Assembly (NCBI GenBank): GCA_005116745.1
Contig: SWDS01000002.1
Coordinates: 444,311 to 508,310 of the forward strand
From: Nitrospira sp.
GTDB lineage: Bacteria > Nitrospirota > Nitrospiria > Nitrospirales > Nitrospiraceae
DNA: 64,000 nt
Direction: 5' to 3'
Shown here: in pieces, positions 1 through 64,000 of the stretch
Layout: each line of letters begins with the position of its first letter
Position numbering within the stretch: the stretch's first letter is position 1
Translations under genes and position numbers: made by a program
Notes under the pieces: model-generated
What the model was told of the DNA's origin: nothing
Database searches by the model: none
What the model saw: the letters and a program-made list of their open reading frames with translations, nothing else

Positions 1-428
1 GCTACCAACCCAGGACGTTTCACTTTATGCAACACGTCGAGTTGAAGCTCCGGGTGGATATTCCCCAGGAACAGCACGTCCGGCGAGAGATAGGCTTCAG
101 GAATCTGAGGACGAAATGTTTCGAACACGTTGAGTTGCGTATCCAAGGTATGCGCTTCGTTCAGCTGATGCGTGTATTCCCCCTTCCAACGAAAGGTGGC
201 CCCGGGGCGCTGTTCAAGACCCGTGAGATCAATCCCACGGCTTTTCAGAAACGCAATATGCTGTTGGGGGAAATCCTCTCCGACGACGGCAATGAGCGCG
301 ACGGACGTGAAGAAACTGGCCGCCGTCGAAAAATAGGTGGCTGACCCCCCAAGAATCTCGGTTCCTTCGCCGAACGGCGTTTTGACCGTATCAAGCGCAA
401 CTGATCCCACGACTAACAGCTTCCCCAT
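1..428 (-). CDS. PfkB-family sugar/nucleoside kinase (partial, C-terminus outside window)
   Basis: N-terminal 142 residues of a ribokinase-like kinase read from an ATG at 428 towards the left edge. The N-terminal strand (GKLLVVGSVALD) and the glycine pair in GGSATYFSTAA at residues 27-37 fit the substrate-binding region of the PfkB fold. The ATP site and catalytic Asp would lie in the missing C-terminal half, so the substrate cannot be named; adenosine or a ribose derivative is possible. The gene starts 3 bases after the mtnP stop codon, so it is almost certainly co-transcribed with mtnP. A role next to methylthioadenosine phosphorylase (nucleoside or sugar salvage) is an inference from position. 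Confidence 0.8.
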   Translation of the reverse strand, partial: MGKLLVVGSVALDTVKTPFGEGTEILGGSATYFSTAASFFTSVALIAVVGEDFPQQHIAFLKSRGIDLTGLEQRPGATFRWKGEYTHQLNEAHTLDTQLNVFETFRPQIPEAYLSPDVLFLGNIHPELQLDVLHKVKRPGLV

Positions 429-430
429 GG

Positions 431-1330
431 CTAACGAACTCCTTTCTTTAGTGACAGCGCACGGTCAATGAGCAGGGAGAGTTTCTTCCTGGCAGCTGAA
501 GAAATTCGATTCGGCGCCGTCAGAATGGCACTATCCAATGCCCGATGACAAGGGCACTCGATAGGGTTGGTGAATGCGGGCATCACCGCGCGCAGGATCT
601 GTTTGGCCAACACGACGTTCCGATGAAGCGTCCCCAACACCGCCTCCACGGTGACCGCTTCTTCTGTCTCATGCCAACAATCATAATCGGTCACCAGCGC
701 CAAGGTCGCGTAACAGAGCTCTGCCTCACGGGCCAATTTCGCTTCGGGCATATTGGTCATCCCGATTACATCGACGCCCCATTGCCGATAGAGGCGTGAT
801 TCGGCTTTCGTTGAAAACTGCGGACCTTCCATGCAGAGATAGGTCCCACCGCGATGCAGATGGGCGCCGACGTGTTCTCCAGCCGTCAGAAGAGCCTGTC
901 TCAGTTCGGCACAGATCGGCTCACCGAAGGCGACGTGCGCCACGATTCCGTCGTCAAAGAATGTCGAGACACGCCGTTTGGTCAGGTCGATAAACTGGTC
1001 TGGGACAGCGACGTCGCCCGGCTGAATCGATTCCTTCATGCTACCGACCGCGCTGACCGAAATCACATGGGATACCCCCAGAGACTTGAGCGCAAAAATG
1101 TTCGCACGGTAGTTGATCTCGCTCGGATTCAACACATGGCCGCGCCCATGCCGTGAAAGAAAGGCAACTCGAATCCCTTCAAGTGACCCCACAGTAATCG
1201 CATCGGACGGCGCTCCAAAAGGCGTACGAACTCGGACTGACCGAGCGGAAGTGAGCCCTTCAATGTCATAGAGTCCACTGCCTCCGATCACCCCAACGGT
1301 CACCCGCTTATCCTGTTTTTTTGTCTTCAT
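431..1330 (-). CDS. mtnP: S-methyl-5'-thioadenosine phosphorylase
   Basis: Cleaves methylthioadenosine with phosphate to adenine and methylthioribose-1-phosphate in methionine/polyamine salvage; cytosolic. The 299-aa length is normal for the family. The phosphate-binding GGSGLYD lies at residues 16-22, the family signature MEGPQFSTKAES at 167-178, and MTNMPEAKLA at 191-200. The last favours the methylthioadenosine type over ordinary purine nucleoside phosphorylase. It sits between miaA (13 bases upstream) and the PfkB kinase (3 bases downstream), at the distal end of the long minus-strand gene train that begins at tolQ. Confidence 0.93.
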   Translation of the reverse strand: MKTKKQDKRVTVGVIGGSGLYDIEGLTSARSVRVRTPFGAPSDAITVGSLEGIRVAFLSRHGRGHVLNPSEINYRANIFALKSLGVSHVISVSAVGSMKESIQPGDVAVPDQFIDLTKRRVSTFFDDGIVAHVAFGEPICAELRQALLTAGEHVGAHLHRGGTYLCMEGPQFSTKAESRLYRQWGVDVIGMTNMPEAKLAREAELCYATLALVTDYDCWHETEEAVTVEAVLGTLHRNVVLAKQILRAVMPAFTNPIECPCHRALDSAILTAPNRISSAARKKLSLLIDRALSLKKGVR

Positions 1331-1343
1331 GCTGATCCTTTTA

Positions 1344-2351
1344 CTAAGAGGCTGGCGGCACTACAGCAAGCGGTTTCTGTTGTCCCAGTGTGCACATAAA
1401 TTGCTCGATACGTGCGATCACTCGTTCCGCCGTCCGCTCATAGGGCTCATTGTCGTCGATCAATAGCCACGCAACTCCCACTTCGCTTCGAAACCAGGTC
1501 ATCTGCCGTTTCGCAAAATGTCTCGTGTCGCGCTTGAACCGACGCACCATTTCGGCGTAATCGTACTCATTCGCCAAATAGGCTCCGATCTGGCGATAGC
1601 CGAGACCTTTCATCGAACCGAGCTCGCGCCCATATCCCCGATCAAGCAATGCTCGAGTCTCTTCTACCATTCCATGCGTCAACTGCCAATCGATTCGTTC
1701 CTCGATCCTTCGATACAGGGTCTCTTTTCTACGCTCAAGGCCGATCAGAAGAGCGGAAAACGAAGCCTCCTGAAACCTGTGTTCGGCCTGCATGGTCGAC
1801 AGGGGGCGGCCCGATAGCCGATAGACTTCTATCGCCCGCATGACTTTGGATTCATCGTTTGGGTGTAATCGTGCTGCTGTTTCGGGGTCAATGCGCATCA
1901 GCTCTGCATAGAGACCGTCTCGCCCCCGTTCATCTCTCAATTTCTTGAGATCTCCCCGTACCTGAAGATCGGCCTGGGGCGCTGGACATAACCCCCGCAC
2001 CAAGGTTCGGAGATATAACCCCGTTCCACCCACAACGAAGGGTAACCGCCCCGCACTGTATAAACGTTCGATTTCTATTACCGCAACCCGCCGATACCAA
2101 CCGGCGTTGAACGTTTCGCTGGGGTCGACCACATCAATCAGTCGGTGCGGCACATCCCGACACTCCTCCGCAGTCGGTTTATCCGTTCCGATATCCATCC
2201 CTCGATACACCTGACGAGAGTCTGCCGTCAGTATCTCGGTACTGAAATGTTTGGCCACCAACAATGCAGCCCGACTCTTTCCGACGGCTGTCGGTCCGAG
2301 GAGCACAACCAAAGGACGGTGGTGACGCACACCTTCTGATAGCATGTTCAC
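1344..2351 (-). CDS. miaA: tRNA dimethylallyltransferase
   Basis: Transfers a dimethylallyl group to A37 of tRNAs that read codons starting with U. The P-loop GPTAVGKS is at residues 19-26, the substrate loop DSRQVYRG at 44-51, GGTGLY at 108-113 and the C-terminal tRNA-binding stretch around RDTRHFAKRQMTWFR near 280-294. The length of 335 aa is slightly above the usual ~310 because of a short tail. The reading frame opens with GTG at 2351 and has an ATG two codons later at 2345; neither has a clear Shine-Dalgarno sequence. The mutL-miaA pairing is common in bacteria. The 86-base gap to the mutL stop at 2438 shows nothing. Confidence 0.94.
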   Translation of the reverse strand: MNMLSEGVRHHRPLVVLLGPTAVGKSRAALLVAKHFSTEILTADSRQVYRGMDIGTDKPTAEECRDVPHRLIDVVDPSETFNAGWYRRVAVIEIERLYSAGRLPFVVGGTGLYLRTLVRGLCPAPQADLQVRGDLKKLRDERGRDGLYAELMRIDPETAARLHPNDESKVMRAIEVYRLSGRPLSTMQAEHRFQEASFSALLIGLERRKETLYRRIEERIDWQLTHGMVEETRALLDRGYGRELGSMKGLGYRQIGAYLANEYDYAEMVRRFKRDTRHFAKRQMTWFRSEVGVAWLLIDDNEPYERTAERVIARIEQFMCTLGQQKPLAVVPPAS

Positions 2352-2437
2352 GTCAGCGCTGCCGAAACAGATTAATCATATGCACCGCAGCACCGCGCGC
2401 TCGACCACTGTCGGTCGCCGCTTCCGCGCAACACAGC

Positions 2438-4210
2438 TTACCAACCAACTCGTCCAAACATTCTCTCGAGGTCTGTGATGCTAAGTCGGAAGGACGTTCT
2501 CCGCCCGTGCGGGCAGGTCGTGATCTCCCCTTCAGTACGCCAGTCCTCAATCAGAACCTTGATTTCTTCCGATTTCATCGAGCGCCCGGCCCGAACCGCG
2601 CCGTGGCACGCCAACGATGCCAAGACTGATCGCACGCGTGCCTCCAGACCGGGAACACTGTCCCATTGCGTGAGGTCATCCAAAAGATCCTGCAGAAATG
2701 TAGTTGGATCGATCTTGCCGAGACCGACGGGAATTGCCCTGATCAACACAGTTGAGGAACCAAAAGGTTCAATGTCCACTCCCAACCGTTCCAGGTCATG
2801 TTGGTAACGCTGAAGCACCGCCGTTTGCAGTGGCGGTAATTCGACCGGATCAGGGATCAGTAAAGGCTGGGCCTGAATACCACGGGTCGTCCACGCGCGA
2901 TAGAGTCGCTCAAACAGAACCCGCTCATGAGCCGTGTGTTGATCGATCACCGTCAGGTCACCGCCGACTTGAGCGACTAAGAACGTCCGATTGATTTGCC
3001 CCAGTACAGTCACCTCAGCTGAAGGCACTCGTACGTAGGGCTCCGCCGCTTCGCTCACTAACGGCAATTGGGCTTCCTGGCCAGGCGACAGAGTTGCCGA
3101 TGCCGCGTCAACGGATTCGGCTACAGGGAGAGTTGTCACGATAGAACCCAAGATCCGTCGGACGGAGGACTCTACGAACAAGGCCTTCCCACGCTCATCG
3201 GTCTTTCCGCCGCTCAAGGCTTGGCGGACCGCTCGCCGGACGAGTTGGTGAATCATCTCGCCATCAGAAAATCTCACTTCACGTTTAGTGGGATGGACAT
3301 TGACATCGAGGCGGTCCGGGTCAATGTCCAGAAACAACACGAATCGCGGGTGACTCCCCTTGGCAAGAAATGCCCCATACCCTTCCCCAACGGCATGAGA
3401 CACCGCCACGTTGCGCACAGGACGACGGTTCACAAATAACTCTTGCGGGATGCGAGCAGGCTTTGCATGGACCGCATCCACGATGTACCCGCTGAGTTGA
3501 ACCCCGGGGACCGAAGCCTTGATCCGAAGACTGTGGTCGAGAAAGGTGCGCCGATAGACCTGCGCGATTCGATCATCATCTGACGAAGCGGACGGGTAGT
3601 TGAGGATCTCCGCGCTATTGTGCGACAAGCGGAAATGAATGGACGACCAGGCAAGCGATGCCTGCTGGACGACCCGACTAATATGCGAGAACTCCGTGAT
3701 GGTCGACTTCAGGAACTTCTTCCGGGCCGGCTGATTGTGGAACAGCTCTGCGATTTCGATGCGTGTTCCCCGGACCGGAGGAGCATCGGCAATCCTCCCG
3801 ATCACTCCCCCAACAACTTCCAACTCTGTCCCCACTTCGGCAAAACGAGTCGTCGTCATCAGCCGAACATGGGCCACTGCGGCAATGCTTGGCAGCGCTT
3901 CGCCTCGAAACCCCATTGTTCGAATGGACCAGAGATCGAGGTCGGATCGGAGCTTGCTCGTGGCATGCCGCTGAAACGCGAGCGGGGCGTCTTCCTGACT
4001 CATCCCCTCCCCGTCATCAGTCACCCGAATCAAGGAGAGTCCTCCGTCCTTCACATCGATCGTGATGGACCGACTTCCCGCATCGACGCTGTTTTCGAGG
4101 AGCTCCTTGACAACCGCCGCCGGACGTTCGACCACCTCTCCTGCGGCAATGCGACCGATAACCTCTTCTGGAAGAATACAGATCCGACTACTGCCGTCGG
4201 TTTTCAGCAC
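2438..4210 (-). CDS. mutL: DNA mismatch repair protein MutL
   Basis: Mismatch-repair coordinator of about 590 aa. The N-terminal GHKL ATPase is complete: ELLENSVDAG, VTDDGEGM and FRGEALPSI are present, followed by DVNVHPTKREV. The C-terminal domain carries DQHTAHERVLFE, which matches the metal-binding endonuclease motif DQHAx2Ex4E of MutL proteins that nick DNA themselves, plus ACHGAVRAG and CPHGRR. I chose the GTG at 4210 because a GAGGAG sits 9 bases upstream and the protein then begins just before the conserved ATPase. The frame stays open to 4339, but that extension overlaps the cpoB-like gene and has no family resemblance. The endonuclease motif suggests a MutH-independent repair pathway. 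Confidence 0.95.
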   Translation of the reverse strand: MLKTDGSSRICILPEEVIGRIAAGEVVERPAAVVKELLENSVDAGSRSITIDVKDGGLSLIRVTDDGEGMSQEDAPLAFQRHATSKLRSDLDLWSIRTMGFRGEALPSIAAVAHVRLMTTTRFAEVGTELEVVGGVIGRIADAPPVRGTRIEIAELFHNQPARKKFLKSTITEFSHISRVVQQASLAWSSIHFRLSHNSAEILNYPSASSDDDRIAQVYRRTFLDHSLRIKASVPGVQLSGYIVDAVHAKPARIPQELFVNRRPVRNVAVSHAVGEGYGAFLAKGSHPRFVLFLDIDPDRLDVNVHPTKREVRFSDGEMIHQLVRRAVRQALSGGKTDERGKALFVESSVRRILGSIVTTLPVAESVDAASATLSPGQEAQLPLVSEAAEPYVRVPSAEVTVLGQINRTFLVAQVGGDLTVIDQHTAHERVLFERLYRAWTTRGIQAQPLLIPDPVELPPLQTAVLQRYQHDLERLGVDIEPFGSSTVLIRAIPVGLGKIDPTTFLQDLLDDLTQWDSVPGLEARVRSVLASLACHGAVRAGRSMKSEEIKVLIEDWRTEGEITTCPHGRRTSFRLSITDLERMFGRVGW

Positions 4211-4274
4211 GACACGATACTCCTCAAGAATGAGCAGGCGGTGATGAGGCGGGGATGTCGCGTCACGGCGACGA

Positions 4275-5036
4275 TCATCGGATTTCGGCCAACTTATTCT
4301 TGGCCAGCTTTGATTCGTCCGATGAGGGGAACTCTTCAAGCACTCGCTTCAGATTCTTTCTTGACCGAGGGAGATCACCGGTCTCAGCCGTCGCTAAACC
4401 AAGCTTATACAGCGCCGCAGGCACCTTTTCGTTCCCTGGATATTCCGCCACAAGAGAGTCGAATGTGTGGATGGCCCGCCCATAGTCTTTCACGTTGTAA
4501 TACGACTCTCCCAACCAATAGTGCGCATTCGGCGTCAGAGACGTACCGGGAAAATCCTTAATGAACCGTTGGAACCCTGCGACCGCAAGCTCGTACTTTC
4601 CACTGAGATAATCATTATAGGCCAGATTGAACGCGGATGTCGGGGTAATTCCAGACACCGTCCCCGTCGGCTCTACAGATTGCATCTGTTTGACCGGCCT
4701 GGAAGCGCGCGGCTCAGTCGGGGAATCCACCTTGGCAGATACCTGGCTGGCAACCTCTTCCAGTTTTGCCAATCGACTTTCAAGTTTTTGAAAGCGAGCT
4801 ACTAGATCATCGAATCGCAACTTCGCTGGATCCGTCTCCTTGCTCCTCTCGACGGCATCCAATCGACGCATCGCGCTATCCACCCGTTGATGATCCTGAT
4901 CCTGCGTTCGCGAGATAGTCGAGAGCTGATTACGCATTTCCATAAAATCGGCATGCTTGGCACAGCCGGCAAGCACGACGGTCGATGCCAATACTCCCCA
5001 TGCCGCAGAACGGGATACAAGTGTACGGACACACAT
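4275..5036 (-). CDS. cpoB: Tol-Pal system TPR lipoprotein YbgF/CpoB
   Basis: Periplasmic coordinator of peptidoglycan synthesis and outer-membrane constriction. From the ATG at 5036 it is 253 aa, with a lipobox LAGC whose Cys is residue 25, so it is predicted to be a lipoprotein (E. coli CpoB is soluble). A heptad-rich coiled coil (roughly 30-100) is followed by three TPR-like repeats (AFNLAYNDYLSGKYELA; HYWLGESYYNVKDYGRA; ALYKLGLATAETGD). The start lies 4 bases after the stop of the upstream YbgF-like gene; the frame is open 27 codons further, but those residues precede the signal peptide and look non-coding. Its 3' end overlaps the upstream extension of the mutL frame. Confidence 0.88.
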   Translation of the reverse strand: MCVRTLVSRSAAWGVLASTVVLAGCAKHADFMEMRNQLSTISRTQDQDHQRVDSAMRRLDAVERSKETDPAKLRFDDLVARFQKLESRLAKLEEVASQVSAKVDSPTEPRASRPVKQMQSVEPTGTVSGITPTSAFNLAYNDYLSGKYELAVAGFQRFIKDFPGTSLTPNAHYWLGESYYNVKDYGRAIHTFDSLVAEYPGNEKVPAALYKLGLATAETGDLPRSRKNLKRVLEEFPSSDESKLAKNKLAEIR

Positions 5037-5040
5037 GTTG

Positions 5041-6441
5041 CTACCGCACCTCCTTAAGTTGCACCAGTTTGTCCGAAGCCTTTCCCGCCTCAACCGTTTT
5101 CGGGTAGAGTGTGACAACCTGCTTGAAGGCGGATGACGCTCGCCTTTTATCCTTCAGAGCCAAATACGCATACCCTTTCTTCAAGATTGCAGCGGGGACT
5201 TTTTCGCTACCAGGATAGTCGATCTCCACTTTATCGTAGGCATCAATCGCTCGTTGAAACTCTTTCTTGCCGAAATGCGACTCTCCCAGCCAAAAGCGGG
5301 CATTCGGCGCAAGAGTGGAGTTTGGATACTCATCAAGAAATCCAGTGAATCCTTGCCGAGCGCCTTCCAAATCCCCATCCCGAAAGAACCCTAACACCCG
5401 CTCATAACGAACCCGATCAGGTGGATCGGCGCTGGCCTGAGCCGGTTCAAATTTTGGTACTTCTTGGGGAGGAACAATTATTGTCGAACCACCCGCCGTC
5501 TCTGACCCAGCAGACAACTTTGAGGCTTCCGCTCCGTCCATGATGGGCTCATTGGGGCCTAGCGCGGAATGGTGCACTGGCTTGTGAGCCTGCTGAAGAA
5601 GAGCAGGCTTATTGGATACGTGCTCAAGAGTTTTCGCCAAGACATCGATTCGTCCGTCCTGATCATCCAGACGAGCCGTGACCTTTTTCCCAACAGCTTC
5701 AAGCGCCCTTGAGATGGACACCATGCTTCTATTAACATCTTCCGCATGGGTCGCGGTCGCTTTTGAGTCGCTATCGATTCTCGACGTCAGATGCTTGATA
5801 ACCTGCTCATGGTCGCCCACGCGATCATTGAGTCCGGTCAGCGCCTCTCGAAACCCCGTGAGCGCCTGATTGAACTGCGTGAACTTTTGAGAGATCTGTT
5901 CAATCTTATTCTGGTGCTCGGCCAGCTCTTTTTGATGCCCTTCCAGCTTGACATCGATACGTTTGGTTAACCCCTCGTTCGTGCGCTGAACGACATCAAT
6001 GACCTCTTTTTTCAACGCCTCCATGGCCTTCGATAGTTCATCAAGCCGAGCCGACACCTTCACGTCCTGCGTCTCGAAGCTCTTCTGCATCCACAGATAC
6101 CGTGTGCTGCTGTCGGCTTCGAGCTTGGCCGCTAATTGTTCCAGTTTTTTGGTCTGCTGCTCCAACTGGGCTGACCGATGCTTAAAATCCTCCTGTTTGC
6201 CCTGGAGCTCTCGTGCCTGGTGCAGAGCCTTTTCCAGTTCTCCTCGCAGCTGCGGCAGTTCCTGTTCGCGTAAGGTTGAAAGTTCCTGGCTCTGCCTGGC
6301 TCTGGTCTGAGACAGCTGCTGCTGAAGATCTTTTTCCGCTTTTTTCAGGTCAGACTGCTGCGCGACACATCCAGGCAGAATGAGACCGCCCACGGCAATA
6401 CCGAGGAGCACACCATGCGCGGTTCGTAGTTGAAACATCAT
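5041..6441 (-). CDS. Second YbgF-like lipoprotein with long coiled coil and TPR tail
   Basis: 466 aa, directly upstream of cpoB and sharing its plan at larger scale. A signal peptide ends in the lipobox LPGC (Cys25), then about 260 residues of charged heptad-rich sequence (roughly 33-290) form a long coiled coil. A TPR block follows from about 340 to 466 (DRVRYERVLGFFRDGDLEGA; NARFWLGESHFGKKEFQRA; AAILKKGYAYLALKDKR). The C-terminal repeats resemble those of the neighbouring CpoB, so a tandem duplication with an expanded coiled coil is likely. The function is inferred from position in the tol-pal operon: a periplasmic scaffold anchored to a membrane. Confidence 0.75.
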   Translation of the reverse strand: MMFQLRTAHGVLLGIAVGGLILPGCVAQQSDLKKAEKDLQQQLSQTRARQSQELSTLREQELPQLRGELEKALHQARELQGKQEDFKHRSAQLEQQTKKLEQLAAKLEADSSTRYLWMQKSFETQDVKVSARLDELSKAMEALKKEVIDVVQRTNEGLTKRIDVKLEGHQKELAEHQNKIEQISQKFTQFNQALTGFREALTGLNDRVGDHEQVIKHLTSRIDSDSKATATHAEDVNRSMVSISRALEAVGKKVTARLDDQDGRIDVLAKTLEHVSNKPALLQQAHKPVHHSALGPNEPIMDGAEASKLSAGSETAGGSTIIVPPQEVPKFEPAQASADPPDRVRYERVLGFFRDGDLEGARQGFTGFLDEYPNSTLAPNARFWLGESHFGKKEFQRAIDAYDKVEIDYPGSEKVPAAILKKGYAYLALKDKRRASSAFKQVVTLYPKTVEAGKASDKLVQLKEVR

Positions 6442-6505
6442 GTTCTGAGATCCTACCGACCACCTACGATCAGGGCACGTTCAGGCGAGCGGCGCAATCA
6501 GCTCA

Positions 6506-7219
6506 CTACTTTTCTGCCTTGACAGCGAGATGTCCTCGGCGGTTCTGCGAGTAACACGATTCTGTATGTTCTGTGCAGAACGGCCGTTCTTTGCCGTAGG
6601 AGACGACCGATAAATATGTGGGGGCCACTCCCAGCTCGACGAGATAATTCCGAACGGCCTTCGCGCGCTTCTCACCCAGCACCAAATTGTATGCTGAGGT
6701 GCCGCGCTCATCACAATGGCCTTCGATTTTGAGCTGTGAGGTCGGATTCGATCTGGCCCATTCCGCATCACCAGCTAGGGCATGACGTCCTTCATCGGTG
6801 ACTGAAAAACTGTCGTACGCGAAAAAGACATCCCGAAGTCCGGCAGCGACCGAAGCCACCTGCTCCGCGCGAATTTCAGCCAACTGGCGGGCCGACGCGC
6901 CGGAATCTGCTTTGGCAACCATCACATTGGCATGGCCAACACCGCCTGGACTCCCTGTATTACCGGCATGTCCACCCAACCGTTCTTCCGAAGGATTGCG
7001 ATCCAACCCTCGTAAGTTGTTCGACTCATTACGTCCAGAGAACGACGTATCGGGAAAACTGGAACCGGCTCCGTCTTTGCTTCCCCCTCCCTTGGCCGTC
7101 TCGTCTTGTAACGCCTGAATATCACCCCCAGATCGAACCGCCTTCTTCGAACAGGCTGGCATTCCCAGTACGATAATACCAAGAATCAACGGCAGATAGC
7201 TGACTGGTATTTTTTTCAT
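6506..7219 (-). CDS. pal: Peptidoglycan-associated lipoprotein Pal
   Basis: Outer-membrane lipoprotein that binds peptidoglycan and links the outer membrane to the Tol complex. It has 237 aa, a signal peptide with lipobox MPAC (Cys23) and a low-complexity Gly/Ser linker. An OmpA-like C-terminal domain from about residue 115 follows, with the diagnostic KIEGHCDERGTSAYNL and GEKRAKAVRNYL. It is longer than E. coli Pal because of the linker. It lies between tolB (79 bases upstream) and the YbgF-like genes, the standard operon order. Confidence 0.94.
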   Translation of the reverse strand: MKKIPVSYLPLILGIIVLGMPACSKKAVRSGGDIQALQDETAKGGGSKDGAGSSFPDTSFSGRNESNNLRGLDRNPSEERLGGHAGNTGSPGGVGHANVMVAKADSGASARQLAEIRAEQVASVAAGLRDVFFAYDSFSVTDEGRHALAGDAEWARSNPTSQLKIEGHCDERGTSAYNLVLGEKRAKAVRNYLVELGVAPTYLSVVSYGKERPFCTEHTESCYSQNRRGHLAVKAEK

Positions 7220-7298
7220 TGGATTCCTTCCCTCCTGTGAGATACCGTCCCTTTTTCTTACAACCTAGGACGATTGCCGTCAATGCCTTCCTGGAAAT

Positions 7299-8639
7299 TC
7301 ACGAGGCGGGGGACCAGGACGGCGCGCTATTATGTGTGCCGGTGAACGTAATGCGCTCGAGGTCTTTACCGTCCGCATCGATCATGTAGATCTGACTCTT
7401 CCCTTCCACCGTCGAGCTGAACACGAGATGCCGTCCATCTGGAGACCAGGACGGAGAATCATCCACGCCCAGTCCTGTCGTTAATTGCAGACGTTTCTGA
7501 CCATCGGGGGTGATCACACACAGTTTGTACTCTTTTTTTGGAGTTCGACACACATAGGCAATCAAATTGCCTCGAGGAGACCAGACCGGCGCTGCATTAT
7601 AGTCTCCTTCGAACGTCAATCGACGCACATTGGATCCATCCGCACTCATGAGGAAAATTTGTGGGCCACCGCTCCGATCGGACGTAAATACGAGCTCCCG
7701 GCCCGAGGGCGCCCACGAGGGCGACAAGTCCCCGGCCGCATGCGTCGTCAGTCGTTGAACAGCTTTCGTCTTAGTATCCAAACGATACAGTTCGGCATTT
7801 CCTTCATGGCTTGATGAGTAGGCCAGCGAATTCCCATCGGGAGAGAAAACCGGAGTGATGTTCAGCCCCCCTTGCGCGACGAGTGTCCACCGCTTTCCCG
7901 TGGCCAGCTCAATCATGTCGATATCCTGCGTATTTCGATTACGGTACGTCGTGAAGACCAGAAATCGGCGATCCGGCGACCAGCGTGGCATCAGATTCAA
8001 GAACCCATCGGCCGTCAGCTGACGCGGATCATATCCATCGTAATCCATCACGAATAATTCACGAGCCGTCCCCAATTCCGAGACATAGGCGATCTTCGTC
8101 CGAGCGATTCCCGGCTCGCCCGTATAGCGAAAGACCAACTCATCGGCAAAACGATGGGCCATAAGGCGGGCGACGGACGCCGAACCGACATAGCGTTTCC
8201 CCCCCACGACTTCATTGCTCCCGGCGTCATAGACATAGCCATCCATGCTGAGATCAGCATCCTTGTTCCCACTCTTCATCCCCGCCTGACCCCACACAAT
8301 GACTGATACTCCATTCTCGGCGGCTTGCTTGAATGAGGGATCAGGCTCCGCCCCGAGATGACCAACCTTCATGCCAAGACTCGGCAAATCGACAAGCGAA
8401 AAGACCAGCGAGCGCCGCACGTCCGCCTTCAGCACGTCTTCGATGCGCGTGCCCAGCTTCACACGTGCCTCAGGTGACTCCGATCCGCCCAGGTTTTCAA
8501 TCCCGGCGATTCCAAGTGGAATTTTCTGGAAATCCTGCCTGGTGGCTTCAAGAAAGACGTCGGCGGCACCGGATTCAATGATCCACGCCACGCCGATCGA
8601 TACACACAGGCTGACGAACACAACAACTCGAAACGCCAT
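7299..8639 (-). CDS. tolB: Tol-Pal system beta-propeller protein TolB
   Basis: Periplasmic Pal-binding protein of 446 aa. An N-terminal hydrophobic segment acts as the signal peptide. An alpha/beta N-terminal domain is followed by a six-bladed propeller visible as repeated W-S-P-D-G units (RWSPDRRFLVF, VFSPDGNSLAY, SWAPSGRELVF, VWSPRGNLIAY, SWSPDGRHLVF). It starts 3 bases after the tolA stop at 8643, so translation is probably coupled. Confidence 0.94.
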   Translation of the reverse strand: MAFRVVVFVSLCVSIGVAWIIESGAADVFLEATRQDFQKIPLGIAGIENLGGSESPEARVKLGTRIEDVLKADVRRSLVFSLVDLPSLGMKVGHLGAEPDPSFKQAAENGVSVIVWGQAGMKSGNKDADLSMDGYVYDAGSNEVVGGKRYVGSASVARLMAHRFADELVFRYTGEPGIARTKIAYVSELGTARELFVMDYDGYDPRQLTADGFLNLMPRWSPDRRFLVFTTYRNRNTQDIDMIELATGKRWTLVAQGGLNITPVFSPDGNSLAYSSSHEGNAELYRLDTKTKAVQRLTTHAAGDLSPSWAPSGRELVFTSDRSGGPQIFLMSADGSNVRRLTFEGDYNAAPVWSPRGNLIAYVCRTPKKEYKLCVITPDGQKRLQLTTGLGVDDSPSWSPDGRHLVFSSTVEGKSQIYMIDADGKDLERITFTGTHNSAPSWSPAS

Positions 8640-8642
8640 GAT

Positions 8643-9773
8643 TTATCCTTGTGGCTCTCCGACGGTAAAGGTGAAGTGCGCATCAAAATACAGATCCGTG
8701 ATATCAGCTGGGAACACCGGTAATGGGTTTGCACTGAGAACAGCCCGTTTCCCGGCCAAATCATAGTACTCGTTTCCCGACGATTGCTCGATCGCCACAC
8801 CGGTGACCGATCCGTTCTTATGCAGTCTGAACTGTACGACCACGACGTACGCATGGCTGGTCAGATCCATGGGCGGGGCATTCCAAGAATTGCTGATTCG
8901 TTGTCGCACAAGCGCAAGATACGCATTGGATCCCGCAGCCATCCCTGGAACCTTCAATGTGGTGTCGACAGCCTTGGCGCTCTGTATCTTCGCTTCAAGC
9001 TGAGGCACAGGCTTTGACGGCACGTCTACTGGTGGTGCTGCTTTGGGCACCTCAAGCGTCTTGATCTTCTTCAATTCCTCGTCTAATTCCTTCGCCACAT
9101 CTTCCGTCAAGGATGAGGACTGAGCAGAAGCAACCAGCTTTTTTTGCGTTGTTTCCTTTGTTTCCGTCACAACCGGTACATCGGGCAGCTTCATCACCGG
9201 TGACTTTCTCGGCTTGTCCTCCGGGCTGATGTCGCCGTGCTTTGGAGCATCCGGAGGCAACTCAATATCTTTCATAATATCGCGCATGAGATCATTCGAC
9301 GGTTTGGCTGGAGCCACCGGAGAAGGAACAGGTGCTGCCACCACCGGCGGAAGGGGCACGGGTGCCGCTTTCACCGGAGGAGCAGTTTTAGGCTGTTCAA
9401 TGAGTTTGGGACGCTCAGGAGCTTTGGATTGCTCGATAGGCTTCGTCTGCTGTACCGGCTTGGGCTGTTCGACCTCTTTCTTAATCGGCTGACTTTTCTG
9501 AGGTTCAACGGCTTTCTCCTGAAGCGTCGGCAGACTCGCAAGGGAAATCTCCATCGACGTCAGAGGCCGTTCGCCATGTCGTGGCAGTCGAACCCAACCC
9601 ACCATTGCCAGGATGCCAATATGCAGGACCAGAGAAACGATAACAGCAACGCCCAAGCGACGAGTCAGTGTCGCCTGCCATTCATCATCCGAAACCATGC
9701 CGGCTGATGCCCAAGCCTGCACCGTGGACCTTATCCTACTAATTGTGTTGGGATGACGTACCCTCACTGACAC
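8643..9773 (-). CDS. tolA: TolA/TonB-type energy transducer
   Basis: Inner-membrane protein that passes proton-motive force from TolQR to the outer membrane. It has one transmembrane helix (about 41-61), a long Pro/Lys/Gln-rich spacer with repeated EQPK/EQSK elements (about 90-170), a charged helical region and a C-terminal TonB/TolA fold (about 285-376, NSWNAPPMDLTSHAYVVVVQF). The frame opens at a GTG at 9773, overlapping tolR by 35 bases. An ATG at 9698 (residue 26, before DDEWQATL) is an equally good start; no clear ribosome site separates the two. The operon position supports TolA rather than TonB. Confidence 0.85.
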   Translation of the reverse strand: MSVRVRHPNTISRIRSTVQAWASAGMVSDDEWQATLTRRLGVAVIVSLVLHIGILAMVGWVRLPRHGERPLTSMEISLASLPTLQEKAVEPQKSQPIKKEVEQPKPVQQTKPIEQSKAPERPKLIEQPKTAPPVKAAPVPLPPVVAAPVPSPVAPAKPSNDLMRDIMKDIELPPDAPKHGDISPEDKPRKSPVMKLPDVPVVTETKETTQKKLVASAQSSSLTEDVAKELDEELKKIKTLEVPKAAPPVDVPSKPVPQLEAKIQSAKAVDTTLKVPGMAAGSNAYLALVRQRISNSWNAPPMDLTSHAYVVVVQFRLHKNGSVTGVAIEQSSGNEYYDLAGKRAVLSANPLPVFPADITDLYFDAHFTFTVGEPQG

Positions 9774-10179
9774 GTTCAGGTCCGGTGGGGTCAGTCACCA
9801 TACCAAGCTTCTCGATGCCAGCTTGTTTGACTCCATCCATCACCTGAACCACAATTCCGTATGGCACGTCCCGGTCAGCGCGTAAATACACCGACACATC
9901 GGCATGCTCTGCTTTCATCATGCGCAGCTTTCGCTCTAACTGAGCGACGCTCACCGGATCCTTGTCGAGGTACAGGCGTTGATCCTTTTCGATCGTCAGC
10001 ACCGCTCGGATCTCCGGCTTGATCGTGTTCGACGCGGAAGTCGGCAACTTGATGTCCATGCCTCGATAGAGCATCGGCGCCGTGACCATAAAGATCACCA
10101 GAAGCACCAATACCACGTCCACGAGCGGAATCACGTTGATTTCGGCTAAAAATCGTCGCTGCCTCGTCTCAAACATCAT
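9739..10179 (-). CDS. tolR: Biopolymer transporter TolR/ExbD
   Basis: 146 aa: a short cytoplasmic N-terminus with [19 protein letters not shown], the single TolR/ExbD transmembrane helix carrying the Asp (in PLVDVV) needed for proton-driven rotation, then a periplasmic domain. It starts with an ATG overlapping the tolQ stop (ATGA), so it is translationally coupled. With TolQ it forms the stator that powers TolA. Confidence 0.93.
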
Positions 10180-10877
10180 CCCTTCGCTCCGACGGAGACC
10201 GGAGCGACGGGTCTCGTTTGGGCTGGAATCAACGCCAGGAGCTCCACCACAACCGAATCCATATGCATGGCGGCACGTCTGATACGTACGAGAAAGTAAT
10301 TATAGGCAATGACGGCTGGAATGGCGGCAAACAATCCGGCTGCGGTCGCAATCAAGGCTTCGGAAACGCCGGGAGCCACCGCCGCAATACTGGCTGTCCC
10401 TTGGGTTCCAATTTCCCGGAATGAATCGATGATGCCCATCACCGTTCCCAGGAGGCCCACGAACGGGCAGATATTTCCGGTCGTCGCAAGAAACGGAAGA
10501 AACGCTTCCAACTTGTCGATTTGCCCCTGCGCAAGATGGGCCGCCGTCCGCTCCATCACATGTCGATCATAGGCGACGGAACCGTTTTCATTCCTCTCAG
10601 TGGGGAGGTAGCCGATCCGTTGAATCACGGCATGAAAAATCTTTGCGCAGGGACTCCCGATCGTCTGTTGCGCATGCCGAGTCACGTCCTCCACATCTCT
10701 GGCCCGCAGCAACAAAGTCATAAAATGACGATCTTTTGCATCAGCGGTGCGAAATGCGGCCAACTTGTAGAAGATGATGGCCCAGGACGCAACGGAAAAG
10801 CAGACCAGGAGCACGAGGACCACCTTGGATACGATCCCGAGCGACAGAATAACTCCCAGTGGTCCGGTTTGAAACAT
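10176..10877 (-). CDS. tolQ: Proton channel TolQ (MotA/TolQ/ExbB family)
   Basis: 233 aa with three hydrophobic helices: one near the N-terminus ([20 protein letters not shown]) and two in the second half around [16 protein letters not shown] and [17 protein letters not shown]. The family signature GLLGTVMGI is intact. It is the first gene of the tol-pal operon. GAGGAGG lies about 14 bases upstream of the ATG, a long spacing. A TACAAT hexamer about 50 bases upstream could be a -10 box, but I see no matching -35. Confidence 0.93.
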
Positions 10878-10950
10878 ACGAGTCTCTACTGTCCCTCCTC
10901 AGCGTTCACGATTTCTTGGCAAGGTGGATTGTACCAAACTCTGAAGAAAA

Positions 10951-11028
10951 TGGCGGGGCCGACGGGATTTGAACCCGCGACTTCCAGATTGACAATCTGG
11001 CGTCCTAACCAGGCTGAACGACGGCCCC
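10951..11028 (-). tRNA. tRNA-Asp (GTC)
   Basis: Folds as a complete cloverleaf on the minus strand: acceptor GGGGCCG with CGGCCCC, anticodon stem CCAGA with TCTGG around the loop TTGTCAA (anticodon GTC), and a T-arm with GGTTCAAAT. Discriminator G is followed by an encoded CCA at 10953-10951. It lies between tRNA-Val and tolQ. Confidence 0.96.
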
Positions 11029-11156
11029 GCAAAGTCTATCGATGGCAGAACAACAGCACGACAAGACGAAATCAGTGGTCGCCAATCAACCCTGCGCAAG
11101 GAACAGATCCTCCGCCAAGCACACACACCCTCGATCTGCGTACCACCACTTCTGCA

Positions 11157-11232
11157 TGGTAGGCGGAACAGGGATTGAACCTGTGACCTCTGCCTTGTAA
11201 GGGCAGCGCTCTCCCAACTGAGCTATCCGCCC
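11157..11232 (-). tRNA. tRNA-Val (TAC)
   Basis: Minus-strand cloverleaf: acceptor GGGCGGA with TCCGCCT, D-arm GCTCAGTTGGGAGAGC, anticodon stem CTGCC with GGCAG around CTTACAA (anticodon TAC), and T-arm GGTTCAATC. Discriminator A and an encoded CCA follow. It lies 129 bases upstream of tRNA-Asp in the same orientation and was probably transcribed with it. Confidence 0.97.
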
Positions 11233-11330
11233 AATTTTCTTGGCAACCGATGCGGAGGGTATCAAGTCCATGATTCCTTGTCAACGGGCTCACTACCGTT
11301 CATTCAACCTCACACGATGCTAATTCTTAG

Positions 11331-12314
11331 CTATTTGCGCTTCGTAGAAGTTTCCACACCTGACTGTCGTCGACCGCGCTGTCGCGGAAAGTATTGGCGA
11401 TGGACGTGCCGTAACCGGCTGCCTTCCACATGCGTATAGATTTGAGTCGTCGCGATGTCTGCATGCCCCAACATGGATTGCACCACTCGCAAATCTGCTC
11501 CCCCCTCCAGCAGATGCGTGGCAAAAGAATGCCGCAACATGTGCGGAGAAATCGATTTCGAAATACCAGCGCGTCGGGCTCGCTGCAGAAGCAGCTTCCA
11601 AAATGCCTGCCTCGTCAGTCCTCGTCCTCGCCGGCTGATGAACAAGACACGGGACGATCGCCCTTTGAGTAGAAGGGGTCTCACATGTTCGACGTAATCA
11701 ACCAGGATCTTGACCGCAGTCTGTCCAATCGGGACGACTCGCTCCTTAGCACCTTTCCCTACGACTCGCACACAGCCCAGATTCACATCGATCTGCGACA
11801 GACTGAGTCCAACAAGCTCTGACACGCGAAGACCCGCCGCATACAGCACTTCCAGCATCACGCGGTCGCGTTGATCCTCAGCACGACCGCGAACCGGCAG
11901 CTCTAGCAACACCGTTATTTCCTGGTGTGTCAGCGTCTTCGGTAATCGAACCGGCCGATGCGCCGCCGTCATATCACGGAGAGGACTGGTCTTCACGAGG
12001 TGTTCCCGAACCAGAAAGCGATACCACCCTCGCATCGCCGAGAGAAGGCGAGCAATCGATGAAGCCGCGAGGGCCTCGTGTTTGAGGGTTGCGAGAAAGG
12101 ACCGGATCGTGTGCGGTGGAACGGAGTCTCCGATACTGAGTCGGTGCGACAACAAGTATCGCTGCAAACGTAAAAGATCTCGCCGGTAGGACTCCAGCGT
12201 ATTAGCGGCTAATCCACCTTCAATCCGCAGCTCACTGAGATACCGTTCAAGCAAAGGGTCCAGCAATGGTGCCGTTGGTTCAGCCATGGCGGTCGATGAA
12301 TGAACTATAGCCAA
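11331..12314 (-). CDS. xerD: Tyrosine recombinase XerC/XerD
   Basis: Chromosome-dimer resolution recombinase acting at dif with a partner Xer and FtsK. All catalytic residues are present: R163 (GLRVSELVGL), K187 (GKGAKERVVP), H258-x-x-R261 (HMLRHSFATHLLEGGAD), H284 (LGHADIATTQ) and the nucleophile Y293 (IYTHV). The SAM-like core-binding domain occupies about 17-105. At 327 aa it is slightly long because of a basic tail after residue 310. The start may be the ATG at 12314 or residue 10 (12287). XerC and XerD cannot be separated by eye. It lies beside two tRNAs but has the look of the housekeeping enzyme rather than an island integrase. Confidence 0.9.
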   Translation of the reverse strand: MAIVHSSTAMAEPTAPLLDPLLERYLSELRIEGGLAANTLESYRRDLLRLQRYLLSHRLSIGDSVPPHTIRSFLATLKHEALAASSIARLLSAMRGWYRFLVREHLVKTSPLRDMTAAHRPVRLPKTLTHQEITVLLELPVRGRAEDQRDRVMLEVLYAAGLRVSELVGLSLSQIDVNLGCVRVVGKGAKERVVPIGQTAVKILVDYVEHVRPLLLKGRSSRVLFISRRGRGLTRQAFWKLLLQRARRAGISKSISPHMLRHSFATHLLEGGADLRVVQSMLGHADIATTQIYTHVEGSRLRHVHRQYFPRQRGRRQSGVETSTKRK

Positions 12315-12352
12315 CTCGCTTCATCAGTACAATGATGCCACCGTACTTCTCC

Positions 12353-12381
12353 TTGACAGGTCGCACCCTTTCCGATACTAG
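12353..12381 (+). promoter_or_regulatory. Promoter candidate for the LpoA-like gene
   Basis: A perfect -35 TTGACA at 12353-12358 is followed after 17 bases by TACTAG (12376-12381), a weak -10. It lies 32 bases upstream of the ATG I prefer at 12413, which argues against the longer frame that opens at 12332. Confidence 0.5.
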
Positions 12382-12412
12382 TCTGCCTACGGCCTACCGC
12401 CGATCAAACGCA

Positions 12413-14389
12413 ATGCTCACCTACTCATATCACCCCTCTTCCAGCTCTGCATGGCCGCCACTGATGGTCGCAATGGCGCTTGTGCTGACGCTCGGAGTCG
12501 GCCTCACGTCGACTCAACTGAGCGGAGCAGAGGCGGCAGATCCCGTCAAGATCCTTCCTCCCAACCCACCGGCCTTGAACCAGGCCAAGCACTTGATCGA
12601 GAAAGGGGATCCAGAATCCGCAGCCACAGCCTTGCGTCGATTCTTGACTACCACTCCACCAGCTGAATACCTCGATGATACCTATCTTCTGCTGGGCGCC
12701 GCGCTCTATGGAATGAAGGACTATGGAGAGGCAATCCGCTCTCTGAACCAACTTCAGACGGAGTTTCCCGAGTCCGACCTCGTGGATCGAGGTAAGCTCA
12801 TATTGGCCCGCATCCATGCCGCGATGGGCAATATCGACTTGGCATTGCCGTTGCTGACACAAGTACGGACAACGGCACTCGACGACGTAACAAAGCGCGA
12901 GGCACAGCAGCTGACTGCCGAGGCCTTCGCCCAAAAGAAAGACTATGTCCGAGCCATCCATACCTTACTGGAAGGCATGGCCGGCAGCACCGACACACAG
13001 ATGGCGGAGACCCGGGAACAGATTCGTCAATTCATCAATGAAAAGCTGGACAAAAAAGGGTTGACCCGGGTGCGGGATGCCTATCTTCGTTCCTATCCTG
13101 GCGACCTTGCCTCCCTCCGACTGATCGACTACTACATTGTGCGAGGCGAAGACCACTTGGCAGAACGGGAGACCCGGCATTTTCTCGCTGCGTTTCCTGC
13201 TCACCCCTCCGTCCCGAAAGCCAGCGAATCACTGGAACTCATCAATTCAAGGTTGAAATCCAACGAATATTTTATCGCAGCCGTCCTTCCGTTGTCAGGC
13301 CACTTGTCCGCTTTCGCCAATGACGTCCTAGAGGGCATTCAGTTGGCAGTGGAACGGGCTCGTGAGCAACCTGGCAGCCCATCCGTTGGCTTGATCGTGA
13401 AGGATCATGATGCCGATCGGCCAGGCTTTTTGGACGATCTCTCGACGCTACTTCATGACGACCGTCCACTCGTCGTCATTGGCCCAATGCTGTCAAAAAA
13501 CCTTCCGGTCATGGCCGAAATGGCACAAAAAACCAGGATCCCCTTGATTACCCCGGCAGCGACTCTCCCCAATGTCCGTCGGTTGGGCAGTTACCTCTTC
13601 AGTACGTCGTTGACCTACGCCATGCAAGCCGAACGCATCGCGACCTACGCCGCGAAACAGCAGGACTATCGACGATTCTGCATTCTCCACCCCGACACCG
13701 TCTATGGACGAGAACTGGCACGGCTCTTCGCCCAGGAGGTGCGCCGATTCGATGGCGAAATTATTGCGATAGAAGCCTTCAAGGAAGGCGAAACGGATTT
13801 TGGCCCGCAGATCCAGCGGCTCAAAGCCGAAGACCTGAAAAAGTATGGGCTGGCAGTTCCAGTTGACATACCACGACAGCCCGGTAAGCCCCTCAGTCGA
13901 AACGAAAAGCGCGTCCTCTACACGCCAGGGTTTGACGCGATCTTCATCCCAAGTCGCTCACACGAGATCGGCCTCCTCGCCGCACAGCTGGCGTTTCATG
14001 ACATCAAAGCCCCACTGCTAGGGACCAACGGCTGGAACTCGCAGGACTTTGCCCGTACCGCTGATCGGACAGTCGACGGTGCAACATTCGTGGATGGCTT
14101 CTTCGTCGATAGCCCGAATCCTGCCGTACAGGAGTTTGTTCAGCGGTACCACAAGCGCTTTCAGTCCACCCCCTCGCTCTTCACCATGCAAGGATATGAC
14201 GCCGCCAGAGTCGTCATTGAAGGCGTCCGCCACGGAGCAACCTCCGGCGAAGCGCTTCACGACTTCCTCATGACGCAGCGCAACCTACCGACACTTGCCG
14301 GACCGGCCAGTTTTGGACCGGATGGTACCCTGCACCGCCCGCTCTTTCTTCTACAGGTGAAACAGGGTAAGTTTGTGCAATTGGATTAA
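12413..14389 (+). CDS. LpoA/LppC-like penicillin-binding protein activator (TPR plus periplasmic-binding fold)
   Basis: About 658 aa from the ATG at 12413: a hydrophobic signal segment (MVAMALVLTLGVGL), then TPR-like helices (residues ~50-270; YLDDTYLLLGAALYGMKDYG and similar). A type 1 periplasmic-binding domain follows (~280-650; IAAVLPLSGHLSAFANDVLEG, VVIGPMLSKNLPVMAEMAQ, GYDAARVVIEG). This two-part layout is that of LpoA, which activates PBP1A, and of related ABC-type amino-acid binding proteins. No lipobox Cys is obvious, unlike LpoA. The promoter at 12353-12381 would be inside the gene if the frame start at 12332 were used. It is likely periplasmic; the role in peptidoglycan synthesis is inferred from architecture. 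Confidence 0.8.
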   Translation: MLTYSYHPSSSSAWPPLMVAMALVLTLGVGLTSTQLSGAEAADPVKILPPNPPALNQAKHLIEKGDPESAATALRRFLTTTPPAEYLDDTYLLLGAALYGMKDYGEAIRSLNQLQTEFPESDLVDRGKLILARIHAAMGNIDLALPLLTQVRTTALDDVTKREAQQLTAEAFAQKKDYVRAIHTLLEGMAGSTDTQMAETREQIRQFINEKLDKKGLTRVRDAYLRSYPGDLASLRLIDYYIVRGEDHLAERETRHFLAAFPAHPSVPKASESLELINSRLKSNEYFIAAVLPLSGHLSAFANDVLEGIQLAVERAREQPGSPSVGLIVKDHDADRPGFLDDLSTLLHDDRPLVVIGPMLSKNLPVMAEMAQKTRIPLITPAATLPNVRRLGSYLFSTSLTYAMQAERIATYAAKQQDYRRFCILHPDTVYGRELARLFAQEVRRFDGEIIAIEAFKEGETDFGPQIQRLKAEDLKKYGLAVPVDIPRQPGKPLSRNEKRVLYTPGFDAIFIPSRSHEIGLLAAQLAFHDIKAPLLGTNGWNSQDFARTADRTVDGATFVDGFFVDSPNPAVQEFVQRYHKRFQSTPSLFTMQGYDAARVVIEGVRHGATSGEALHDFLMTQRNLPTLAGPASFGPDGTLHRPLFLLQVKQGKFVQLD

Positions 14390-14425
14390 CCAGGTTATTC
14401 GAACTGGGGCGAGAACTGACCACTC

Positions 14426-15166
14426 ATGAACTCCCTCTCACAAATCATCCACACAATCTCGTATATGGGACTCCCCCTGTTGTTCGCGATGGTGCTCCAT
14501 GAATATGCGCATGGGTGGATGGCGGAGAAATGCGGCGATTCGACCGCAAAACGTGAAGGACGGCTCACCATCAATCCACTGGCCCATATCGATACGTTCG
14601 GCACGATCATCTTGCCGTTGATCTGTTTGATATTGCCTGGGAGCTTTCTGTTGGGCTGGGCCAAGCCGGTTCCGATTGACCCTCGGAATATGCACCAGCC
14701 TCGACGCGACATGGCACTTGTAGCAGCTGCCGGACCGGGGATGAACCTGCTGCTCGCCGTCGTCAGTGCCTTGCTCTTGGCGTTGATCCTGACGTTCGAA
14801 CCGACCTTGTCGCCTCGCAGCGCCACCGAGGCTGAAGAGTCTTCAGGTCTCCTCACAACCATGTTTTCTCGTCCAATCGCCGTCATGGCGCTCTATTCCG
14901 TCATGATCAATGTATTTCTTGCACTGTTCAACCTACTTCCCATCCCACCGCTCGACGGCGGCCGGATCCTCACGGCGCTGCTGCCGCCAAAACCAGCGAT
15001 GACACTCGCGCGATTGGAGCCCTATGGCATGCTCATCCTGGTGGGGCTCATTGTATTCGACAAAGAGCTAGGCATTATCCACATGATCACTGGAACCTTT
15101 GCCAAGGGACTGTCCGGAACAATCTTGTCAACAGCACTCGGCCTCCGTCCAGGAGTTGCAGAATGA
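14426..15166 (+). CDS. Site-2 protease family (peptidase M50) membrane protein
   Basis: 246 aa of mostly hydrophobic sequence. The zinc-binding HEYAH is at residues 25-29 in the first helix, and a second motif PPLDGGRIL supplies the third ligand Asp; NPLAHID follows the first helix as in the YwhC/Rip3-like subgroup that lacks PDZ domains. It is an intramembrane metalloprotease with unknown substrate. Its stop overlaps the trpS start by 4 bases (ATGA), so the two are translationally coupled, a pairing common in bacteria. Confidence 0.9.
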   Translation: MNSLSQIIHTISYMGLPLLFAMVLHEYAHGWMAEKCGDSTAKREGRLTINPLAHIDTFGTIILPLICLILPGSFLLGWAKPVPIDPRNMHQPRRDMALVAAAGPGMNLLLAVVSALLLALILTFEPTLSPRSATEAEESSGLLTTMFSRPIAVMALYSVMINVFLALFNLLPIPPLDGGRILTALLPPKPAMTLARLEPYGMLILVGLIVFDKELGIIHMITGTFAKGLSGTILSTALGLRPGVAE

Positions 15167-16155
15167 CCACACCTCGCAGACGCGTACTCAGCGGCATGCA
15201 GCCCAGCGGCCTCATGCATCTCGGCAACTATCTTGGTGCCTTAGAAAACTGGAAGGCCTTGCAAGAACAGCATGCCTGCTATTTCTTCGTCGCCGACTGG
15301 CACGCGTTGTCGACGAACTATGCCGACACCAGTCGCATTCGTACCTTTGTGCAGGAGATGCTGATCGATTGGCTGGCCGGCGGTATCGACCCGGACCGGT
15401 CTACGATCTTTATCCAGTCGCGGATTCCGGAACATGCGATCCTGCATCTCTTACTCTCGATGATGACGCCTGTCTCGTGGCTGGAACGCAACCCGACCTA
15501 CAAGGAGAAGCAGGAGGAGATCAAGGAAAAAGACCTCACGACCTACGGCTTTCTCGGCTACCCAGTCCTCCAAGCCGCCGACATCCTCCTGTACAAACCC
15601 GATTTTGTTCCAGTAGGGAAGGATCAACTCCCCCATCTAGAACTGACGAGAGAGCTCGCCCGGCGATTCAACGATATCTACAAAACAGCAGTCTTTCCTG
15701 AGCCGAAGGAACACCTGACCAAGTTTCCCAAGGTGCTTGGCACCGATGGCCGAAAGATGAGCAAGAGTTACAATAATACGATTAACCTCTCTGATACCGA
15801 ACCAGTCGTTCGGCAGAAGCTCAAGACCATGGTCACCGACCCAGCCCGTGTGCGGCGGACCGACCCAGGCAATCCCGACCTCTGTCCCGTCTACGAATTC
15901 CACAACATCTACTCCCCACAAGAGGTCAAAAACCAGGTCAACACAGACTGCCGATCCGCTGCGATCGGCTGTATCGACTGCAAGAAACTCGTGGCGGACC
16001 GCATGGTGGAACAGTTGGCACCGATCTGGGACAAACGCGCCAAACTCACGCAAGCGCCATCCCGCGTCGATGAAATTGTCGATACCGGCAGCAAACGAGC
16101 TGCTGCAGTCGCCAGTGCAACGCTACATGAAGTAAACGAGGCCATGAAGATCTGA
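15163..16155 (+). CDS. trpS: Tryptophanyl-tRNA synthetase
   Basis: 330-aa class I synthetase. HIGH-type motif HLGN is at residues 19-22 (GLMHLGNYLGAL), KMSKS at 198-202. A Cys-rich stretch near 245-275 (LCPVYEFHN, TDCRSAAIGCIDCKK) resembles the cluster-binding insert seen in some bacterial TrpRS proteins. Length is normal. Coupled to the upstream M50 protease by a 4-base overlap. No T-rich terminator is visible in the 160 bases downstream; an imperfect CCTCGC/GCGAGG hairpin near 16233-16257 is the best candidate. Confidence 0.95.
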   Translation: MTTPRRRVLSGMQPSGLMHLGNYLGALENWKALQEQHACYFFVADWHALSTNYADTSRIRTFVQEMLIDWLAGGIDPDRSTIFIQSRIPEHAILHLLLSMMTPVSWLERNPTYKEKQEEIKEKDLTTYGFLGYPVLQAADILLYKPDFVPVGKDQLPHLELTRELARRFNDIYKTAVFPEPKEHLTKFPKVLGTDGRKMSKSYNNTINLSDTEPVVRQKLKTMVTDPARVRRTDPGNPDLCPVYEFHNIYSPQEVKNQVNTDCRSAAIGCIDCKKLVADRMVEQLAPIWDKRAKLTQAPSRVDEIVDTGSKRAAAVASATLHEVNEAMKI

Positions 16156-16294
16156 CCCGATTTCTCCCCTTGAATCTTCTCCTGCAAGATTTGCGAATCC
16201 GCTAAAAGAACCAGCTGGTCAGTAGAAGAATGCCTCGCAGGAGATCTATCAGCGAGGAGTGCGCGCTATGACGCACTGGGCCAGCCAATTATGA

Positions 16295-16969
16295 TTTGGA
16301 AGTATCACTCTGCTCTTGGCATTGATCTCGCTCTCCGGATGTGGCACCTGGTGGCACGGCGACCATCACTCCGTCACTATCTTCACAACACCACTCGATG
16401 TTCAAATCGTGGTTGGTGACCGCGTCCAGCTACTGAGACCGGGAACGGTCTCGCTCAACCGAAAAGAGGTTCTCCGCAGATTAGAGTGGGTCAATGAGAG
16501 GGCGTCTTCTTCTCCAACCCCGCAACAAGCCTCCGGCATCAAGGATCTGTTCACCTGTGAAGTGATCGGGCATACCATGGGTGCTCGGATGACGACGGAC
16601 TTGGTGAGCGACGCCTTAAGGAAAGCGGTGGGGACGAAGCGCCCACGCCCAGGCTTGATCCACCACTCCGACCGTAGGTCCCAATATTGTGCTCAGGACC
16701 ATCAGGCGCAGCTGCGGCAGTTCGGCATGACCGCGTTCATGAGTCGGAAGGCCAACTGCTATGACAATGCGCCGATGGAGAGCTTCTGGGGGACGCTGAA
16801 GAATGAGCTGGTGCATCATCGGCGGTATGCCACGCGGGAGCAGCCCCAGCGGGAAATCACGGAGTACATCGAGCTGTTCTACAACCGTCAGCGGCGACAT
16901 TCTCGGCTGGGGAATTGCTCACCTGCGGCATTTGCCCTTCAGTGGGCCCGTCAACAGCCGGCGGCATGA
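16295..16969 (+). pseudogene. IS3-family transposase 3' half fused in frame to a lipoprotein 5' fragment
   Basis: The open frame begins after a stop at 16292-16294. Its first ~55 codons look like a lipoprotein signal (SITLLLALISLSGCGTWWHG, lipobox LSGC) and a short beta-rich domain (TTPLDVQIVVGDRVQLL). It then passes into the C-terminal integrase catalytic half of an IS3-group OrfB: LIHHSDRRSQYC, CYDNAPMESFWGTLKNELVH and IELFYNRQRRHSRLG. The N-terminal half of the transposase, including the first catalytic Asp, is missing, so it cannot transpose. The lipoprotein lacks a proper in-frame ATG (only a TTG at 16316), so it is probably dead as well. The junction lies somewhere in 16480-16550. Confidence 0.8.
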
Positions 16970-17003
16970 GGCTGTCATTCATGGCGTCCACTATTGACAA
17001 CCG
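16700..17003 (+). mobile_element. Right-end remnant of an IS3-type element
   Basis: The transposase 3' end is followed at about 16983-17000 by GTCCACTATTGAC, which resembles the terminal inverted repeat of IS3-group elements. The right end of the element therefore seems to survive. No matching left end is found upstream, consistent with deletion of the 5' part. The left limit given here is arbitrary within the transposase homology. Confidence 0.5.
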
Positions 17004-17014
17004 AGGTCACCCTA

Positions 17015-17470
17015 TCAGGCGTTCGATCTTGCGGTCGACGAGGTGTCTGAATCAGCAGATTGACTGTCTTCTAGTTCGGCAGGTTTTTCTTCTTCCGGCA
17101 CGTCGAACCATTGGACCAGCATCTCTTCCCACCAGGCCTCGGTCACTTCCTCTCCTGGGTCGGCCCCTAGGAAGGCTACGTCCTCTTGCTTGATGGTGGC
17201 ACCAACGAGCTGCGGTTGGAATTTTGCGCGATTGATAACTTCCTTCGTGGCATAGCCGCCGATGATCCAGGAGTCTGGATCGGCTCGGCGAGACTTGTAG
17301 GCCTTCAAGCCATGCTTGAGATATATAAAGATCTGCTGTTGAACCGGATCGGTGACGCCGGTCTGTGGGAGACTGAGCGTTTTTTCTATGTGCTTTCGCC
17401 AATGCCGATCGTCGTACCGTGACGTGATCAGCTGCAGCATCTTCTTTCCCAGCTCAGTATCAAGTGGCAT
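17015..17470 (-). CDS. Conserved hypothetical protein
   Basis: 151 aa and not recognised. It has an N-terminal basic helical part, a central segment with a Gly pair (DSWIIGGYATKEVINRAKF) and a very acidic C-terminus from about residue 105 (GADPGEEVTEAWWEEM then a Glu/Asp/Ser-rich tail). No signal peptide or membrane segment, so probably cytosolic. Its stop falls 12 bases beyond the apparent IS3 right end, which suggests the element inserted or decayed just past it. The following PEBP gene reads in the same direction with a 22-base gap, so a shared transcript is likely. Confidence 0.7.
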   Translation of the reverse strand: MPLDTELGKKMLQLITSRYDDRHWRKHIEKTLSLPQTGVTDPVQQQIFIYLKHGLKAYKSRRADPDSWIIGGYATKEVINRAKFQPQLVGATIKQEDVAFLGADPGEEVTEAWWEEMLVQWFDVPEEEKPAELEDSQSADSDTSSTARSNA

Positions 17471-17492
17471 AGCGTGAGATTCTTACTCGTCG

Positions 17493-18050
17493 TTATTTGC
17501 GGCTATACAGGCCGGTGAAGGAAGCTTTGGCCAGAGCATTCTGATTGAGATAGTACCCGACCATTGCGCCGGATGCCTGAGGCTTCAACGACAATTGATC
17601 TACTTTTAATGCATACACCGTAAAGATGTAGCGATGTGATTTATGGCCGGCAGGAGGACAGGGGCCACCGTAGCCGGGCTCACCGAAGTCCGTCATGCTT
17701 TGCACCGCGCGTTGCGGCTCACCGGAGCCGCCCGGCTTTCCGGCGCCCGCGGCGAGTGCCGAGATATCCGGAGGAATATTGAAGATGACCCAATGCCACC
17801 AGCCGCTACCGGTGGGCGCATCCGGATCATACATGGTCACGGCAAAACTCTTGGTCCCCTTCGGAGCGTTGGTCCAACGCAATTCCGGTGACACATTGTC
17901 GCCGGTGCATCCAAATCCGTCGAAGACATGCGCCCTGCCGATCGTGCCCTTAGGCTTAATGGTCGGACTGGTGAGCTGAAAATCGGCCGCAGCACTGATG
18001 CCAGGCATGAGCGCGATCGCACATAGAATGCTGCTCCAGATCAGTCTCAT
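17493..18050 (-). CDS. YbhB/YbcL-type PEBP (Raf kinase inhibitor-like) protein, exported
   Basis: 185 aa with a cleavable signal peptide (SSILCAIALMPGISAAA). The phosphatidylethanolamine-binding fold signatures are present: MYDPDAPTGSGWWHWVIFN (the DPDxP loop) and a GPCPPAGHKSHRY block supplying the ligand-pocket Gly-x-Cys/His residues. The bacterial role is undefined; the family binds small anionic ligands. It lies in a minus-strand run with the dienelactone hydrolase upstream. Confidence 0.92.
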   Translation of the reverse strand: MRLIWSSILCAIALMPGISAAADFQLTSPTIKPKGTIGRAHVFDGFGCTGDNVSPELRWTNAPKGTKSFAVTMYDPDAPTGSGWWHWVIFNIPPDISALAAGAGKPGGSGEPQRAVQSMTDFGEPGYGGPCPPAGHKSHRYIFTVYALKVDQLSLKPQASGAMVGYYLNQNALAKASFTGLYSRK

Positions 18051-18109
18051 ACGCCGAGTCTCTCTTGAATGTAGAAAAAGTCCTCTGAGTTCGTCTCGTG
18101 TTGCGCGAG

Positions 18110-18814
18110 CTAACCGAGCTGTTGCTTGAAGAAGGCCTTCGTCCTCGCCCAGGCGTCCTTCGCAGCCTCCGGCCGATACACGGATGGATCGGCATCTCGG
18201 AAAAACGCATGAGGAGCACCAGGATAGGTTTTAATCTCGCCGGCTTTCCCATACTTCTTCAACGCCGTGGCCAGTCGCTGGACATCCGCCTTGGTAATCC
18301 AGCCATCGTCTTCACCGTAGAGGTACAGCACCGGGCAGGCCAGCTTCTGAATCGGCGTATCAGGATTGGGCACTTGGCCATAGAACGGCACTGCCGCTTT
18401 GATCTCCACATTGACGCAGGGCAGCATGAGCGCATAGGAGCCGCCCATACAGAACCCTGTGAGACCAATCCTCGTGGCATCGACCTCTGGAACTGATTTT
18501 AGATACCCCACGGTGGCATTCAAATCAGCGAGGCCGTCTTCCTGTTTCAGCGTATTCATGAGTTTTCCGGCTTCTCCGGCATCTGTCGTAAGGGCATATC
18601 CTAGGCGCGAGTAGAGGTTCGGCGCGATCGCGACATAGCCTTCTGCCGCATAGCGCCGCGCAATATCTTTTATGTGATCCGTGAGTCCCCACCACTCCTG
18701 GAGGACGATGATGGTCGGTCGTTGCTCTTTGGTATGCGGAGCTGCGACGAACGCCTTCATCGTCACGCTTCCACTCTGATACTGAACGGACGTTTCTCGA
18801 ATGGATTCAGCCAT
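18110..18814 (-). CDS. Dienelactone hydrolase family protein
   Basis: Alpha/beta hydrolase of 234 aa from the ATG at 18814; the frame also opens at a TTG at 18832. The nucleophile elbow GFCMGGSYAL carries Cys instead of Ser, typical of dienelactone hydrolases. The Asp (YLYGEDDGWI) and His (PGAPHAFFRD) of the triad are in place. No signal peptide, so cytosolic. Ring-cleavage genes are absent nearby, so the true substrate is open; many such enzymes are broad carboxylesterases. Confidence 0.9.
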   Translation of the reverse strand: MAESIRETSVQYQSGSVTMKAFVAAPHTKEQRPTIIVLQEWWGLTDHIKDIARRYAAEGYVAIAPNLYSRLGYALTTDAGEAGKLMNTLKQEDGLADLNATVGYLKSVPEVDATRIGLTGFCMGGSYALMLPCVNVEIKAAVPFYGQVPNPDTPIQKLACPVLYLYGEDDGWITKADVQRLATALKKYGKAGEIKTYPGAPHAFFRDADPSVYRPEAAKDAWARTKAFFKQQLG

Positions 18815-18865
18815 GGGTCCGACCACGCTCAAGACTCACAATTCAACCCTGTGCCTAATGCGCGG

Positions 18866-20251
18866 CTAGTTGCCTGCCACCATCAGTTCTGAAATTTTCA
18901 GCGTCGGGCTCGCAATTCGCCCCCGAAACACGAGGTCGCTCCCAATCACTTCGATATCCTTGAACATCTGCTTGAGATTCCCCGCGATGGTGATTTCTTC
19001 GACGGGGTAGGCCAATTCTCCGTTTTCAATCCAAAACCCACTGGCCCCTCGTGAGTAATCACCCGTGACCATATTGATTCCGAATCCGATCAACTCGGTG
19101 ACGTAAAGCCCTTCCTTGACGGAACCGATAATCTCCTGAGCGCTCTTCAGTCCTGGGACGAGATAAAAATTCGTCGGGCCGACAGACGGACTCTCGCCCA
19201 CACTCCGTGATGCGTTGCCGGTCGAGGGCAACCCCAGTTTCCGTCCAGAGTAGGTATCAAGTAGATAGCTCCGTAACACACCTCGCTCCACGATCGTGTT
19301 CTTGCGCGTGGCCAATCCTTCGCCGTCAAACGGGCGAGATCCAAGGCCTCCGGCCATCCGGCCGTCGTCGTACACAGTCATGCGATCGGACGCAATCGTC
19401 TGACCAAGCTGATCGAGAAGGAACGAGGCCCGCTTGTAGAGACCGTAGCCGGAAATGGCCCCACACAAGTTTGCGAGCAGGCTCCCAGCCATCTCTTGGT
19501 CAAACACCACCGGTACTCGCTTGGTCGCCACTTTGCGTGCGCCCAAGCGACGAACGGCTCGTTCGGCCGCCTTCTGCCCGATCGATTCCGCTGAGGCCAG
19601 CCGTGCAAATTTTCGCTGCACCTCATACCAGGCATCCCGCTGCATAGCACCGGTTGTGGACTCAGTTGCAATCGGAGAGACGGATAGCGAAAAGTTTGAA
19701 CTCTTGTAGGACCCGACGAACCCATGGCTGTTCGCCAGCACCACTCGTCCCGATGATGAATCAAACTCCGCACCTTCCGAGTTCGTAATGCGTGGATCCG
19801 TGGCAAACGCTGCCGCTTCTCCGCGCTTGGCCCAATCAATCTGCGTTTCCGTATCGAGCACAGTCTCATCGTAGAGATCAAGGCTCGGCTGGTCCGTCGC
19901 CATCTGAGCCCCATCTGGTAACCCCGATACGTCATCCTCAACAACCGCCTTAGCCAAGGTGCAGGTGTCGGCAATAAGCCGTTCAAGAGAGTCTTGTGAA
20001 AAGTCAGATGTCGAGGTCGTCGCCGAGCGTTTTCCGATGAAGACGCGTAGTCCGAGCCGCTTCTCTCTCGCCTTCGTCAATCGATCGACCGTACCGACCC
20101 GTACTTGGACCGAAAAGGTCTCACCATCGGCCACCACGATATCGGCCTCTGTCGCGCCGCAGGCTTTCGCACGAGCCAGAACATTGGCAGCCAGCTGCGC
20201 ATAGCCGTTGGTGATTGTGGCAGGCTCTGTCCCTCGTTGCCCTTGATGCAC
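18866..20251 (-). CDS. pmbA: Metalloprotease-related subunit TldE/PmbA
   Basis: 461 aa, homologous along its length to TldD but without the HExxxH zinc motif, as expected for the TldE (PmbA) partner of the TldD/TldE heterodimer that degrades unstructured peptides and matures some modified peptides. Family blocks seen include DRLTKAREKRLGLRVFIG and FDGEGLATRKNTIVERGVL. It starts with GTG at 20251 behind GAGGG; alternative internal starts are possible. It follows tldD by 76 bases on the same strand. Confidence 0.9.
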   Translation of the reverse strand: MHQGQRGTEPATITNGYAQLAANVLARAKACGATEADIVVADGETFSVQVRVGTVDRLTKAREKRLGLRVFIGKRSATTSTSDFSQDSLERLIADTCTLAKAVVEDDVSGLPDGAQMATDQPSLDLYDETVLDTETQIDWAKRGEAAAFATDPRITNSEGAEFDSSSGRVVLANSHGFVGSYKSSNFSLSVSPIATESTTGAMQRDAWYEVQRKFARLASAESIGQKAAERAVRRLGARKVATKRVPVVFDQEMAGSLLANLCGAISGYGLYKRASFLLDQLGQTIASDRMTVYDDGRMAGGLGSRPFDGEGLATRKNTIVERGVLRSYLLDTYSGRKLGLPSTGNASRSVGESPSVGPTNFYLVPGLKSAQEIIGSVKEGLYVTELIGFGINMVTGDYSRGASGFWIENGELAYPVEEITIAGNLKQMFKDIEVIGSDLVFRGRIASPTLKISELMVAGN

Positions 20252-20327
20252 ACGCCCTCTTTTCTATCAGTTGTCATGTGGTCGGCCACTTTGGTGGGCC
20301 GTGAGACCATAATGACTTGTGACTCTC

Positions 20328-21758
20328 TTACCTCTGCGTACCCCCGACCGTGATTTCGTCGATTTTGAGGGTCGGCAAGCCGACTCCGACCGGCACCGAT
20401 TGGCCGTCCTTCCCACACGTCCCGATCCCATTGTCGAGTTTCAGATCATGCCCCACCATCGAAACCTTGGTGAGGATCTCCGGCCCACTCCCGATCAATG
20501 TTGCGCCCTTCACCGGCTTCGTGATCTGTCCGTCCTCGATGAGGTACGCCTCGCTGGCAGAGAACACGAACTTCCCGTTGGTGATATCAACCTGTCCACC
20601 GCCGAACGAGACGGCATAGAGCCCTTTCTTCACCGACCGAATAATGTCCTGAGGATCCGACTCACCGGCCAACATAAAGGTATTCGTCATACGGGGGAGC
20701 ACCACACTTTGGTAATTCTCACGCCGACCGTTACCGGTCAGAGGAATGCCCATGAGGCGAGCGTTGAGCTTATCGGTGATATAGCGGCGGAGAATGCCCT
20801 TCTCGATGAGTGTCGTGCAGCTGGTTGGCGTTCCCTCATCATCCATATTTAACGAACCTCGGCGAAATGGAAGGGTTCCATCGTCGACGATCGTGCAGAC
20901 GTCCGACGCCACGCGTTTCCCGAGCAAGCTTGAGAAGGCCGACGTCTTTTTCCGGTTGAAGTCGGCTTCCAAGCCATGTCCGATCGCCTCGTGCAGTAGG
21001 ATACCGGGCCATCCACCGGCCAACACCACAGGCATCACCCCGGCCGGAGCATCCACAGCAGACAAGTTCAGGATCGCCTCTCTCGCCGCTTCTCGCGCAT
21101 AGCTCAAGTGTCGATTGTCCTCGAGGTAGTACTCAAATCCAACCCGACCGCCCCCGCCGAAGCTCCCGACCTGTCGATTGTCACCGTCCTCGGCAATACA
21201 GGTGATCTGCAGACGGGACAACGGTTGACTATCGCCGACCAGTGTCCCATCAGAGGTCGCAACCGCCACCACCTTGTATTCGGTGTTAAACGAAGCCATG
21301 ACGTTCTTAATGCGGGGATCGTACCGTCTGGCCTCGGCATCAATTGCGTTTAACAGCGCCACGCGATCAGCCGTGGCAACCTCGGCCTTCGCTCGTTCGA
21401 TCGGATAGAGGTCTCTGGTCGGTCGGCACTGGGTGGGCACCGGCACAGGAGAAGCTCCCTGAGGAGAATTAGCGATGTAGCGTGCCGTGTCGGCCGCAAT
21501 CTCCAGATCCCTTTTTGTGAGTTCATCTGAGTAGGCAAACCCTGTCTTCTCACCGGCAATTGCACGGACGCCGACGCCTTGAGAGACACTCTTGGCTGCA
21601 CGCTTCACGATGCCTTCCTCCATCGATACCGACTCTGAGGTGCGGGACTCAAAATAGAGGTCCGCATAGTCAATATCCCTCATGTTGAGCCGATCGAGTG
21701 CGTGTTGAGCTTCGAGTTCAGTGACACCGAATTTGGCTAGCTGAACCGGCTCGAGCAT
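20328..21758 (-). CDS. tldD: Metalloprotease TldD
   Basis: Catalytic subunit of the TldD/TldE protease; 476 aa from the ATG at 21758. The zinc-binding helix HEAIGHGLE (HExxxH) is present, as is the TldD block MSMEEGIVKRAAKSVSQGVGVRA (quoted in part: SQGVGVRAIAGEKTGF). An AGGAGG lies 11 bases upstream of this ATG, which is why I prefer it to the in-frame codon at 21809. Divergent from uppS across a 200-base gap. Confidence 0.93.
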   Translation of the reverse strand: MLEPVQLAKFGVTELEAQHALDRLNMRDIDYADLYFESRTSESVSMEEGIVKRAAKSVSQGVGVRAIAGEKTGFAYSDELTKRDLEIAADTARYIANSPQGASPVPVPTQCRPTRDLYPIERAKAEVATADRVALLNAIDAEARRYDPRIKNVMASFNTEYKVVAVATSDGTLVGDSQPLSRLQITCIAEDGDNRQVGSFGGGGRVGFEYYLEDNRHLSYAREAAREAILNLSAVDAPAGVMPVVLAGGWPGILLHEAIGHGLEADFNRKKTSAFSSLLGKRVASDVCTIVDDGTLPFRRGSLNMDDEGTPTSCTTLIEKGILRRYITDKLNARLMGIPLTGNGRRENYQSVVLPRMTNTFMLAGESDPQDIIRSVKKGLYAVSFGGGQVDITNGKFVFSASEAYLIEDGQITKPVKGATLIGSGPEILTKVSMVGHDLKLDNGIGTCGKDGQSVPVGVGLPTLKIDEITVGGTQR

Positions 21759-21879
21759 AGTGATGGACGCCTCCTTGTCTCTGTTGAGTAATGGGCGAGT
21801 ATAGCCCATTCATTTCTGCCGTCGCAATGTAATGACTCCTCACTGATTTGGGTTGCTGAAGTCGTTTCCGAGTTATCGT

Positions 21880-21908
21880 TTGACATTCCATACCCCCGAC
21901 AGTAGACT
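21880..21908 (+). promoter_or_regulatory. Sigma70-type promoter candidate for uppS operon
   Basis: TTGACA at 21880-21885, spacer of 17 bases, TAGACT at 21903-21908 (4 of 6 consensus bases). It sits 57 bases upstream of the uppS ATG in the tldD/uppS divergent gap and would drive the plus-strand uppS-cdsA-dxr-rseP-proS series. Confidence 0.6.
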
Positions 21909-21964
21909 TTCCCCACTTTTCTCCCTGCTAACATTGAACATGAGGAACGCGCTCTAGGCTCGTT

Positions 21965-22750
21965 ATGGCACACCCTCCGGCTTCAAGTTTCGAGCACCTG
22001 TCCGAGAGCGAATTGACCGCCAAGTTGGAACCGGAACTGCTCCCTAAACATATCGCGGTCATCATGGATGGCAACGGGCGGTGGGCGGAACTCCGTGGTC
22101 TCCCTCGCATCGCAGGCCATCGCGAAGGCATCAATTCCGTCAGGGAGATGATCACCCTCTGTCTGGAACTCGGCATTCATGCCCTGACGATCTATGCGTT
22201 TTCACAAGAAAATTGGAACCGTCCGACACAAGAAATCAGCGCTCTCATGGGACTCTTGGAACATTACCTCTCCACAGAGCGAGCCAGCTTGATTGAGCAA
22301 GGCGTGCGCTTCCGCACCATCGGTCGCCACGAGCTGCTTCCTTCATCGGCTCAACACTGGATTCGCACAACCGAGAAGGAAACAGCGCATCTCGATAAGC
22401 TGATCCTAACGGTCGCCCTCAGCTACGGAGGACGAGCAGAAATCGTCGATGCCGTAAAAACACTGGTCGAGAACGTCCAGGCGGGAACCCTCCAACCGAA
22501 CCGTATCGATGAAGCCACGATTCAACAGTACCTCTACACCCACCCGCTTCAAGATCCGGACTTACTGATTCGGACAAGTGGAGAAGCCAGGATCAGCAAC
22601 TTTCTCCTATGGCAACTGGCCTACACAGAATTGTGCTTCACGCCGACCTTGTGGCCGGACTTTCGACGACGGGAGTTTCTGCTCGCGCTGATCGAGTATC
22701 AAAGACGGGAGCGTCGCTTCGGCCGAGTGCTGAGTACTGTGTCTTCGTAA
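21965..22750 (+). CDS. uppS: Isoprenyl transferase (undecaprenyl diphosphate synthase)
   Basis: Cis-prenyltransferase that makes undecaprenyl diphosphate, the lipid carrier for peptidoglycan and O-antigen. 261 aa; catalytic Asp35 in VIMDGNGRWA, then RIAGHREG, the signature IRTSGEARISNFLLWQ and the terminal FTPTLWPDF. First gene of a cluster with cdsA, dxr and rseP, a conserved bacterial order. No strong ribosome site precedes the ATG. Confidence 0.95.
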   Translation: MAHPPASSFEHLSESELTAKLEPELLPKHIAVIMDGNGRWAELRGLPRIAGHREGINSVREMITLCLELGIHALTIYAFSQENWNRPTQEISALMGLLEHYLSTERASLIEQGVRFRTIGRHELLPSSAQHWIRTTEKETAHLDKLILTVALSYGGRAEIVDAVKTLVENVQAGTLQPNRIDEATIQQYLYTHPLQDPDLLIRTSGEARISNFLLWQLAYTELCFTPTLWPDFRRREFLLALIEYQRRERRFGRVLSTVSS

Positions 22751-22755
22751 CCTAT

Positions 22756-23646
22756 GTGGGACATCCATCCATCACCGAAGCAATCGCCCACAGCTCGACA
22801 TCCGTGACCACCACACCTGCACGCCCCAAACAGTTCGATATCAGGCGTCTCTATACTGCGGCTGTGCTGATCCCGGCCGTCTACCTCATCATCGTCCACC
22901 TCACGCCCTGGGCCTTAACGCTGCTCTTGATCGCCGTCGGCTCTCTGGCCCTGCTCGAACTGTATCGTCTCAGCTTCCAATCGCGGTTGAATCATGTCCT
23001 CGTCGGTGTCGGGTCGGCAACCTATGTTCTGACCCTCGCCCGATCTCATGTGTCTCTCCCGCTTCCCGAGCTTCTTCTCGGCGGTGCGTTCATGATTGCC
23101 GTAACAGCCTCTTTTGTTGCCACATCCGCAAAATATCGATGGAAGGACGCGCTGATCACCATGTTCGGCGTGCTCTACGTGGGCGTCACCCTCAGTAGTA
23201 TTGTATCGACCCGCGCGCTGCCGACCGGGGAATTCCTCGTGCTATTTCTGGCGGTGGTCACATGGGCTTCTGACACCGGGGCGTACTACGCCGGGACCCT
23301 GTGGGGCAAACACCTTCTCATGCCGTCGATCAGTCCCAAGAAGACCGTTGAGGGGGTACTTGGAGGGCTCATATTGGCCGTCGCTGCCGCCATCGTGGCT
23401 CAATGGTGGTTTGCCTCACAACTCTCACTGTTAGATGCGTTCATCCTTGGCGTACTGCTGACGGGAACTGGGCTCATCGGAGACCTGTTCGAATCCATGA
23501 TTAAGCGACGCACGGGCGTCAAAGATTCCGGTGGAATCTTGCCAGGCCATGGCGGTATGTTGGATCGGCTCGATAGTCTCTTGTTCACCGCCCCCACCTT
23601 CTACTACTATGTCGCCTACGTTCGAGACCTGGCACCGCCTCTATAA
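22756..23646 (+). CDS. cdsA: Phosphatidate cytidylyltransferase
   Basis: Makes CDP-diacylglycerol for phospholipids; inner-membrane protein with about eight hydrophobic helices. The CdsA signature near the C-terminus is clear (KRRTGVKDSGGILPGHGGML with LDRLDS following). The frame is open back into uppS, so the start must be chosen: the GTG at 22756, 5 bases past the uppS stop, gives 296 aa; the GTG at 22804 is the alternative. Neither has a visible Shine-Dalgarno, suggesting coupling with uppS. Confidence 0.92.
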   Translation: MGHPSITEAIAHSSTSVTTTPARPKQFDIRRLYTAAVLIPAVYLIIVHLTPWALTLLLIAVGSLALLELYRLSFQSRLNHVLVGVGSATYVLTLARSHVSLPLPELLLGGAFMIAVTASFVATSAKYRWKDALITMFGVLYVGVTLSSIVSTRALPTGEFLVLFLAVVTWASDTGAYYAGTLWGKHLLMPSISPKKTVEGVLGGLILAVAAAIVAQWWFASQLSLLDAFILGVLLTGTGLIGDLFESMIKRRTGVKDSGGILPGHGGMLDRLDSLLFTAPTFYYYVAYVRDLAPPL

Positions 23647-23664
23647 GAGTGGAGAGGAGAGGAT

Positions 23665-24825
23665 ATGAAGTCGATTATCATCTTGGGATCAACCGGATCG
23701 ATCGGAACCAATACCCTCGATATCGTTCAACGGTTTCCCGATGAGTTCCGCGTCGTCGGCCTGACGGCCGGCAACAATATCGACAAGCTTGAAGCCCAGA
23801 TCCGCCAGTTCGCACCTATCGCCGTGGCGGTCTCTACGGAATCCTCTGCGGCATTGCTCAGAAACCGGTGCGCCGATCTTCCGGTTGAGGTCATGGCCGG
23901 CGGAGAAGGCATTACACAGGTCGCAACGGGGCTCGATGCCGAATTGGTGATTTCTGCCATCGTGGGAGCAGCCGGACTCGTACCGACCCTGTCCGCCATC
24001 CGCAGTGGGAAACACATTGCCTTGGCCAATAAAGAACCGATGGTGATGGCCGGCAAGCTGATGCAGGATGAGGCTAGAAAACATGGGGTCAGGATTTTTC
24101 CAGTCGATAGCGAACATAGTGCCATTTTCCAGTCATTGGAAGGGCATCGGATTGAAGACGTCCGGCGAGTGATACTCACAGCGTCCGGCGGAGCCCTGTG
24201 GACACTGCCCCAGGAGCAACTCCTGCATGTGACGCCGGAACAAGCCCTGCAGCATCCGAACTGGAAGATGGGATCTAAGATCACCATCGACTCAGCGACG
24301 CTGATGAACAAGGGACTGGAAGTAGTAGAAGCACGCTGGCTCTTCAATATTCCCGAGTCCAACATCGACGTGCTGGTTCATCGAGAAAGCATTATCCACT
24401 CTCTCGTAGAATATAAAGATCGATCCATGATCGCCCAACTGGGTCTCCCGGATATGCGAACTCCGATCTCGTACGCGATGCGTTACCCCGCCAGAATGGC
24501 GCTCGACCTCCCCTCACTGGATTTGACGGAAATTGGACGATTGACCTTTTGCAAACCCGACCATGATCGCTTTCCGTGCCTCAACCTTGGGTACGAGTCG
24601 CTTCGAATCGGCGGGACCATGCCTGCCGCCATGAATGCGGCCAATGAAATCGCCGTCGATGCATTCCTCAACCATGGCCTTTGCTTCAGTGAGATCCCGC
24701 AGGTCATTCGCAGTACTATGGAGGCGCATGCGCATCAAGAGATTACCTGCCTTGATGATGCGCTAGAAGCGGATCGATGGGCTCGAGAAAAGGCGGAATC
24801 GTTGGTGCATGCGTTACCTCGCTAA
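23665..24825 (+). CDS. dxr: 1-deoxy-D-xylulose-5-phosphate reductoisomerase
   Basis: Second step of the MEP isoprenoid pathway, which feeds UppS upstream. 386 aa. The NADPH-binding LGSTGSIGTNTL is at residues 6-17, then ALANKEPMVMAG; the metal/substrate region has PVDSEHSAIFQSL and TLMNKGLEVVEA. Strong ribosome site GAGAGGAG 5 bases before the ATG. 18-base gap from cdsA. Confidence 0.96.
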   Translation: MKSIIILGSTGSIGTNTLDIVQRFPDEFRVVGLTAGNNIDKLEAQIRQFAPIAVAVSTESSAALLRNRCADLPVEVMAGGEGITQVATGLDAELVISAIVGAAGLVPTLSAIRSGKHIALANKEPMVMAGKLMQDEARKHGVRIFPVDSEHSAIFQSLEGHRIEDVRRVILTASGGALWTLPQEQLLHVTPEQALQHPNWKMGSKITIDSATLMNKGLEVVEARWLFNIPESNIDVLVHRESIIHSLVEYKDRSMIAQLGLPDMRTPISYAMRYPARMALDLPSLDLTEIGRLTFCKPDHDRFPCLNLGYESLRIGGTMPAAMNAANEIAVDAFLNHGLCFSEIPQVIRSTMEAHAHQEITCLDDALEADRWAREKAESLVHALPR

Positions 24826-24888
24826 CGATCGTTTGCATTTCACGCAGCGAATGTTAGAGTAGAAGATCACACTCGATAGGGAGTTCCG

Positions 24889-26280
24889 ATGACGTTCGCT
24901 CTTACCTGGTCCCCCGATACATTGTGGCTGCTCCTTCAGAAGGCCTGGTGGTTCCTTGTGGTCCTTGGCGTGCTCGTCGCCTTCCATGAGCTCGGCCATT
25001 TCCTCGCCGCTCGATGGGTCGGAGTGAAAGTCCTCAAGTTTTCCATCGGCTTTGGCCCGAAGTTATTCGGTCGCCAGGTCGGCGAAACCGAATATCTCGT
25101 CTCCGCCGTCCCGCTCGGTGGGTACGTCAAGTTGTTTGGCGAGGATGAGACGGAGGCCACAACACCTGAGGACCGGCGGCGATCATTTTCACACCAGGGC
25201 TTGTGGGGAAAGGTTCTTATCGTCGCGGCTGGCCCGGGGTTTAATTTCATTCTGGCCTACTTGATCTTCGCCGGATGGCTGTCCACTGGTGCACCATTGT
25301 TTGTCCCAACGTTTCACGATCTGAGTGCTGATGTCGAGGCTCTGGCTCCCGGCTCTCCCGCATCAATGGCAGGGATGGAAGTTGGAGACCGCATCGTCAA
25401 GATGAACGGCAAAGACATCTCGACCAAAACGGAGTTACTGGACCTCGTCTCCAAGAGCAAGGGCCAGCCTGTTTTACTCGAAGTCCGACGAGACGATCAG
25501 CTAAAAACACTGACAGCCACGCCTATACCAATCACTGGAGAGGGGGCCAGCAGCAACGAACCGCTGTATACGATCGGCGTTGAAGAAACGCCTCCTCTCG
25601 TCACCTCGGTTATGCCCGGATTACCCGCCTCCCTGGCCGGATTCAAGCCAGGCGATCGAGTCGTCGCGATCGATGGCCACGCTATCTATACCTGGGCACA
25701 GATGACGACTCAGGTACGGGAACACCCGCAGAAGTCACTGAAACTCGACGTCCTCCGCGACGGAATACGGACCACGCTGACCGTCACGCCAACCAGTGAA
25801 AAAGTGACGATGAACGGACAGACGCTCGAAGTCGGAAAGATCGGCATCGCGGGACCTGGCCGTTCATTGATGCGCTCCGACAACGCAGCAGCAGCTGTAT
25901 ATCAAGGACTCGAAGCTACGTGGGGATGGACTGAATTGACTGCGGTTGGCCTCTATAAAATGATCGTGGGGGATATTTCGAGCAAGAATATCGGTGGACC
26001 GCTGACGATCGCCAATATTTCCGGTGAAGCGGCCTCCCAGGGCGCCTCTAGTGTCGTGTTCCTGATCGCCATCTTGAGCATCAACCTCGGGGTCCTCAAT
26101 TTGCTGCCGATCCCGATCCTCGACGGCGGCCACTTGCTCTTTTTCCTGATTGAGGGCATTCTGCGCAAGCCACTCGCAGAACGGCAACGAGAGGTTGCCC
26201 AGCAGGTCGGGTTAGTTCTGTTGGTTGGCGTCATGATCTTTGCCTTCTGGAACGACCTGGAACGCATCTTCTCCCACTAA
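24889..26280 (+). CDS. rseP: RIP zinc metalloprotease RseP
   Basis: Site-2 protease of the envelope-stress pathway. 463 aa: HELGH at residues 33-37 in the first helix, two tandem PDZ domains between about 115 and 300 (EALAPGSPASMAGMEVGDRI and SVMPGLPASLAGFKPGDRV), and the LDGGH motif (PIPILDGGHLLF) in the third helix. A clean ATG follows GGGAG. No anti-sigma factor RseA is in view, so the substrate is not identifiable here. Confidence 0.94.
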   Translation: MTFALTWSPDTLWLLLQKAWWFLVVLGVLVAFHELGHFLAARWVGVKVLKFSIGFGPKLFGRQVGETEYLVSAVPLGGYVKLFGEDETEATTPEDRRRSFSHQGLWGKVLIVAAGPGFNFILAYLIFAGWLSTGAPLFVPTFHDLSADVEALAPGSPASMAGMEVGDRIVKMNGKDISTKTELLDLVSKSKGQPVLLEVRRDDQLKTLTATPIPITGEGASSNEPLYTIGVEETPPLVTSVMPGLPASLAGFKPGDRVVAIDGHAIYTWAQMTTQVREHPQKSLKLDVLRDGIRTTLTVTPTSEKVTMNGQTLEVGKIGIAGPGRSLMRSDNAAAAVYQGLEATWGWTELTAVGLYKMIVGDISSKNIGGPLTIANISGEAASQGASSVVFLIAILSINLGVLNLLPIPILDGGHLLFFLIEGILRKPLAERQREVAQQVGLVLLVGVMIFAFWNDLERIFSH

Positions 26281-26287
26281 CCTTCTC

Positions 26288-28018
26288 ATGAAAACATCCC
26301 AGTTACTCATCCCCACACTACGGGACGATCCCGGCGAAGCCGAAACCGTCAGCCACCGATTGATGCTGCGTGCCGGACTGATCCGAAAGGTGGCAGCTGG
26401 CATCTATACCTATCTTCCACTTGGTCTCCGTGTCATCCGCAAAATTGAGCAGATCATTCGAGAGGAGATGAACCGATCCGGCGCACAAGAACTGCTGATG
26501 CCGATCGCCTCCCCTGCTGAACTCTGGAAAGAAACAGCCCGATGGGACTACTACGGGAAGGAACTACTTCGATTCAAGGATCGTCACGAACGAGACTTTT
26601 GCCTAGGCCCGACGCACGAAGAAGTCATTACCGATCTCTTCAGGCGAGAAGTGCGATCCTACCGACAACTCCCGCTCAATTTTTACCAGATCCAAACCAA
26701 ATTTCGTGATGAGATCCGCCCGCGATTTGGGCTCATGCGAGGGCGGGAATTCATCATGAAGGATGCCTATAGTTTCGACATCGATGAGGCTGGCGCTCAG
26801 GTCAGCTATCAGAAGATGTACGACGCCTACACCCGAATCTTCACACGATGCGGCCTCACCTTCCGGGCGGTGGAAGCCGACACAGGTCTCATCGGTGGGG
26901 ATGTCTCACACGAGTTCATGGTGCTGGCCGATACCGGCGAAGCGATGGTGGCATATAGCGACCAGGGTTCTTACGCCGCCAATCTTGAACGGGCGGAAGT
27001 ACTTCCTCCATCTGATATCGACACCACCCCCCTTCTCCCCCTAACGCCGATCGATACGCCACAGCGCCGGACAGTGAAAGAGGTCACAGCCTTTCTGCAG
27101 ATTACACCCCGTCAACTCGTGAAGACACTGCTGTACCGCGCAGGCACCGAAACCGTCGCCGTGCTGATCCGGGGAGATCATGAAGTGAACGAAGTCAAAT
27201 TAGCGCGTTTGCTCAAGGTGACTGATGTGACGTTGGCCGACCCCGTGACGGTTCAACAGGTCACAGGCGCTCCTCCAGGATTCGCCGGACCAGTCGGCCT
27301 GCAGCACGCACGAATCCTGGCGGATCACGCCATTCAGGGAATGACCAATGTCGTCATCGGTGCCAATAAAGCCGATACGCACTATCAGAATGCCAATCTC
27401 AACCGTGATTTCACTGCCGAACAATTTGCCGACCTTCGCAATGCGCAAGCCGGCGACCCGGCTCCCCGAGGACCAGGTGCGCTAACACTTGCCAAGGGCA
27501 TCGAAGTTGGACAGGTATTCTTACTCGGTACCAAGTATAGCCAGAAAATGAATGCCACCATCCTCGACGATCAGGGCAAGGAGCGCCTGGCTGTTATGGG
27601 TTGTTACGGCATTGGCGTTGGTCGGACAGCCGCTGCGGCGATCGAGCAAAACCACGATGAGAAGGGCATCATCTGGCCGTTTCCTATCGCGCCATTCCAT
27701 GTCCACCTCCTGACGGTCAGCCAATCAGAAAAGACGACCGACACCGCTGCACGTCTCTATACCGATTTGATGGCGGCAGGTATCGAGGTCTTATGGGACG
27801 ACCGTACCGATCGCGCCGGTGTTAAATTCAATGACGCGGATCTGATCGGCGCCCCATTCCAACTCGTCATCGGCGACAAAGGCCTTGCGGACGGCGTTGT
27901 GGAAGTCAAGATTCGACGAACCGGGATCAAATCCCGCATCGCACCCAGTGAGCTTGTCACTCACCTCAAGCAACTTTCTTTTGAAGCCCATCCATCCGCG
28001 AGCTCACCTCTCGCTTAG
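26288..28018 (+). CDS. proS: Prolyl-tRNA synthetase
   Basis: 576-aa bacterial-type ProRS. Class II motifs are present (LLMPIASPAELW, FCLGPTHEEVITDLF, IQTKFRDEIRPRFGLMRGRE), with a YbaK-like editing insertion between motifs 2 and 3 (about 230-385) and an anticodon-binding domain at the end. The ATG at 26288, 7 bases after the rseP stop, gives the canonical MKTSQLL start; the frame extends upstream into rseP but that part is not ProRS. Confidence 0.95.
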   Translation: MKTSQLLIPTLRDDPGEAETVSHRLMLRAGLIRKVAAGIYTYLPLGLRVIRKIEQIIREEMNRSGAQELLMPIASPAELWKETARWDYYGKELLRFKDRHERDFCLGPTHEEVITDLFRREVRSYRQLPLNFYQIQTKFRDEIRPRFGLMRGREFIMKDAYSFDIDEAGAQVSYQKMYDAYTRIFTRCGLTFRAVEADTGLIGGDVSHEFMVLADTGEAMVAYSDQGSYAANLERAEVLPPSDIDTTPLLPLTPIDTPQRRTVKEVTAFLQITPRQLVKTLLYRAGTETVAVLIRGDHEVNEVKLARLLKVTDVTLADPVTVQQVTGAPPGFAGPVGLQHARILADHAIQGMTNVVIGANKADTHYQNANLNRDFTAEQFADLRNAQAGDPAPRGPGALTLAKGIEVGQVFLLGTKYSQKMNATILDDQGKERLAVMGCYGIGVGRTAAAAIEQNHDEKGIIWPFPIAPFHVHLLTVSQSEKTTDTAARLYTDLMAAGIEVLWDDRTDRAGVKFNDADLIGAPFQLVIGDKGLADGVVEVKIRRTGIKSRIAPSELVTHLKQLSFEAHPSASSPLA

Positions 28019-28101
28019 TTCCAGAGCTGAATCGCTCACGCTTTCCAGAAATGCACCGACAGAAAATGCCTTTTCCTTGCCTTCCCGATCTGTTCGTTTA
28101 G

Positions 28102-28122
28102 ACTGAGACTCGACGTCTCAGT
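28102..28122 (+). terminator. Hairpin between proS and the pilus-type ATPase
   Basis: ACTGAGAC (28102-28109), loop TCGAC, GTCTCAGT (28115-28122): an 8-bp perfect stem. No T-run follows, so it may be a weak terminator or processing structure rather than a full intrinsic terminator. Confidence 0.45.
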
Positions 28123-28207
28123 TCACAACATTTCATGATCAGGCACCTATTAATCCAGCGCATAACCTGACTGATTCACGTCTCAACCACAAGGAAAGCG
28201 CAGTCGG

Positions 28208-30529
28208 ATGCAAGCCAAGCCGATGACTCAGAATCCTCAGGAATTGCAGCACAAGGCCGAGCATGCCGAACATGTTAACCGTATTACCACCCAGATTCAT
28301 GCGGCCAGCAACCTTGATCAAATCCTTCTGGACTTGCATAAAGACATCTTAAGTTTGTTCGACGCAGAGGATTTGACTCTTTTCGCATTCGACACGGAGA
28401 AGAAGGAAATCTTCTCCAAAGTTCCTCACATCGACGGTGTGGACGAAGTCCGCATCCCCATCACTGAACAAAGTCTCGCTGGGTTCTGTGCCAAGTATCT
28501 TCGCCCTGTTAACATTGCCGACGCGTACAACATCCCAGAACTCCAAGGCATTCATCCGTCCCTGCTCCACGATACATCCTATGATAAACGAACCGGATTC
28601 AGGACCAAGCAGGTCCTGACGTATCCAATCGTGGCCGACAATAAATACTTAATGGGGGTGCTGCAACTCCTCAATAAGAAAAGCGGCAGTCGATTTACTC
28701 GAAAAGATGAAGAGGTCGTTGATGAGATTGCGAAAGCGCTCGGCATCGCCTTCTTCAACCTCCGTCAAACCTCAAAAAAGAACCCCACGAAGTTCGATCT
28801 CTTAGTCAACAACAAGCGCATCACACAAAATGAACTCGACCAGGCCATGGCTGACTCGCGGAAAGGGATGAGCGATCTAGAGAGTCTTCTCATCGAAAAA
28901 CACAAGATTCCAAAACTCGATATTGGTAAATCGCTCGCCCAGTTCCATAAATGTCCATACATCGAGTACAGCGAACGTACCATCGTCGACGTGGAATTAC
29001 TGAAGAACCTCAATGTCGACTATCTCAAAAAGAACCACTGGATGCCGCTCAAGCGAGATCGTACGGCAATCGAAATTCTGACCGACGATCCAGGAGATCT
29101 CGACCGCGTTCAAGACATCAAGCGGACCTTTCCAGGCCTTAACATTCGATTCGCCGTCAGTCTTCGCCGGGACATCGCCCAATTTCTGAGTTCCGCGACT
29201 GGACAGAGTGACGGGGGTGGCAATGGACGAAAACTCGACGAAAATGTGTCCGATATTCTCGGCGAACTGGTTACGGAGGCACAGGCCGAAGCAACTGAAG
29301 AATCTGCGGGTGGCGGACTCGACGAAAACGACAACGCAATCGTCCGCCTGGCCAACCAAATTATTGCCGATGCCTACCGGCAGAGTGCGTCAGACATTCA
29401 TATCGAACCGTACGGAGAAAAACGTGAAACGTTGGTCCGTTTCCGAGTCGATGGAGAATGCTTCGAGTACATGAAGATTCCGCAGAGTTACCGCCGTGCA
29501 ATCGTCTCCCGCCTCAAGATCATGGCCAGCCTGGATATTGCCGAGCGCCGCAAGCCTCAGGACGGAAAGATCAAATTCAAACTTTCAGAGACAAAAGAAA
29601 TCGAACTCCGCGTTGCGACCCTCCCCACCGCCGGATACAACGAAGACGTGGTCATGCGTATCCTCGCAGCGAGCGAACCACTGCCACTCGACAAAATGGG
29701 GTTCTCGGAGCGGAACCTCAAAATGCTGAAAGAGATTTCAGAAAAGCCTTATGGCATCATTCTCTGCGTCGGTCCGACTGGCTCTGGAAAGACAACCACG
29801 CTGCACTCAGTCCTGGGCAACATTAACACCCCGGACATCAAAATATGGACCGCCGAAGACCCTGTCGAAATCACACAGTATGGCCTGCGCCAAGTGCAGG
29901 TACAGCCGAAGATTGGCCTCACCTTTGCCACTGCTATGCGCGCATTTCTCCGCGCCGACCCCGATGTCATCATGGTAGGAGAAATGCGGGATAAAGAGAC
30001 GGCTGACACCGGCATTGAAGCGTCGCTCACCGGCCATCTCGTGATGAGCACGCTGCATACCAACAGCGCCGTCGAAACGGTTACTCGCCTGCTCGACATG
30101 GGCTGCGATCCATTCAGCTTTGCCGATGCCATGCTGGGTGTGCTGGCGCAACGGTTGGCTCGTCGAATCTGCAAAGACTGCAAAGAGCAGTACGTCGGAA
30201 GCAAAGAGGAGTACGAAGAACTCCGACTGGGTTACGGGCCTGAGCATTGGGACAAGCTCGGTATCAAGCAAGATACTACGTTCCGCCTTTCCCGTGGGAA
30301 GGGCTGTGAAACGTGCAACCGTTCAGGCTTTAAGGGACGAGTCGCCTTACACGAACTTCTACTGGGCACAGATCAGATGAAGCGAATGATCCAGCAGAAA
30401 TCGCGCACCGAGGATATGCTCAAAACTGCAATTGGAGAGGGAATGACAACGCTGGTGCAGGACGGGATTCAAAAAGTCTTACAAGGCCTTACAACTAACA
30501 AAGAAGTCAAAGCGGTCGCCATCAAATAG
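28208..30529 (+). CDS. GAF-domain PilB/GspE-type assembly ATPase
   Basis: 773-aa secretion/pilus ATPase. A GAF sensor domain (about 20-185) precedes the usual MshEN/T2SSE N-domain (about 195-335). A linker with Asp/Glu-rich sequence leads to the hexameric ATPase core: ASDIHIEP, Walker A GPTGSGKTT near 521-529, Asp box, Walker B VIMVGEMRD near 585, His box SLTGHLVMSTLHTN. A four-Cys zinc site follows, CKDC near 655 and CETC near 699. Energises pilin or pseudopilin assembly at the inner membrane. No pilM-Q or gsp genes are in the window, so the partner machine is unknown. The ATG at 28208 has AAGGA 11 bases upstream. Confidence 0.9.
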   Translation: MQAKPMTQNPQELQHKAEHAEHVNRITTQIHAASNLDQILLDLHKDILSLFDAEDLTLFAFDTEKKEIFSKVPHIDGVDEVRIPITEQSLAGFCAKYLRPVNIADAYNIPELQGIHPSLLHDTSYDKRTGFRTKQVLTYPIVADNKYLMGVLQLLNKKSGSRFTRKDEEVVDEIAKALGIAFFNLRQTSKKNPTKFDLLVNNKRITQNELDQAMADSRKGMSDLESLLIEKHKIPKLDIGKSLAQFHKCPYIEYSERTIVDVELLKNLNVDYLKKNHWMPLKRDRTAIEILTDDPGDLDRVQDIKRTFPGLNIRFAVSLRRDIAQFLSSATGQSDGGGNGRKLDENVSDILGELVTEAQAEATEESAGGGLDENDNAIVRLANQIIADAYRQSASDIHIEPYGEKRETLVRFRVDGECFEYMKIPQSYRRAIVSRLKIMASLDIAERRKPQDGKIKFKLSETKEIELRVATLPTAGYNEDVVMRILAASEPLPLDKMGFSERNLKMLKEISEKPYGIILCVGPTGSGKTTTLHSVLGNINTPDIKIWTAEDPVEITQYGLRQVQVQPKIGLTFATAMRAFLRADPDVIMVGEMRDKETADTGIEASLTGHLVMSTLHTNSAVETVTRLLDMGCDPFSFADAMLGVLAQRLARRICKDCKEQYVGSKEEYEELRLGYGPEHWDKLGIKQDTTFRLSRGKGCETCNRSGFKGRVALHELLLGTDQMKRMIQQKSRTEDMLKTAIGEGMTTLVQDGIQKVLQGLTTNKEVKAVAIK

Positions 30530-30600
30530 GCCTTCTGACTTCAGCCAATAGACCCAGCTCTGGGATCACCCCCTTCACTCTTTCCCCACAACCATGTAAA

Positions 30601-31845
30601 ATGCTCCACGCAGTATCCAATACTATGGTACGAATCACCTCGCTTTTCTTGGCCCCACTGCTCATTCTCACGGGATGTGAATCCACGGACCGTGTCCTCA
30701 CGAACGCTGAACGGGTCCTCGGGAGCCGAACTAGCAGGACCGTACTCGACATTGCCACAGGCAAAGACCCCAAGCAAATACTCAAAGAGCGCGTCGACGC
30801 CTACCAGCGAGACCCCGAAGCCGTGATCAGAGATCTGCGGACGATTCAACGTGATTTCAACACCCTCATGACCGCATTGACCGGACGAGTCCGACAAACC
30901 TGGGGCGAGAAGGAAGTGAAGGTCCCAGAACAGAAGAAGTACGTGAAGTACACCCAGAACTATATGAGCCGAACCATCGTCGACTTCGATAATGGCACGA
31001 TCGTCGTAGAAACCTTGGATGATAAAGCACCGAAAGAGAGCTTGAAAAACGCGATCATCACAACCTTGCTCACACCAGACGATCCGCGCTCTGTCGATCT
31101 TTTTTCCGACAAGCCTGTCACGCTGACCAGTGACCGGCCTCCATATTTATTGGGACTAGTACAGGATCAGCAAGGACAGTCAATCCGCACCCCCGCACAA
31201 GCGGAAGCGTTGGCAATATCAACGATTGAGGGTGCAAAGACGCGGACGGTGGACCTGAACGGAGGGACAAAGCAAGCGCTGATCGCCGAAATCAAGATGG
31301 TGGCAAACTTCTCGAATAAGCAAGCAGAAAAATACCGAGCCACCGTTACCCGATTTGCGGAGCAATTCAAGATCAGCCCAAGCCTCATTTTTGCTGTTAT
31401 TCGAACGGAAAGCAACTTCAACCCCTTCGCTGTTAGTTCCGCCCCCGCCTATGGTCTCATGCAGCTCGTACCCACTAGTGGCGGGCGAGATGCCTACCGA
31501 AAAGCAAAGGGAACGGATACGATTCCATCGCGTGAATATCTCTTCGATCCAGAGAACAATATCGAGTTAGGCAGTGCCTATCTCAATGTCCTGTCCTACA
31601 ATCTGCTTGAAGACATCGGGAATGAGGTCTCGCGAGAATATTGCGTTATCTCGGCTTATAATACAGGCCCACGAAATGTCTTTAAGACATTTGCGAGTGA
31701 CAACAGGGCTGCCCTCAATCAAATTAATAGCCTTGAACCACCAGCAGTCTACGACCGATTACGCAACAACCTCCCCTACCAGGAAACGAGGGACTACCTC
31801 GTCAAAGTCGTCACCTTCCGGAAACAGTTCGTGGCTCTGCCCTAA
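30601..31845 (+). CDS. MltC-like lytic murein transglycosylase lipoprotein
   Basis: Cleaves glycan strands of peptidoglycan to 1,6-anhydro ends. 414 aa, or 406 if the ATG at 30625 is used, which gives a more typical lipoprotein signal (MVRITSLFLAPLLILTGC). Lipobox LTGC. An N-terminal DUF3393-type domain of about 190 residues (ILKERVDAYQRDPEAVIRD) precedes an SLT domain. The catalytic Glu is in AVIRTESNFNPFAVS, followed by APAYGLMQLVP and YCVISAYNTGPRNV. It is predicted to sit on the inner leaflet of the outer membrane. Confidence 0.9.
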   Translation: MLHAVSNTMVRITSLFLAPLLILTGCESTDRVLTNAERVLGSRTSRTVLDIATGKDPKQILKERVDAYQRDPEAVIRDLRTIQRDFNTLMTALTGRVRQTWGEKEVKVPEQKKYVKYTQNYMSRTIVDFDNGTIVVETLDDKAPKESLKNAIITTLLTPDDPRSVDLFSDKPVTLTSDRPPYLLGLVQDQQGQSIRTPAQAEALAISTIEGAKTRTVDLNGGTKQALIAEIKMVANFSNKQAEKYRATVTRFAEQFKISPSLIFAVIRTESNFNPFAVSSAPAYGLMQLVPTSGGRDAYRKAKGTDTIPSREYLFDPENNIELGSAYLNVLSYNLLEDIGNEVSREYCVISAYNTGPRNVFKTFASDNRAALNQINSLEPPAVYDRLRNNLPYQETRDYLVKVVTFRKQFVALP

Positions 31846-31919
31846 AGGCAAATCAGTGCCTGCTGAACGCCCATACTACAGTTGAGGACAATTGCCACTC
31901 GCGAGGCGGCAGGTGAGAG

Positions 31920-32318
31920 TTAGGCCGTCAACATCGGCCCAGACTGGGAGAGGTGTGTAATGACGCTCTGGAGATGCTTGTTCACGGCTGGCGAGAGTCC
32001 CTCAAACTCCACACCATAGGTGTACTCTTTACCCCACCGAACCGTCGCGGCTTCGATGACCGTTGCTGTTGTCTGATCTGGAAAGCGAAGATTCATGGCA
32101 ATTCGGTCTCCCGGCGTAATCACCGCTTCCGTCATCACACGTGCCCCTTTAGTAGACACGTCAAAAATTATCCCTAACCCCTGTTCGACAACCCCCTTTC
32201 TGACCACACCGACGCGGGCCAATGAACAAGGAAATGGAGCCGGCACTCGTACGCGGGGATGTTTGCGTAATTGTGGGGTATTTTGCCCAGTGATGGCCTT
32301 CAAATCTAGATCTTCCAT
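31920..32318 (-). CDS. PilZ domain protein (c-di-GMP binding)
   Basis: 132 aa with both PilZ signature elements: RKHPR (RxxxR) and DVSTKG (DxSxxG), followed by the beta-barrel strands (RIAMNLRFPD, ATVRWGKEYTYGVEFEGL). Single-domain PilZ protein, probably a c-di-GMP-responsive adaptor for surface or motility functions; the target is unknown. Convergent with the lytic transglycosylase gene, and followed upstream by a truncated second PilZ ORF. Confidence 0.85.
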   Translation of the reverse strand: MEDLDLKAITGQNTPQLRKHPRVRVPAPFPCSLARVGVVRKGVVEQGLGIIFDVSTKGARVMTEAVITPGDRIAMNLRFPDQTTATVIEAATVRWGKEYTYGVEFEGLSPAVNKHLQSVITHLSQSGPMLTA

Positions 32319-32355
32319 ATTGTTTCCTCTTTCGCCAAGCCTGCAGCCTGTTGCA

Positions 32356-32586
32356 TTAGGTCAACCATTTACGTGACAGCTGAGCCAGCCTTTTGATGGC
32401 TAGCCCGTTGACCAAACCCTTGGTCAGGCGGACCACGGCGAGTGCGATCGCAGCAGGAACAGTGTCATTGGGTAATCGAAGGGTGAGTGAGATCTGATCA
32501 CCGGGCTTGATCGATGCCTCAGGGCCCACTCGCACGCCGTGTAAAGACGGGTCCACATCCACCTCGTGAGACACAGAGTATCTCAC
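32356..32586 (-). pseudogene. Truncated PilZ domain ORF
   Basis: 76-aa frame starting with GTG at 32586. It resembles the second half of a PilZ domain: DPSLHG matches the DxSxxG element, then KPGDQISLTLRLPND and a beta-strand with VVRLTKG, parallel to the neighbouring PilZ protein. The RxxxR half of the c-di-GMP site is missing, and the first codons form a perfect hairpin. Likely a remnant of a duplicated PilZ gene; expression and function are doubtful. Confidence 0.5.
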
Positions 32587-32590
32587 GAGG
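32562..32590 (-). terminator. 10-bp perfect hairpin downstream of the DEAD-box gene
   Basis: CCTCGTGAGA (32562-32571), 9-base loop, TCTCACGAGG (32581-32590), 27 bases past the helicase stop on the minus strand. No U-tract follows. It also covers the first codons of the truncated PilZ frame, so it could act as a terminator for the helicase or hide the PilZ start. Confidence 0.5.
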
Positions 32591-32616
32591 GGTCGTTTGG
32601 GAACTATTTTCGAAAC

Positions 32617-33903
32617 TTATGCACGTATTGCAGGCGAGGCATTGCGCGAGGATGGCTCGGCGTGATCTCCCCTTGGGTTCGGACGGCGGTGTCGGCTGGC
32701 AAACCTCGAGCGACTTGGAGCGGAATGCTCGTCCCGATGTGCCCGACTATCCTCGCCATGCATCACCGGCAACGAAGTTCTGCTTCCCGGCGCAAGCGGG
32801 ACTGCATGTCCCAAGAGGCGCTCAATATCTCGAAGTTGCTGCCGGTCTTCACCCGTCACAAAACTTGTGGCGCGGCCGGTTGTCTTCATTCGAGCCGTGC
32901 GGCCAATACGATGGACGTAATCTTCTGGGCAATTGGGTAGATCGAAATTAATCACGTGGCCGATGTTCGCGACATCGATCCCTCGCGCAGCAATATCCGT
33001 CGCGACCAGCACCCGAAATGACCCACGTCTAAAACCTTCTAGCGCGGCGCGCCTCTGTGAGAGACTCCGGTCTCCATGCAACACAGCCACTCGATGGCCT
33101 TCGCTACCCAGCATACGCCCCAACCGATCGGCACGGTGCTTCGTCCTGGTGAACACCAGAGCCGTATCCTGATCGGCCTTCAATAACGACAAGAGAAGAT
33201 CGGGCTTCTCGCCCTGGGAGGTGTAATGAATCCCCTGCGTGACCCCATCAGCTGTCGTGGCAGACGGCGCGACCATGACGCGCACCGGATTCTTCACATT
33301 GGCTTGAACCAATCGAGCCAGATCTGTTGGCAGGGTGGCCGAGAAGAGAAGAGTCTGTCGCTCTTCAGGCAACGCATCAAGAATCTGATTGATCTGAGGT
33401 GCAAAGCCCATATCCAACATCCGATCCGCCTCATCCAATACCAAGATCTTCATAGACGACAAGACAATCGTGCCGTTCCACATGTGATCCAGAAGACGCC
33501 CAGGCGTCGCTATCAAGATGTCTGGTCGCTGTCGCAAGCCCCGTACTTGGGCTTGCATATCGGCGCCTCCAACTATGACGGTCGCGGAAATGCGCCGACT
33601 CCGGCCAAGCTTATCAATCGTCGTCAGGGTCTGCAATGCCAGCTCACGGGTTGGCGCTAAGATCAATGCCTGCGGTTGCCCCTTCGGCAATGCAGCGAGT
33701 CGTTCGACGATTGGAATGACAAAGGCTGCGGTTTTACCCGTCCCGGTCTGGGCACATCCAATGACATCTCGCCCAGCGAGCGCGGGCGGAATGGCTTGTT
33801 CTTGAATGGGCGTGGGTGATGCGAACCCGGCATCAGCCAGGTCCCGGAGCAGCCCCTCGGACAAACCGAGGGCGTGAAAATTGGTGTGAACAGAGGTATT
33901 CAC
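32617..33903 (-). CDS. DEAD-box RNA helicase (RhlE-like)
   Basis: ATP-dependent RNA helicase of 428 aa. Q motif TPIQEQAI, Walker A AQTGTGKT (51-58), PTREL, DEAD (157-160), SAT, and the C-terminal lobe ATDIAARGIDVANIGHVIN with HRIGRTAR. A basic Arg/Pro/Ser-rich tail of about 55 residues follows, typical of RhlE-type proteins that act on ribosome assembly or cold-shock RNA. The start is a GTG at 33903 with AAAGGA 7 bases upstream. An RRM protein gene lies 1.05 kb away on the other strand. Confidence 0.92.
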   Translation of the reverse strand: MNTSVHTNFHALGLSEGLLRDLADAGFASPTPIQEQAIPPALAGRDVIGCAQTGTGKTAAFVIPIVERLAALPKGQPQALILAPTRELALQTLTTIDKLGRSRRISATVIVGGADMQAQVRGLRQRPDILIATPGRLLDHMWNGTIVLSSMKILVLDEADRMLDMGFAPQINQILDALPEERQTLLFSATLPTDLARLVQANVKNPVRVMVAPSATTADGVTQGIHYTSQGEKPDLLLSLLKADQDTALVFTRTKHRADRLGRMLGSEGHRVAVLHGDRSLSQRRAALEGFRRGSFRVLVATDIAARGIDVANIGHVINFDLPNCPEDYVHRIGRTARMKTTGRATSFVTGEDRQQLRDIERLLGHAVPLAPGSRTSLPVMHGEDSRAHRDEHSAPSRSRFASRHRRPNPRGDHAEPSSRNASPAIRA

Positions 33904-34456
33904 TACACTATCCTTTCAGTATGATCGCATTTATGACGGGATCAGAGAACCGAGGGGAGAGACAACCGAGAATGGTGCAACTCCAAACTGGACCTGGTCG
34001 CGATGCGATCGCGAAGTCCGATATAGTTGGAACATCTCCTCGCCGGACTACTACGAGATAAATGTGTCGTTACCATACAGCATGGCCATCCTGACGTCAA
34101 CCAGTTCTTCAATAGATACGAAAGACTAGATAATTGATAGATCATGCACCTTGTCGCCTACTCCTCTACCATGAGCCTTGTAGCGAGGTTTGACTCCTTC
34201 ACAAATTACATGTTATAAGATATTTCCTTGCAAGCTATTGTCCTCTCCGTGCACTCCTCGTACTCACTCCCAGTGTTGGCAAGATAGTCTGGGTAACATC
34301 ACCAACCTGATGCTCCTCCGCCTGAATGGTAGAGGCAGACATCCAGATAGCGTGGCAGGTCCATTAGTGGAGCTGAAACAGAGCTATTGAGTTTCTCTGT
34401 CAGACAGCCACTGACTTGAGCTTCGTGTTTGTACAGTTTGTACAGAAGGACGCTCC
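33904..34456. other. Intergenic gap between divergent helicase and small basic protein genes
   Basis: 553 bases without a convincing gene. It must contain the promoters of the two divergent genes. The only local structure I can point to is a tandem 9-base repeat TTTGTACAG at 34429-34437 and 34438-34446, immediately before the ribosome site of the next gene. A long untranslated leader for the helicase, as in cold-shock genes, is possible but not demonstrated. Confidence 0.4.
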
Positions 34457-34744
34457 ATGAATCTCGCTTCAGTTTGGAAAAGTCGCAAAGCAGGAAAGAA
34501 AAAATCCGCTCATAAACCGAAAATCCGCTGGCAACTGCTAGGGTTGACTGATCCCAATTCGGTCGACAATACATCCTCAATCGAGGTCATCAGACGCGAA
34601 GTCGCTTCGTTGGCAAGACATAGTCTTGGAGAAGATACCCGTTTGCGTTCCACTGCCAAAGCAAGCAAAGCCTCAGACGGGAGAAAGAAATCATTCAGTA
34701 CCAGTCCCCATGGAAAGACCGACCAGGCAGGAAACAGCATCTGA
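34457..34744 (+). CDS. Small basic hypothetical protein
   Basis: 95 aa, rich in Lys, Arg and Ser, with no hydrophobic segment or recognised motif. The N-terminus (VWKSRKAGKKKSAHKPKIRW) and the C-terminal third are strongly basic, suggesting a nucleic-acid-binding or disordered protein. An AAGGA sits 8 bases before the ATG, which favours a real gene. It lies between the DEAD-box helicase and an RRM protein; a role in RNA metabolism is only suggested by that neighbourhood. Confidence 0.45.
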   Translation: MNLASVWKSRKAGKKKSAHKPKIRWQLLGLTDPNSVDNTSSIEVIRREVASLARHSLGEDTRLRSTAKASKASDGRKKSFSTSPHGKTDQAGNSI

Positions 34745-34954
34745 GCGATACCCTACCTATAAACGGTGAAGCGAGAAAACATACTCATATCCACCGCTCA
34801 GAACTTCCTCCAATGGCTCATTCACAATCTTATCGGTACGGCTGCATTGCCTTACCTCACAGGAGTACTTGGTGTCCTCTCCTATGCCCCTTCGAACCGC
34901 GAGACGAGCGCTAGCTCTTATCGATGGAGATGCTCGCGGCATCCAACATGATCC

Positions 34955-35224
34955 ATGGTCATGAGTAACTGCATCGTGTATGTCGGCGGCCTCGAAGAAG
35001 CGACTTCTGATTGTCAGCTCCGCGACTTATTCGGAACCTATGGCACCGTCGTTCGCGTCCATGTCATCCGACACAAACACAGTGAAAAATCTGCCGGCTA
35101 TGGTTTTGTGGAAATGGGCTCAGGTGAGCAAGCTCGCCATGCTGTCAGTTCCCTGGAAGGGGCATTGTTTGCAGGCAATTGTTTGCGACTCTACGTCACG
35201 ACTTATGCATCCATTCTCGCCTAA
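34955..35224 (+). CDS. RRM-domain RNA-binding protein
   Basis: 89-aa single RNA-recognition motif. RNP2 is CIVYVGGL, RNP1 is SAGYGFVEM, with the interspersed helices QLRDLFGTYGTV and QARHAVSSLEGALF. The start could be either ATG 34955 or 34961. Such short RRM proteins occur in cyanobacteria, Nitrospira and other phyla, often linked to cold adaptation. Proximity to the DEAD-box helicase supports a role in RNA structure control. Confidence 0.88.
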   Translation: MVMSNCIVYVGGLEEATSDCQLRDLFGTYGTVVRVHVIRHKHSEKSAGYGFVEMGSGEQARHAVSSLEGALFAGNCLRLYVTTYASILA

Positions 35225-35629
35225 GCTTCCCCTCAGATGGGCGCAAAGGGGATCCATCGATGAGTCGGGTCAATTGGAAGCTGTTGCAAAACCGTTACAT
35301 TCTAGAGAGCACGCCTAATTCCTGTCCTGCAACCTCGGGAAGGTCTGACTAATTCACAATGCCGTATAGGAGCCAGCCGGATTCCTCTGCGTTTTGAGCG
35401 CTGACTACTGGAAACTCTTAATTATTCCGGCCTTCCCTAACAGAGCTTCGCGCGCGCTCCCATCTCCTCATGGGCCACCCCCATCATCTACAATTTCGCA
35501 GTAACAGTTCGCCGCTTCCCATGATCTCCTGGTACCCAGACTGGTCATTACAACCGAAACCGACACGTTATTTCTTCTTTCCGCAAATCTCAACAGTCGC
35601 TTGGACTTGACCATCTCTTGGACTGACCA
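35225..35629. other. 405-base gap after the RRM gene
   Basis: No gene, tRNA or strong hairpin seen. It lies downstream of two converging genes (RRM on plus, glucan synthase on minus), so it should contain their transcription ends, but I see no classic stem plus T-run. Confidence 0.4.
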
Positions 35630-38600
35630 TCATCCGAGCACGACACGAATGTGGTGCTCGCCATCCTTAATGAGAGGAATATTGTCGCGGCCAATTATTT
35701 GTTTCCCATCAAGTTCTACCAGCGTCACGCCGCGGCATACATGGTGCGGGTTTTCCACTGTGATGTCATAGACCGCCGAATGATACCGGAAACGAATCGA
35801 GTACCCCGGCCAATGGCGCGGAACACAAGGATCGACGGAAAGCGTGGCACCGCGCAAGCGGAAACCAAGCATCCATTCCATACCGGCCCGGTAGAGCCAA
35901 CCAGCTGCGCCGCTATACCAGGTCCATCCCCCACGTCCGACATGTGGAGGCTCGCCGTACACGTCGCCAGCGACGACGTAGGGCTCGACTTTGTAGCGCT
36001 GGACGCTCGCTCGCGAGGAGACCCGATGAACAGGGTTCAACAGACGGAACAACTCGCCGGCCTTGTCACCTTCACCCAATGCCGCGAAGGCCAGCACAGT
36101 CCAGACCGCCGCGTGGGTATATTGACCACCGTTTTCTCGGACGCCGGGGACATAGCCTTTGATATAGCCGGGATCCCTCGATATCTGATCAAAGGGTGGT
36201 GTCAACAGACGGATCAGTCCATCTCGCCGGTTCACAAGATGCCGTTCCACCGCAGCCATGGCGCGTGCGCCGCGGTCCGGATCTGCCGCGCCGCTGATCA
36301 CTCCCCAGGACTGAGCAATGGAATCGATGCGGCATTCCGGATCTGCAGCGGAACCGAGTGGCGTCCCGTCATCGAAGTACGCGCGACGGTACCACTCCCC
36401 GTCCCACCCGTCCCGCTCGATTGCGGCCTTCAACGCACTCACATGCAGCCGCCACGTTTCGGCACGAGCACGCTCCCCACGCTGAGCCGCCACCTTGGCG
36501 AACTCCCAGAGCACCGTATGCAAAAACCACCCGAGCCAGACGCTCTCCCCTTTGCCCTGCTGGCCCACACGGCTCATCCCGTCATTCCAATCTCCAGTAC
36601 CCATGAGTGGAAGACCGTGACTGCCGACGAGAAGGCTCCGATCCAACGCACGCGCACAATGTTCAAAGAGGGTGGCGCTCGTCTGGGACACACGCGGCTC
36701 AAAATAGGATTCATGTTGCCCCTCGCCCAATGCCGGACCTTCTAGAAAGGGCACCATTTCATCCAGCACAGTCATATCGCCGGTCACTTCAAGAAATTGG
36801 ATCACCGCGTACGGCAACCAGAGCAGATCGTCGGAAATGCGGGTCCGCACACCGCGTCCGGACGGAGGATGCCACCAATGCTGAACGTCGCCCTCGACAA
36901 ACTGCCGCGCGGCCGCCCGCAGCAAATGCTCGCGCGTGATGTCGGGTGCCGCCACACTCAGGGCCATGCCATCTTGTAGTTGATCGCGAAACCCATAGGC
37001 CCCGCTCAACTGATAGAAGGCTGCACGTGCCCAAACGCGGCACACCAGCGTTTGATACAGCACCCATCGATTCAAGAAAATGTCCATCGCACGTTCAGGC
37101 GTATGAACTTGTACGACGCTCAAGAGGTCGTCCCATCGGCTGGTGACCTCACGCAGGAGCACATTCACGTCCGCACCACGATAGCGATTGAGCAGGAGAC
37201 GAGCCTGCTCTCTGTCCGCTGTCTGACCTAGAAACCAGACGATTTCAGCGCGTTCGCCTGCTGCCAGCTCAATCGACAGTTGAAGGGCCCCGCAAGGATC
37301 GAGACCCGCTCCGACCCTTCCGGATAATGCACCTCCCACTTCCAACGCCAGGGGTTGTTCAAACGTTCCATTGCGACCGAGAAATTCCTTGCGATCACCA
37401 GTCCACGATGTGTGTCTTCCGGCAAGATCGGTAAAGCCGATGCGTCCGGCAAATTCGCCGCCTAACATATTGCGCGCAAAAAGCGCCCCGGTCCCCGGAT
37501 CGATCTCTGTGAAAATGTAAGGTGCGGACTCACTACGGGAACTCCCGAGCACCCACTCAACATAGGCCGTCACTGAAAGGCGTCTCGATCGGCCAGACAT
37601 ATTCTGTAACGTCAATCGAGAGATCTTGATCGGATCTTCAGACGGTACAAATTGCAGCAATTCTGCCAAGACGCCGTGGGAACCATGATGGAATCGGCTA
37701 TAGCCCTGCCCGTGACAGGCGACATAGGGTGCCGGATCGTCACGAATCGGCAGCGCCGTCGGACCCCAGACCTCTCCGGAATCGTCATCACGGATATAGA
37801 GCACCTCACCCGACGGATCAGATACCGGATCGTTCGACCAGGGCGTCAGCTGATTCTCGTGGCTGTTCAATGACCAGGTAAACCCGGAACCAGACTCCGA
37901 CACGAGGAACCCGAACGACGGGTTCGCGATGACGTTAACCCAGGGTCGTGGCGTCCGAATACCTTCGCCGAGAACCGTGACATATTCGCGTCCATCGTCT
38001 GCGAAACCGCCCAAGCCATTAAAGAATTCGAGTTCACGTTCAGGCACCGGCACATCCAAGCGTTTGCCCAGGCGTGAGGAAGAGGAGTTCGTCGAGGTCA
38101 CACGGCTCCTGCGCGGTACGCGAGTGAGCTGCTCCGCCAACGTCCCGCGCCGGCCGAGCAGAACGACCCGAGCGACCTGCTGCAGCAGCATTCGATCCTG
38201 CGCGGAGAGCAGGTCAGTTCGCAGGAGATAGATGCTACCTCGTGCCCCGCCGACATCCGGGCAGAGCCGCAACCTGCTGCCTCGCACAAGCCCTTCCAAC
38301 GAACCCTGCAACCCCTGCTCATACGACGAGGCCTTCTCATTCAGGATGATCACATCGGTTGATAACTGCCTCATCCGCCAGTATTCATGCGCTCGGAGCA
38401 ATTGCCGGACGATGTCGACATCATCCGCATTGTCGATGCAGGCCAACACGATAGGCAGATCGCCTGAGATACCATGCGCCCACAGCGCCGCACGGTCCAT
38501 CACACCCTGGCTCAGTACCTCAGAGGATGGTCGCAGCGAGACATCGGAATGCAGCACGGCATTGGCTAGTTGCTGGAACAGTTGGGCCTCATCTGTCTCG

Positions 38601-41600
38601 ATACCGAGGTGATGGAGTTGCACTCGTGCTTGCGTCCAGGCCAGCGACAGGGCACGCTCAAAGACTCTCGGGTCGCTGTACTTGTTGGCCAATTCCAACA
38701 CGCCATCGCGGGTAGAGCCGACAATGGTTGAAAACACCAGGCGTACAGTCCCGCCTGCAGGCACCCGCACCGTTCGGCGCAGGCTCATCACCGGGTCAAG
38801 CACGGATCCGACGGTATTCGAGAGTGTCCGCCCATCGATCATCGAGACCGCCGTGCGGACATGGTGCCCTCGTCCAAGAAACCGCGCGCGATCCGTTTCA
38901 TATTGCAGGGCGCCCACGGTCTCTCCTTCGACCACCACCACCTGGGCCACCCACACCGTCGCTTCCTCATTCGACCGCCTGCGACGCGTAGCGAGCAGCG
39001 CACCGACCTCCGGTATGAATTCGGTCTGCACGAACAGATTCGCAAACGCCGGATGGGCCACATCGGCGGCCTGTGGAGCCAGAGACAGCTCGGCATAGGA
39101 GGTCACTTGTAGATCGCATGCGTACGCGCCCATGTTGGTGACCGAGATGCGTCGCACTTCGGCGTCGTCCTCGGACGACACCACAAGCTCAAGCGTCGTG
39201 TTCCAGTCTCCGTCACGTCTGGTAATTTCGGCTCGTTCTTCGGTGAACGACACCTCATAGTCGTCGGCCTCGACGCCACTGGGCTGATACCCGGCCGACC
39301 AGACAGACCCCGTCTGCATGTCACGCAGAAACAGATAAGACCCCCAGCAGTCTCGCGTCGCATCCTCACGCCAGCGCGTCACCGCAATATCTCGCCACCG
39401 GCTATACCCCGAGCCTGCCGTGGTCAGCATGACCGCATACTGCCCATTGGACAGCAGATGCGTCCGCGGAGTGGCCTCATGGGGCGCGGTAAATCGCCGT
39501 ACGACCGGCGGGATGAGGTCGCGAACTTGCGCTGCGGCCGCGACTTCTTCCGCGCGCGGGCGTGTCACCGGCACGTCACGCGGAGTCCGTTCCTGGAGCA
39601 GCAGTTCCGTCGCTCGGACGATCGGCTCGGCATGAAAACGGTTTCGCATCAGTCCGTTGTTCAAGACATTCGCGATCGAGACCAACGACATGCCCTGATG
39701 ATGCGACATATAGGCCCGCACAATGGCCACGTCTTTTCCTTCCGGCACCCGTGTCCCCGTGTAATCCAGCGCTTCATAGAATCCGTAGGTTCCTCTCCCT
39801 CCGGCCTCGGCGAGACGCTCAAAGCCTTGCATGGCTTCCATAGGACTGATCATCGCCGCGAGGGCAGTGGCATAGGGAGCGACGACCACATCCTCACTGA
39901 GGCCTCGCTTGAGCCCCAGGCCCGGCACGCCAAAACTGGAATACTGGTACGTCAAGTCGAGATCACGGGCATTATAGGCCGACTCTGAAACACCCCAGGG
40001 CACGCCTCGCTCTCTCCCATATTGAATCTGCCGACGGACAATCAGCTCATACGTCCGGGACAGCAAGCTGCCTGCCGGGAAACGCATCACCAACGCCGGC
40101 ATGAGGTATTCAAAAATAGAGCCCGACCAGGACACGAGCGCCGAACCGTCTCCCACAGGTGTCAGGGCGCGGCCCAGGTGAAACCAATGCGATGACGGCA
40201 CATCGCCCTTGGCGATAGCGATAAAGCTCGCCAACCTGGCCTCCGACGCCAGCAAGTCGTAGCAACTGGGATCCAGGCTGTTCTCCGGTATGCGATAGCC
40301 GATGGACAACAACTTGCGGGTCGGATCAAAAAGAAATGTGAAATCCATGGCGTGAACCATGTGCTCCGCATGCTGCGCGATCGTCGCCAGACGGTGGACC
40401 AAACCCGTGATGCCTCCGCCCGCTTGCCGTATGGCATCAGCCAGAAGGGCGATTCTTGCCAAGGTGGCACGATCCTGTGAGGGACGACTGAGCAACTGGT
40501 CACGCAAGTGATCGAGCGCGCGAAGCGCATCCGCAAACCGCTCAGGGGCAGTCGCCAGCGTGGGAACGGGTTGGAAGAACGGCGCAATAGCCGCCCACTC
40601 CAGCGATGGCCCCGACGGATGGTCGAACAGAGCCGCCCGATCTTTCGCATTGAAGCGGACCCAGGGAAGCAACAATTCCGCGTCCCGGAGATGGCTTTCT
40701 ACGCAAGCCCGAACCGCATCGGCCCACGTACGCAATTCCCCATCGTGCTCATCACCGCGCTCCTGTCCCAGTGCCTGCGCCATGTCCGCAACCGTCTGAG
40801 ACAAGGCCGTGAGCTTGCTGAACCTGGCGGTCCAGCCAGCGGGATCGACCGGTCTCGACAAGAGCGCCATGGCCAATGCATCGACAGCTTGGTTCACCTG
40901 CTTTCTAGTCACCGTGTGGGTCTGTCGCTGATCTGGAATCTCCTCCAGCGCATCGCGTAATAGTTGGATGGCATCATCGATCCCGGCAAACACATCGCCG
41001 TCGATGGCAGAGCGCTGAATCAACTCACGGCATCCGTTCCCCACAACCAACAAATGGCCCGCGAGGTTTCCACTATCGACGGTGGACACATACTTGGGAT
41101 CCAACGCATGCAGGGTACGTGTGTCATACCAATTATAGAAATGCCCACGAAACAGCTCGAGACGGTTCATGGTCGCAAGTGTGGCTTCCAGTCGTTCGGC
41201 CGCGTCAAGGGTCCCCAACCATCCGAGGTCACGGGCAACCAGGGTTGAGAGCAGATAGAGTCCGATGTTGGTCGGCGACGTGCGATGGGCGACGACCGGC
41301 TTTGGATCTTCTTGAAAGTTATCAGGCGGGAGCGCATGGTCCTCGGGAGACACGAACGCTTCGAAAAACCTCCAGGTTCGGCGCGCAATTAATCGGAGCG
41401 TCCGCGCATCGGCCGGAGAAATCGGCTCGGCCCCCAGGAGTCGAGGCGGCAGACTGACCCACCGGGCCACGGCAGGAGCCGACATCCAGAGCAGCACGAA
41501 CGGAGCGGCGGCGGCCCAGGACTCATAGCCCCCAAACACTGCCACCCCACCAGCTGCCGCGACGGTGAGCGCCACACCGCCTGCCATGCGCCGATACATC

Positions 41601-44437
41601 CCCGTCAAGTTGCACGTATAGGCGTCCTCGGCTTGAGCCGCGGTCACCCACTCCAACATCCGTGTATGCGTGAAGACGAGCCGACCGAGAGTACGAAGAA
41701 TGGCATCCGTCATGAGCCATGCTTGATGCACAAGGAACGTGACGGTCAACGCGATCTGCCTCGCGGCCAATTTTAGGTCGGTGCCTGCTCCACGAAAATG
41801 GGTGCGCAAGGCAATCTTGGATCGGCGCGGGTAGAGCCCCAGCACGAAGGACAACAGCGAGGGAATTGCGATCGTGCTCAGAATGAATTCGGACCAGACC
41901 CAGCCAGATGGTTCTGGCAGCAACCATCCGACGATCAATGTCAGAAACGCCGCAGGAGCCGACAGGGTCCGGCGGAGATTGTCGAGAATCTTCCAACGAC
42001 CAATGGCGGGAATCACCACCGCACGATGCGGCTCAGACCCGGTATGCCCTCGCCCGAACAACCAGGGCAACAGCTGCCAATCGCCGCGTGCCCATCGATG
42101 CTGCCTGGCTGCCGCCGCCTCATAGTGGGCAGGAAACGCTTCGAACAGCTCGATGTCGGTCGCCAGCGCCGCGCGCGCGAACAATCCTTCAAAAAGATCG
42201 TGACTGAGCATCGCATTGTCCGGCACCTTGCCAGCCAGTGCCGCTTCGAACGCGTCGATCTCGTATATGCCTTTGCCCGTGTAGGACCCTTCCCGGAATA
42301 AGTCCTGGTACACATCAGACACCGCCGACGCGTAGGGGTCGATCCCGCTGGGTCCGGAAAATGTCTCTTGAAAATACGAGCCCTCGCCGCTGCCTGGGAG
42401 CGACGGGGTAATCCGTGGTTGCACGACCCCATACCCTTCTACAACGCACCCAGCGAAACAGTCGAACCGTGGCCGGTTCAGAGGGTGAGCCATGGTGCCG
42501 ATTAGCCGGTGCGCGGCTCCACGCGGCAACCGTGTATCCGCATCCAAGGTGATGACGAACCGGACCGATGGAATCAACTCAGGAAGCTGCCCACCGACGG
42601 ACATGAACGTCGTGCTCGTCGAGCCGCGCAGCCATTGATTCATCTCATGCAGTTTGCCTCGTTTCCGTTCCCATCCCATCCACACCTGTTCGGATTCGTT
42701 CCAGACACGCCGGCGATGCAATAGCACGAACCGCGGGCCGCTCCCCGCCGCGGGGCCGTACCGTTTGTTCAGCTGCGCGATTCCCTCTACCGCGCTGTCC
42801 AGCAGTTCGACGTCATCCGGCATACCTTCGCTCGGGGCATCGCTCCAGTCTGAGAGCAGAGCGAAGCGCAGGTCATCATCCGCATTCGCTAGATAGTGCA
42901 CTTCCAATCGCTCAACCAGCTCATCGATGCCCTGCCTGGTTGTCAGCAACATGGGGACTACCACGATTGTACGCAACTCTTTAGAAATGCCGTTTCTCAA
43001 TGCCATGCGGGGCAATGACCGCGGCCCGAGGATGGCCACCACCATCCGATTGATGAGCGCCATAGCGAGATCTGAAGCTGGCACGAGCGCAACGAGACCG
43101 AGACAGGCCAGGCCTGCAATGGTCACCCCAGTGGCGCCCGCATGCCATAGTGGGAAGGCCAGGACTATGGCGGTCAACAGGGCGAGCGATCCCAGGTAGC
43201 CCAGAGCCGGAACCTGGACGCACCAGCGCAGGATCAAGCCTTTCCAAGACACCCTGTAACCGAGTTCGCGTTCAAATGCCTGGCGGCCCTGGGAGATCAG
43301 GTAATAGCCGGGGTCCATGTGCCGATCCAACTCCGACTGCTCACTCGCATGCATCTCAATCCCAGCCAGTCTGGTACGAGCCATAACCCGTGCGGTCACG
43401 TCGAGTTCCGACAACCCCGTACCGCGGGAAAGATCCTCGATCGCATGGCGATAGGCATCCCGCGTGGTAAAATCCATCTCGGCATAGCGGGAATCGCCCC
43501 GCAGCATATTGTCGACTGAACTGACGCTCTCAAAAAAGTCCGCCCAATCAAACGCGGACGTCAGCCGCATGCTCGTAATGATGTTGCGAACCGTGACGCT
43601 CGTGGCCGCCTGTTGCTGATGCTCCGCATGCACCATGTCGTCGGCCGTTGTGCCTTGCCCAATCAACCGCTCATCAAGCCATTGCAGAACGGGACGCACC
43701 TTGGGATCCAGGTCACGGAGTCGCTGAACCAGCTGTACAGCGAATGCCGCAGCTAATGGTCGGCGCTCAACATGGCGAAGAATCGTGGCTAGAGGTTTGG
43801 CGACTCCCCCCCCGGTCCCCAACAAGCTGTCGGCCAGCTCGTCGGCTTCCAGCCTATCCGCGCGGCTCTGAACGATCCGCTCGATCAACCGGCGAAGGTT
43901 CTCCACCAAGACGACACGCAGCGAGATCGCCACGGCCCACAACTCACCGATTGTGAGCGGTTGCACGCATTGATACGCCGACACAAAACGCCGGAGCATG
44001 TCGGGATCGAAACGACTGTCGGTGTGGGCCACGAACGCCCAGGCCACGCCAAAGACCCGTGGGTAATGCTTTAAGTGGCCTGATGCAAGTTTGGGTAATT
44101 GCCTATAGTATCCTGGAGGCAAATCGTCGATGATTTCGCGAAGTTGTTCGTCGATGATATGAAAATTGTCGACGAACCATTCGGCCGCTGGAGTAATCGT
44201 CTGCTCATCGCGGATCGTACGAGCGATCGCCTGATACGACGCCACCAAGACTCGTCCATTCTCAAGGACTCGTGGCGTGAGTAATCGGCCCACGCGTGCG
44301 TCATCGGTGACAACCTGTGCCACCGCGAGACTTGCCGCATGCTGTTCGAGCCGTTCGGCGCCGAAGAGCTCGGCGCGAATTGGCTCTTCCAGTTCAGCGC
44401 GCTTGCCTACCGGTGAAAACATAGTATCCATGGGCAT
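35630..44437 (-). CDS. ndvB: Cyclic beta-1,2-glucan synthase (NdvB/ChvB type)
   Basis: Giant inner-membrane enzyme of 2935 aa that initiates, elongates, trims and cyclises beta-1,2-glucan for the periplasm. Reading order: N-terminal soluble region (PIRAELFGAERLEQHAASLA), membrane helices (ALGYLGSLALLTAIVLAFPL), and a GT84 glycosyltransferase with DADTRLPRG near residue 630 and QHRWARGDW (QxxRW) near 780. More membrane helices follow, then a glucoamylase-like block with SHHQGMSLVSIANVL near 1577, a repeated beta-sandwich region, and a GH94 phosphorylase domain ending the protein with GTGDWNDGM near 2617. The length matches the family. Start codon uncertain (44437 or the ATG at 44422). Monocistronic or followed by nothing obvious; the mlaC-like gene lies 60 bases upstream. 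Confidence 0.93.
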   Translation of the reverse strand: MPMDTMFSPVGKRAELEEPIRAELFGAERLEQHAASLAVAQVVTDDARVGRLLTPRVLENGRVLVASYQAIARTIRDEQTITPAAEWFVDNFHIIDEQLREIIDDLPPGYYRQLPKLASGHLKHYPRVFGVAWAFVAHTDSRFDPDMLRRFVSAYQCVQPLTIGELWAVAISLRVVLVENLRRLIERIVQSRADRLEADELADSLLGTGGGVAKPLATILRHVERRPLAAAFAVQLVQRLRDLDPKVRPVLQWLDERLIGQGTTADDMVHAEHQQQAATSVTVRNIITSMRLTSAFDWADFFESVSSVDNMLRGDSRYAEMDFTTRDAYRHAIEDLSRGTGLSELDVTARVMARTRLAGIEMHASEQSELDRHMDPGYYLISQGRQAFERELGYRVSWKGLILRWCVQVPALGYLGSLALLTAIVLAFPLWHAGATGVTIAGLACLGLVALVPASDLAMALINRMVVAILGPRSLPRMALRNGISKELRTIVVVPMLLTTRQGIDELVERLEVHYLANADDDLRFALLSDWSDAPSEGMPDDVELLDSAVEGIAQLNKRYGPAAGSGPRFVLLHRRRVWNESEQVWMGWERKRGKLHEMNQWLRGSTSTTFMSVGGQLPELIPSVRFVITLDADTRLPRGAAHRLIGTMAHPLNRPRFDCFAGCVVEGYGVVQPRITPSLPGSGEGSYFQETFSGPSGIDPYASAVSDVYQDLFREGSYTGKGIYEIDAFEAALAGKVPDNAMLSHDLFEGLFARAALATDIELFEAFPAHYEAAAARQHRWARGDWQLLPWLFGRGHTGSEPHRAVVIPAIGRWKILDNLRRTLSAPAAFLTLIVGWLLPEPSGWVWSEFILSTIAIPSLLSFVLGLYPRRSKIALRTHFRGAGTDLKLAARQIALTVTFLVHQAWLMTDAILRTLGRLVFTHTRMLEWVTAAQAEDAYTCNLTGMYRRMAGGVALTVAAAGGVAVFGGYESWAAAAPFVLLWMSAPAVARWVSLPPRLLGAEPISPADARTLRLIARRTWRFFEAFVSPEDHALPPDNFQEDPKPVVAHRTSPTNIGLYLLSTLVARDLGWLGTLDAAERLEATLATMNRLELFRGHFYNWYDTRTLHALDPKYVSTVDSGNLAGHLLVVGNGCRELIQRSAIDGDVFAGIDDAIQLLRDALEEIPDQRQTHTVTRKQVNQAVDALAMALLSRPVDPAGWTARFSKLTALSQTVADMAQALGQERGDEHDGELRTWADAVRACVESHLRDAELLLPWVRFNAKDRAALFDHPSGPSLEWAAIAPFFQPVPTLATAPERFADALRALDHLRDQLLSRPSQDRATLARIALLADAIRQAGGGITGLVHRLATIAQHAEHMVHAMDFTFLFDPTRKLLSIGYRIPENSLDPSCYDLLASEARLASFIAIAKGDVPSSHWFHLGRALTPVGDGSALVSWSGSIFEYLMPALVMRFPAGSLLSRTYELIVRRQIQYGRERGVPWGVSESAYNARDLDLTYQYSSFGVPGLGLKRGLSEDVVVAPYATALAAMISPMEAMQGFERLAEAGGRGTYGFYEALDYTGTRVPEGKDVAIVRAYMSHHQGMSLVSIANVLNNGLMRNRFHAEPIVRATELLLQERTPRDVPVTRPRAEEVAAAAQVRDLIPPVVRRFTAPHEATPRTHLLSNGQYAVMLTTAGSGYSRWRDIAVTRWREDATRDCWGSYLFLRDMQTGSVWSAGYQPSGVEADDYEVSFTEERAEITRRDGDWNTTLELVVSSEDDAEVRRISVTNMGAYACDLQVTSYAELSLAPQAADVAHPAFANLFVQTEFIPEVGALLATRRRRSNEEATVWVAQVVVVEGETVGALQYETDRARFLGRGHHVRTAVSMIDGRTLSNTVGSVLDPVMSLRRTVRVPAGGTVRLVFSTIVGSTRDGVLELANKYSDPRVFERALSLAWTQARVQLHHLGIETDEAQLFQQLANAVLHSDVSLRPSSEVLSQGVMDRAALWAHGISGDLPIVLACIDNADDVDIVRQLLRAHEYWRMRQLSTDVIILNEKASSYEQGLQGSLEGLVRGSRLRLCPDVGGARGSIYLLRTDLLSAQDRMLLQQVARVVLLGRRGTLAEQLTRVPRRSRVTSTNSSSSRLGKRLDVPVPERELEFFNGLGGFADDGREYVTVLGEGIRTPRPWVNVIANPSFGFLVSESGSGFTWSLNSHENQLTPWSNDPVSDPSGEVLYIRDDDSGEVWGPTALPIRDDPAPYVACHGQGYSRFHHGSHGVLAELLQFVPSEDPIKISRLTLQNMSGRSRRLSVTAYVEWVLGSSRSESAPYIFTEIDPGTGALFARNMLGGEFAGRIGFTDLAGRHTSWTGDRKEFLGRNGTFEQPLALEVGGALSGRVGAGLDPCGALQLSIELAAGERAEIVWFLGQTADREQARLLLNRYRGADVNVLLREVTSRWDDLLSVVQVHTPERAMDIFLNRWVLYQTLVCRVWARAAFYQLSGAYGFRDQLQDGMALSVAAPDITREHLLRAAARQFVEGDVQHWWHPPSGRGVRTRISDDLLWLPYAVIQFLEVTGDMTVLDEMVPFLEGPALGEGQHESYFEPRVSQTSATLFEHCARALDRSLLVGSHGLPLMGTGDWNDGMSRVGQQGKGESVWLGWFLHTVLWEFAKVAAQRGERARAETWRLHVSALKAAIERDGWDGEWYRRAYFDDGTPLGSAADPECRIDSIAQSWGVISGAADPDRGARAMAAVERHLVNRRDGLIRLLTPPFDQISRDPGYIKGYVPGVRENGGQYTHAAVWTVLAFAALGEGDKAGELFRLLNPVHRVSSRASVQRYKVEPYVVAGDVYGEPPHVGRGGWTWYSGAAGWLYRAGMEWMLGFRLRGATLSVDPCVPRHWPGYSIRFRYHSAVYDITVENPHHVCRGVTLVELDGKQIIGRDNIPLIKDGEHHIRVVLG

Positions 44438-44496
44438 TCCAATGCGACATTCCGGTTCACCACCTACATGCCCACTCGCTGCCTTTGCGCGCAGAA

Positions 44497-45174
44497 CTAT
44501 GGAGCCGTCGTCGTTTCAAACGCTTTTACCACGAGAGTCTTCTCTTTCATCTTGTTTACTAAACCTATGTAGGAATGGGTGCGGATAATGCTGGCGAACT
44601 GTGCGTGGTAATTGCTCACGATGCCTGCGCCGTCGATGACCACATCGTACACATACCAATGGCCGATCTTGTCGACTAAGCGAAAATCTAGGAGGGTGTC
44701 CACCTTGCGGCCAGACAGCCTCACCCTCACCTCAGCACAGTTTTCTTCATATTGTTCAGACAGGTAGCGCACCTGCTCGTCGGCGTAATGATCAATTCGC
44801 CCGGCAAATGTGTCTCGGAGTAACTGAACAAAGAGCGTAACAAATTCTTGCCGTTCAGTGTCCGTCAGTTCTATCCAGGGCTCACCCAGAGCCCGTTTGG
44901 CCATATCTTCATAGCTGACGCCCTGCCTGATGACGTGCTCAATCTTCTGACGTCGTTCCACCGAGCGGCCCGGCTGGTTCAGCTCTTCGCTGTTGAGAAT
45001 ATGGATCACCTCATCCATGGTGTTTCTCACTGATTCTGTGGCGGTCTGCTCTGCTGACGCCACGGGGGTCCCGATCAGCAGCATCATGCCTACCGTCACG
45101 ACCCAGGTCATGCCGAGACGCGGTTCGGAACTGATTGCGCCCGTACTCGCGGTACTGTTGGATATCTGCTTCAT
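44497..45174 (-). CDS. MlaC/Ttg2D-like phospholipid-binding protein
   Basis: 225-aa periplasmic protein from the ATG at 45174, which has GGGAGGG upstream; the frame extends to 45210 without support. A hydrophobic export signal (TWVVTVGMMLLIGTPVASA) precedes a helical MlaC domain (RQKIEHVIRQGVSYEDMAKRA, EFVTLFVQLLRDTFAGRID, DFRLVDKIGHWYVYDVVIDG). MlaC ferries phospholipids between outer and inner membranes. The partner genes mlaA, mlaD, mlaE and mlaF are not nearby, so this is an orphan copy next to the glucan synthase; it could be transcribed with it. Confidence 0.87.
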   Translation of the reverse strand: MKQISNSTASTGAISSEPRLGMTWVVTVGMMLLIGTPVASAEQTATESVRNTMDEVIHILNSEELNQPGRSVERRQKIEHVIRQGVSYEDMAKRALGEPWIELTDTERQEFVTLFVQLLRDTFAGRIDHYADEQVRYLSEQYEENCAEVRVRLSGRKVDTLLDFRLVDKIGHWYVYDVVIDGAGIVSNYHAQFASIIRTHSYIGLVNKMKEKTLVVKAFETTTAP

Positions 45175-45232
45175 GGGTTCCCTCCCCACAGTCACCTCTG
45201 CCTCTGTCACCCAAGTGTTCGCGTCATGCGAT

Positions 45233-45541
45233 TCAGAATTTCGGCTTCATGTCCTTCAACGAATCGCCACCTTTTTTCAGGAGGTCTCCTCCAGGAGTGC
45301 CATCACCTTGTGGAGACAGACTGCTCAGTTGCTCCTTGACCTGTTTCACTATCCCCATATTCTTTTGAAGATCGTCGACATTCTTCTGCATATCCACCAA
45401 CGCACTGCCGAGCTGGCTCACCGACGTCGAAAGCCCAAAGATTCCTTGGGCAGCTGCATAGTGCAGAGAGAGCCCTCCCAGCCCAAAGCCCATAATGAAT
45501 GCCGACACGATCATGATGGATAGCCAAGATCTGTTCTGCAT
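45233..45541 (-). CDS. Small exported or membrane-anchored coiled-coil protein
   Basis: 102 aa from the ATG at 45541, preceded by a strong AAGGAGGAG; the longer frame to 45757 has no such support. An N-terminal hydrophobic segment (IMIVSAFIMGFGLGGLSLHY) ending in AAAQG may be a signal peptide or anchor. It is followed by a heptad-like region (SVSQLGSALVDMQKNVDDL) and a Gly/Lys tail. Not recognised. It precedes the MlaC-like gene by 58 bases on the same strand, so the two are likely co-transcribed. Confidence 0.6.
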   Translation of the reverse strand: MQNRSWLSIMIVSAFIMGFGLGGLSLHYAAAQGIFGLSTSVSQLGSALVDMQKNVDDLQKNMGIVKQVKEQLSSLSPQGDGTPGGDLLKKGGDSLKDMKPKF

Positions 45542-45848
45542 ATTCTCCTCCTTTGCGGTTCCTTGCGGGCTACGTGCTCTGACCACTGTCAGATTCGCCG
45601 CATCCTGATTTTTTGTTGGTTGCCTTCTTTCGACCTCGTGATAATCTGATCTTTGATCTTGTCGTAGGTCATCATCCTGCCCTCTAGCCTTTGAACAGGC
45701 CATACGCAGGATCCCAAGGATGAGCCATATCCCTGAGAACCTGCGCGGCACCACCACTTAAAGCAGAGTGACGCCTGACGGAACTTGACACCGGTATGAA
45801 CAGAGATCCCCCAACAGAGGCCTACTCAACTACGAACGCTCACGCCCA
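45542..45848. other. 307-base gap upstream of the small coiled-coil gene
   Basis: No gene supported. It should hold the promoter for the minus-strand pair starting at 45541; I could not place a convincing -35/-10 pair. Confidence 0.35.
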
Positions 45849-46025
45849 TTACGGCTTGACAGTTGCCGTCCGGTCCGTCCGGCCCATCAGAGTCAGAAGA
45901 GTGTGAGCCACGAGGAGGAAACCCAGCCCGCCGCTGGGGATATATCCCCAGGTTCCGCCGTACGACCAGATCGGAAGTACGCCGACACACAACACACCCA
46001 ATACGACAATAATAATAGTACTCAT
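45849..46025 (-). CDS. DUF3309 family small membrane protein
   Basis: 58 aa from the ATG at 46025 with AAGGAGA upstream. One hydrophobic helix at the start (STIIIVVLGVLCVGVLPIW), the family's YGGTWGYIPSGGLG motif, then a second hydrophobic stretch (FLLVAHTLLTLMG). DUF3309 proteins are tiny membrane proteins of unknown role, often beside CsbD and DUF1328 genes as here. Confidence 0.82.
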   Translation of the reverse strand: MSTIIIVVLGVLCVGVLPIWSYGGTWGYIPSGGLGFLLVAHTLLTLMGRTDRTATVKP

Positions 46026-46275
46026 CTTGATTCTCCTTATGTTCGCACATTCACCGCGCACTCGATTATTCTGTGGCCATACAGGCCACCGTCACAACTT
46101 CGGCTCGCCGGACGGATGTCTGCTATCACGGGATGAGAGACGACTGGGCACCTAGACTCCAGCATAGCGAGAGGCCAGCTGATAATCTGGTCAAAACAGC
46201 TCAGACGAAGAAAGAGGCAAGGCGGTAGACCACAATCACGATAATAGAACTGGCCGTCGCATTGTTCAGGCAGTT

Positions 46276-46506
46276 CTACTTGGCTTCCGTACAGTTCAAT
46301 TCATCCCGCACAAGTCCCAGATGGGTTCGCTCCCGCCGAAGTCTCTGCATGTGCGCCTGGATATCGGCCAACATACAATCGATTTCCCGCACCCTGCTCG
46401 TCCGACCGGCCGGCCTGCGGCGAACGGACTGCCGACTCTCCTCACCGTTCATGACGCTCGCCGAAGTCTGGGATACACCTGATACGTCGTGCTTCTCGAG
46501 TTTCAT
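46276..46506 (-). CDS. Small basic hypothetical protein
   Basis: 76 aa from the ATG at 46506, which has GGAGG 5 bases upstream; the frame is open further but without another ribosome site. The middle is Arg-rich (SVRRRPAGRTSRVREID) and the C-terminal part is a likely amphipathic helix (ADIQAHMQRLRRERTHLG). No known domain. It follows the CxxC protein gene by 70 bases and is probably in the same transcript. Confidence 0.5.
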   Translation of the reverse strand: MKLEKHDVSGVSQTSASVMNGEESRQSVRRRPAGRTSRVREIDCMLADIQAHMQRLRRERTHLGLVRDELNCTEAK

Positions 46507-46576
46507 CCTTGCCTCCTCCTTACTACCCGCCATAGGTTTAGCTCCTTCCAGATGCATTCGCCGCAGCAGCGAATGC

Positions 46577-46819
46577 TCATCGGAGCGATGCATACACTTC
46601 CGAGGGAATCGTGATGCGTTCAACGTCCCTCGTCCTGACCCTCCTGCGCGGGGTCACCCGCATGTTCTCCGAACGGCGGAAACGATTTGCACGAACGACG
46701 GCATCCTCGATACACCCACAATTGATGCAGCGTGTAGCCCTGTAGAGAGAGTCTGTTCCGCTGCTCAGATCATCGAATGTCTCGCACACCAATAGCCCTC
46801 GACAGCGTTGGCAGACCAT
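46577..46819 (-). CDS. Small CxxC (zinc-ribbon-like) protein
   Basis: 80 aa from the ATG at 46819, behind AAGGAGG. Two cysteine pairs (MVCQRCRG and RCINCGC) spaced about 30 residues apart could bind one zinc ion; the C-terminal half is Arg-rich (RVTPRRRVRTRDVER). The family is unrecognised; the layout suggests a small nucleic-acid- or protein-binding zinc protein. Confidence 0.55.
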   Translation of the reverse strand: MVCQRCRGLLVCETFDDLSSGTDSLYRATRCINCGCIEDAVVRANRFRRSENMRVTPRRRVRTRDVERITIPSEVYASLR

Positions 46820-47108
46820 AGGTCCTCCTTCTGCGCCAATGGCGCACATATGACACACCAGACACGGACGTCACATGACCTCTCGCCATCACGCTCAGTC
46901 CCTCACGAGACTGGGCAAGTTCTCCACATACACTTCTTCTTGCGCCGGAAGTATCCACGACTACCTCACTAGGGGTAAGCATACGGGAGTAGCCGGCCGC
47001 AGTCTGTTCACAATTGCTCAGTAGGGAACGATTGCACAATGGAGGCGAGGCGGAACGTAGCCAGGTCTAACGTGATTGAATTAAAGAACCAGAATCAGAG
47101 GGGAGACC

Positions 47109-47498
47109 CTAGTCGTGCAGGACGACGTTGAGAAGAGAACTATGCACGTGCAATCCGCCATTCCGGCGCGACCCACCTTGATAGTCAATGAACCCGAGCT
47201 TGCGGAACTTATTCATGAAAAAACTGACGCGTGAGCGGGTGGTGCCAACCATTTCGGTCAAGGTTTCCTGACTGATCTTCGCAATGACCGTCTCCGGCTT
47301 GCCTTCCTTCCCAAAGTGGGCCAACAACAGCAACGCCCGCGCCAGCCGCTTCTCGCTGGAATTAAACAGTTGATCCACTAAATCCTTCTGGACTCGGATC
47401 GAGTGCTTCAGTAAATAAGACATGAACGCCGAGGCGAACTCGGGCTGCTCTTGAAGCTGATTTAGATAGAAACACCAGGTCATCGCAGAACACACCAT
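47109..47498 (-). pseudogene. Crp/Fnr-family regulator, C-terminal half only
   Basis: 129-aa frame carrying the dimer helix (SYLLKHSIRVQKDLVDQLFN) and the winged helix-turn-helix (KISQETLTEMVGTTRSRVSF then KFRKLGFIDYQGG) of a Crp/Fnr regulator. The cNMP-binding beta-roll that should precede it (about 110 residues) is absent: upstream sequence in all three frames shows no FxxGD/roll motifs. The first residues, MVCSAMTWC, do not match any family start. Probably a deletion remnant; a short DNA-binding-only protein cannot be excluded. Confidence 0.7.
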
Positions 47499-47695
47499 AC
47501 AACGGCAGGTGCAAGCCTATCAATGGGTTTGTGGCCTGTCGTTGTTCCTTGTGTTCTCCTGTTCCCTGCCCGAACCGTGACTGAAACCGGAAAGTATTTT
47601 CGTCGATCTTGGCGGAAGACCCCTCGGGGCTTTGTCCGATTCCCGGGGTAGGTCTTTGAGTCTCGACACCTATCCATGCATAAATCGAAAGCATC

Positions 47696-47714
47696 TCCCC
47701 GGGGGGACACCCCC
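47696..47714. repeat. GC hairpin upstream of the Crp remnant
   Basis: GGGGG (47702-47706), loop ACA, CCCCC (47710-47714), with additional C/G runs just before it. It lies in the region where the missing Crp sensor domain should be. Function unknown. Confidence 0.4.
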
Positions 47715-47857
47715 AGGACCTTCACAAATGAACGCGTTTAAACAGGGAACTCCTCGAAAAGGAAAACCTGGCAACTCGTCACGGCGCTTTATCTGTAAGA
47801 ACTTGGATTTGATCGGGCAGGTCGTGGCAGAACATAGTCCCGGTGACCGGCAGGTCG

Positions 47858-47894
47858 CGACCCTGAGTAGACGTACATGACCGACCGCTACCAG
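47858..47894 (+). repeat. Diverged third copy of the intercassette repeat
   Basis: From CGACCC at 47858 to CTACCAG at 47894 this stretch matches the repeats at 49616 and 50476 at about 29 of 36 positions against the 49616 copy. All three encode D-P-x-x-x-x-x-T-D-R-Y-Q in one frame. At 48056-48079, about 200 bases on, there is also a partial match to the conserved pre-ATG element of the other modules (AACGTT ... CACCATG). Confidence 0.45.
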
Positions 47895-48020
47895 GGAGTC
47901 AGGACGCACATCGCGTCTGCAGGTGTCGATACTTCAGGAGAGCTCGGGCTGAGGCACGAAACGGGAATGTCCCGATCCACTGTGCGGCAGCTGGTCACTC
48001 GCTATTCGCGTAAGAGATGA
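47877..48020 (+). CDS. Possible 47-aa helix-turn-helix-like peptide
   Basis: An ATG inside the diverged repeat opens a 47-codon frame ending at TGA 48018-48020. It begins MTDRYQGVRTHI and ends with ETGMSRSTVRQLVTRYSRKR, which has the look of the second half of a helix-turn-helix with a basic tail. No ribosome site is visible. It may be a real small gene or a remnant of the protein encoded by the repeat family. Confidence 0.25.
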   Translation: MTDRYQGVRTHIASAGVDTSGELGLRHETGMSRSTVRQLVTRYSRKR

Positions 48021-48078
48021 AACCAACGACCAGGAGCATGAGTGCCATGAACGCGAACGTTATGAGGATGCTCACCAT
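47995..48078 (-). CDS. Possible 27-aa single-helix membrane peptide
   Basis: ATG at 48078 opens MVSILITFAFMALMLLVVG followed by a short polar tail and a stop at 47995-47997: one transmembrane helix. AAAGG lies 7 bases upstream. It overlaps the 47-aa frame on the opposite strand. Too short to be sure; listed because the surrounding region is rich in tiny membrane proteins. Confidence 0.25.
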   Translation of the reverse strand: MVSILITFAFMALMLLVVGFISYANSE

Positions 48079-48289
48079 GTCTATGCCTTTTGATCGAGCC
48101 AAGAACGCTTATGGAAAGATACACATGCGCATCAGTCGTATCATCGCCACCCAACAGCAGAAGACGGCGATAGGGAGCTGGTCCTAAGCAGGGGAAGTAC
48201 AAGGTGTGCGCGGAGCATCAGGAAGACTCCATCATCGCGTAGGCGTCAGAACGCCTTGCCTGATGCCCCATCCCTCGATCAACGCAACA

Positions 48290-48766
48290 CTAGCCAACCT
48301 GGATCTCAATGGCTTTCGGCTTTGCCTTCACAGATTTCGGGAGATGCACCCGAAGCATCCCGTCGTTAAAGTCCGCGGCCACCTTACTCCCATCCGCATC
48401 CTCCGGAAGTGAGAAACTGCGCACGAAGCTCCCGTAGGCGCGTTCGACCCGGTGATACTTCTTGCTCTTTTCTTCCTTCTCAAATTTCCGCTCGCCGGAA
48501 ATCGCCAGGACATCGTTCTCGACCGTGAGACGCACGTCCTCTTTCTTCATATCAGGCAATTCGGCTTTGATCAGGTATTCTTTCTCATCTTCAATAATAT
48601 CCACCAGCGGCGACCATTGAGTCACCGTCAGGGCTTCCTTTCCTCCGTTGCCCGTCGCCTCTCGACCGGCAAACAGCGTCGCCAGATGGCTTTCCAGTTC
48701 ATCCCGATCCTTGAACGGATTCCACCGAGTTCTGCTCATTGGATCCCAGCGTAAGATAGTGTTCAT
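48290..48766 (-). CDS. Hsp20/alpha-crystallin small heat-shock protein
   Basis: ATP-independent holdase of 158 aa. The N-terminus (ILRWDPMSRTRWNPFKD) is of the bacterial class A type. The alpha-crystallin domain spans about 50-145 (PLVDIIEDEKEYLIKAELPD, VENDVLAISGER, YGSFVRSFSLPEDADG, FNDGMLRVHLPK). The tail has the I-x-I/V oligomerisation motif (IEIQV). Ribosome site AAGGAG upstream. It lies 57 bases downstream of the CsbD gene on the same strand; the two are probably expressed together under stress. Confidence 0.94.
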   Translation of the reverse strand: MNTILRWDPMSRTRWNPFKDRDELESHLATLFAGREATGNGGKEALTVTQWSPLVDIIEDEKEYLIKAELPDMKKEDVRLTVENDVLAISGERKFEKEEKSKKYHRVERAYGSFVRSFSLPEDADGSKVAADFNDGMLRVHLPKSVKAKPKAIEIQVG

Positions 48767-48823
48767 GGCCTCATCTCCTTGTTGTCATAACAGTATTCGA
48801 CATCTCTGATTGATCGATTCCGG

Positions 48824-49051
48824 TCACTGGATCTTTTTCCCCGCCTTGGCCGACGGAGCCTTGTGGTACCACTGATCCGCCCACTTCATCAGCTCACGCT
48901 TCTTATCGCCATACCGTTCCTGCGCTTTGGCGACAAATCTGTCGTAGTTCCCTCCAATCTCCTGGAGATCATTGTCCGTAAACTTACCCCACTTCTCTTT
49001 GAGTTCACCTTTGAACTGCATCCATTTTCCTTTGAGTTGTTCGGCATTCAT
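48824..49051 (-). CDS. CsbD-family stress protein
   Basis: 75 aa, starting MNAEQLKGKWMQFKGELKEK, the canonical CsbD opening, with KFTDNDLQEIGGNYDRF and RYGDKKRELMKWADQW. Members are induced by general stress (sigma-B in Bacillus) and have no known biochemical function. AGGAGG precedes the ATG. First of a CsbD-Hsp20 pair. Confidence 0.92.
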   Translation of the reverse strand: MNAEQLKGKWMQFKGELKEKWGKFTDNDLQEIGGNYDRFVAKAQERYGDKKRELMKWADQWYHKAPSAKAGKKIQ

Positions 49052-49132
49052 CGCATGGTCCTCCTTATTTATAATTGACCTGAGGGCTGGGTCGTCATGC
49101 TGGAAACCACCAGATAACCCGTCACCCCTCGG

Positions 49133-49300
49133 TCACACCGGGCGGGTCGTGTGCCCCGTGATCCAATGAATCACCAGCAACACGATCCCGGTTACGAACA
49201 GCATCCACGAAATCTGCACCGCGACCGTCGAGATCCCAGCGAGATTCAGCGCACCGGCAATCAAGCCGACGACCAGGAACATCAGCGCGTAATAGAGCAT
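49133..49300 (-). CDS. DUF1328 family small membrane protein (YtjA-like)
   Basis: 55 aa from the ATG at 49300, behind GAGGAG. Two hydrophobic helices: YYALMFLVVGLIAGALNLAG and a second around WMLFVTGIVLLVIHWITG. The GLIAGALNLAGIS pattern is diagnostic of DUF1328. Role unknown; often linked to stress genes, as here with CsbD upstream of Hsp20. Confidence 0.88.
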   Translation of the reverse strand: MLYYALMFLVVGLIAGALNLAGISTVAVQISWMLFVTGIVLLVIHWITGHTTRPV

Positions 49301-49615
49301 GGGTGCTCCTCTCTGATGGAATACGGATGTGAATCGATCAGTCCTCTGCGGCATGGCCGGCGTCCTGGCCGCCTCCATCAGCAGGCCATACCACCAGACA
49401 AGCAACGAGTCAGAGAGACTGTGATGTAAACGCGGCGGAGACTGGGGAATCGGTCACGCTGGGAAGGGTCAGGAAGCGCGAGAGATGGGACAGCCAGCGG
49501 GGCTTCACACCTGACACCATCACCCTGGGCGCAATGAGGGCAGGAGTCAAGCGATATAAATTGCGTGGAATCTGAGACAAGATCGGACAGATGCTGTCGG
49601 AAGCAAGCGAGAGGT
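49301..49615. other. 315-base gap before the first cassette-like module
   Basis: No gene supported; the only open frame is antisense and has no ribosome site. Serves as upstream region of the DUF1328 gene. Confidence 0.35.
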
Positions 49616-49684
49616 TCCGACCCAAAGCAGAAGTATACGACTGACCGCTACCAGAAGAGGAGCTTATGCCGATCCGCATAAGAC
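49616..49684 (+). repeat. 69-bp intercassette repeat, copy A
   Basis: Identical at 63 of 69 positions to the copy at 50476-50544 and starting exactly 860 bases before it. Contains GACTGACCGCTACCAGAAG and ends in a hairpin CTTATGC-CGATCC-GCATAAG (7-bp perfect stem). Sits 204 bases before the GTTAG of the pre-ATG element of the PIN gene. Confidence 0.8.
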
Positions 49685-49805
49685 GACGATCTCATCGCGG
49701 TAGTGGAGCGGAACTTGTCCTGCTGCAATGGGCTAGGGCTGGCGATCGGTGCTTACCCGCCGGTTTAGGCAGAAGTGGACAATCTGCTGTAACGGGATTA
49801 TACAG

Positions 49806-49836
49806 TCTGTCTAAACATTGTTAGAGCGTACCCATG
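49806..49836 (+). repeat. attC-like 3' end in front of the PIN gene
   Basis: A GTCTAAAC-ATT-GTTAGAG block at 49809-49826 runs directly into the ATG at 49834. It parallels the element at 50666-50695 (shared TC-GTCTAAAC-TTGTTAG-CG-ACC-ATG pattern). In integron cassettes the R' box GTTRRRY sits at exactly this place relative to the next gene. A full attC stem is less clear here than at the second site. Confidence 0.5.
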
Positions 49837-50328
49837 CACGGAGTGCCAAACGACGCGGCGACGAAAAAGTTCGTGTGGGATACGTCTGCGCTTCTCAACA
49901 TCAAGGAGCCTAACGGTCAGGGATATTCACCGGGGCATAGCTTCTACAAGGACTTTTCGGACGGTTGGCTCTCCGGACCTTACTTCAACATCTATCCCGC
50001 AATCGCCGTCTTCGAGCTTCAAGCATCAGTTTCGCGCGCACATCGCGAAGGGCGAAAGATGCTTCGTGATTTCTACATTGTGAGCGAGAACTCCGTGGTC
50101 TACCCCATCGACCAGGAACTTATCTCTCGCTGCGCAGATCTCTTCGATAAGCCTGGTTTCTCAAGCCTTCGCGGCGGCGACTTGATCTTCGCCTGTATTG
50201 CACGCATTGAGGATGCCTATCTTGTAACTCTAGACAAAGGTTTTAGCCTCGTTGCCGATCACATCCGCGTTATTGATCTGAATGAGAGTCGGGACTCAGC
50301 AAAGTATCGTAACCTGTTTCGTGATTAA
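49834..50328 (+). CDS. PIN-domain protein (VapC-like ribonuclease)
   Basis: 164 aa. The four acidic residues of a PIN nuclease can be placed: D16 (FVWDTSALL), E61 (AVFELQAS), D116 (GGDLIFACIAR) and D134 (LVTLDKGF). It is longer than a typical 130-aa VapC, with an extra segment after the first strand. No antitoxin gene is visible upstream: the ATG lies 14 bases after the putative attC cut point, so the gene would be the first ORF of its cassette. The target RNA and whether it is a toxin are unknown. Confidence 0.75.
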   Translation: MHGVPNDAATKKFVWDTSALLNIKEPNGQGYSPGHSFYKDFSDGWLSGPYFNIYPAIAVFELQASVSRAHREGRKMLRDFYIVSENSVVYPIDQELISRCADLFDKPGFSSLRGGDLIFACIARIEDAYLVTLDKGFSLVADHIRVIDLNESRDSAKYRNLFRD

Positions 50329-50475
50329 ACGCGGGGTGCCGATGCGTTTTAACCAGCGGCTGGTGCGGACGTGAGAACTGGCCGTGTGTCTCGTTCAGGG
50401 CTGTGCAGGGGCCGCTTTATGGTAGTGCGATCTTGGCGCCGAACTTCAGCTTTTGGCCGTTCTGCGACCGTCATG

Positions 50476-50544
50476 TCCGACCCAAAACAGAAGTCCACGA
50501 CTGACCGCTACCAGAAGAGGGTCTGATGCCGATCCGCATAAGAC
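50476..50544 (+). repeat. 69-bp intercassette repeat, copy B
   Basis: Second copy of the repeat at 49616-49684 (6 differences). One frame reads MSDPKQKSTTDRYQKRV then stops. The terminal hairpin has one mismatch in this copy (CTGATGC with GCATAAG). It lies 148 bases after the PIN stop and 204 bases before the GTTAG at 50680. Confidence 0.8.
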
Positions 50545-50630
50545 CCGGTCATACATGTCGACGGGCCGTCAGTCATAGCACCGTCATTGATGATGGGATA
50601 TTGTTTATGATCATTGAATATGTGTTACGC

Positions 50631-50687
50631 GGCTAGAACATGGCGGATCCGGTTCTTATTTATGGTCCGCCTAAACGTTGTTAGGCC
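50631..50687 (+). repeat. Candidate attC recombination site
   Basis: About 57 bases that fold like an integron attC. GGCTAGAAC (50631-50639, R''-like) pairs with GTTGTTAGGCC (R') with one bulge, and GGCGGA (50642-50647, L'') pairs perfectly with TCCGCC (50666-50671, L'). The loop is 18 bases. The R' box GTTAGGC at 50680-50686 matches GTTRRRY. The R'' box is degenerate. The next ATG is at 50693. Confidence 0.55.
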
Positions 50688-50692
50688 GCACC

Positions 50693-50887
50693 ATGACTAT
50701 GCGTGAGCGCTTCAAAGAGCCGCAGATCAACCCGACCTGGGAACAGGTCGTCGAGCGCGAGCCACTGATGGCGTTCTCCTTTTACTTGTCCGGGCGAGTG
50801 AACGTGCTTCTCGCTCTGAAGGATGAGATCCTCGGACACCTTGATCAGGGTTTCTCTGCGGCGTGCGTCACCCTTAATAGCGCTTGA
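50693..50887 (+). pseudogene. Small cassette ORF, probably truncated
   Basis: 64 aa beginning MTMRERFKEPQINPTWEQVV with an amphipathic middle (LSGRVNVLLALKDEILGHLD) and ending abruptly in GFSAACVTLNSA. The first 55 residues look like a well-formed soluble helical protein. The last ten read like out-of-frame sequence, so a 3' truncation or frameshift is likely. Function unknown. It starts 12 bases after the attC-like cut site, as a cassette gene would. Confidence 0.45.
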
Positions 50888-51092
50888 CTCTGATGCCTAA
50901 TGCGCCCAGGGTGAACCTATGACGTACTGAGCCACGCCGACCGTCCTATCCTCGCGCGTCACATTCTCTCCCTCCCATGTCTTGCGCGACCGATTCCCTG
51001 GTCTCCGCCGCTTTTTCGCCGAATGTTCCTCGAAATCCCTGTGTCGATGCCCTGGGCCCAAGAGCTTTGATTGCTTGGGGTGGCAGAGGTGC

Positions 51093-51110
51093 CTCCACAC
51101 GGGAGTGGAG
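51093..51110. terminator. Hairpin upstream of the ErpA-like gene
   Basis: CTCCAC (51093-51098), loop ACGGGA, GTGGAG (51105-51110). No T-run. Could end transcription from the left or be part of a leader. Confidence 0.35.
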
Positions 51111-51119
51111 CTGAGGTCT

Positions 51120-51138
51120 ATTGACCACATCAGTCAAT
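51120..51138 (+). promoter_or_regulatory. Inverted repeat ATTGAC-N7-GTCAAT before the erpA-like/por operon
   Basis: Perfect 6-bp arms at 51120-51125 and 51133-51138 separated by 7 bases, 20 bases upstream of the ATG at 51158. The geometry suits a dimeric regulator, but it lies so near the ribosome site (AAAAGGAG) that it might also be an mRNA structure. Confidence 0.45.
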
Positions 51139-51157
51139 GCAGAAAAGGAGCACTGCC

Positions 51158-51478
51158 ATGATTACGATCACACCGACGGCAGAAGGAAAGATCCGAGAAC
51201 TCATGCAGGAAGAGAAAGATACGGTTGGCCTACGTGTCTACGTAAAGGGCGGTGGGTGCCATGGCTATCAGTACGGGATGGCCTTCGAGTCCGTCATGAG
51301 TGAAGACGACACCGTCATCGAGAAAGGTGACGTCAAGGTCATCATGGACTCCCAGAGCGCCCCATTGCTGGTCGGCTGCGAAGTCGATTTTCACGACAGC
51401 GTGCAAGGCTCCGGCTTTGAGATCAAGAACCCACAAGCCAAAACGACCTGTGGGTGCGGCAGTTCATTCAGCGCATAA
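51158..51478 (+). CDS. IscA/ErpA-type iron-sulfur carrier protein
   Basis: A-type carrier that delivers [Fe-S] clusters to apo-enzymes; 106 aa from the ATG at 51158 with AAAAGGAG upstream. The three conserved cysteines are visible: one in VKGGGCHGYQYGM and two in TTCGCGSSF at the C-terminus. Its position 60 bases ahead of the 2-oxoacid:ferredoxin oxidoreductase alpha subunit suggests it matures that cluster-dependent enzyme or its ferredoxin partner. Confidence 0.9.
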   Translation: MITITPTAEGKIRELMQEEKDTVGLRVYVKGGGCHGYQYGMAFESVMSEDDTVIEKGDVKVIMDSQSAPLLVGCEVDFHDSVQGSGFEIKNPQAKTTCGCGSSFSA

Positions 51479-51537
51479 CGTCCTCACACGGTGCGCCGAA
51501 TCGCCGGCCACCGCCGTTCGATAGAAAGGAACTAGCC

Positions 51538-52746
51538 ATGGACAGTACAGCCATCATCGGAACCACGAATAAGAAGGGGCAAGTCATCACCGATCCACGC
51601 GTGATGATGAACGACGCGCCTCGCACGGCGTCGTTTTTTACCGGCAGCGAAGTCATTAAGGAAGCCGTCAGGCGTGCGAACGTCGATGTAATGGTGGCCT
51701 ATCCCATCACACCTCAGAGCGAGGCAGCCGCCCTGTGCGGCGAGCTCTTTGCCGAGGGTTATATCGGCGACTATTTCCGTGGGGAAAGTGAATTTGCGGT
51801 CATGTCCCAATGCGCCGGCGCCGCCTTTGGCGGGGCCCGTGTCTTCACGACGACTGCCGGACCGGGCACGATGCGGGCCATGGAAAACTTTCCGATGTGG
51901 GCCGGATCCCGATTACCGATCCAATGTATCGTCACCTGCCGGGGCATCAATTCCCCCTTGTCGATCCAACCGGACACGATCGAGATCGCCTACCTGATGA
52001 ATACGGGCATGCTCGTCTGGCACGCGGAAACCGCGCAGGATTTCTACGACTGGATTCTCAAGGGTTATATGGTGTCGGAAGAGCCGGACGTGCATTTACC
52101 CTTGGCTCTCTGTTGCGACGGCTTCTTCGTGACCCATACGAAAGACGTCGTTGACCTGACACCCGCCGACATGTGCCTGCCGCCTTATGATCCCTATCGC
52201 TCACCCGTCCCCTGCATGGATATGGAGTGTCCCCCGGTCAGGATGATGCGCGATCCCTTCGTGATGAAGAGCAACTACATCAGCTACGCCACGCACGCGA
52301 GCTGGCAACAGGAAATCTGGGCCGCTGCGGAACGCTCGCGCAAGCACACGATCGCCTGGCTGGATGGCTTGATCGAGACAGAGGACGTCGATGCCGACAT
52401 CCTCATCGTCTCCTCAGGAACAGCCGTCTCCCAGGGGCGGGAAGCCATCCGCCTACTGGCTGATGAAGGGATTCGCGTCGGGCTGGTGAAAATCAAAACC
52501 CTACGACCATGGCCGGAGGAAGAACTTCTCGAGGCGACCAAACATGCCTCACATATCATCGTGCCTGAGTTCAATGTCATCGGATGGATGGCTAAAGAAA
52601 TCAAAGCCACGATCCCGAATAGTAAGCGAGTCGTCGCCGGACCGCGCGTCTGCGGCGGCATGACCTTGCCACCGGAAGTCATTGTGGAGGAAGTCAAGAA
52701 AGCGATCGGTATGCGATCCGGCGTATTGGCAGGACGTGGCGGATGA
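51538..52746 (+). CDS. porA: 2-oxoacid:ferredoxin oxidoreductase alpha subunit
   Basis: 402 aa from the ATG at 51538 (GAAAGGAA upstream). The pyrimidine-binding region of the TPP enzyme family is recognisable: VMVAYPITPQSEAAALCGEL, GESEFAVMSQCAGAAFGGAR and TTAGPGTMRAMENFPMWAG. The C-terminal transketolase-like domain follows (DILIVSSGTAVSQGREAIRL). It oxidises or reductively forms pyruvate or 2-oxoglutarate with CoA and ferredoxin; I cannot tell which 2-oxoacid from sequence. In autotrophs of the Nitrospira type this serves the reductive TCA cycle. Confidence 0.9.
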   Translation: MDSTAIIGTTNKKGQVITDPRVMMNDAPRTASFFTGSEVIKEAVRRANVDVMVAYPITPQSEAAALCGELFAEGYIGDYFRGESEFAVMSQCAGAAFGGARVFTTTAGPGTMRAMENFPMWAGSRLPIQCIVTCRGINSPLSIQPDTIEIAYLMNTGMLVWHAETAQDFYDWILKGYMVSEEPDVHLPLALCCDGFFVTHTKDVVDLTPADMCLPPYDPYRSPVPCMDMECPPVRMMRDPFVMKSNYISYATHASWQQEIWAAAERSRKHTIAWLDGLIETEDVDADILIVSSGTAVSQGREAIRLLADEGIRVGLVKIKTLRPWPEEELLEATKHASHIIVPEFNVIGWMAKEIKATIPNSKRVVAGPRVCGGMTLPPEVIVEEVKKAIGMRSGVLAGRGG

Positions 52747-52844
52747 ACATGCCACAGGGGCGGAACGGCGACGAAGCAGTCGGCTGCGTCAGAATGTAAC
52801 CATCACCACCGCATGTGCGGATTACAGAGAGAGCGAGGTATCCG

Positions 52845-53735
52845 ATGAGTCTTGATTATGTAAAATTCACACCAGGATTCGAATCCTTCATGCCGAAAGA
52901 ATATCGGGACATGGTGGAGCACGGGCCTTTCGGGAAGAAAACGACCGTTTCGCAGATGGGGAGTTTCAAAGAGATCCTTGAAGAGCATCCCATGTGCGCC
53001 GGCTGTGCGATGACCCTGTTCATCCGGCTTGCGATTATCGCATTCCCAAATCCCGAAGATACGATTACCGTTGGAACGGCGGGCTGTGGCCGGCTGGCGA
53101 TTTCCCAGGCGGCGATTCCGTTCGTCTACGGCAACTATGGTGACCAGAACGGCGTCGCCAGTGGGCTGTCGCGTGGATTGCGGATTCGTTTCGGCGACAA
53201 GCATAAGGATGTCGTCGTGATAGCTGGTGACGGCGGCACCGCCGACATCGGATTCCAGCAAGTTCTCCATTCCTGGTTCAGGAAAGAGCGATTCACGACG
53301 ATCATGCTGGACAATGAGGTGTACGGGAATACGGGCGGACAAGAGAGCGGCATGACGACCAGAGGGGCGGTGCTCAAGATGGCCCCGCTTGGCAAGAAAT
53401 TCGAGAAAATGGACATGGTCGCCATGGCAAAGATCGCCGGCTGCGCCTACATCGCCACCGTCGTGCCGAATAACCCGCGGCGGGTGGAAAGCTGCATCAA
53501 GAAGGCCGTGCTGATCGCTCGCGAAGTCGGTCCGACCTATATTCAGGCCTATACGTCTTGTAACATTGAGTATGCGATCCCGACCGACCAGGTGATGGCA
53601 GACGCCAAGACCGTCGAGGATGACCGGTACAAGTTTGCTGAGTATGTGAGCGAGGATGCCAAGGCGTATTTAGCCGAGCGATACGGGTACAAAGAGTTCG
53701 CCCAGAAGCCGATGGCGGCAGTCACGACGGTGTAA
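52845..53735 (+). CDS. porB: 2-oxoacid:ferredoxin oxidoreductase beta subunit
   Basis: 296 aa from the ATG at 52845, 98 bases after the alpha subunit. The TPP-binding core is clear: HPMCAGCAMTLFIRLAI, GTAGCGRLAISQ, AGDGGTADIGFQQVLHS (GDG ... ) and LDNEVYGNTGGQESG. Cysteines at CAGC and further on are candidates for the proximal [4Fe-4S] cluster. It pairs with the upstream alpha subunit to form the catalytic unit. No gamma (CoA/FGGQG domain) or ferredoxin-like delta subunit follows in this window. Confidence 0.92.
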   Translation: MSLDYVKFTPGFESFMPKEYRDMVEHGPFGKKTTVSQMGSFKEILEEHPMCAGCAMTLFIRLAIIAFPNPEDTITVGTAGCGRLAISQAAIPFVYGNYGDQNGVASGLSRGLRIRFGDKHKDVVVIAGDGGTADIGFQQVLHSWFRKERFTTIMLDNEVYGNTGGQESGMTTRGAVLKMAPLGKKFEKMDMVAMAKIAGCAYIATVVPNNPRRVESCIKKAVLIAREVGPTYIQAYTSCNIEYAIPTDQVMADAKTVEDDRYKFAEYVSEDAKAYLAERYGYKEFAQKPMAAVTTV

Positions 53736-53834
53736 TCACATGGGTGGAAGATTCCAGAAATGGCCCATACGACCCGCTCGAATCTTCCACCCGTCGGCCG
53801 TACGCCCTGTCGACGATCGAACAGGAGGGGAATC

Positions 53835-54083
53835 ATGATGGACATGCCATCAACTGACACAAGTACGAAGCCCCGCTATACACTGAGCTATGGCCTCCGG
53901 TTGGACAAAGGCACGGCAAGCGAGCTCACTCACCCGCGTGTGCCCATTCTCCTGCCCGATGGCTCGGTCGGCAGCATGACGCTGCACGTGATGAACGGCA
54001 CGGCGGATGAAATCAAGGCGCAGCTCATCGACAGCATCGACGCGTTCTTCGACATCTACGCCGATGTGTACGCCGACGTGTAA
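53835..54083 (+). CDS. Small unrecognised protein linked to porAB
   Basis: 82 aa from the ATG at 53835 with AGGAGG 6 bases upstream. Soluble, no Cys, with a beta-rich first half (KPRYTLSYGLRLDKG, RVPILLPDGSVGSMTLHVMN) and an acidic C-terminal helix (IDSIDAFFDIYADVYADV). Co-directional with porAB at a 99-base distance. It may be an accessory subunit specific to this five-subunit-type enzyme group; this is a guess from position. Confidence 0.5.
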   Translation: MMDMPSTDTSTKPRYTLSYGLRLDKGTASELTHPRVPILLPDGSVGSMTLHVMNGTADEIKAQLIDSIDAFFDIYADVYADV

Positions 54084-54158
54084 GGCTCAACCGTCCATCA
54101 CCGAGGCGTCGGTATCGCTCAAGATCCTTCCGACGTCTTTGGTAGGAGGCCCGCAATC

Positions 54159-54575
54159 ATGCAAACACTCGACATCCATCGCCCCGAGATGCCAAATCTA
54201 CAGTTCGTCCTGTTGGTCACGGCGCTCTGTACCTCTCGTCTCACCGCAATCAATATTCCTTATGCCCTCCGTGCCACGATTTTCAATCGGTGCTGGACGC
54301 TCATTCATGAAAGCCCTCCGCCCGGCAGACCAGAGGAGCGTGTCCTGGACCTCCGACCCTGGACTGAGCTCACCGTCGAGGCGATGGCAGAGACTATACG
54401 CGTGGCGTTCATAGAGGCAGGGATTCAAATCTTGGCCTGGGAACATGCACCCAGCGAGCCGACACGTACCAGCACATCTGAAGCCAAACCCCTCATCGAA
54501 CGACTCGCGCAACTGTATCCTCAGCCGCCTAAGGAAACCGATAGTGGCCAGGCTGCAGATGCTGTCCCGCGCTGA
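54159..54575 (+). CDS. Unrecognised protein downstream of porAB
   Basis: 138 aa from the ATG at 54159 with AGGAGG 9 bases upstream. Mostly helical; no signal peptide, membrane segment or cysteine motif apart from isolated Cys residues. The last 35 residues look disordered (PSEPTRTSTSEAKPL). It ends the por cluster; an accessory role is inferred only from position. Confidence 0.45.
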   Translation: MQTLDIHRPEMPNLQFVLLVTALCTSRLTAINIPYALRATIFNRCWTLIHESPPPGRPEERVLDLRPWTELTVEAMAETIRVAFIEAGIQILAWEHAPSEPTRTSTSEAKPLIERLAQLYPQPPKETDSGQAADAVPR

Positions 54576-54636
54576 CAGATCTGCGACCTGCGAAATCTCT
54601 CACCTCATCTACGACATGACTTCCATTGATCCACCG

Positions 54637-54815
54637 TTACCACGCATAGGTCTCCGGTGCGGCCCCACCGGGGCCGGCGAAAAGATTGTCCAGCTTCTTC
54701 AAGGTCTCGCGACTAAGCGAGAGGCTCAGGGCCCGCATGGCTCCCTCCAGCTGTTCAACACTATTCACAACACCCCTGTTTCTGGGGATGTCGTCGCTAT
54801 TGCAAAGCGGCGTAT
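54637..54815 (-). pseudogene. Aldo/keto reductase, 3' remnant
   Basis: On the minus strand the last ~48 codons before a TAA at 54637-54639 read VVNSVEQLEGAMRALSLSLS then ETLKKLDNLFAGPGGAAPE and TYAW, the characteristic C-terminus of one aldo/keto reductase subgroup (LDxxFPGPGGxAPExYAW). The catalytic barrel is absent and upstream sequence runs into tRNA-Ser. The left limit is certain; the right limit is approximate. Confidence 0.7.
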
Positions 54816-54848
54816 AAGTATGTGATTATTCGCGGTCTTTTGGCCAAC

Positions 54849-54938
54849 GGAGAGGTGCGAGAGTGGCCGAATCGGGCAGTCTCGAAAACTGCTGTCGGGG
54901 TAACTCGACCGTGGGTTCGATCCCCACCCTCTCCGCCA
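54849..54938 (+). tRNA. tRNA-Ser (CGA)
   Basis: Long-variable-arm tRNA: acceptor GGAGAGG with CCTCTCC, anticodon stem GCAGT with ACTGC around CTCGAAA (anticodon CGA), extended variable arm (TGTCGGGGTAACTCGACC), T-arm GGTTCGATC, discriminator G and encoded CCA at 54936-54938. Confidence 0.97.
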
Positions 54939-55052
54939 TACGGCACTTCGTGTGTACCACCGGCTGATCAGGCGAAGCCTCTCTTCATTGTCCCGGCGGA
55001 TAAACATCTATAGTGGTGTTTCTCATTCTGGCCAGCCTTCATCACCTTGTTC

Positions 55053-56579
55053 TCAGATATGACGATCTGCCTTCTCTCCCAACACCCTCCGCAATTCCAC
55101 CATCGCCAGCGTGTCTCGCTCACAATAGCGTAAGAGCGCCTCTCTGATTCCAGCCTGCTCCACCCAATCGCTTTCGACAAAGACCATCCGATAGTATTCA
55201 GCCGCTGCCTGACCTCCCGCTTGAATCGCAAGATCGTCATACCCAAGCGATGGCACCACCGCCGGCAACACAGACTTAATCGAGTACGATCCGTTGAAGG
55301 CTGGATGATAATAGTGACTCTTGATAACGGAGAGCAGATCCCATAACCGCTTCATAATCGCTTTGAACGCTGATTTAAATTCAGGAAATGTCTCTGCTAA
55401 CTGCCGAATGAGCGATTCCTCATAGCCTGAGTAGACCACGATGCTCCCGGTCTCACCGAGTGATTCGATGAGCGATTCGACCCAACGCTTGCGAGGGTCC
55501 GACGCCTCACCATGAAGAAACTCCTGGTGCGCCACCTCACCGGATTCAAGTTCAATGTGATTGGACCACTGCACCGGAAGAGACTGATAGGGCCTCATAA
55601 AGGGAAACCGCGGCAATGCCAACATGACGGTTTCGGCATCGAGATGGTGTATGGGATAGCTGAGGAAACGAAGAGTCCGACCCAATTCGGATGAAACCCA
55701 CTCGACATTGTTTTTGACCTTTCGTTGTACATCCGACAGCCTTGTGTCATCAGGAATGTCGTCGATCGTCACGATACCCTGCCGGACAAGCTGACTGACA
55801 ATCTCTTTCTTACCCGGCAGATGGTAGATCCAGCGCTGCGGTTTGTCCTTTGTGCAATGGGCCCAGAAGGGACATTCGTAGGGTGTATGACAATGCTGAT
55901 CAGGCTCGATCCTCGGGGCCTTCGACTCCAGCAAAAGGACTTTCATGGTGGCCAATCGTTCCGGCACCGACCTGCGACGGTCGGATACCGCTTCCGAGAC
56001 GTCTTCAATCGAGAAGAGCGTCTGCAGATCAACCTCCCCACCACGGTAGAGATACCCCGTATCGATATGCATCAGACAGGTCGCATCGAGTCTCAACCCG
56101 GCCCCTAGTACGACATGGCTTTGTATAGAGAGGTCATCAAGGTGGACATCTTTCACCCTGGTTGATGACTTCACCTCGATCAATCGCCAGGACGACGATC
56201 CCCCTTCACCATTCTGCACGCGCTCTAAAATATCGACGCGCACAAGCACTCCGTCATATTCGAACGCTCCTTCGAAGATGGCGGGAATCATGGGGTCTTG
56301 AAGCAAGGCGGCGGTCTCTGCGATTGCTGCTTCTCGCTGACGGAATCCCGACTTGACCAGCACGCCACCGCGAAAGCGCTGCTGTGCGAGCACCCCGATC
56401 TCGGTTCCCATGTCCAAGATCGCCTGGGTCGACGCGTCAGGCGGGGTGGCCAACGCAGGCTGATGTATCTCCAGATAGAGCCGCTTGTGACATTGCAACC
56501 CCGAGAGATATTTCGATTTTGATAAGCGACGTGGTGCGAATGTCGTGGGGTATTCGTTATGAGCGTCGGCTATTGTCAT
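55053..56579 (-). CDS. DUF2779 protein (RecB-like nuclease fold)
   Basis: 508 aa, cytosolic. It opens with LSKSKYLSGLQCHKRLYLE, a helix with a lone Cys like that of Cas4/RecB-family nucleases. Central motifs VLVRVDILE and WRLIEVKSST fit the PD-(D/E)xK core, and CHTPYECPFWAHC supplies further cysteines that could hold an Fe-S cluster. The C-terminal part (HHLDAETVMLALPRFPF, YSGYEESLIRQLAE, RYCERDTLAMVELR) resembles a DEDD exonuclease with the final D. DUF2779 proteins have no established function; a nucleic-acid-processing or defence role is inferred. Divergent from the MATE gene 68 bases away. Confidence 0.75.
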   Translation of the reverse strand: MTIADAHNEYPTTFAPRRLSKSKYLSGLQCHKRLYLEIHQPALATPPDASTQAILDMGTEIGVLAQQRFRGGVLVKSGFRQREAAIAETAALLQDPMIPAIFEGAFEYDGVLVRVDILERVQNGEGGSSSWRLIEVKSSTRVKDVHLDDLSIQSHVVLGAGLRLDATCLMHIDTGYLYRGGEVDLQTLFSIEDVSEAVSDRRRSVPERLATMKVLLLESKAPRIEPDQHCHTPYECPFWAHCTKDKPQRWIYHLPGKKEIVSQLVRQGIVTIDDIPDDTRLSDVQRKVKNNVEWVSSELGRTLRFLSYPIHHLDAETVMLALPRFPFMRPYQSLPVQWSNHIELESGEVAHQEFLHGEASDPRKRWVESLIESLGETGSIVVYSGYEESLIRQLAETFPEFKSAFKAIMKRLWDLLSVIKSHYYHPAFNGSYSIKSVLPAVVPSLGYDDLAIQAGGQAAAEYYRMVFVESDWVEQAGIREALLRYCERDTLAMVELRRVLGEKADRHI

Positions 56580-56647
56580 TATGGTCCACCAAACGATCGA
56601 CGATTTCTCACATGGCGTCAGAAGGAACTCTGTTAGGATAGCGCCCC

Positions 56648-57973
56648 ATGGGCAACGGTGTCACCCAGATCAGACGGTCCGTGATGACGTTGGCACTTCC
56701 CGTCACGCTGACCACGCTGCTCCAACGAGCCGAAGGCATTGTCGCCGTCTTCTTAGTCGGGGGGCTGGGTGCCACATCAATCGCCGCAGTCGGTCTGGGT
56801 CAACTGCTGGCCTTCGTGGCCACGACTCTGGTCTCTGGAATTTCAGTCGGGACCAATGTGATCGTTGCCCAGTTATGGGGAGCGCGGCGTCGACAAGACG
56901 CCGGAGAAGCGGCTCGTCACTTCTTATGGCTTTCGATCGGCGTCTCGATCCTGTTGGCTGGCCTTGGGATCGCCGGCAATCTGCTCGTCATGCAGCAACT
57001 CGGTGCGGAATCCGCTGTCATTGAGCTCGCCCTCCCCTATTCGACACTCATCTTCCTCGTGATTCCCTGTACGGTCCTCATCCAGGTCTTGTCGTCCATC
57101 CTCCAAGGCACTGGCGACACAAAGACCCCGATGTATGGTCTGATCGGTGTCAACCTCCTCCATGTATTTCTGGCCTACCCCCTCATCTACGGACAGTGGG
57201 GAGCTCCTGCAATGGGACTCAAAGGCGCGGCGATCGCCGTCGGCGTCGCCGAAGTGACAGGCATGTTCTATCTGCTGCTGCGTTGTCGCCCCATCTTGAA
57301 GCAGTCGTCCACACTGCGCCTCGACCTGATTCGATCGATCTGGGATGTTGGAGCGTCGGTCTCCGGCGAACGCATCGTGCAACAGGCGGGTATCTTCATC
57401 TACACCAAACTCGTCCTCCTCTACGGCACCGTGGCCTATGCCGCGCATCAAGTCGGGTTGTCGATTGAATCCTTTTCGTTCCTACCCGGCTATGGACTTG
57501 CCATTGCTGCCGCCACCATGGTGGGCCAAAGCATCGGAGCCGGGAAGTATACCAGAGCGAAACTCGAAAACTGGGAAGCCAATCGGCTGGCCATTATGAT
57601 CATGACCGGTATGGGAATCCTTTTTTTCTTCTTTCCGTACACGTTGCTTCATGCCTTCACAACCGATGACGCGGTGATCGAGCTTGGAACGACATTTTTA
57701 AAGATTGTTGCCTTACTTCAAGTGCCGCTGGCCCTCACCATGGTGTTAGCCGGATCGCTACGGGGTGCAGGCGACACCCGCTTCATCATGGGTGCCACGA
57801 TGATCGGTATGTGGGGTGTCCGCGTGCCCTTGGCACTGGTCGCGGCCCTCTGGCTACGCCAGTCCGTCTCATTCATCTGGGCTGCGATGATCGCGGATTG
57901 GACTGTGCGGATGGGGTTGTTGCTCTGGCGATATCAGTCCGAACGCTGGCGGCAGATTCAGGTGATTCGGTAA
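56648..57973 (+). CDS. MATE family efflux transporter
   Basis: 441 aa, about twelve hydrophobic helices, with the two-fold repeat typical of NorM/DinF transporters: the first half has PVTLTTLLQRAEGIVAVFLV and YSTLIFLVIPCTVLIQVLSS, the second MVLAGSLRGAGDTRFIMGAT. Exports cationic drugs or metabolites in exchange for H+ or Na+. The last 21 codons occur again at 63384-63449 with synonymous changes, so its 3' end has been the site of a recombination event. Confidence 0.92.
   Translation: MGNGVTQIRRSVMTLALPVTLTTLLQRAEGIVAVFLVGGLGATSIAAVGLGQLLAFVATTLVSGISVGTNVIVAQLWGARRRQDAGEAARHFLWLSIGVSILLAGLGIAGNLLVMQQLGAESAVIELALPYSTLIFLVIPCTVLIQVLSSILQGTGDTKTPMYGLIGVNLLHVFLAYPLIYGQWGAPAMGLKGAAIAVGVAEVTGMFYLLLRCRPILKQSSTLRLDLIRSIWDVGASVSGERIVQQAGIFIYTKLVLLYGTVAYAAHQVGLSIESFSFLPGYGLAIAAATMVGQSIGAGKYTRAKLENWEANRLAIMIMTGMGILFFFFPYTLLHAFTTDDAVIELGTTFLKIVALLQVPLALTMVLAGSLRGAGDTRFIMGATMIGMWGVRVPLALVAALWLRQSVSFIWAAMIADWTVRMGLLLWRYQSERWRQIQVIR
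57908..57973 (+). repeat. Islet boundary repeat, left copy (MATE gene 3' end)
   Basis: The last 21 codons and stop codon of the MATE gene (R-M-G-L-L-L-W-R-Y-Q ... V-I-R-stop). A second copy is found at 63384-63449 in the same orientation. The two encode identical residues but differ at six or so third-codon positions. Confidence 0.85.
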
Positions 57974-58045
57974 GTTAGTACGTTCAGTTCAGTGCGCTAT
58001 CTCTGGCTTGGATTAGATAATGATGACTTTGAAAGCACGTACCCA

Positions 58046-59410
58046 CTAGAGACCCATCTCCATTCCGATCACGAGCCTATCGTTCCGATCAAATTGTCCA
58101 AACAAACCATTGCGATCGCCGTAGAACAGATCAAATCCTGTCCAAATTTTTAAATTATCCCGCAACTCATAGCTGATTTTCGGTCGGATGAGTCCATCGC
58201 CTTGGTTTACGCTTTGCAGCCAGAGCACTTCAGTTTCTAACGTTTCATTCAAGAAATGTCTTCTCAGTAATATGGTACTCGTGGTGTCTAATGTGTCGCG
58301 TACAATACCGTCGGCGGGATGAAGCAACCAACTTTGAAACAGCTGGAAACTCACCAACGTATCCTGAATGCCGGACCAATCCAGCCCTAGGACATAGGCG
58401 ATTTCACCACTCTTGATCACACCATCACCGTCCCTTCGGTTCATGGTCAGCACGAATCGATCGGTATTGTAAATCGCTTCTCCACGCACTGTCAGGTTGC
58501 CGAAAGCATTGCTGACCGACCCTCCGATGAGATGGTTGCGCTCATAACGAGGGTTCACCGTAACCGTGGCACCGCCAGGGGCGAGAAACACTGATTGAAA
58601 GAACACGGGAAAATCCGCATAGTGGTAGAGATAGTTCACCGTAAGGTCCCAACCATGCCAAAATCTTGAAAACCGCATGCCGATGTCGGAATCCATCACG
58701 ATATTGTTAGGACGTTCAAGAGGCCGAAGATTCACGGCAACACCAGGAGGCGCTTGAGGAACTATCAGTGGTGAGCTAAAGGCAAACGTGGCACCCGCTT
58801 GAGGCAGTCGATGATAGGTGCGATCCGGTATCCAGAGAAATTGCAAGTTGCCGCCTCCGATGGGCAATTCGGCATTCAATGTCCACAGCGGAATGCGAGA
58901 ATCGTCAAAGTTATCGAGAATAAATTCCCTGAAGTTTTGTGGATTGACGACGTCGAGCAGTTTCAGACCATCGGTCTTCCCCCAGACGACTTGCTGTTTG
59001 CCAAGCGTAAGATGCATCCCCCAAAGCTGCGTCCTCAGGTAGAACTCGCGCAATTCTATGTCGGTTCGGTCGCCGAGTTGTAGGCGTCGGGAATTCGGAG
59101 AAACCTCCCCTTGGCTCAGTCGACCAGGTTCTAGATGGTCGAACCCTTCAGTGTACAGCCGAGCGATACCGGTGATACGGGTATCTTCACTCCATCGATA
59201 TTCCCACTGCGGATCAAGCACCATCTCCATTTTATCGGCACGATCTCGTGTAATCCCATACGCCGCTTCCGATTCAAGCACAGCGCTAAACCGATGATTG
59301 CTCAACTGACTCGATTTCGTCTCGTCTGGTGTGCTCTCGGCAAGGGCGCTGGCGGCGATGAGTAACCCCGCCAGCGCCAGGATTCCACACGTCGCATATG
59401 AACTTGCCAT
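58046..59410 (-). CDS. DUF1302-like outer-membrane beta-barrel protein
   Basis: 454 aa with a signal peptide (GILALAGLLIAASALA) and a long run of alternating hydrophobic strands typical of a porin (WEYRWSEDTRITGIARLYTE, HLTLGKQQVVWGKTDGL, NHLIGGSVSNAFGNLTVRGE, RNDRLVIGMEMGL). The GKQQVVWGKTDG segment and the terminal strand ending in Leu fit the DUF1302 family. Translated 6 bases after the LolA-like gene in the same operon as the RND transporter. It is probably the outer-membrane component of that system; no substrate is known. Confidence 0.8.
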   Translation of the reverse strand: MASSYATCGILALAGLLIAASALAESTPDETKSSQLSNHRFSAVLESEAAYGITRDRADKMEMVLDPQWEYRWSEDTRITGIARLYTEGFDHLEPGRLSQGEVSPNSRRLQLGDRTDIELREFYLRTQLWGMHLTLGKQQVVWGKTDGLKLLDVVNPQNFREFILDNFDDSRIPLWTLNAELPIGGGNLQFLWIPDRTYHRLPQAGATFAFSSPLIVPQAPPGVAVNLRPLERPNNIVMDSDIGMRFSRFWHGWDLTVNYLYHYADFPVFFQSVFLAPGGATVTVNPRYERNHLIGGSVSNAFGNLTVRGEAIYNTDRFVLTMNRRDGDGVIKSGEIAYVLGLDWSGIQDTLVSFQLFQSWLLHPADGIVRDTLDTTSTILLRRHFLNETLETEVLWLQSVNQGDGLIRPKISYELRDNLKIWTGFDLFYGDRNGLFGQFDRNDRLVIGMEMGL

Positions 59411-59416
59411 GGGTCT

Positions 59417-60229
59417 TTAATATCCGCGCCGCAAGGCATCTTCCGTGAACATTTCATCCTTGACACTTTGCCCATAGTTCACATCTTTGAAGGTAAACAC
59501 AGTCTTGTGGCCGGTCTTGTGGTTTTCAACGGATAGTTGATGGGCTGTCCAGATGTCCTGGATCAATGTGATCTCCCTGACCTGGAGGGTCTTCAACGGA
59601 TTACCGGCCACATCCCAGTACTTGGCTTGACGGACCATCCAGATCTCGGCATCAATCCAGGACTGCACTTTGCTGTAGCCCAATTCCTGGGCCGTTTTTT
59701 CATTTACGGGAATCTCTTCGACGAGAAAGCACCGATGACCATCGATGGTCTCCTCGCCGAGAGTTTTCCAAGAGTAATCCGCAATCCCAACCTTGGTTTC
59801 CTTGCGAATGTCTTCATACGTAAAGTCAGTCCCGAGGAAGTAGTCCCCTCGATCAGACGCGGAAATACGGCGAACTTTTCTGGCGGCTGGCAAGTACAAC
59901 CATTGATCATCATCTCGATCGGCTTCCGGGTAATCATAGGTCAAAAATGCCGTATCTTTAATATTTGAAGGGCTCAAATAGAAGATGATCGTGCGTTTCT
60001 CTTTCCCGAAATACTTTCGGAGGCTCTTTGTTTCCCGCACTCGTTCGGTGCCGCTGCGATCCGTCATGGCCATCGTAATAAAACGTGAGACGACCTCTCC
60101 TTCGTTACGCGCATTGATGCGTCGAGCAATTTCTTCGCCGGCAAGTAGGGATTCCGCTGCAACATCGGATACGGACAAAGGAATCAACAGAAAGAGCGCA
60201 ATAAACAGGTTCTGCATGTGCAATCGCAT
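59417..60229 (-). CDS. Periplasmic outer-membrane lipoprotein-sorting (LolA-like) protein
   Basis: 270 aa with a signal peptide (FIALFLLIPLSVSDVAA). The mature part is an unclosed-barrel LolA/LolB-like fold of the pfam17131 type: RTIIFYLSPSNIKDTAFLTY, DDDQWLYLPAARKVRRIS, DRGDYFLGTDFTYEDI and a final FKDVNYGQSVKDEMF. Such proteins accompany HAE3/MMPL transporters and are thought to carry a lipid or lipophilic substrate. It lies 5 bases downstream of the transporter gene. Confidence 0.85.
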   Translation of the reverse strand: MRLHMQNLFIALFLLIPLSVSDVAAESLLAGEEIARRINARNEGEVVSRFITMAMTDRSGTERVRETKSLRKYFGKEKRTIIFYLSPSNIKDTAFLTYDYPEADRDDDQWLYLPAARKVRRISASDRGDYFLGTDFTYEDIRKETKVGIADYSWKTLGEETIDGHRCFLVEEIPVNEKTAQELGYSKVQSWIDAEIWMVRQAKYWDVAGNPLKTLQVREITLIQDIWTAHQLSVENHKTGHKTVFTFKDVNYGQSVKDEMFTEDALRRGY

Positions 60230-60234
60230 ATGAA

Positions 60235-62646
60235 TTACCTTCCTTCCTTCATGGTAGATACGGATAAGACCGGGTTAAGTTGCACTGCCTGAGCTGCTTC
60301 CTGATCGGGTGTCTCAAACCCAAGAAAGCGCGGACGAAACACCGTCGCCAGTGCCGGCATAACGGTGATACTGGCGAGAAAACTCACGGCCATGGCCACA
60401 GCCACCAACCCCCCGAAACGGACCAGTGGCGGGACCACACTGATCATGAGGGTGCCGAACCCCAGGCTCATGGCCAGGAAGTTGAAAAACAGCGCCCGCC
60501 CCGTAGACGGGAAAAAGTGCGCCATTCGTTCCTCAAACGTGCCAGTACCGAATCGCATGAGCTCGCGAATCCGCTGGGTCGTATGCTGGCCAAAATCGAT
60601 CGCCAACCCGGTCGCAATGGCCGCAAACATGGAGGTTCCCACAGCGAGCCAGATCCCGCCAAATCCCATGATGCCGTAGACGAGAAGGACAGAAGCAAAC
60701 ACCGGCACCAGCGTAAAGAGTCCAGCACCAAGTGAACGGAACAACCAGGACGCCATGAGCCAGCTAATGACCAAGGCGATTCCTTCACTGACGAAGTGTG
60801 TGGAGGCAATAGTCTCTAACCAATGATGGTTGACGTTCACTCGTCCGCTCAAATGCCCCACGATCTCATTGTTATTGAATTGTTCGAGGAGATACCGTTC
60901 AACCTGTTCAATCACCACCCGGTTATTCACGTAATGGGACGTTTTGATACTGGCACGAATATTGGCCCGTCGATATTCGTAGTCAATCTCCTGCTGGAAA
61001 TCTGTCGGATCGGCTGAGGCGGAGTAGAGCAAGAAGAGTTGCGCCACAAGGTCTCGGTTATCGGGGATGCTATACGCCTCCTTGCGGTTTTCGTTAATCG
61101 ACCGATTCATCTGCTTCACATAGTCGACCACCGACGTCGTCCCACCAACGCCAGGCAACGTTTCGACAAATCTCTGGAGCGCCTCGATGCGATGAAGCGC
61201 GTCCGGGTTGAACAAGCTCTCAGGTGTTGGGGTCTCCACCACAATATCCAGGTAATTGGTTCCGTCCATCACCTGGTTGATCACTTTGTCTGCGCGATAA
61301 ATGGGTTCATCATGCTGAAAGTTTTCAATCATCGCCTCCTCGATGATGAGCCGAAACGCACCGATCGTCCCCAATACGGCAACGACGAGTGTCATGCTGA
61401 GAATGAGCCTTGGTCGGCGAATCGCAAAGCGGCCTAATGCCGTCACAAGCTGACCATACTGGTCGATCGTCTGGCCGCCTTTGATCGCAGGGGAAGGCTT
61501 GAATGGCACCAACATCAATGCAGCCGGAATAAATACCAGGCCATAGGCCCAAGCCCCCATAATTCCGATGGACGCAAAGAGACCAAAATACTGCATCGGT
61601 GGCATCCCGCCGGACGCGTAAAGCGAAATGAACCCGACGACGGTGGTGAGAATAGTCATCGTGAGGGGTTTCCAGACGTCGGTCATGGTACGAACAATCA
61701 TTTCCTGATGCGTGAGATGAGGATGAGCGCGACCCACGTTGTAATAGTGCGTGAGGAGATGGATCGGTTCCGCGACCGCCATCCCGATCAAGATGGAAAG
61801 GAGACCGTTGGTAATCACATAGAATGGAACGCCGCCCGCGGCCATGGTCCCGAAGGCGGCCGCCGCTGTGCCGAGCACGACCAAATTCGGTAGCAGCATC
61901 CCGCGCACCGTCCGAAAGGCGATGAAGAGGACAATGGTGATGACGATCGCAACAACCGGATTGATTCGCTTTGCATCGTGGTCAATGTAGTTGAAGAGAT
62001 ATCCAGAGATCGCCCCTTCGCCAGCCACATGGAGCTCGACCCCAGGCAGCTGAGGGGCCACTTGAACCAGGCTCATGAATGCCTGATAAGTCGCCTCGCT
62101 CTTCATCTCGTCAAGAACTTCAGCTGTGATTAAGGTCGCCGTATCATCGCGTGCTACCAGGCTGCCCTGGTAGAGCGGAAAATCAGCGATCGCCGCACGA
62201 ATCGTATCAGCCTGAATCTGCGTGACAGGCGGCGGCTGGAAGAATTTCTTCACTTGCATGCCGTCAGCAGTGCCAACGATGTTGTTCTCCGTTGCCAGGC
62301 TTATCACTCGATCAGGGTCAACGTTGGGAATGGTTTTGACTCGATCTGTCAGCCACTGCACCAATTGCAACGTCTCGGGGTTAAAGACGCCGGTGGCCCC
62401 ACGATTAATGACTGCGATCACAAAGGGATCTGATAAGCCGAAGACCTGTTTGACTTGATCCCGATAGACGCGGGCGGGGTTATCCTTAGCAATGAACGAA
62501 TCAGCCGAAGTATCCATGGTCAACTGCGGGATGAATGCGGCCAAGCTCACTATTAGCATGACTCCCGCTAGAACAAGCGCCTTGGCGTGCGTGGTGACCC
62601 ACCAGAAAAACTGCTCGGCTCTGCCATGATCTATCGTCTGACTCAT
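60235..62646 (-). CDS. RND superfamily transporter, HAE3/MMPL type
   Basis: 803 aa from the ATG at 62646, chosen because AGGAGG lies 8 bases upstream (an in-frame ATG at 62652 touches that site). Two repeats of six helices each with a large periplasmic loop. The first repeat has TMDTSADSFIAKDNPARVYR, and the second has the fourth-helix region GLAIDFGQHTTQRIRE where an Asp carries protons. Homology class: hydrophobe exporters related to HpnN and MmpL, which move lipids and hopanoids. Head gene of an operon with a LolA-like carrier and a DUF1302 barrel, and its promoter shares an operator palindrome with marR. Confidence 0.88.
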   Translation of the reverse strand: MSQTIDHGRAEQFFWWVTTHAKALVLAGVMLIVSLAAFIPQLTMDTSADSFIAKDNPARVYRDQVKQVFGLSDPFVIAVINRGATGVFNPETLQLVQWLTDRVKTIPNVDPDRVISLATENNIVGTADGMQVKKFFQPPPVTQIQADTIRAAIADFPLYQGSLVARDDTATLITAEVLDEMKSEATYQAFMSLVQVAPQLPGVELHVAGEGAISGYLFNYIDHDAKRINPVVAIVITIVLFIAFRTVRGMLLPNLVVLGTAAAAFGTMAAGGVPFYVITNGLLSILIGMAVAEPIHLLTHYYNVGRAHPHLTHQEMIVRTMTDVWKPLTMTILTTVVGFISLYASGGMPPMQYFGLFASIGIMGAWAYGLVFIPAALMLVPFKPSPAIKGGQTIDQYGQLVTALGRFAIRRPRLILSMTLVVAVLGTIGAFRLIIEEAMIENFQHDEPIYRADKVINQVMDGTNYLDIVVETPTPESLFNPDALHRIEALQRFVETLPGVGGTTSVVDYVKQMNRSINENRKEAYSIPDNRDLVAQLFLLYSASADPTDFQQEIDYEYRRANIRASIKTSHYVNNRVVIEQVERYLLEQFNNNEIVGHLSGRVNVNHHWLETIASTHFVSEGIALVISWLMASWLFRSLGAGLFTLVPVFASVLLVYGIMGFGGIWLAVGTSMFAAIATGLAIDFGQHTTQRIRELMRFGTGTFEERMAHFFPSTGRALFFNFLAMSLGFGTLMISVVPPLVRFGGLVAVAMAVSFLASITVMPALATVFRPRFLGFETPDQEAAQAVQLNPVLSVSTMKEGR

Positions 62647-62663
62647 CGCCATCCCCTCCTATG

Positions 62664-62675
62664 GTGTATATACAC
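62664..62675 (-). promoter_or_regulatory. Operator palindrome at the RND transporter promoter
   Basis: GTGTATATACAC, a perfect 12-bp palindrome, identical to the core of the site at 63321-63332. The TATATA inside it (62667-62672) is a likely -10 box on the minus strand; only a poor -35 is present. The distance from -10 to the ATG is 20 bases, leaving room for the ribosome site. Probable MarR binding site. Confidence 0.7.
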
Positions 62676-62747
62676 GTAACTTTCGAGAACATGTCTCATT
62701 ACTTGTCCACGAACCTGAATTCCATGATCGGGCAACCGGGAAGATGG

Positions 62748-62805
62748 AACTTATAATGCCCGAGATGCTTTTATGATCTGCACATCTCAGGCGTCAGTAT
62801 AAGTT
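62748..62805. repeat. 58-base interrupted palindrome between marR and the transporter
   Basis: Outer arms AACTTATA (62748-62755) and TATAAGTT (62798-62805) enclose an inner stem GCCCGAGATG (62758-62767) with CATCTCAGGC (62783-62792, one wobble) around a 15-base loop. On the minus strand it lies about 60 bases after the marR stop and about 100 bases before the transporter ATG. A terminator without U-tract, attenuator or former mobile-element end are all possible. Confidence 0.6.
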
Positions 62806-62863
62806 CAATTAGTGTATCTGCACTCTTTGTGGCATTATGAACCACCCATCTTCCGTGAATTCG

Positions 62864-63316
62864 TTAGATTGATTGTTTGCTTAACGACCGAATTGCGGAC
62901 AATTCTTTCATCAGTGTCTTAAAACGCGAGTGCCCAAGATCATGAACGATCGTCTGCTGTGCTTTCTTCCAATAGGGCAACGCCTTCATCAGCGCATCTC
63001 GACCCGCAACAGTCACTTTGATCGACTTAGTGCGCCCATCCTTGCCAGGTCCAACTGCAATCAACCCTCTCATCTCTAATACTTTCAAGTTACGTGTCAA
63101 TGTTGTCCTGTCCAGGCCAAGCCGATCTGCTGTTTCCGTGATTGGCAACTCACCTGCTAGGTGAGCGACTGTTAACAAGGAAAATTGTGTTCCCTGTATC
63201 CCGGAAGGTTCGAGGACAGAGTCATAGAATCGCGTGATCGCACGTGCAGCTTTTCTCACGTTGAAACATGCGCATTCAGAGCACTGACTCAGCGTGTCAG
63301 CATCCTCGGATTTCAT
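62864..63316 (-). CDS. MarR-family transcriptional regulator
   Basis: 150 aa from the ATG at 63316. Winged helix-turn-helix of the MarR type (ITETADRLGLDRTTLTRNLK, wing GPGKDGRTKSIKVT) flanked by dimer helices. An N-terminal pair of cysteines (SQCSECACF) could sense oxidation or metals. The frame is open to 63367, but the region upstream contains its promoter, with the -10 box only 8 bases from this ATG, so the mRNA is probably leaderless. It heads towards the RND operon on the same strand and almost certainly represses it and itself. Confidence 0.88.
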   Translation of the reverse strand: MKSEDADTLSQCSECACFNVRKAARAITRFYDSVLEPSGIQGTQFSLLTVAHLAGELPITETADRLGLDRTTLTRNLKVLEMRGLIAVGPGKDGRTKSIKVTVAGRDALMKALPYWKKAQQTIVHDLGHSRFKTLMKELSAIRSLSKQSI

Positions 63317-63319
63317 ATG

Positions 63320-63352
63320 GGTGTATATACACCTGTTATCACTATCTGTCAA
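63320..63352 (-). promoter_or_regulatory. marR promoter with overlapping operator
   Basis: -35 TTGACA (63352-63347), spacer of exactly 17 bases, -10 TATATA (63329-63324), both on the minus strand. The 14-bp palindrome GGTGTATATACACC (63320-63333) covers the -10 and matches the operator at the transporter promoter, so MarR would block its own transcription. The expected start point falls at about 63317-63316, the ATG itself. Confidence 0.8.
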
Positions 63353-63383
63353 GGCCTCTGTAACCACATGATGGATAATGATC

Positions 63384-63449
63384 CGGATGGGGTTGTTGCT
63401 CTGGCGCTATCAATCGGAACGCTGGCGGCAGATTCAGGTCATTCGATGA
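63384..63449 (+). repeat. Islet boundary repeat, right copy (orphan MATE 3' end)
   Basis: Stand-alone copy of the last 21 codons of the MATE gene, protein-identical to 57908-57970 but with synonymous differences (CGC for CGA, CAA for CAG, TCG for TCC, GTC for GTG, CGA for CGG) and TGA in place of TAA. No other MATE sequence is present, so it is a displaced 3' fragment. Confidence 0.85.
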
Positions 63450-63478
63450 GGGGCATGTCGCGATCAGGCAATGTTCTG

Positions 63479-64000
63479 TCATTCCGTTTCCCCTAACCCA
63501 TCTTCCACCAAGAACTTGATCCCTCCAGTAACGACGTCATACATGGCGCCGACAATCGCGATGCGCCGATCTTGAACGAGGCCATCGAGCGTCCGGCTTT
63601 GCTGCCGTATCTCTTTTACAACTCGCAAGACATTGTTTCTGGCCAACGCATCCACGATCGCGAGCGCTTCAGTCGAAGATGGTTCACTGGAGAGCTGAGA
63701 GGTCATCCCGTCAGCCGACCGCTGGATCTCGTTCACGATAGAGTCGAGGTGCTGACATCCCGTTGATTCAGCCGCCGTCAGGGGTGCGCCCAGGAACTTG
63801 ACCGCGGCAGAAACCGCACCACATCGGGTGTGCCCGATCACCAACATGAGTTTTGCCCCAGCCACGGCACAACCGTATTCCGCACTGGCCAGCACCTTTC
63901 GGCTGGTGATGTTCCCGGCAATCCGGATACTAAAAATGTCTCCCATACCAAGGTCGAAGATCAATTCAACAGGCGTGCGGGAATCGATGCAGCTGAGCGC
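63479..64000 (-). CDS. Beta-class carbonic anhydrase (partial, N-terminus outside window)
   Basis: Interconverts CO2 and bicarbonate. The part seen is about 173 codons. Zinc ligands are visible: Cys and Asp of SCIDSR at the right edge, then His and Cys of IGHTRCGAV. The EYGCAVAGAKLMLVIGHTRC strand-turn is typical. The C-terminal half (RTLDGLVQDRRIAIVGAMYD with GGIKFLVED) ends normally at 63479. The N-terminal helix and start are beyond 64000. The reading direction is towards the islet boundary. In an autotroph this would supply inorganic carbon, but the role is not fixed. Confidence 0.9.
   Translation of the reverse strand, partial: ALSCIDSRTPVELIFDLGMGDIFSIRIAGNITSRKVLASAEYGCAVAGAKLMLVIGHTRCGAVSAAVKFLGAPLTAAESTGCQHLDSIVNEIQRSADGMTSQLSSEPSSTEALAIVDALARNNVLRVVKEIRQQSRTLDGLVQDRRIAIVGAMYDVVTGGIKFLVEDGLGETE

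Follow-up and report, generated by a model that had tools for sequence, protein, structure and literature searches.

The repeats at one locus in a 64,000-nucleotide stretch of a Nitrospira sp. genome (the whole stretch is called the window, and coordinates refer to it unless a contig or locus is named) are best explained, with a probability of roughly 0.8, as one complete and one truncated mini-integron that lack an integrase and have two copies of a predicted attI site with its promoter region. The textbook integron pairs a single integrase with a single attI and a single promoter, and of the cassettes arrayed behind them the distal ones are expressed only weakly. The unit proposed here would consist of a left end (R69a), an attI region (hairpin, cassette promoter, L and R boxes), a cassette inserted at G|TT and a right end (A), and A would continue straight from attI if the cassette were absent. 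The L and R boxes of the attI would be where the integron integrase (IntI) recombines; cassettes may have come in by attI x attC recombination, with IntI acting in trans or before its gene (intI) was lost; and the attI promoter would transcribe the cassette. Since a promoter is predicted within attI, each unit would drive its own cassette, in contrast to cassettes in the tail of an ordinary array.

Repeats and features of the window locus

The first-pass annotation had reported two 69-bp repeats (49616-49684 and 50476-50544) with an 860-bp offset, and sequence comparison agrees: the copies are identical at 63 of 69 positions, their starts are 860 bp apart, and the repeat is non-random (genome-wide E 5e-22). 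Each 69-mer consists of the 38-bp left end R69a of a unit fused to the attI hairpin, and the CTTATGC/GCATAAG hairpin that had been proposed as a second conserved element is indeed found in the family. The middles, which lie between the repeats and GTTAG (49820 and 50680), are dissimilar as described: BLASTN of one against the other gave no match, and a profile of the second type (M2) touched one copy of the first (M1) at an E of merely 0.007, so the modules do not align as duplicates even with a profile, and simple tandem duplication had been rightly doubted. The equal distance of about 204 bp from repeat to GTTAG also holds, because the distance from the start of R69a to the end of the R box is constant across the whole family (204-219 bp in 29 copies from many species); the 860-bp period is the length of the first module, comprising the PIN cassette, the right end and the next left end. 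The genome (3.86 Mb in 32 contigs) has seven complete or partial copies of the 69-mer, and searches of it with longer queries gave more related loci on three contigs. A scan of 47500-52000 against Rfam found no match. Overlooked in the first pass were a third, shorter relative of the 69-mer (47852-47894), the right-end element A (50394-50475) and the inverted flanks (49428-49459 and 50984-51015). As read from the following features, unit 1 (49618-50475) appears to be complete and unit 2 (from 50478) appears to be truncated at 50871.

47852..47894, + strand: extra R69a-like left end, without attI (profile match 47858-47894, E 5.3e-9; 79% versus the 49612 copy)
49281..49616, + strand: left syntenic flank (LDR) of the unit-array locus, in many genus genomes; adjoins a small DUF1328-like membrane-protein ORF
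49428..49459, + strand: left inverted-repeat arm in the flank, 88% complementary over 32 nt to 50984-51015
49618..49655, + strand: left end R69a of unit 1 (profile E 6.5e-12)
49659..49684, + strand: hairpin CTTATGCCGATCCGCATAAG of unit 1, left portion of the putative attI region (HP profile)
49685..49826, + strand: putative attI of unit 1, type M1, by homology to DNA after intI or intI fragments
49810-49816, + strand: L box TCTAAAC of unit 1, within the M1 attI
49820-49826, + strand: R box GTTAGAG of unit 1, within the M1 attI
49821..50393, + strand: predicted cassette 1, crossover G|TT to G|TT (attI similarity stops at 49824; A starts at GTTC, 50393)
49834..50328, + strand: gene for a PIN-domain protein of 164 aa (PF01850, E 2.5e-7)
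50347..50399, + strand: possible decayed attC of cassette 1 (TTTTAAC...GTTCAGG), weak, as 17% of shuffles equal its score
50394..50475, + strand: element A as the right end of unit 1, with the junction leading into unit 2 (profile match to A at 50409-50462, E 3.9e-14; 39-sequence alignment A2)
50478..50515, + strand: left end R69a of unit 2 (profile E 2e-11)
50519..50557, + strand: hairpin region TGATGCCGATCCGCATAAGAC of unit 2, left portion of the putative attI region (HP profile E 4e-10)
50559..50686, + strand: putative attI of unit 2, type M2 (profile E 3.1e-26), a type found after intI in G051
50599-50604, + strand: -10-like TATTGT of unit 2; the -35 is degenerate in the window copy
50670-50676, + strand: L box CCTAAAC of unit 2, within the M2 attI
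50680-50686, + strand: R box GTTAGGC of unit 2, within the M2 attI
50693..50887, + strand: cassette 2 gene, cut at the right flank; no Pfam match; the ORF enters flank DNA at 50871, the base at which the flank starts in every genome compared
50871..51160, + strand: right syntenic flank (TAIL) with inverted-repeat arm 50984-51015; BLAST matches begin at the same base in many genomes

The two arms belong to a wider inverted match of the flanks (70% over 142 bp), and the left arm lies within a dispersed repeat of about 140 bp; the flank repeats at 49428-49560 and 50874-51015 are 70% inverted copies, and the dispersed repeat has several copies per genome across the genus. Behind the R69a-like end at 47838-47935 lies a different interior (GTCAGGACGCACATCGCGTCTGCAGGTGTCGATACTTCA), also present in loci L116 and L102 of relatives, and this end appears to represent a second element family with a common left end. 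Elsewhere in the window, 1.9 kb (45541-47457) is 97% identical to 591000-592916 of contig C10 of the same genome, apparently a recent duplication, and a 62-bp direct repeat (57908-57969 and 63384-63445) is 94% identical.

Modules related to the attI sites of two integrase lineages

The middles served as queries (M1, 49685-49824; M2, 50545-50684) in searches of loci of the same genus. M1 matches the DNA that immediately follows intI, or a fragment of it, in the genomes G023, G041, G018 (contig C3), G030 and G049, and M2 matches the DNA 3' of intI in G051 and 3' of both C-terminal intI fragments in the genome of the window. Compared by their C-termini, the IntI proteins split in two just as the attI types do: those linked to M1 are 88-97% alike, those linked to M2 (G051 and contig C10 of G000) are 93% alike, and the likeness between the groups is 66-78%. 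The 3' ends of the modules (consensus CCTAAACATAGTTAGGC) hold the L and R boxes of attI, YYTAAAC and GTTAG; the family alignment has YYTAARC-N3-GTTAG, and some R boxes in the family carry mutations. The attI1 site has CCCTAAA as its L box and GTTRRRY as its R box (PMC12901181), and the combination of an L box with GTTRRRY by which an attI is recognised is present here. Similarity among the modules stops at G|TTAG, where cassettes start. The homology to post-intI DNA, the L and R boxes and this stop argue that the M1 and M2 modules are putative attI sites of two IntI lineages. A hairpin like CTTATGCCGATCCGCATAAG comes right after the intI stop codon in relatives, and the hairpin upstream of the window's M1 module would correspond to the portion of attI that adjoins this stop codon. 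Units with an M1 attI are mostly joined to an M2-type hairpin, which implies that hairpin and attI have been exchanged.

A promoter-like pair (TTGMAN-N17-TATTNT) is found at a fixed position in 23 of 28 M2 copies, versus 0.4% of shuffles, and is absent in its conserved form from the M2 copy of unit 2 in the window. An attC site is recognised by an R'' (RYYYAAC) paired with R', pairing of L' with L'' and a position 3' of a gene, a set of features that the modules do not have; no conserved R'' AAC was found in alignment A1, and no attC was called at the module sites. The first-pass view of cassette-type recombination sites before genes is thus upheld as to integron type and cassette context; the type of site is predicted to be the R box of attI, not attC.

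Architecture, distribution and cargo of the units

The order within a unit is R69a (38 bp), hairpin, promoter/attI, G|TTRR, one or more genes, often a classical attC, and GTTAATGCGACAGGG-A. A profile search of the first set of loci found 62 right ends (A), 56 left ends (R69a) and 60 attI copies, and within each locus the units stand in tandem (R69a - attI - gene - A - R69a), with all 178 of these features on a single strand of their locus. Typically 17 bp separate A from the R69a that follows (junctions are mostly 9-20 bp), attI and A lie about 1 kb apart with an open reading frame between them in each case, and an array starts without A and ends without R69a. The same rule of order and strand holds in 62 more loci that were retrieved by an attI pattern alone, which come from named genomes and include several first-set contigs under public names. 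About 12 units have R69a and A and no detectable attI. In the loci of relatives the 69-mer is tied to cassette contexts, as the first-pass annotation had expected, and is not found mostly outside them.

Classical attC sites precede A at several loci (L105 9008-9103, L109 7533, L099 14744 and L098 12208), and L189, from another genus, offers a clear example; ahead of A, conservation sets in at GTTA. For these two reasons the candidate reading of A plus R69a as one long attC was dropped. With a relaxed scoring heuristic, checked against shuffled sequences, an attC score of at least 10 was obtained upstream of 26% of A copies versus 1.9% of shuffles, and a convincing attC lies upstream of under half of the A copies. 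From the attC before A and the GTTA border, the sequence expected for a cassette-free unit is attI-GTTAATGC-A; when 175 genomes were searched for this pattern, a single empty unit turned up (G065, where R69a has been lost), and the reversed control pattern had no match.

In L114 (8400-8450) and L118 (near 6438), a hairpin without an ORF (CGACGCT...GCGTCG) and then GGCCCCGCGG follow attI in the cassette position. In L189 (4290-5402), a toxin-antitoxin-like gene pair bounded by GGTGCTGTCCTAATT/AATTAGGACAGCACC lies within the attI region; the DNA between hairpin and attI in L189 and L188 was considered as a candidate intI, and was found instead to be a toxin-antitoxin-like insert and a cassette with attC.

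Modules are present in 39 of 59 genomes of the genus, and right ends are present in 40 of the 295 Nitrospirota genomes sampled, which belong to four genera of one family (Nitrospiraceae) except for one genome of a sister family. A 21-base attI pattern matched 62 stretches among 84,980 species genomes, in records named Nitrospira, Nitrospirae, Nitrospirales, Nitrospiraceae or Nitrospirota, the exception being two contigs of one assembly labelled Nitrosospira, which is a mislabelled record. A search of plasmids found no match. The flanks of the window locus (49281-49616 and 50871-51160) recur in many species of the genus, separated by 0.2 kb in G060 and 0.27 kb in G005, both without a unit, by 1.2 kb in the window and by up to 9.35 kb of units in G029. 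At a second locus, flanked by genes for an SNase-like protein and a pseudouridine synthase, G000 and G054 have different genes; since different genes occupy the same loci in different species, the place and the frame persist and the cassettes differ. No clean unit-free version of the SNase-pseudouridine synthase locus was found, and A remnants are present there in several genomes. The G054 array at the locus syntenic with the window contains a reverse transcriptase ORF (L102:6698-8038, - strand), possibly that of a group II intron protein.

Cargo was checked with one ORF from each unit, using 20 units for comparison with Pfam and 40 for comparison with PADLOC. Strong matches were obtained to GajA (E 4e-214) in one unit of G057, with a helicase-like ORF alongside; to GajB (E 2e-236) in one unit of G033, with an ATPase-like ORF alongside (both neighbours were labelled by eye only); to Drt5 (E 2e-194) in a unit of G061; and, in G037, to an Mrr-type restriction enzyme and TIR proteins. 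No match in Pfam or PADLOC was obtained for most other cassettes checked, and the PIN gene of the window had none in PADLOC. The relatives' units at L098:14495-18305, L111:2055-5685, L172:6439-7938 and L097:3339-9225 hold Gabija-like pairs, Drt5, Mrr-type and TIR-domain genes. Phage-defence genes are thus among the cargo of some units.

Integrase loss, spread of the units and related systems

The first-pass statement that the window encodes no integron integrase is correct: the XerD-like recombinase at 11331-12314 (- strand) scores 84 bits against TIGR02249, far under the cut-off of 265 bits. The search for intI elsewhere in the genome, which the first pass had recommended, returned just two C-terminal fragments (contigs C10 and C7) and no full gene; because intI is left solely in this form, the units of this genome are probably frozen. 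Full-length intI above the cut-off is present in 8 of 79 genus genomes, and none was found adjoining attI in the window or at the unit loci. By its parts the locus is an integron; it does not belong with complete integrons, in which intI stands next to attI, because intI is missing. Neither R69a nor A was ever observed beside an intact intI in the loci examined, and for this reason it is loci with remnants of intI that link the unit ends to a complete integron. One of these (G037) reads A - R69a - IntI C-terminal remnant - M1 attI - TIR-domain gene, an arrangement that would represent an intermediate of intI loss; another (L235 of G255) is a unit with A that holds an intI remnant; and in G030 an intI fragment with an M1 attI is placed at the insertion point of an M2 attI.

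Multiplication of the units may have occurred by transposition of a non-autonomous unit, at which the imperfect inverted ends only hint, or by homologous recombination between copies of R69a or A. A class 1 integron reportedly lies between two copies of one MITE. A serious candidate, at somewhat less than even odds, is that R69a...A is a MITE-like non-autonomous transposon that includes attI and is moved whole with the help of a transposase. The many dispersed copies are consistent with such movement, as are the inverted ends of a single unit in G042 (35/43 identical) and of the array in the genome of the window (29/40), and 21 pairs of left and right ends average 10.6 versus 7.7 (sd 1.5) for shuffles. 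However, most pairs are not significant singly, the consensus R69a is not significantly similar to the reverse complement of A (p 0.28), and no target-site duplication was recognised, no clean empty target was found and no transposase was identified. The mini-integron architecture is therefore the reading adopted here, with transposition of the units as a possibility.

It is unlikely that plain decay accounts for the family, with independent ordinary integrons losing intI and most cassettes and the repeats being leftover attI heads that form no unit of their own. Remnants of intI at several loci, the scarcity of intact intI and the mutated R boxes would fit decay, but the common non-integron ends R69a and A, their fixed order and junctions of mostly 9-20 bp are not expected from independent decay, R69a and A were not seen with intact intI, and the joining of M1 attI to M2-type hairpins in several units indicates exchanged parts. 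Also improbable is that IntI exchanges the segments A-R69a-attI as attI-bearing cassettes. Their left border is G|TTAATGC and their right border G|TTAG, each of them a crossover point, and the insertion point in G030 would suit such an exchange, but the terminal structure of the arrays fits R69a...A units better. The first-pass proposal of a new attC subfamily, represented by the conserved ends at cassette borders, for which the GTTAG end, the gene start straight after it, the hairpin near this end and the true cassette-type context had spoken, is very improbable and already largely refuted, given that the element lies 5' of the gene and in relatives comes straight after intI, R'' AAC is unconserved, and genes have separate classical attCs on their 3' side, ahead of A.

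The preferred reading, that of mini-integrons without an integrase, shares features with several known systems. Intact Nitrospira integrons have a GTT R box and attC sites, and their intI points in the direction of attI and the cassettes; in this they resemble the chromosomal integrons of the Treponema type, in which intI runs towards attI (PMC3607928). Unlike that type, the units have no intI, usually one cassette, a predicted promoter/attI per cassette, and the ends R69a and A. Two CALIN (attC clusters without intI) have been described in Candidatus Nitrospira inopinata (PMC9024848), the only ones that this survey reports for the family. The units are like CALIN in that their cassette genes have attC while an integrase is missing from the neighbourhood, and this label is plausible for some arrays of relatives; CALIN are defined by attC only (at least two, without intI), whereas the units keep attI and a predicted promoter, A-R69a-attI separates their attCs, and the window has at most one weak attC. 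The delta-attI-type cassettes of class 1 integrons, with a truncated attI in place of attC at the 3' end of the gene (PMC12901181), likewise have attI sequence inside arrays and away from intI, but here a full attI precedes each gene, A follows it, and attC is kept where detectable. The MITE-flanked class 1 integron (Gillings 2009, in the form in which PMC8618304 cites it) and integron mobilization units likewise have an integron part between short non-coding ends; in contrast, R69a differs in sequence from A, to which it has weak similarity in inverted orientation, and the units are tandem and free of intI. CALIN, delta-attI cassettes and MITE-borne integrons thus each have one aspect in common with the units, and none has the repeated attI-per-cassette arrangement. 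A literature search, which covered few subscription papers and preprints, found no account of this arrangement or of multiple attI sites.

The predicted attI and promoter region is repeated before single cassettes in a nitrifying family in which the integrase is gone from most genomes, and searches based on attC only would overlook such units. A tentative extension, to which somewhat less than an even chance is given, is a Nitrospiraceae integron format of dispersed, intI-free mobile units of promoter, attI and cassette that stand in tandem and are served by IntI in trans from elsewhere; equally tentatively, every cassette, whole phage-defence operons included, would in that format have its own promoter and docking site. 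If confirmed, the finding would mean that attI can multiply and spread without intI, would explain expressed cassettes deep in arrays, and would reveal a reservoir of cargo that includes Gabija-like pairs, a DRT type 5 reverse transcriptase, Mrr-type enzymes and TIR proteins.
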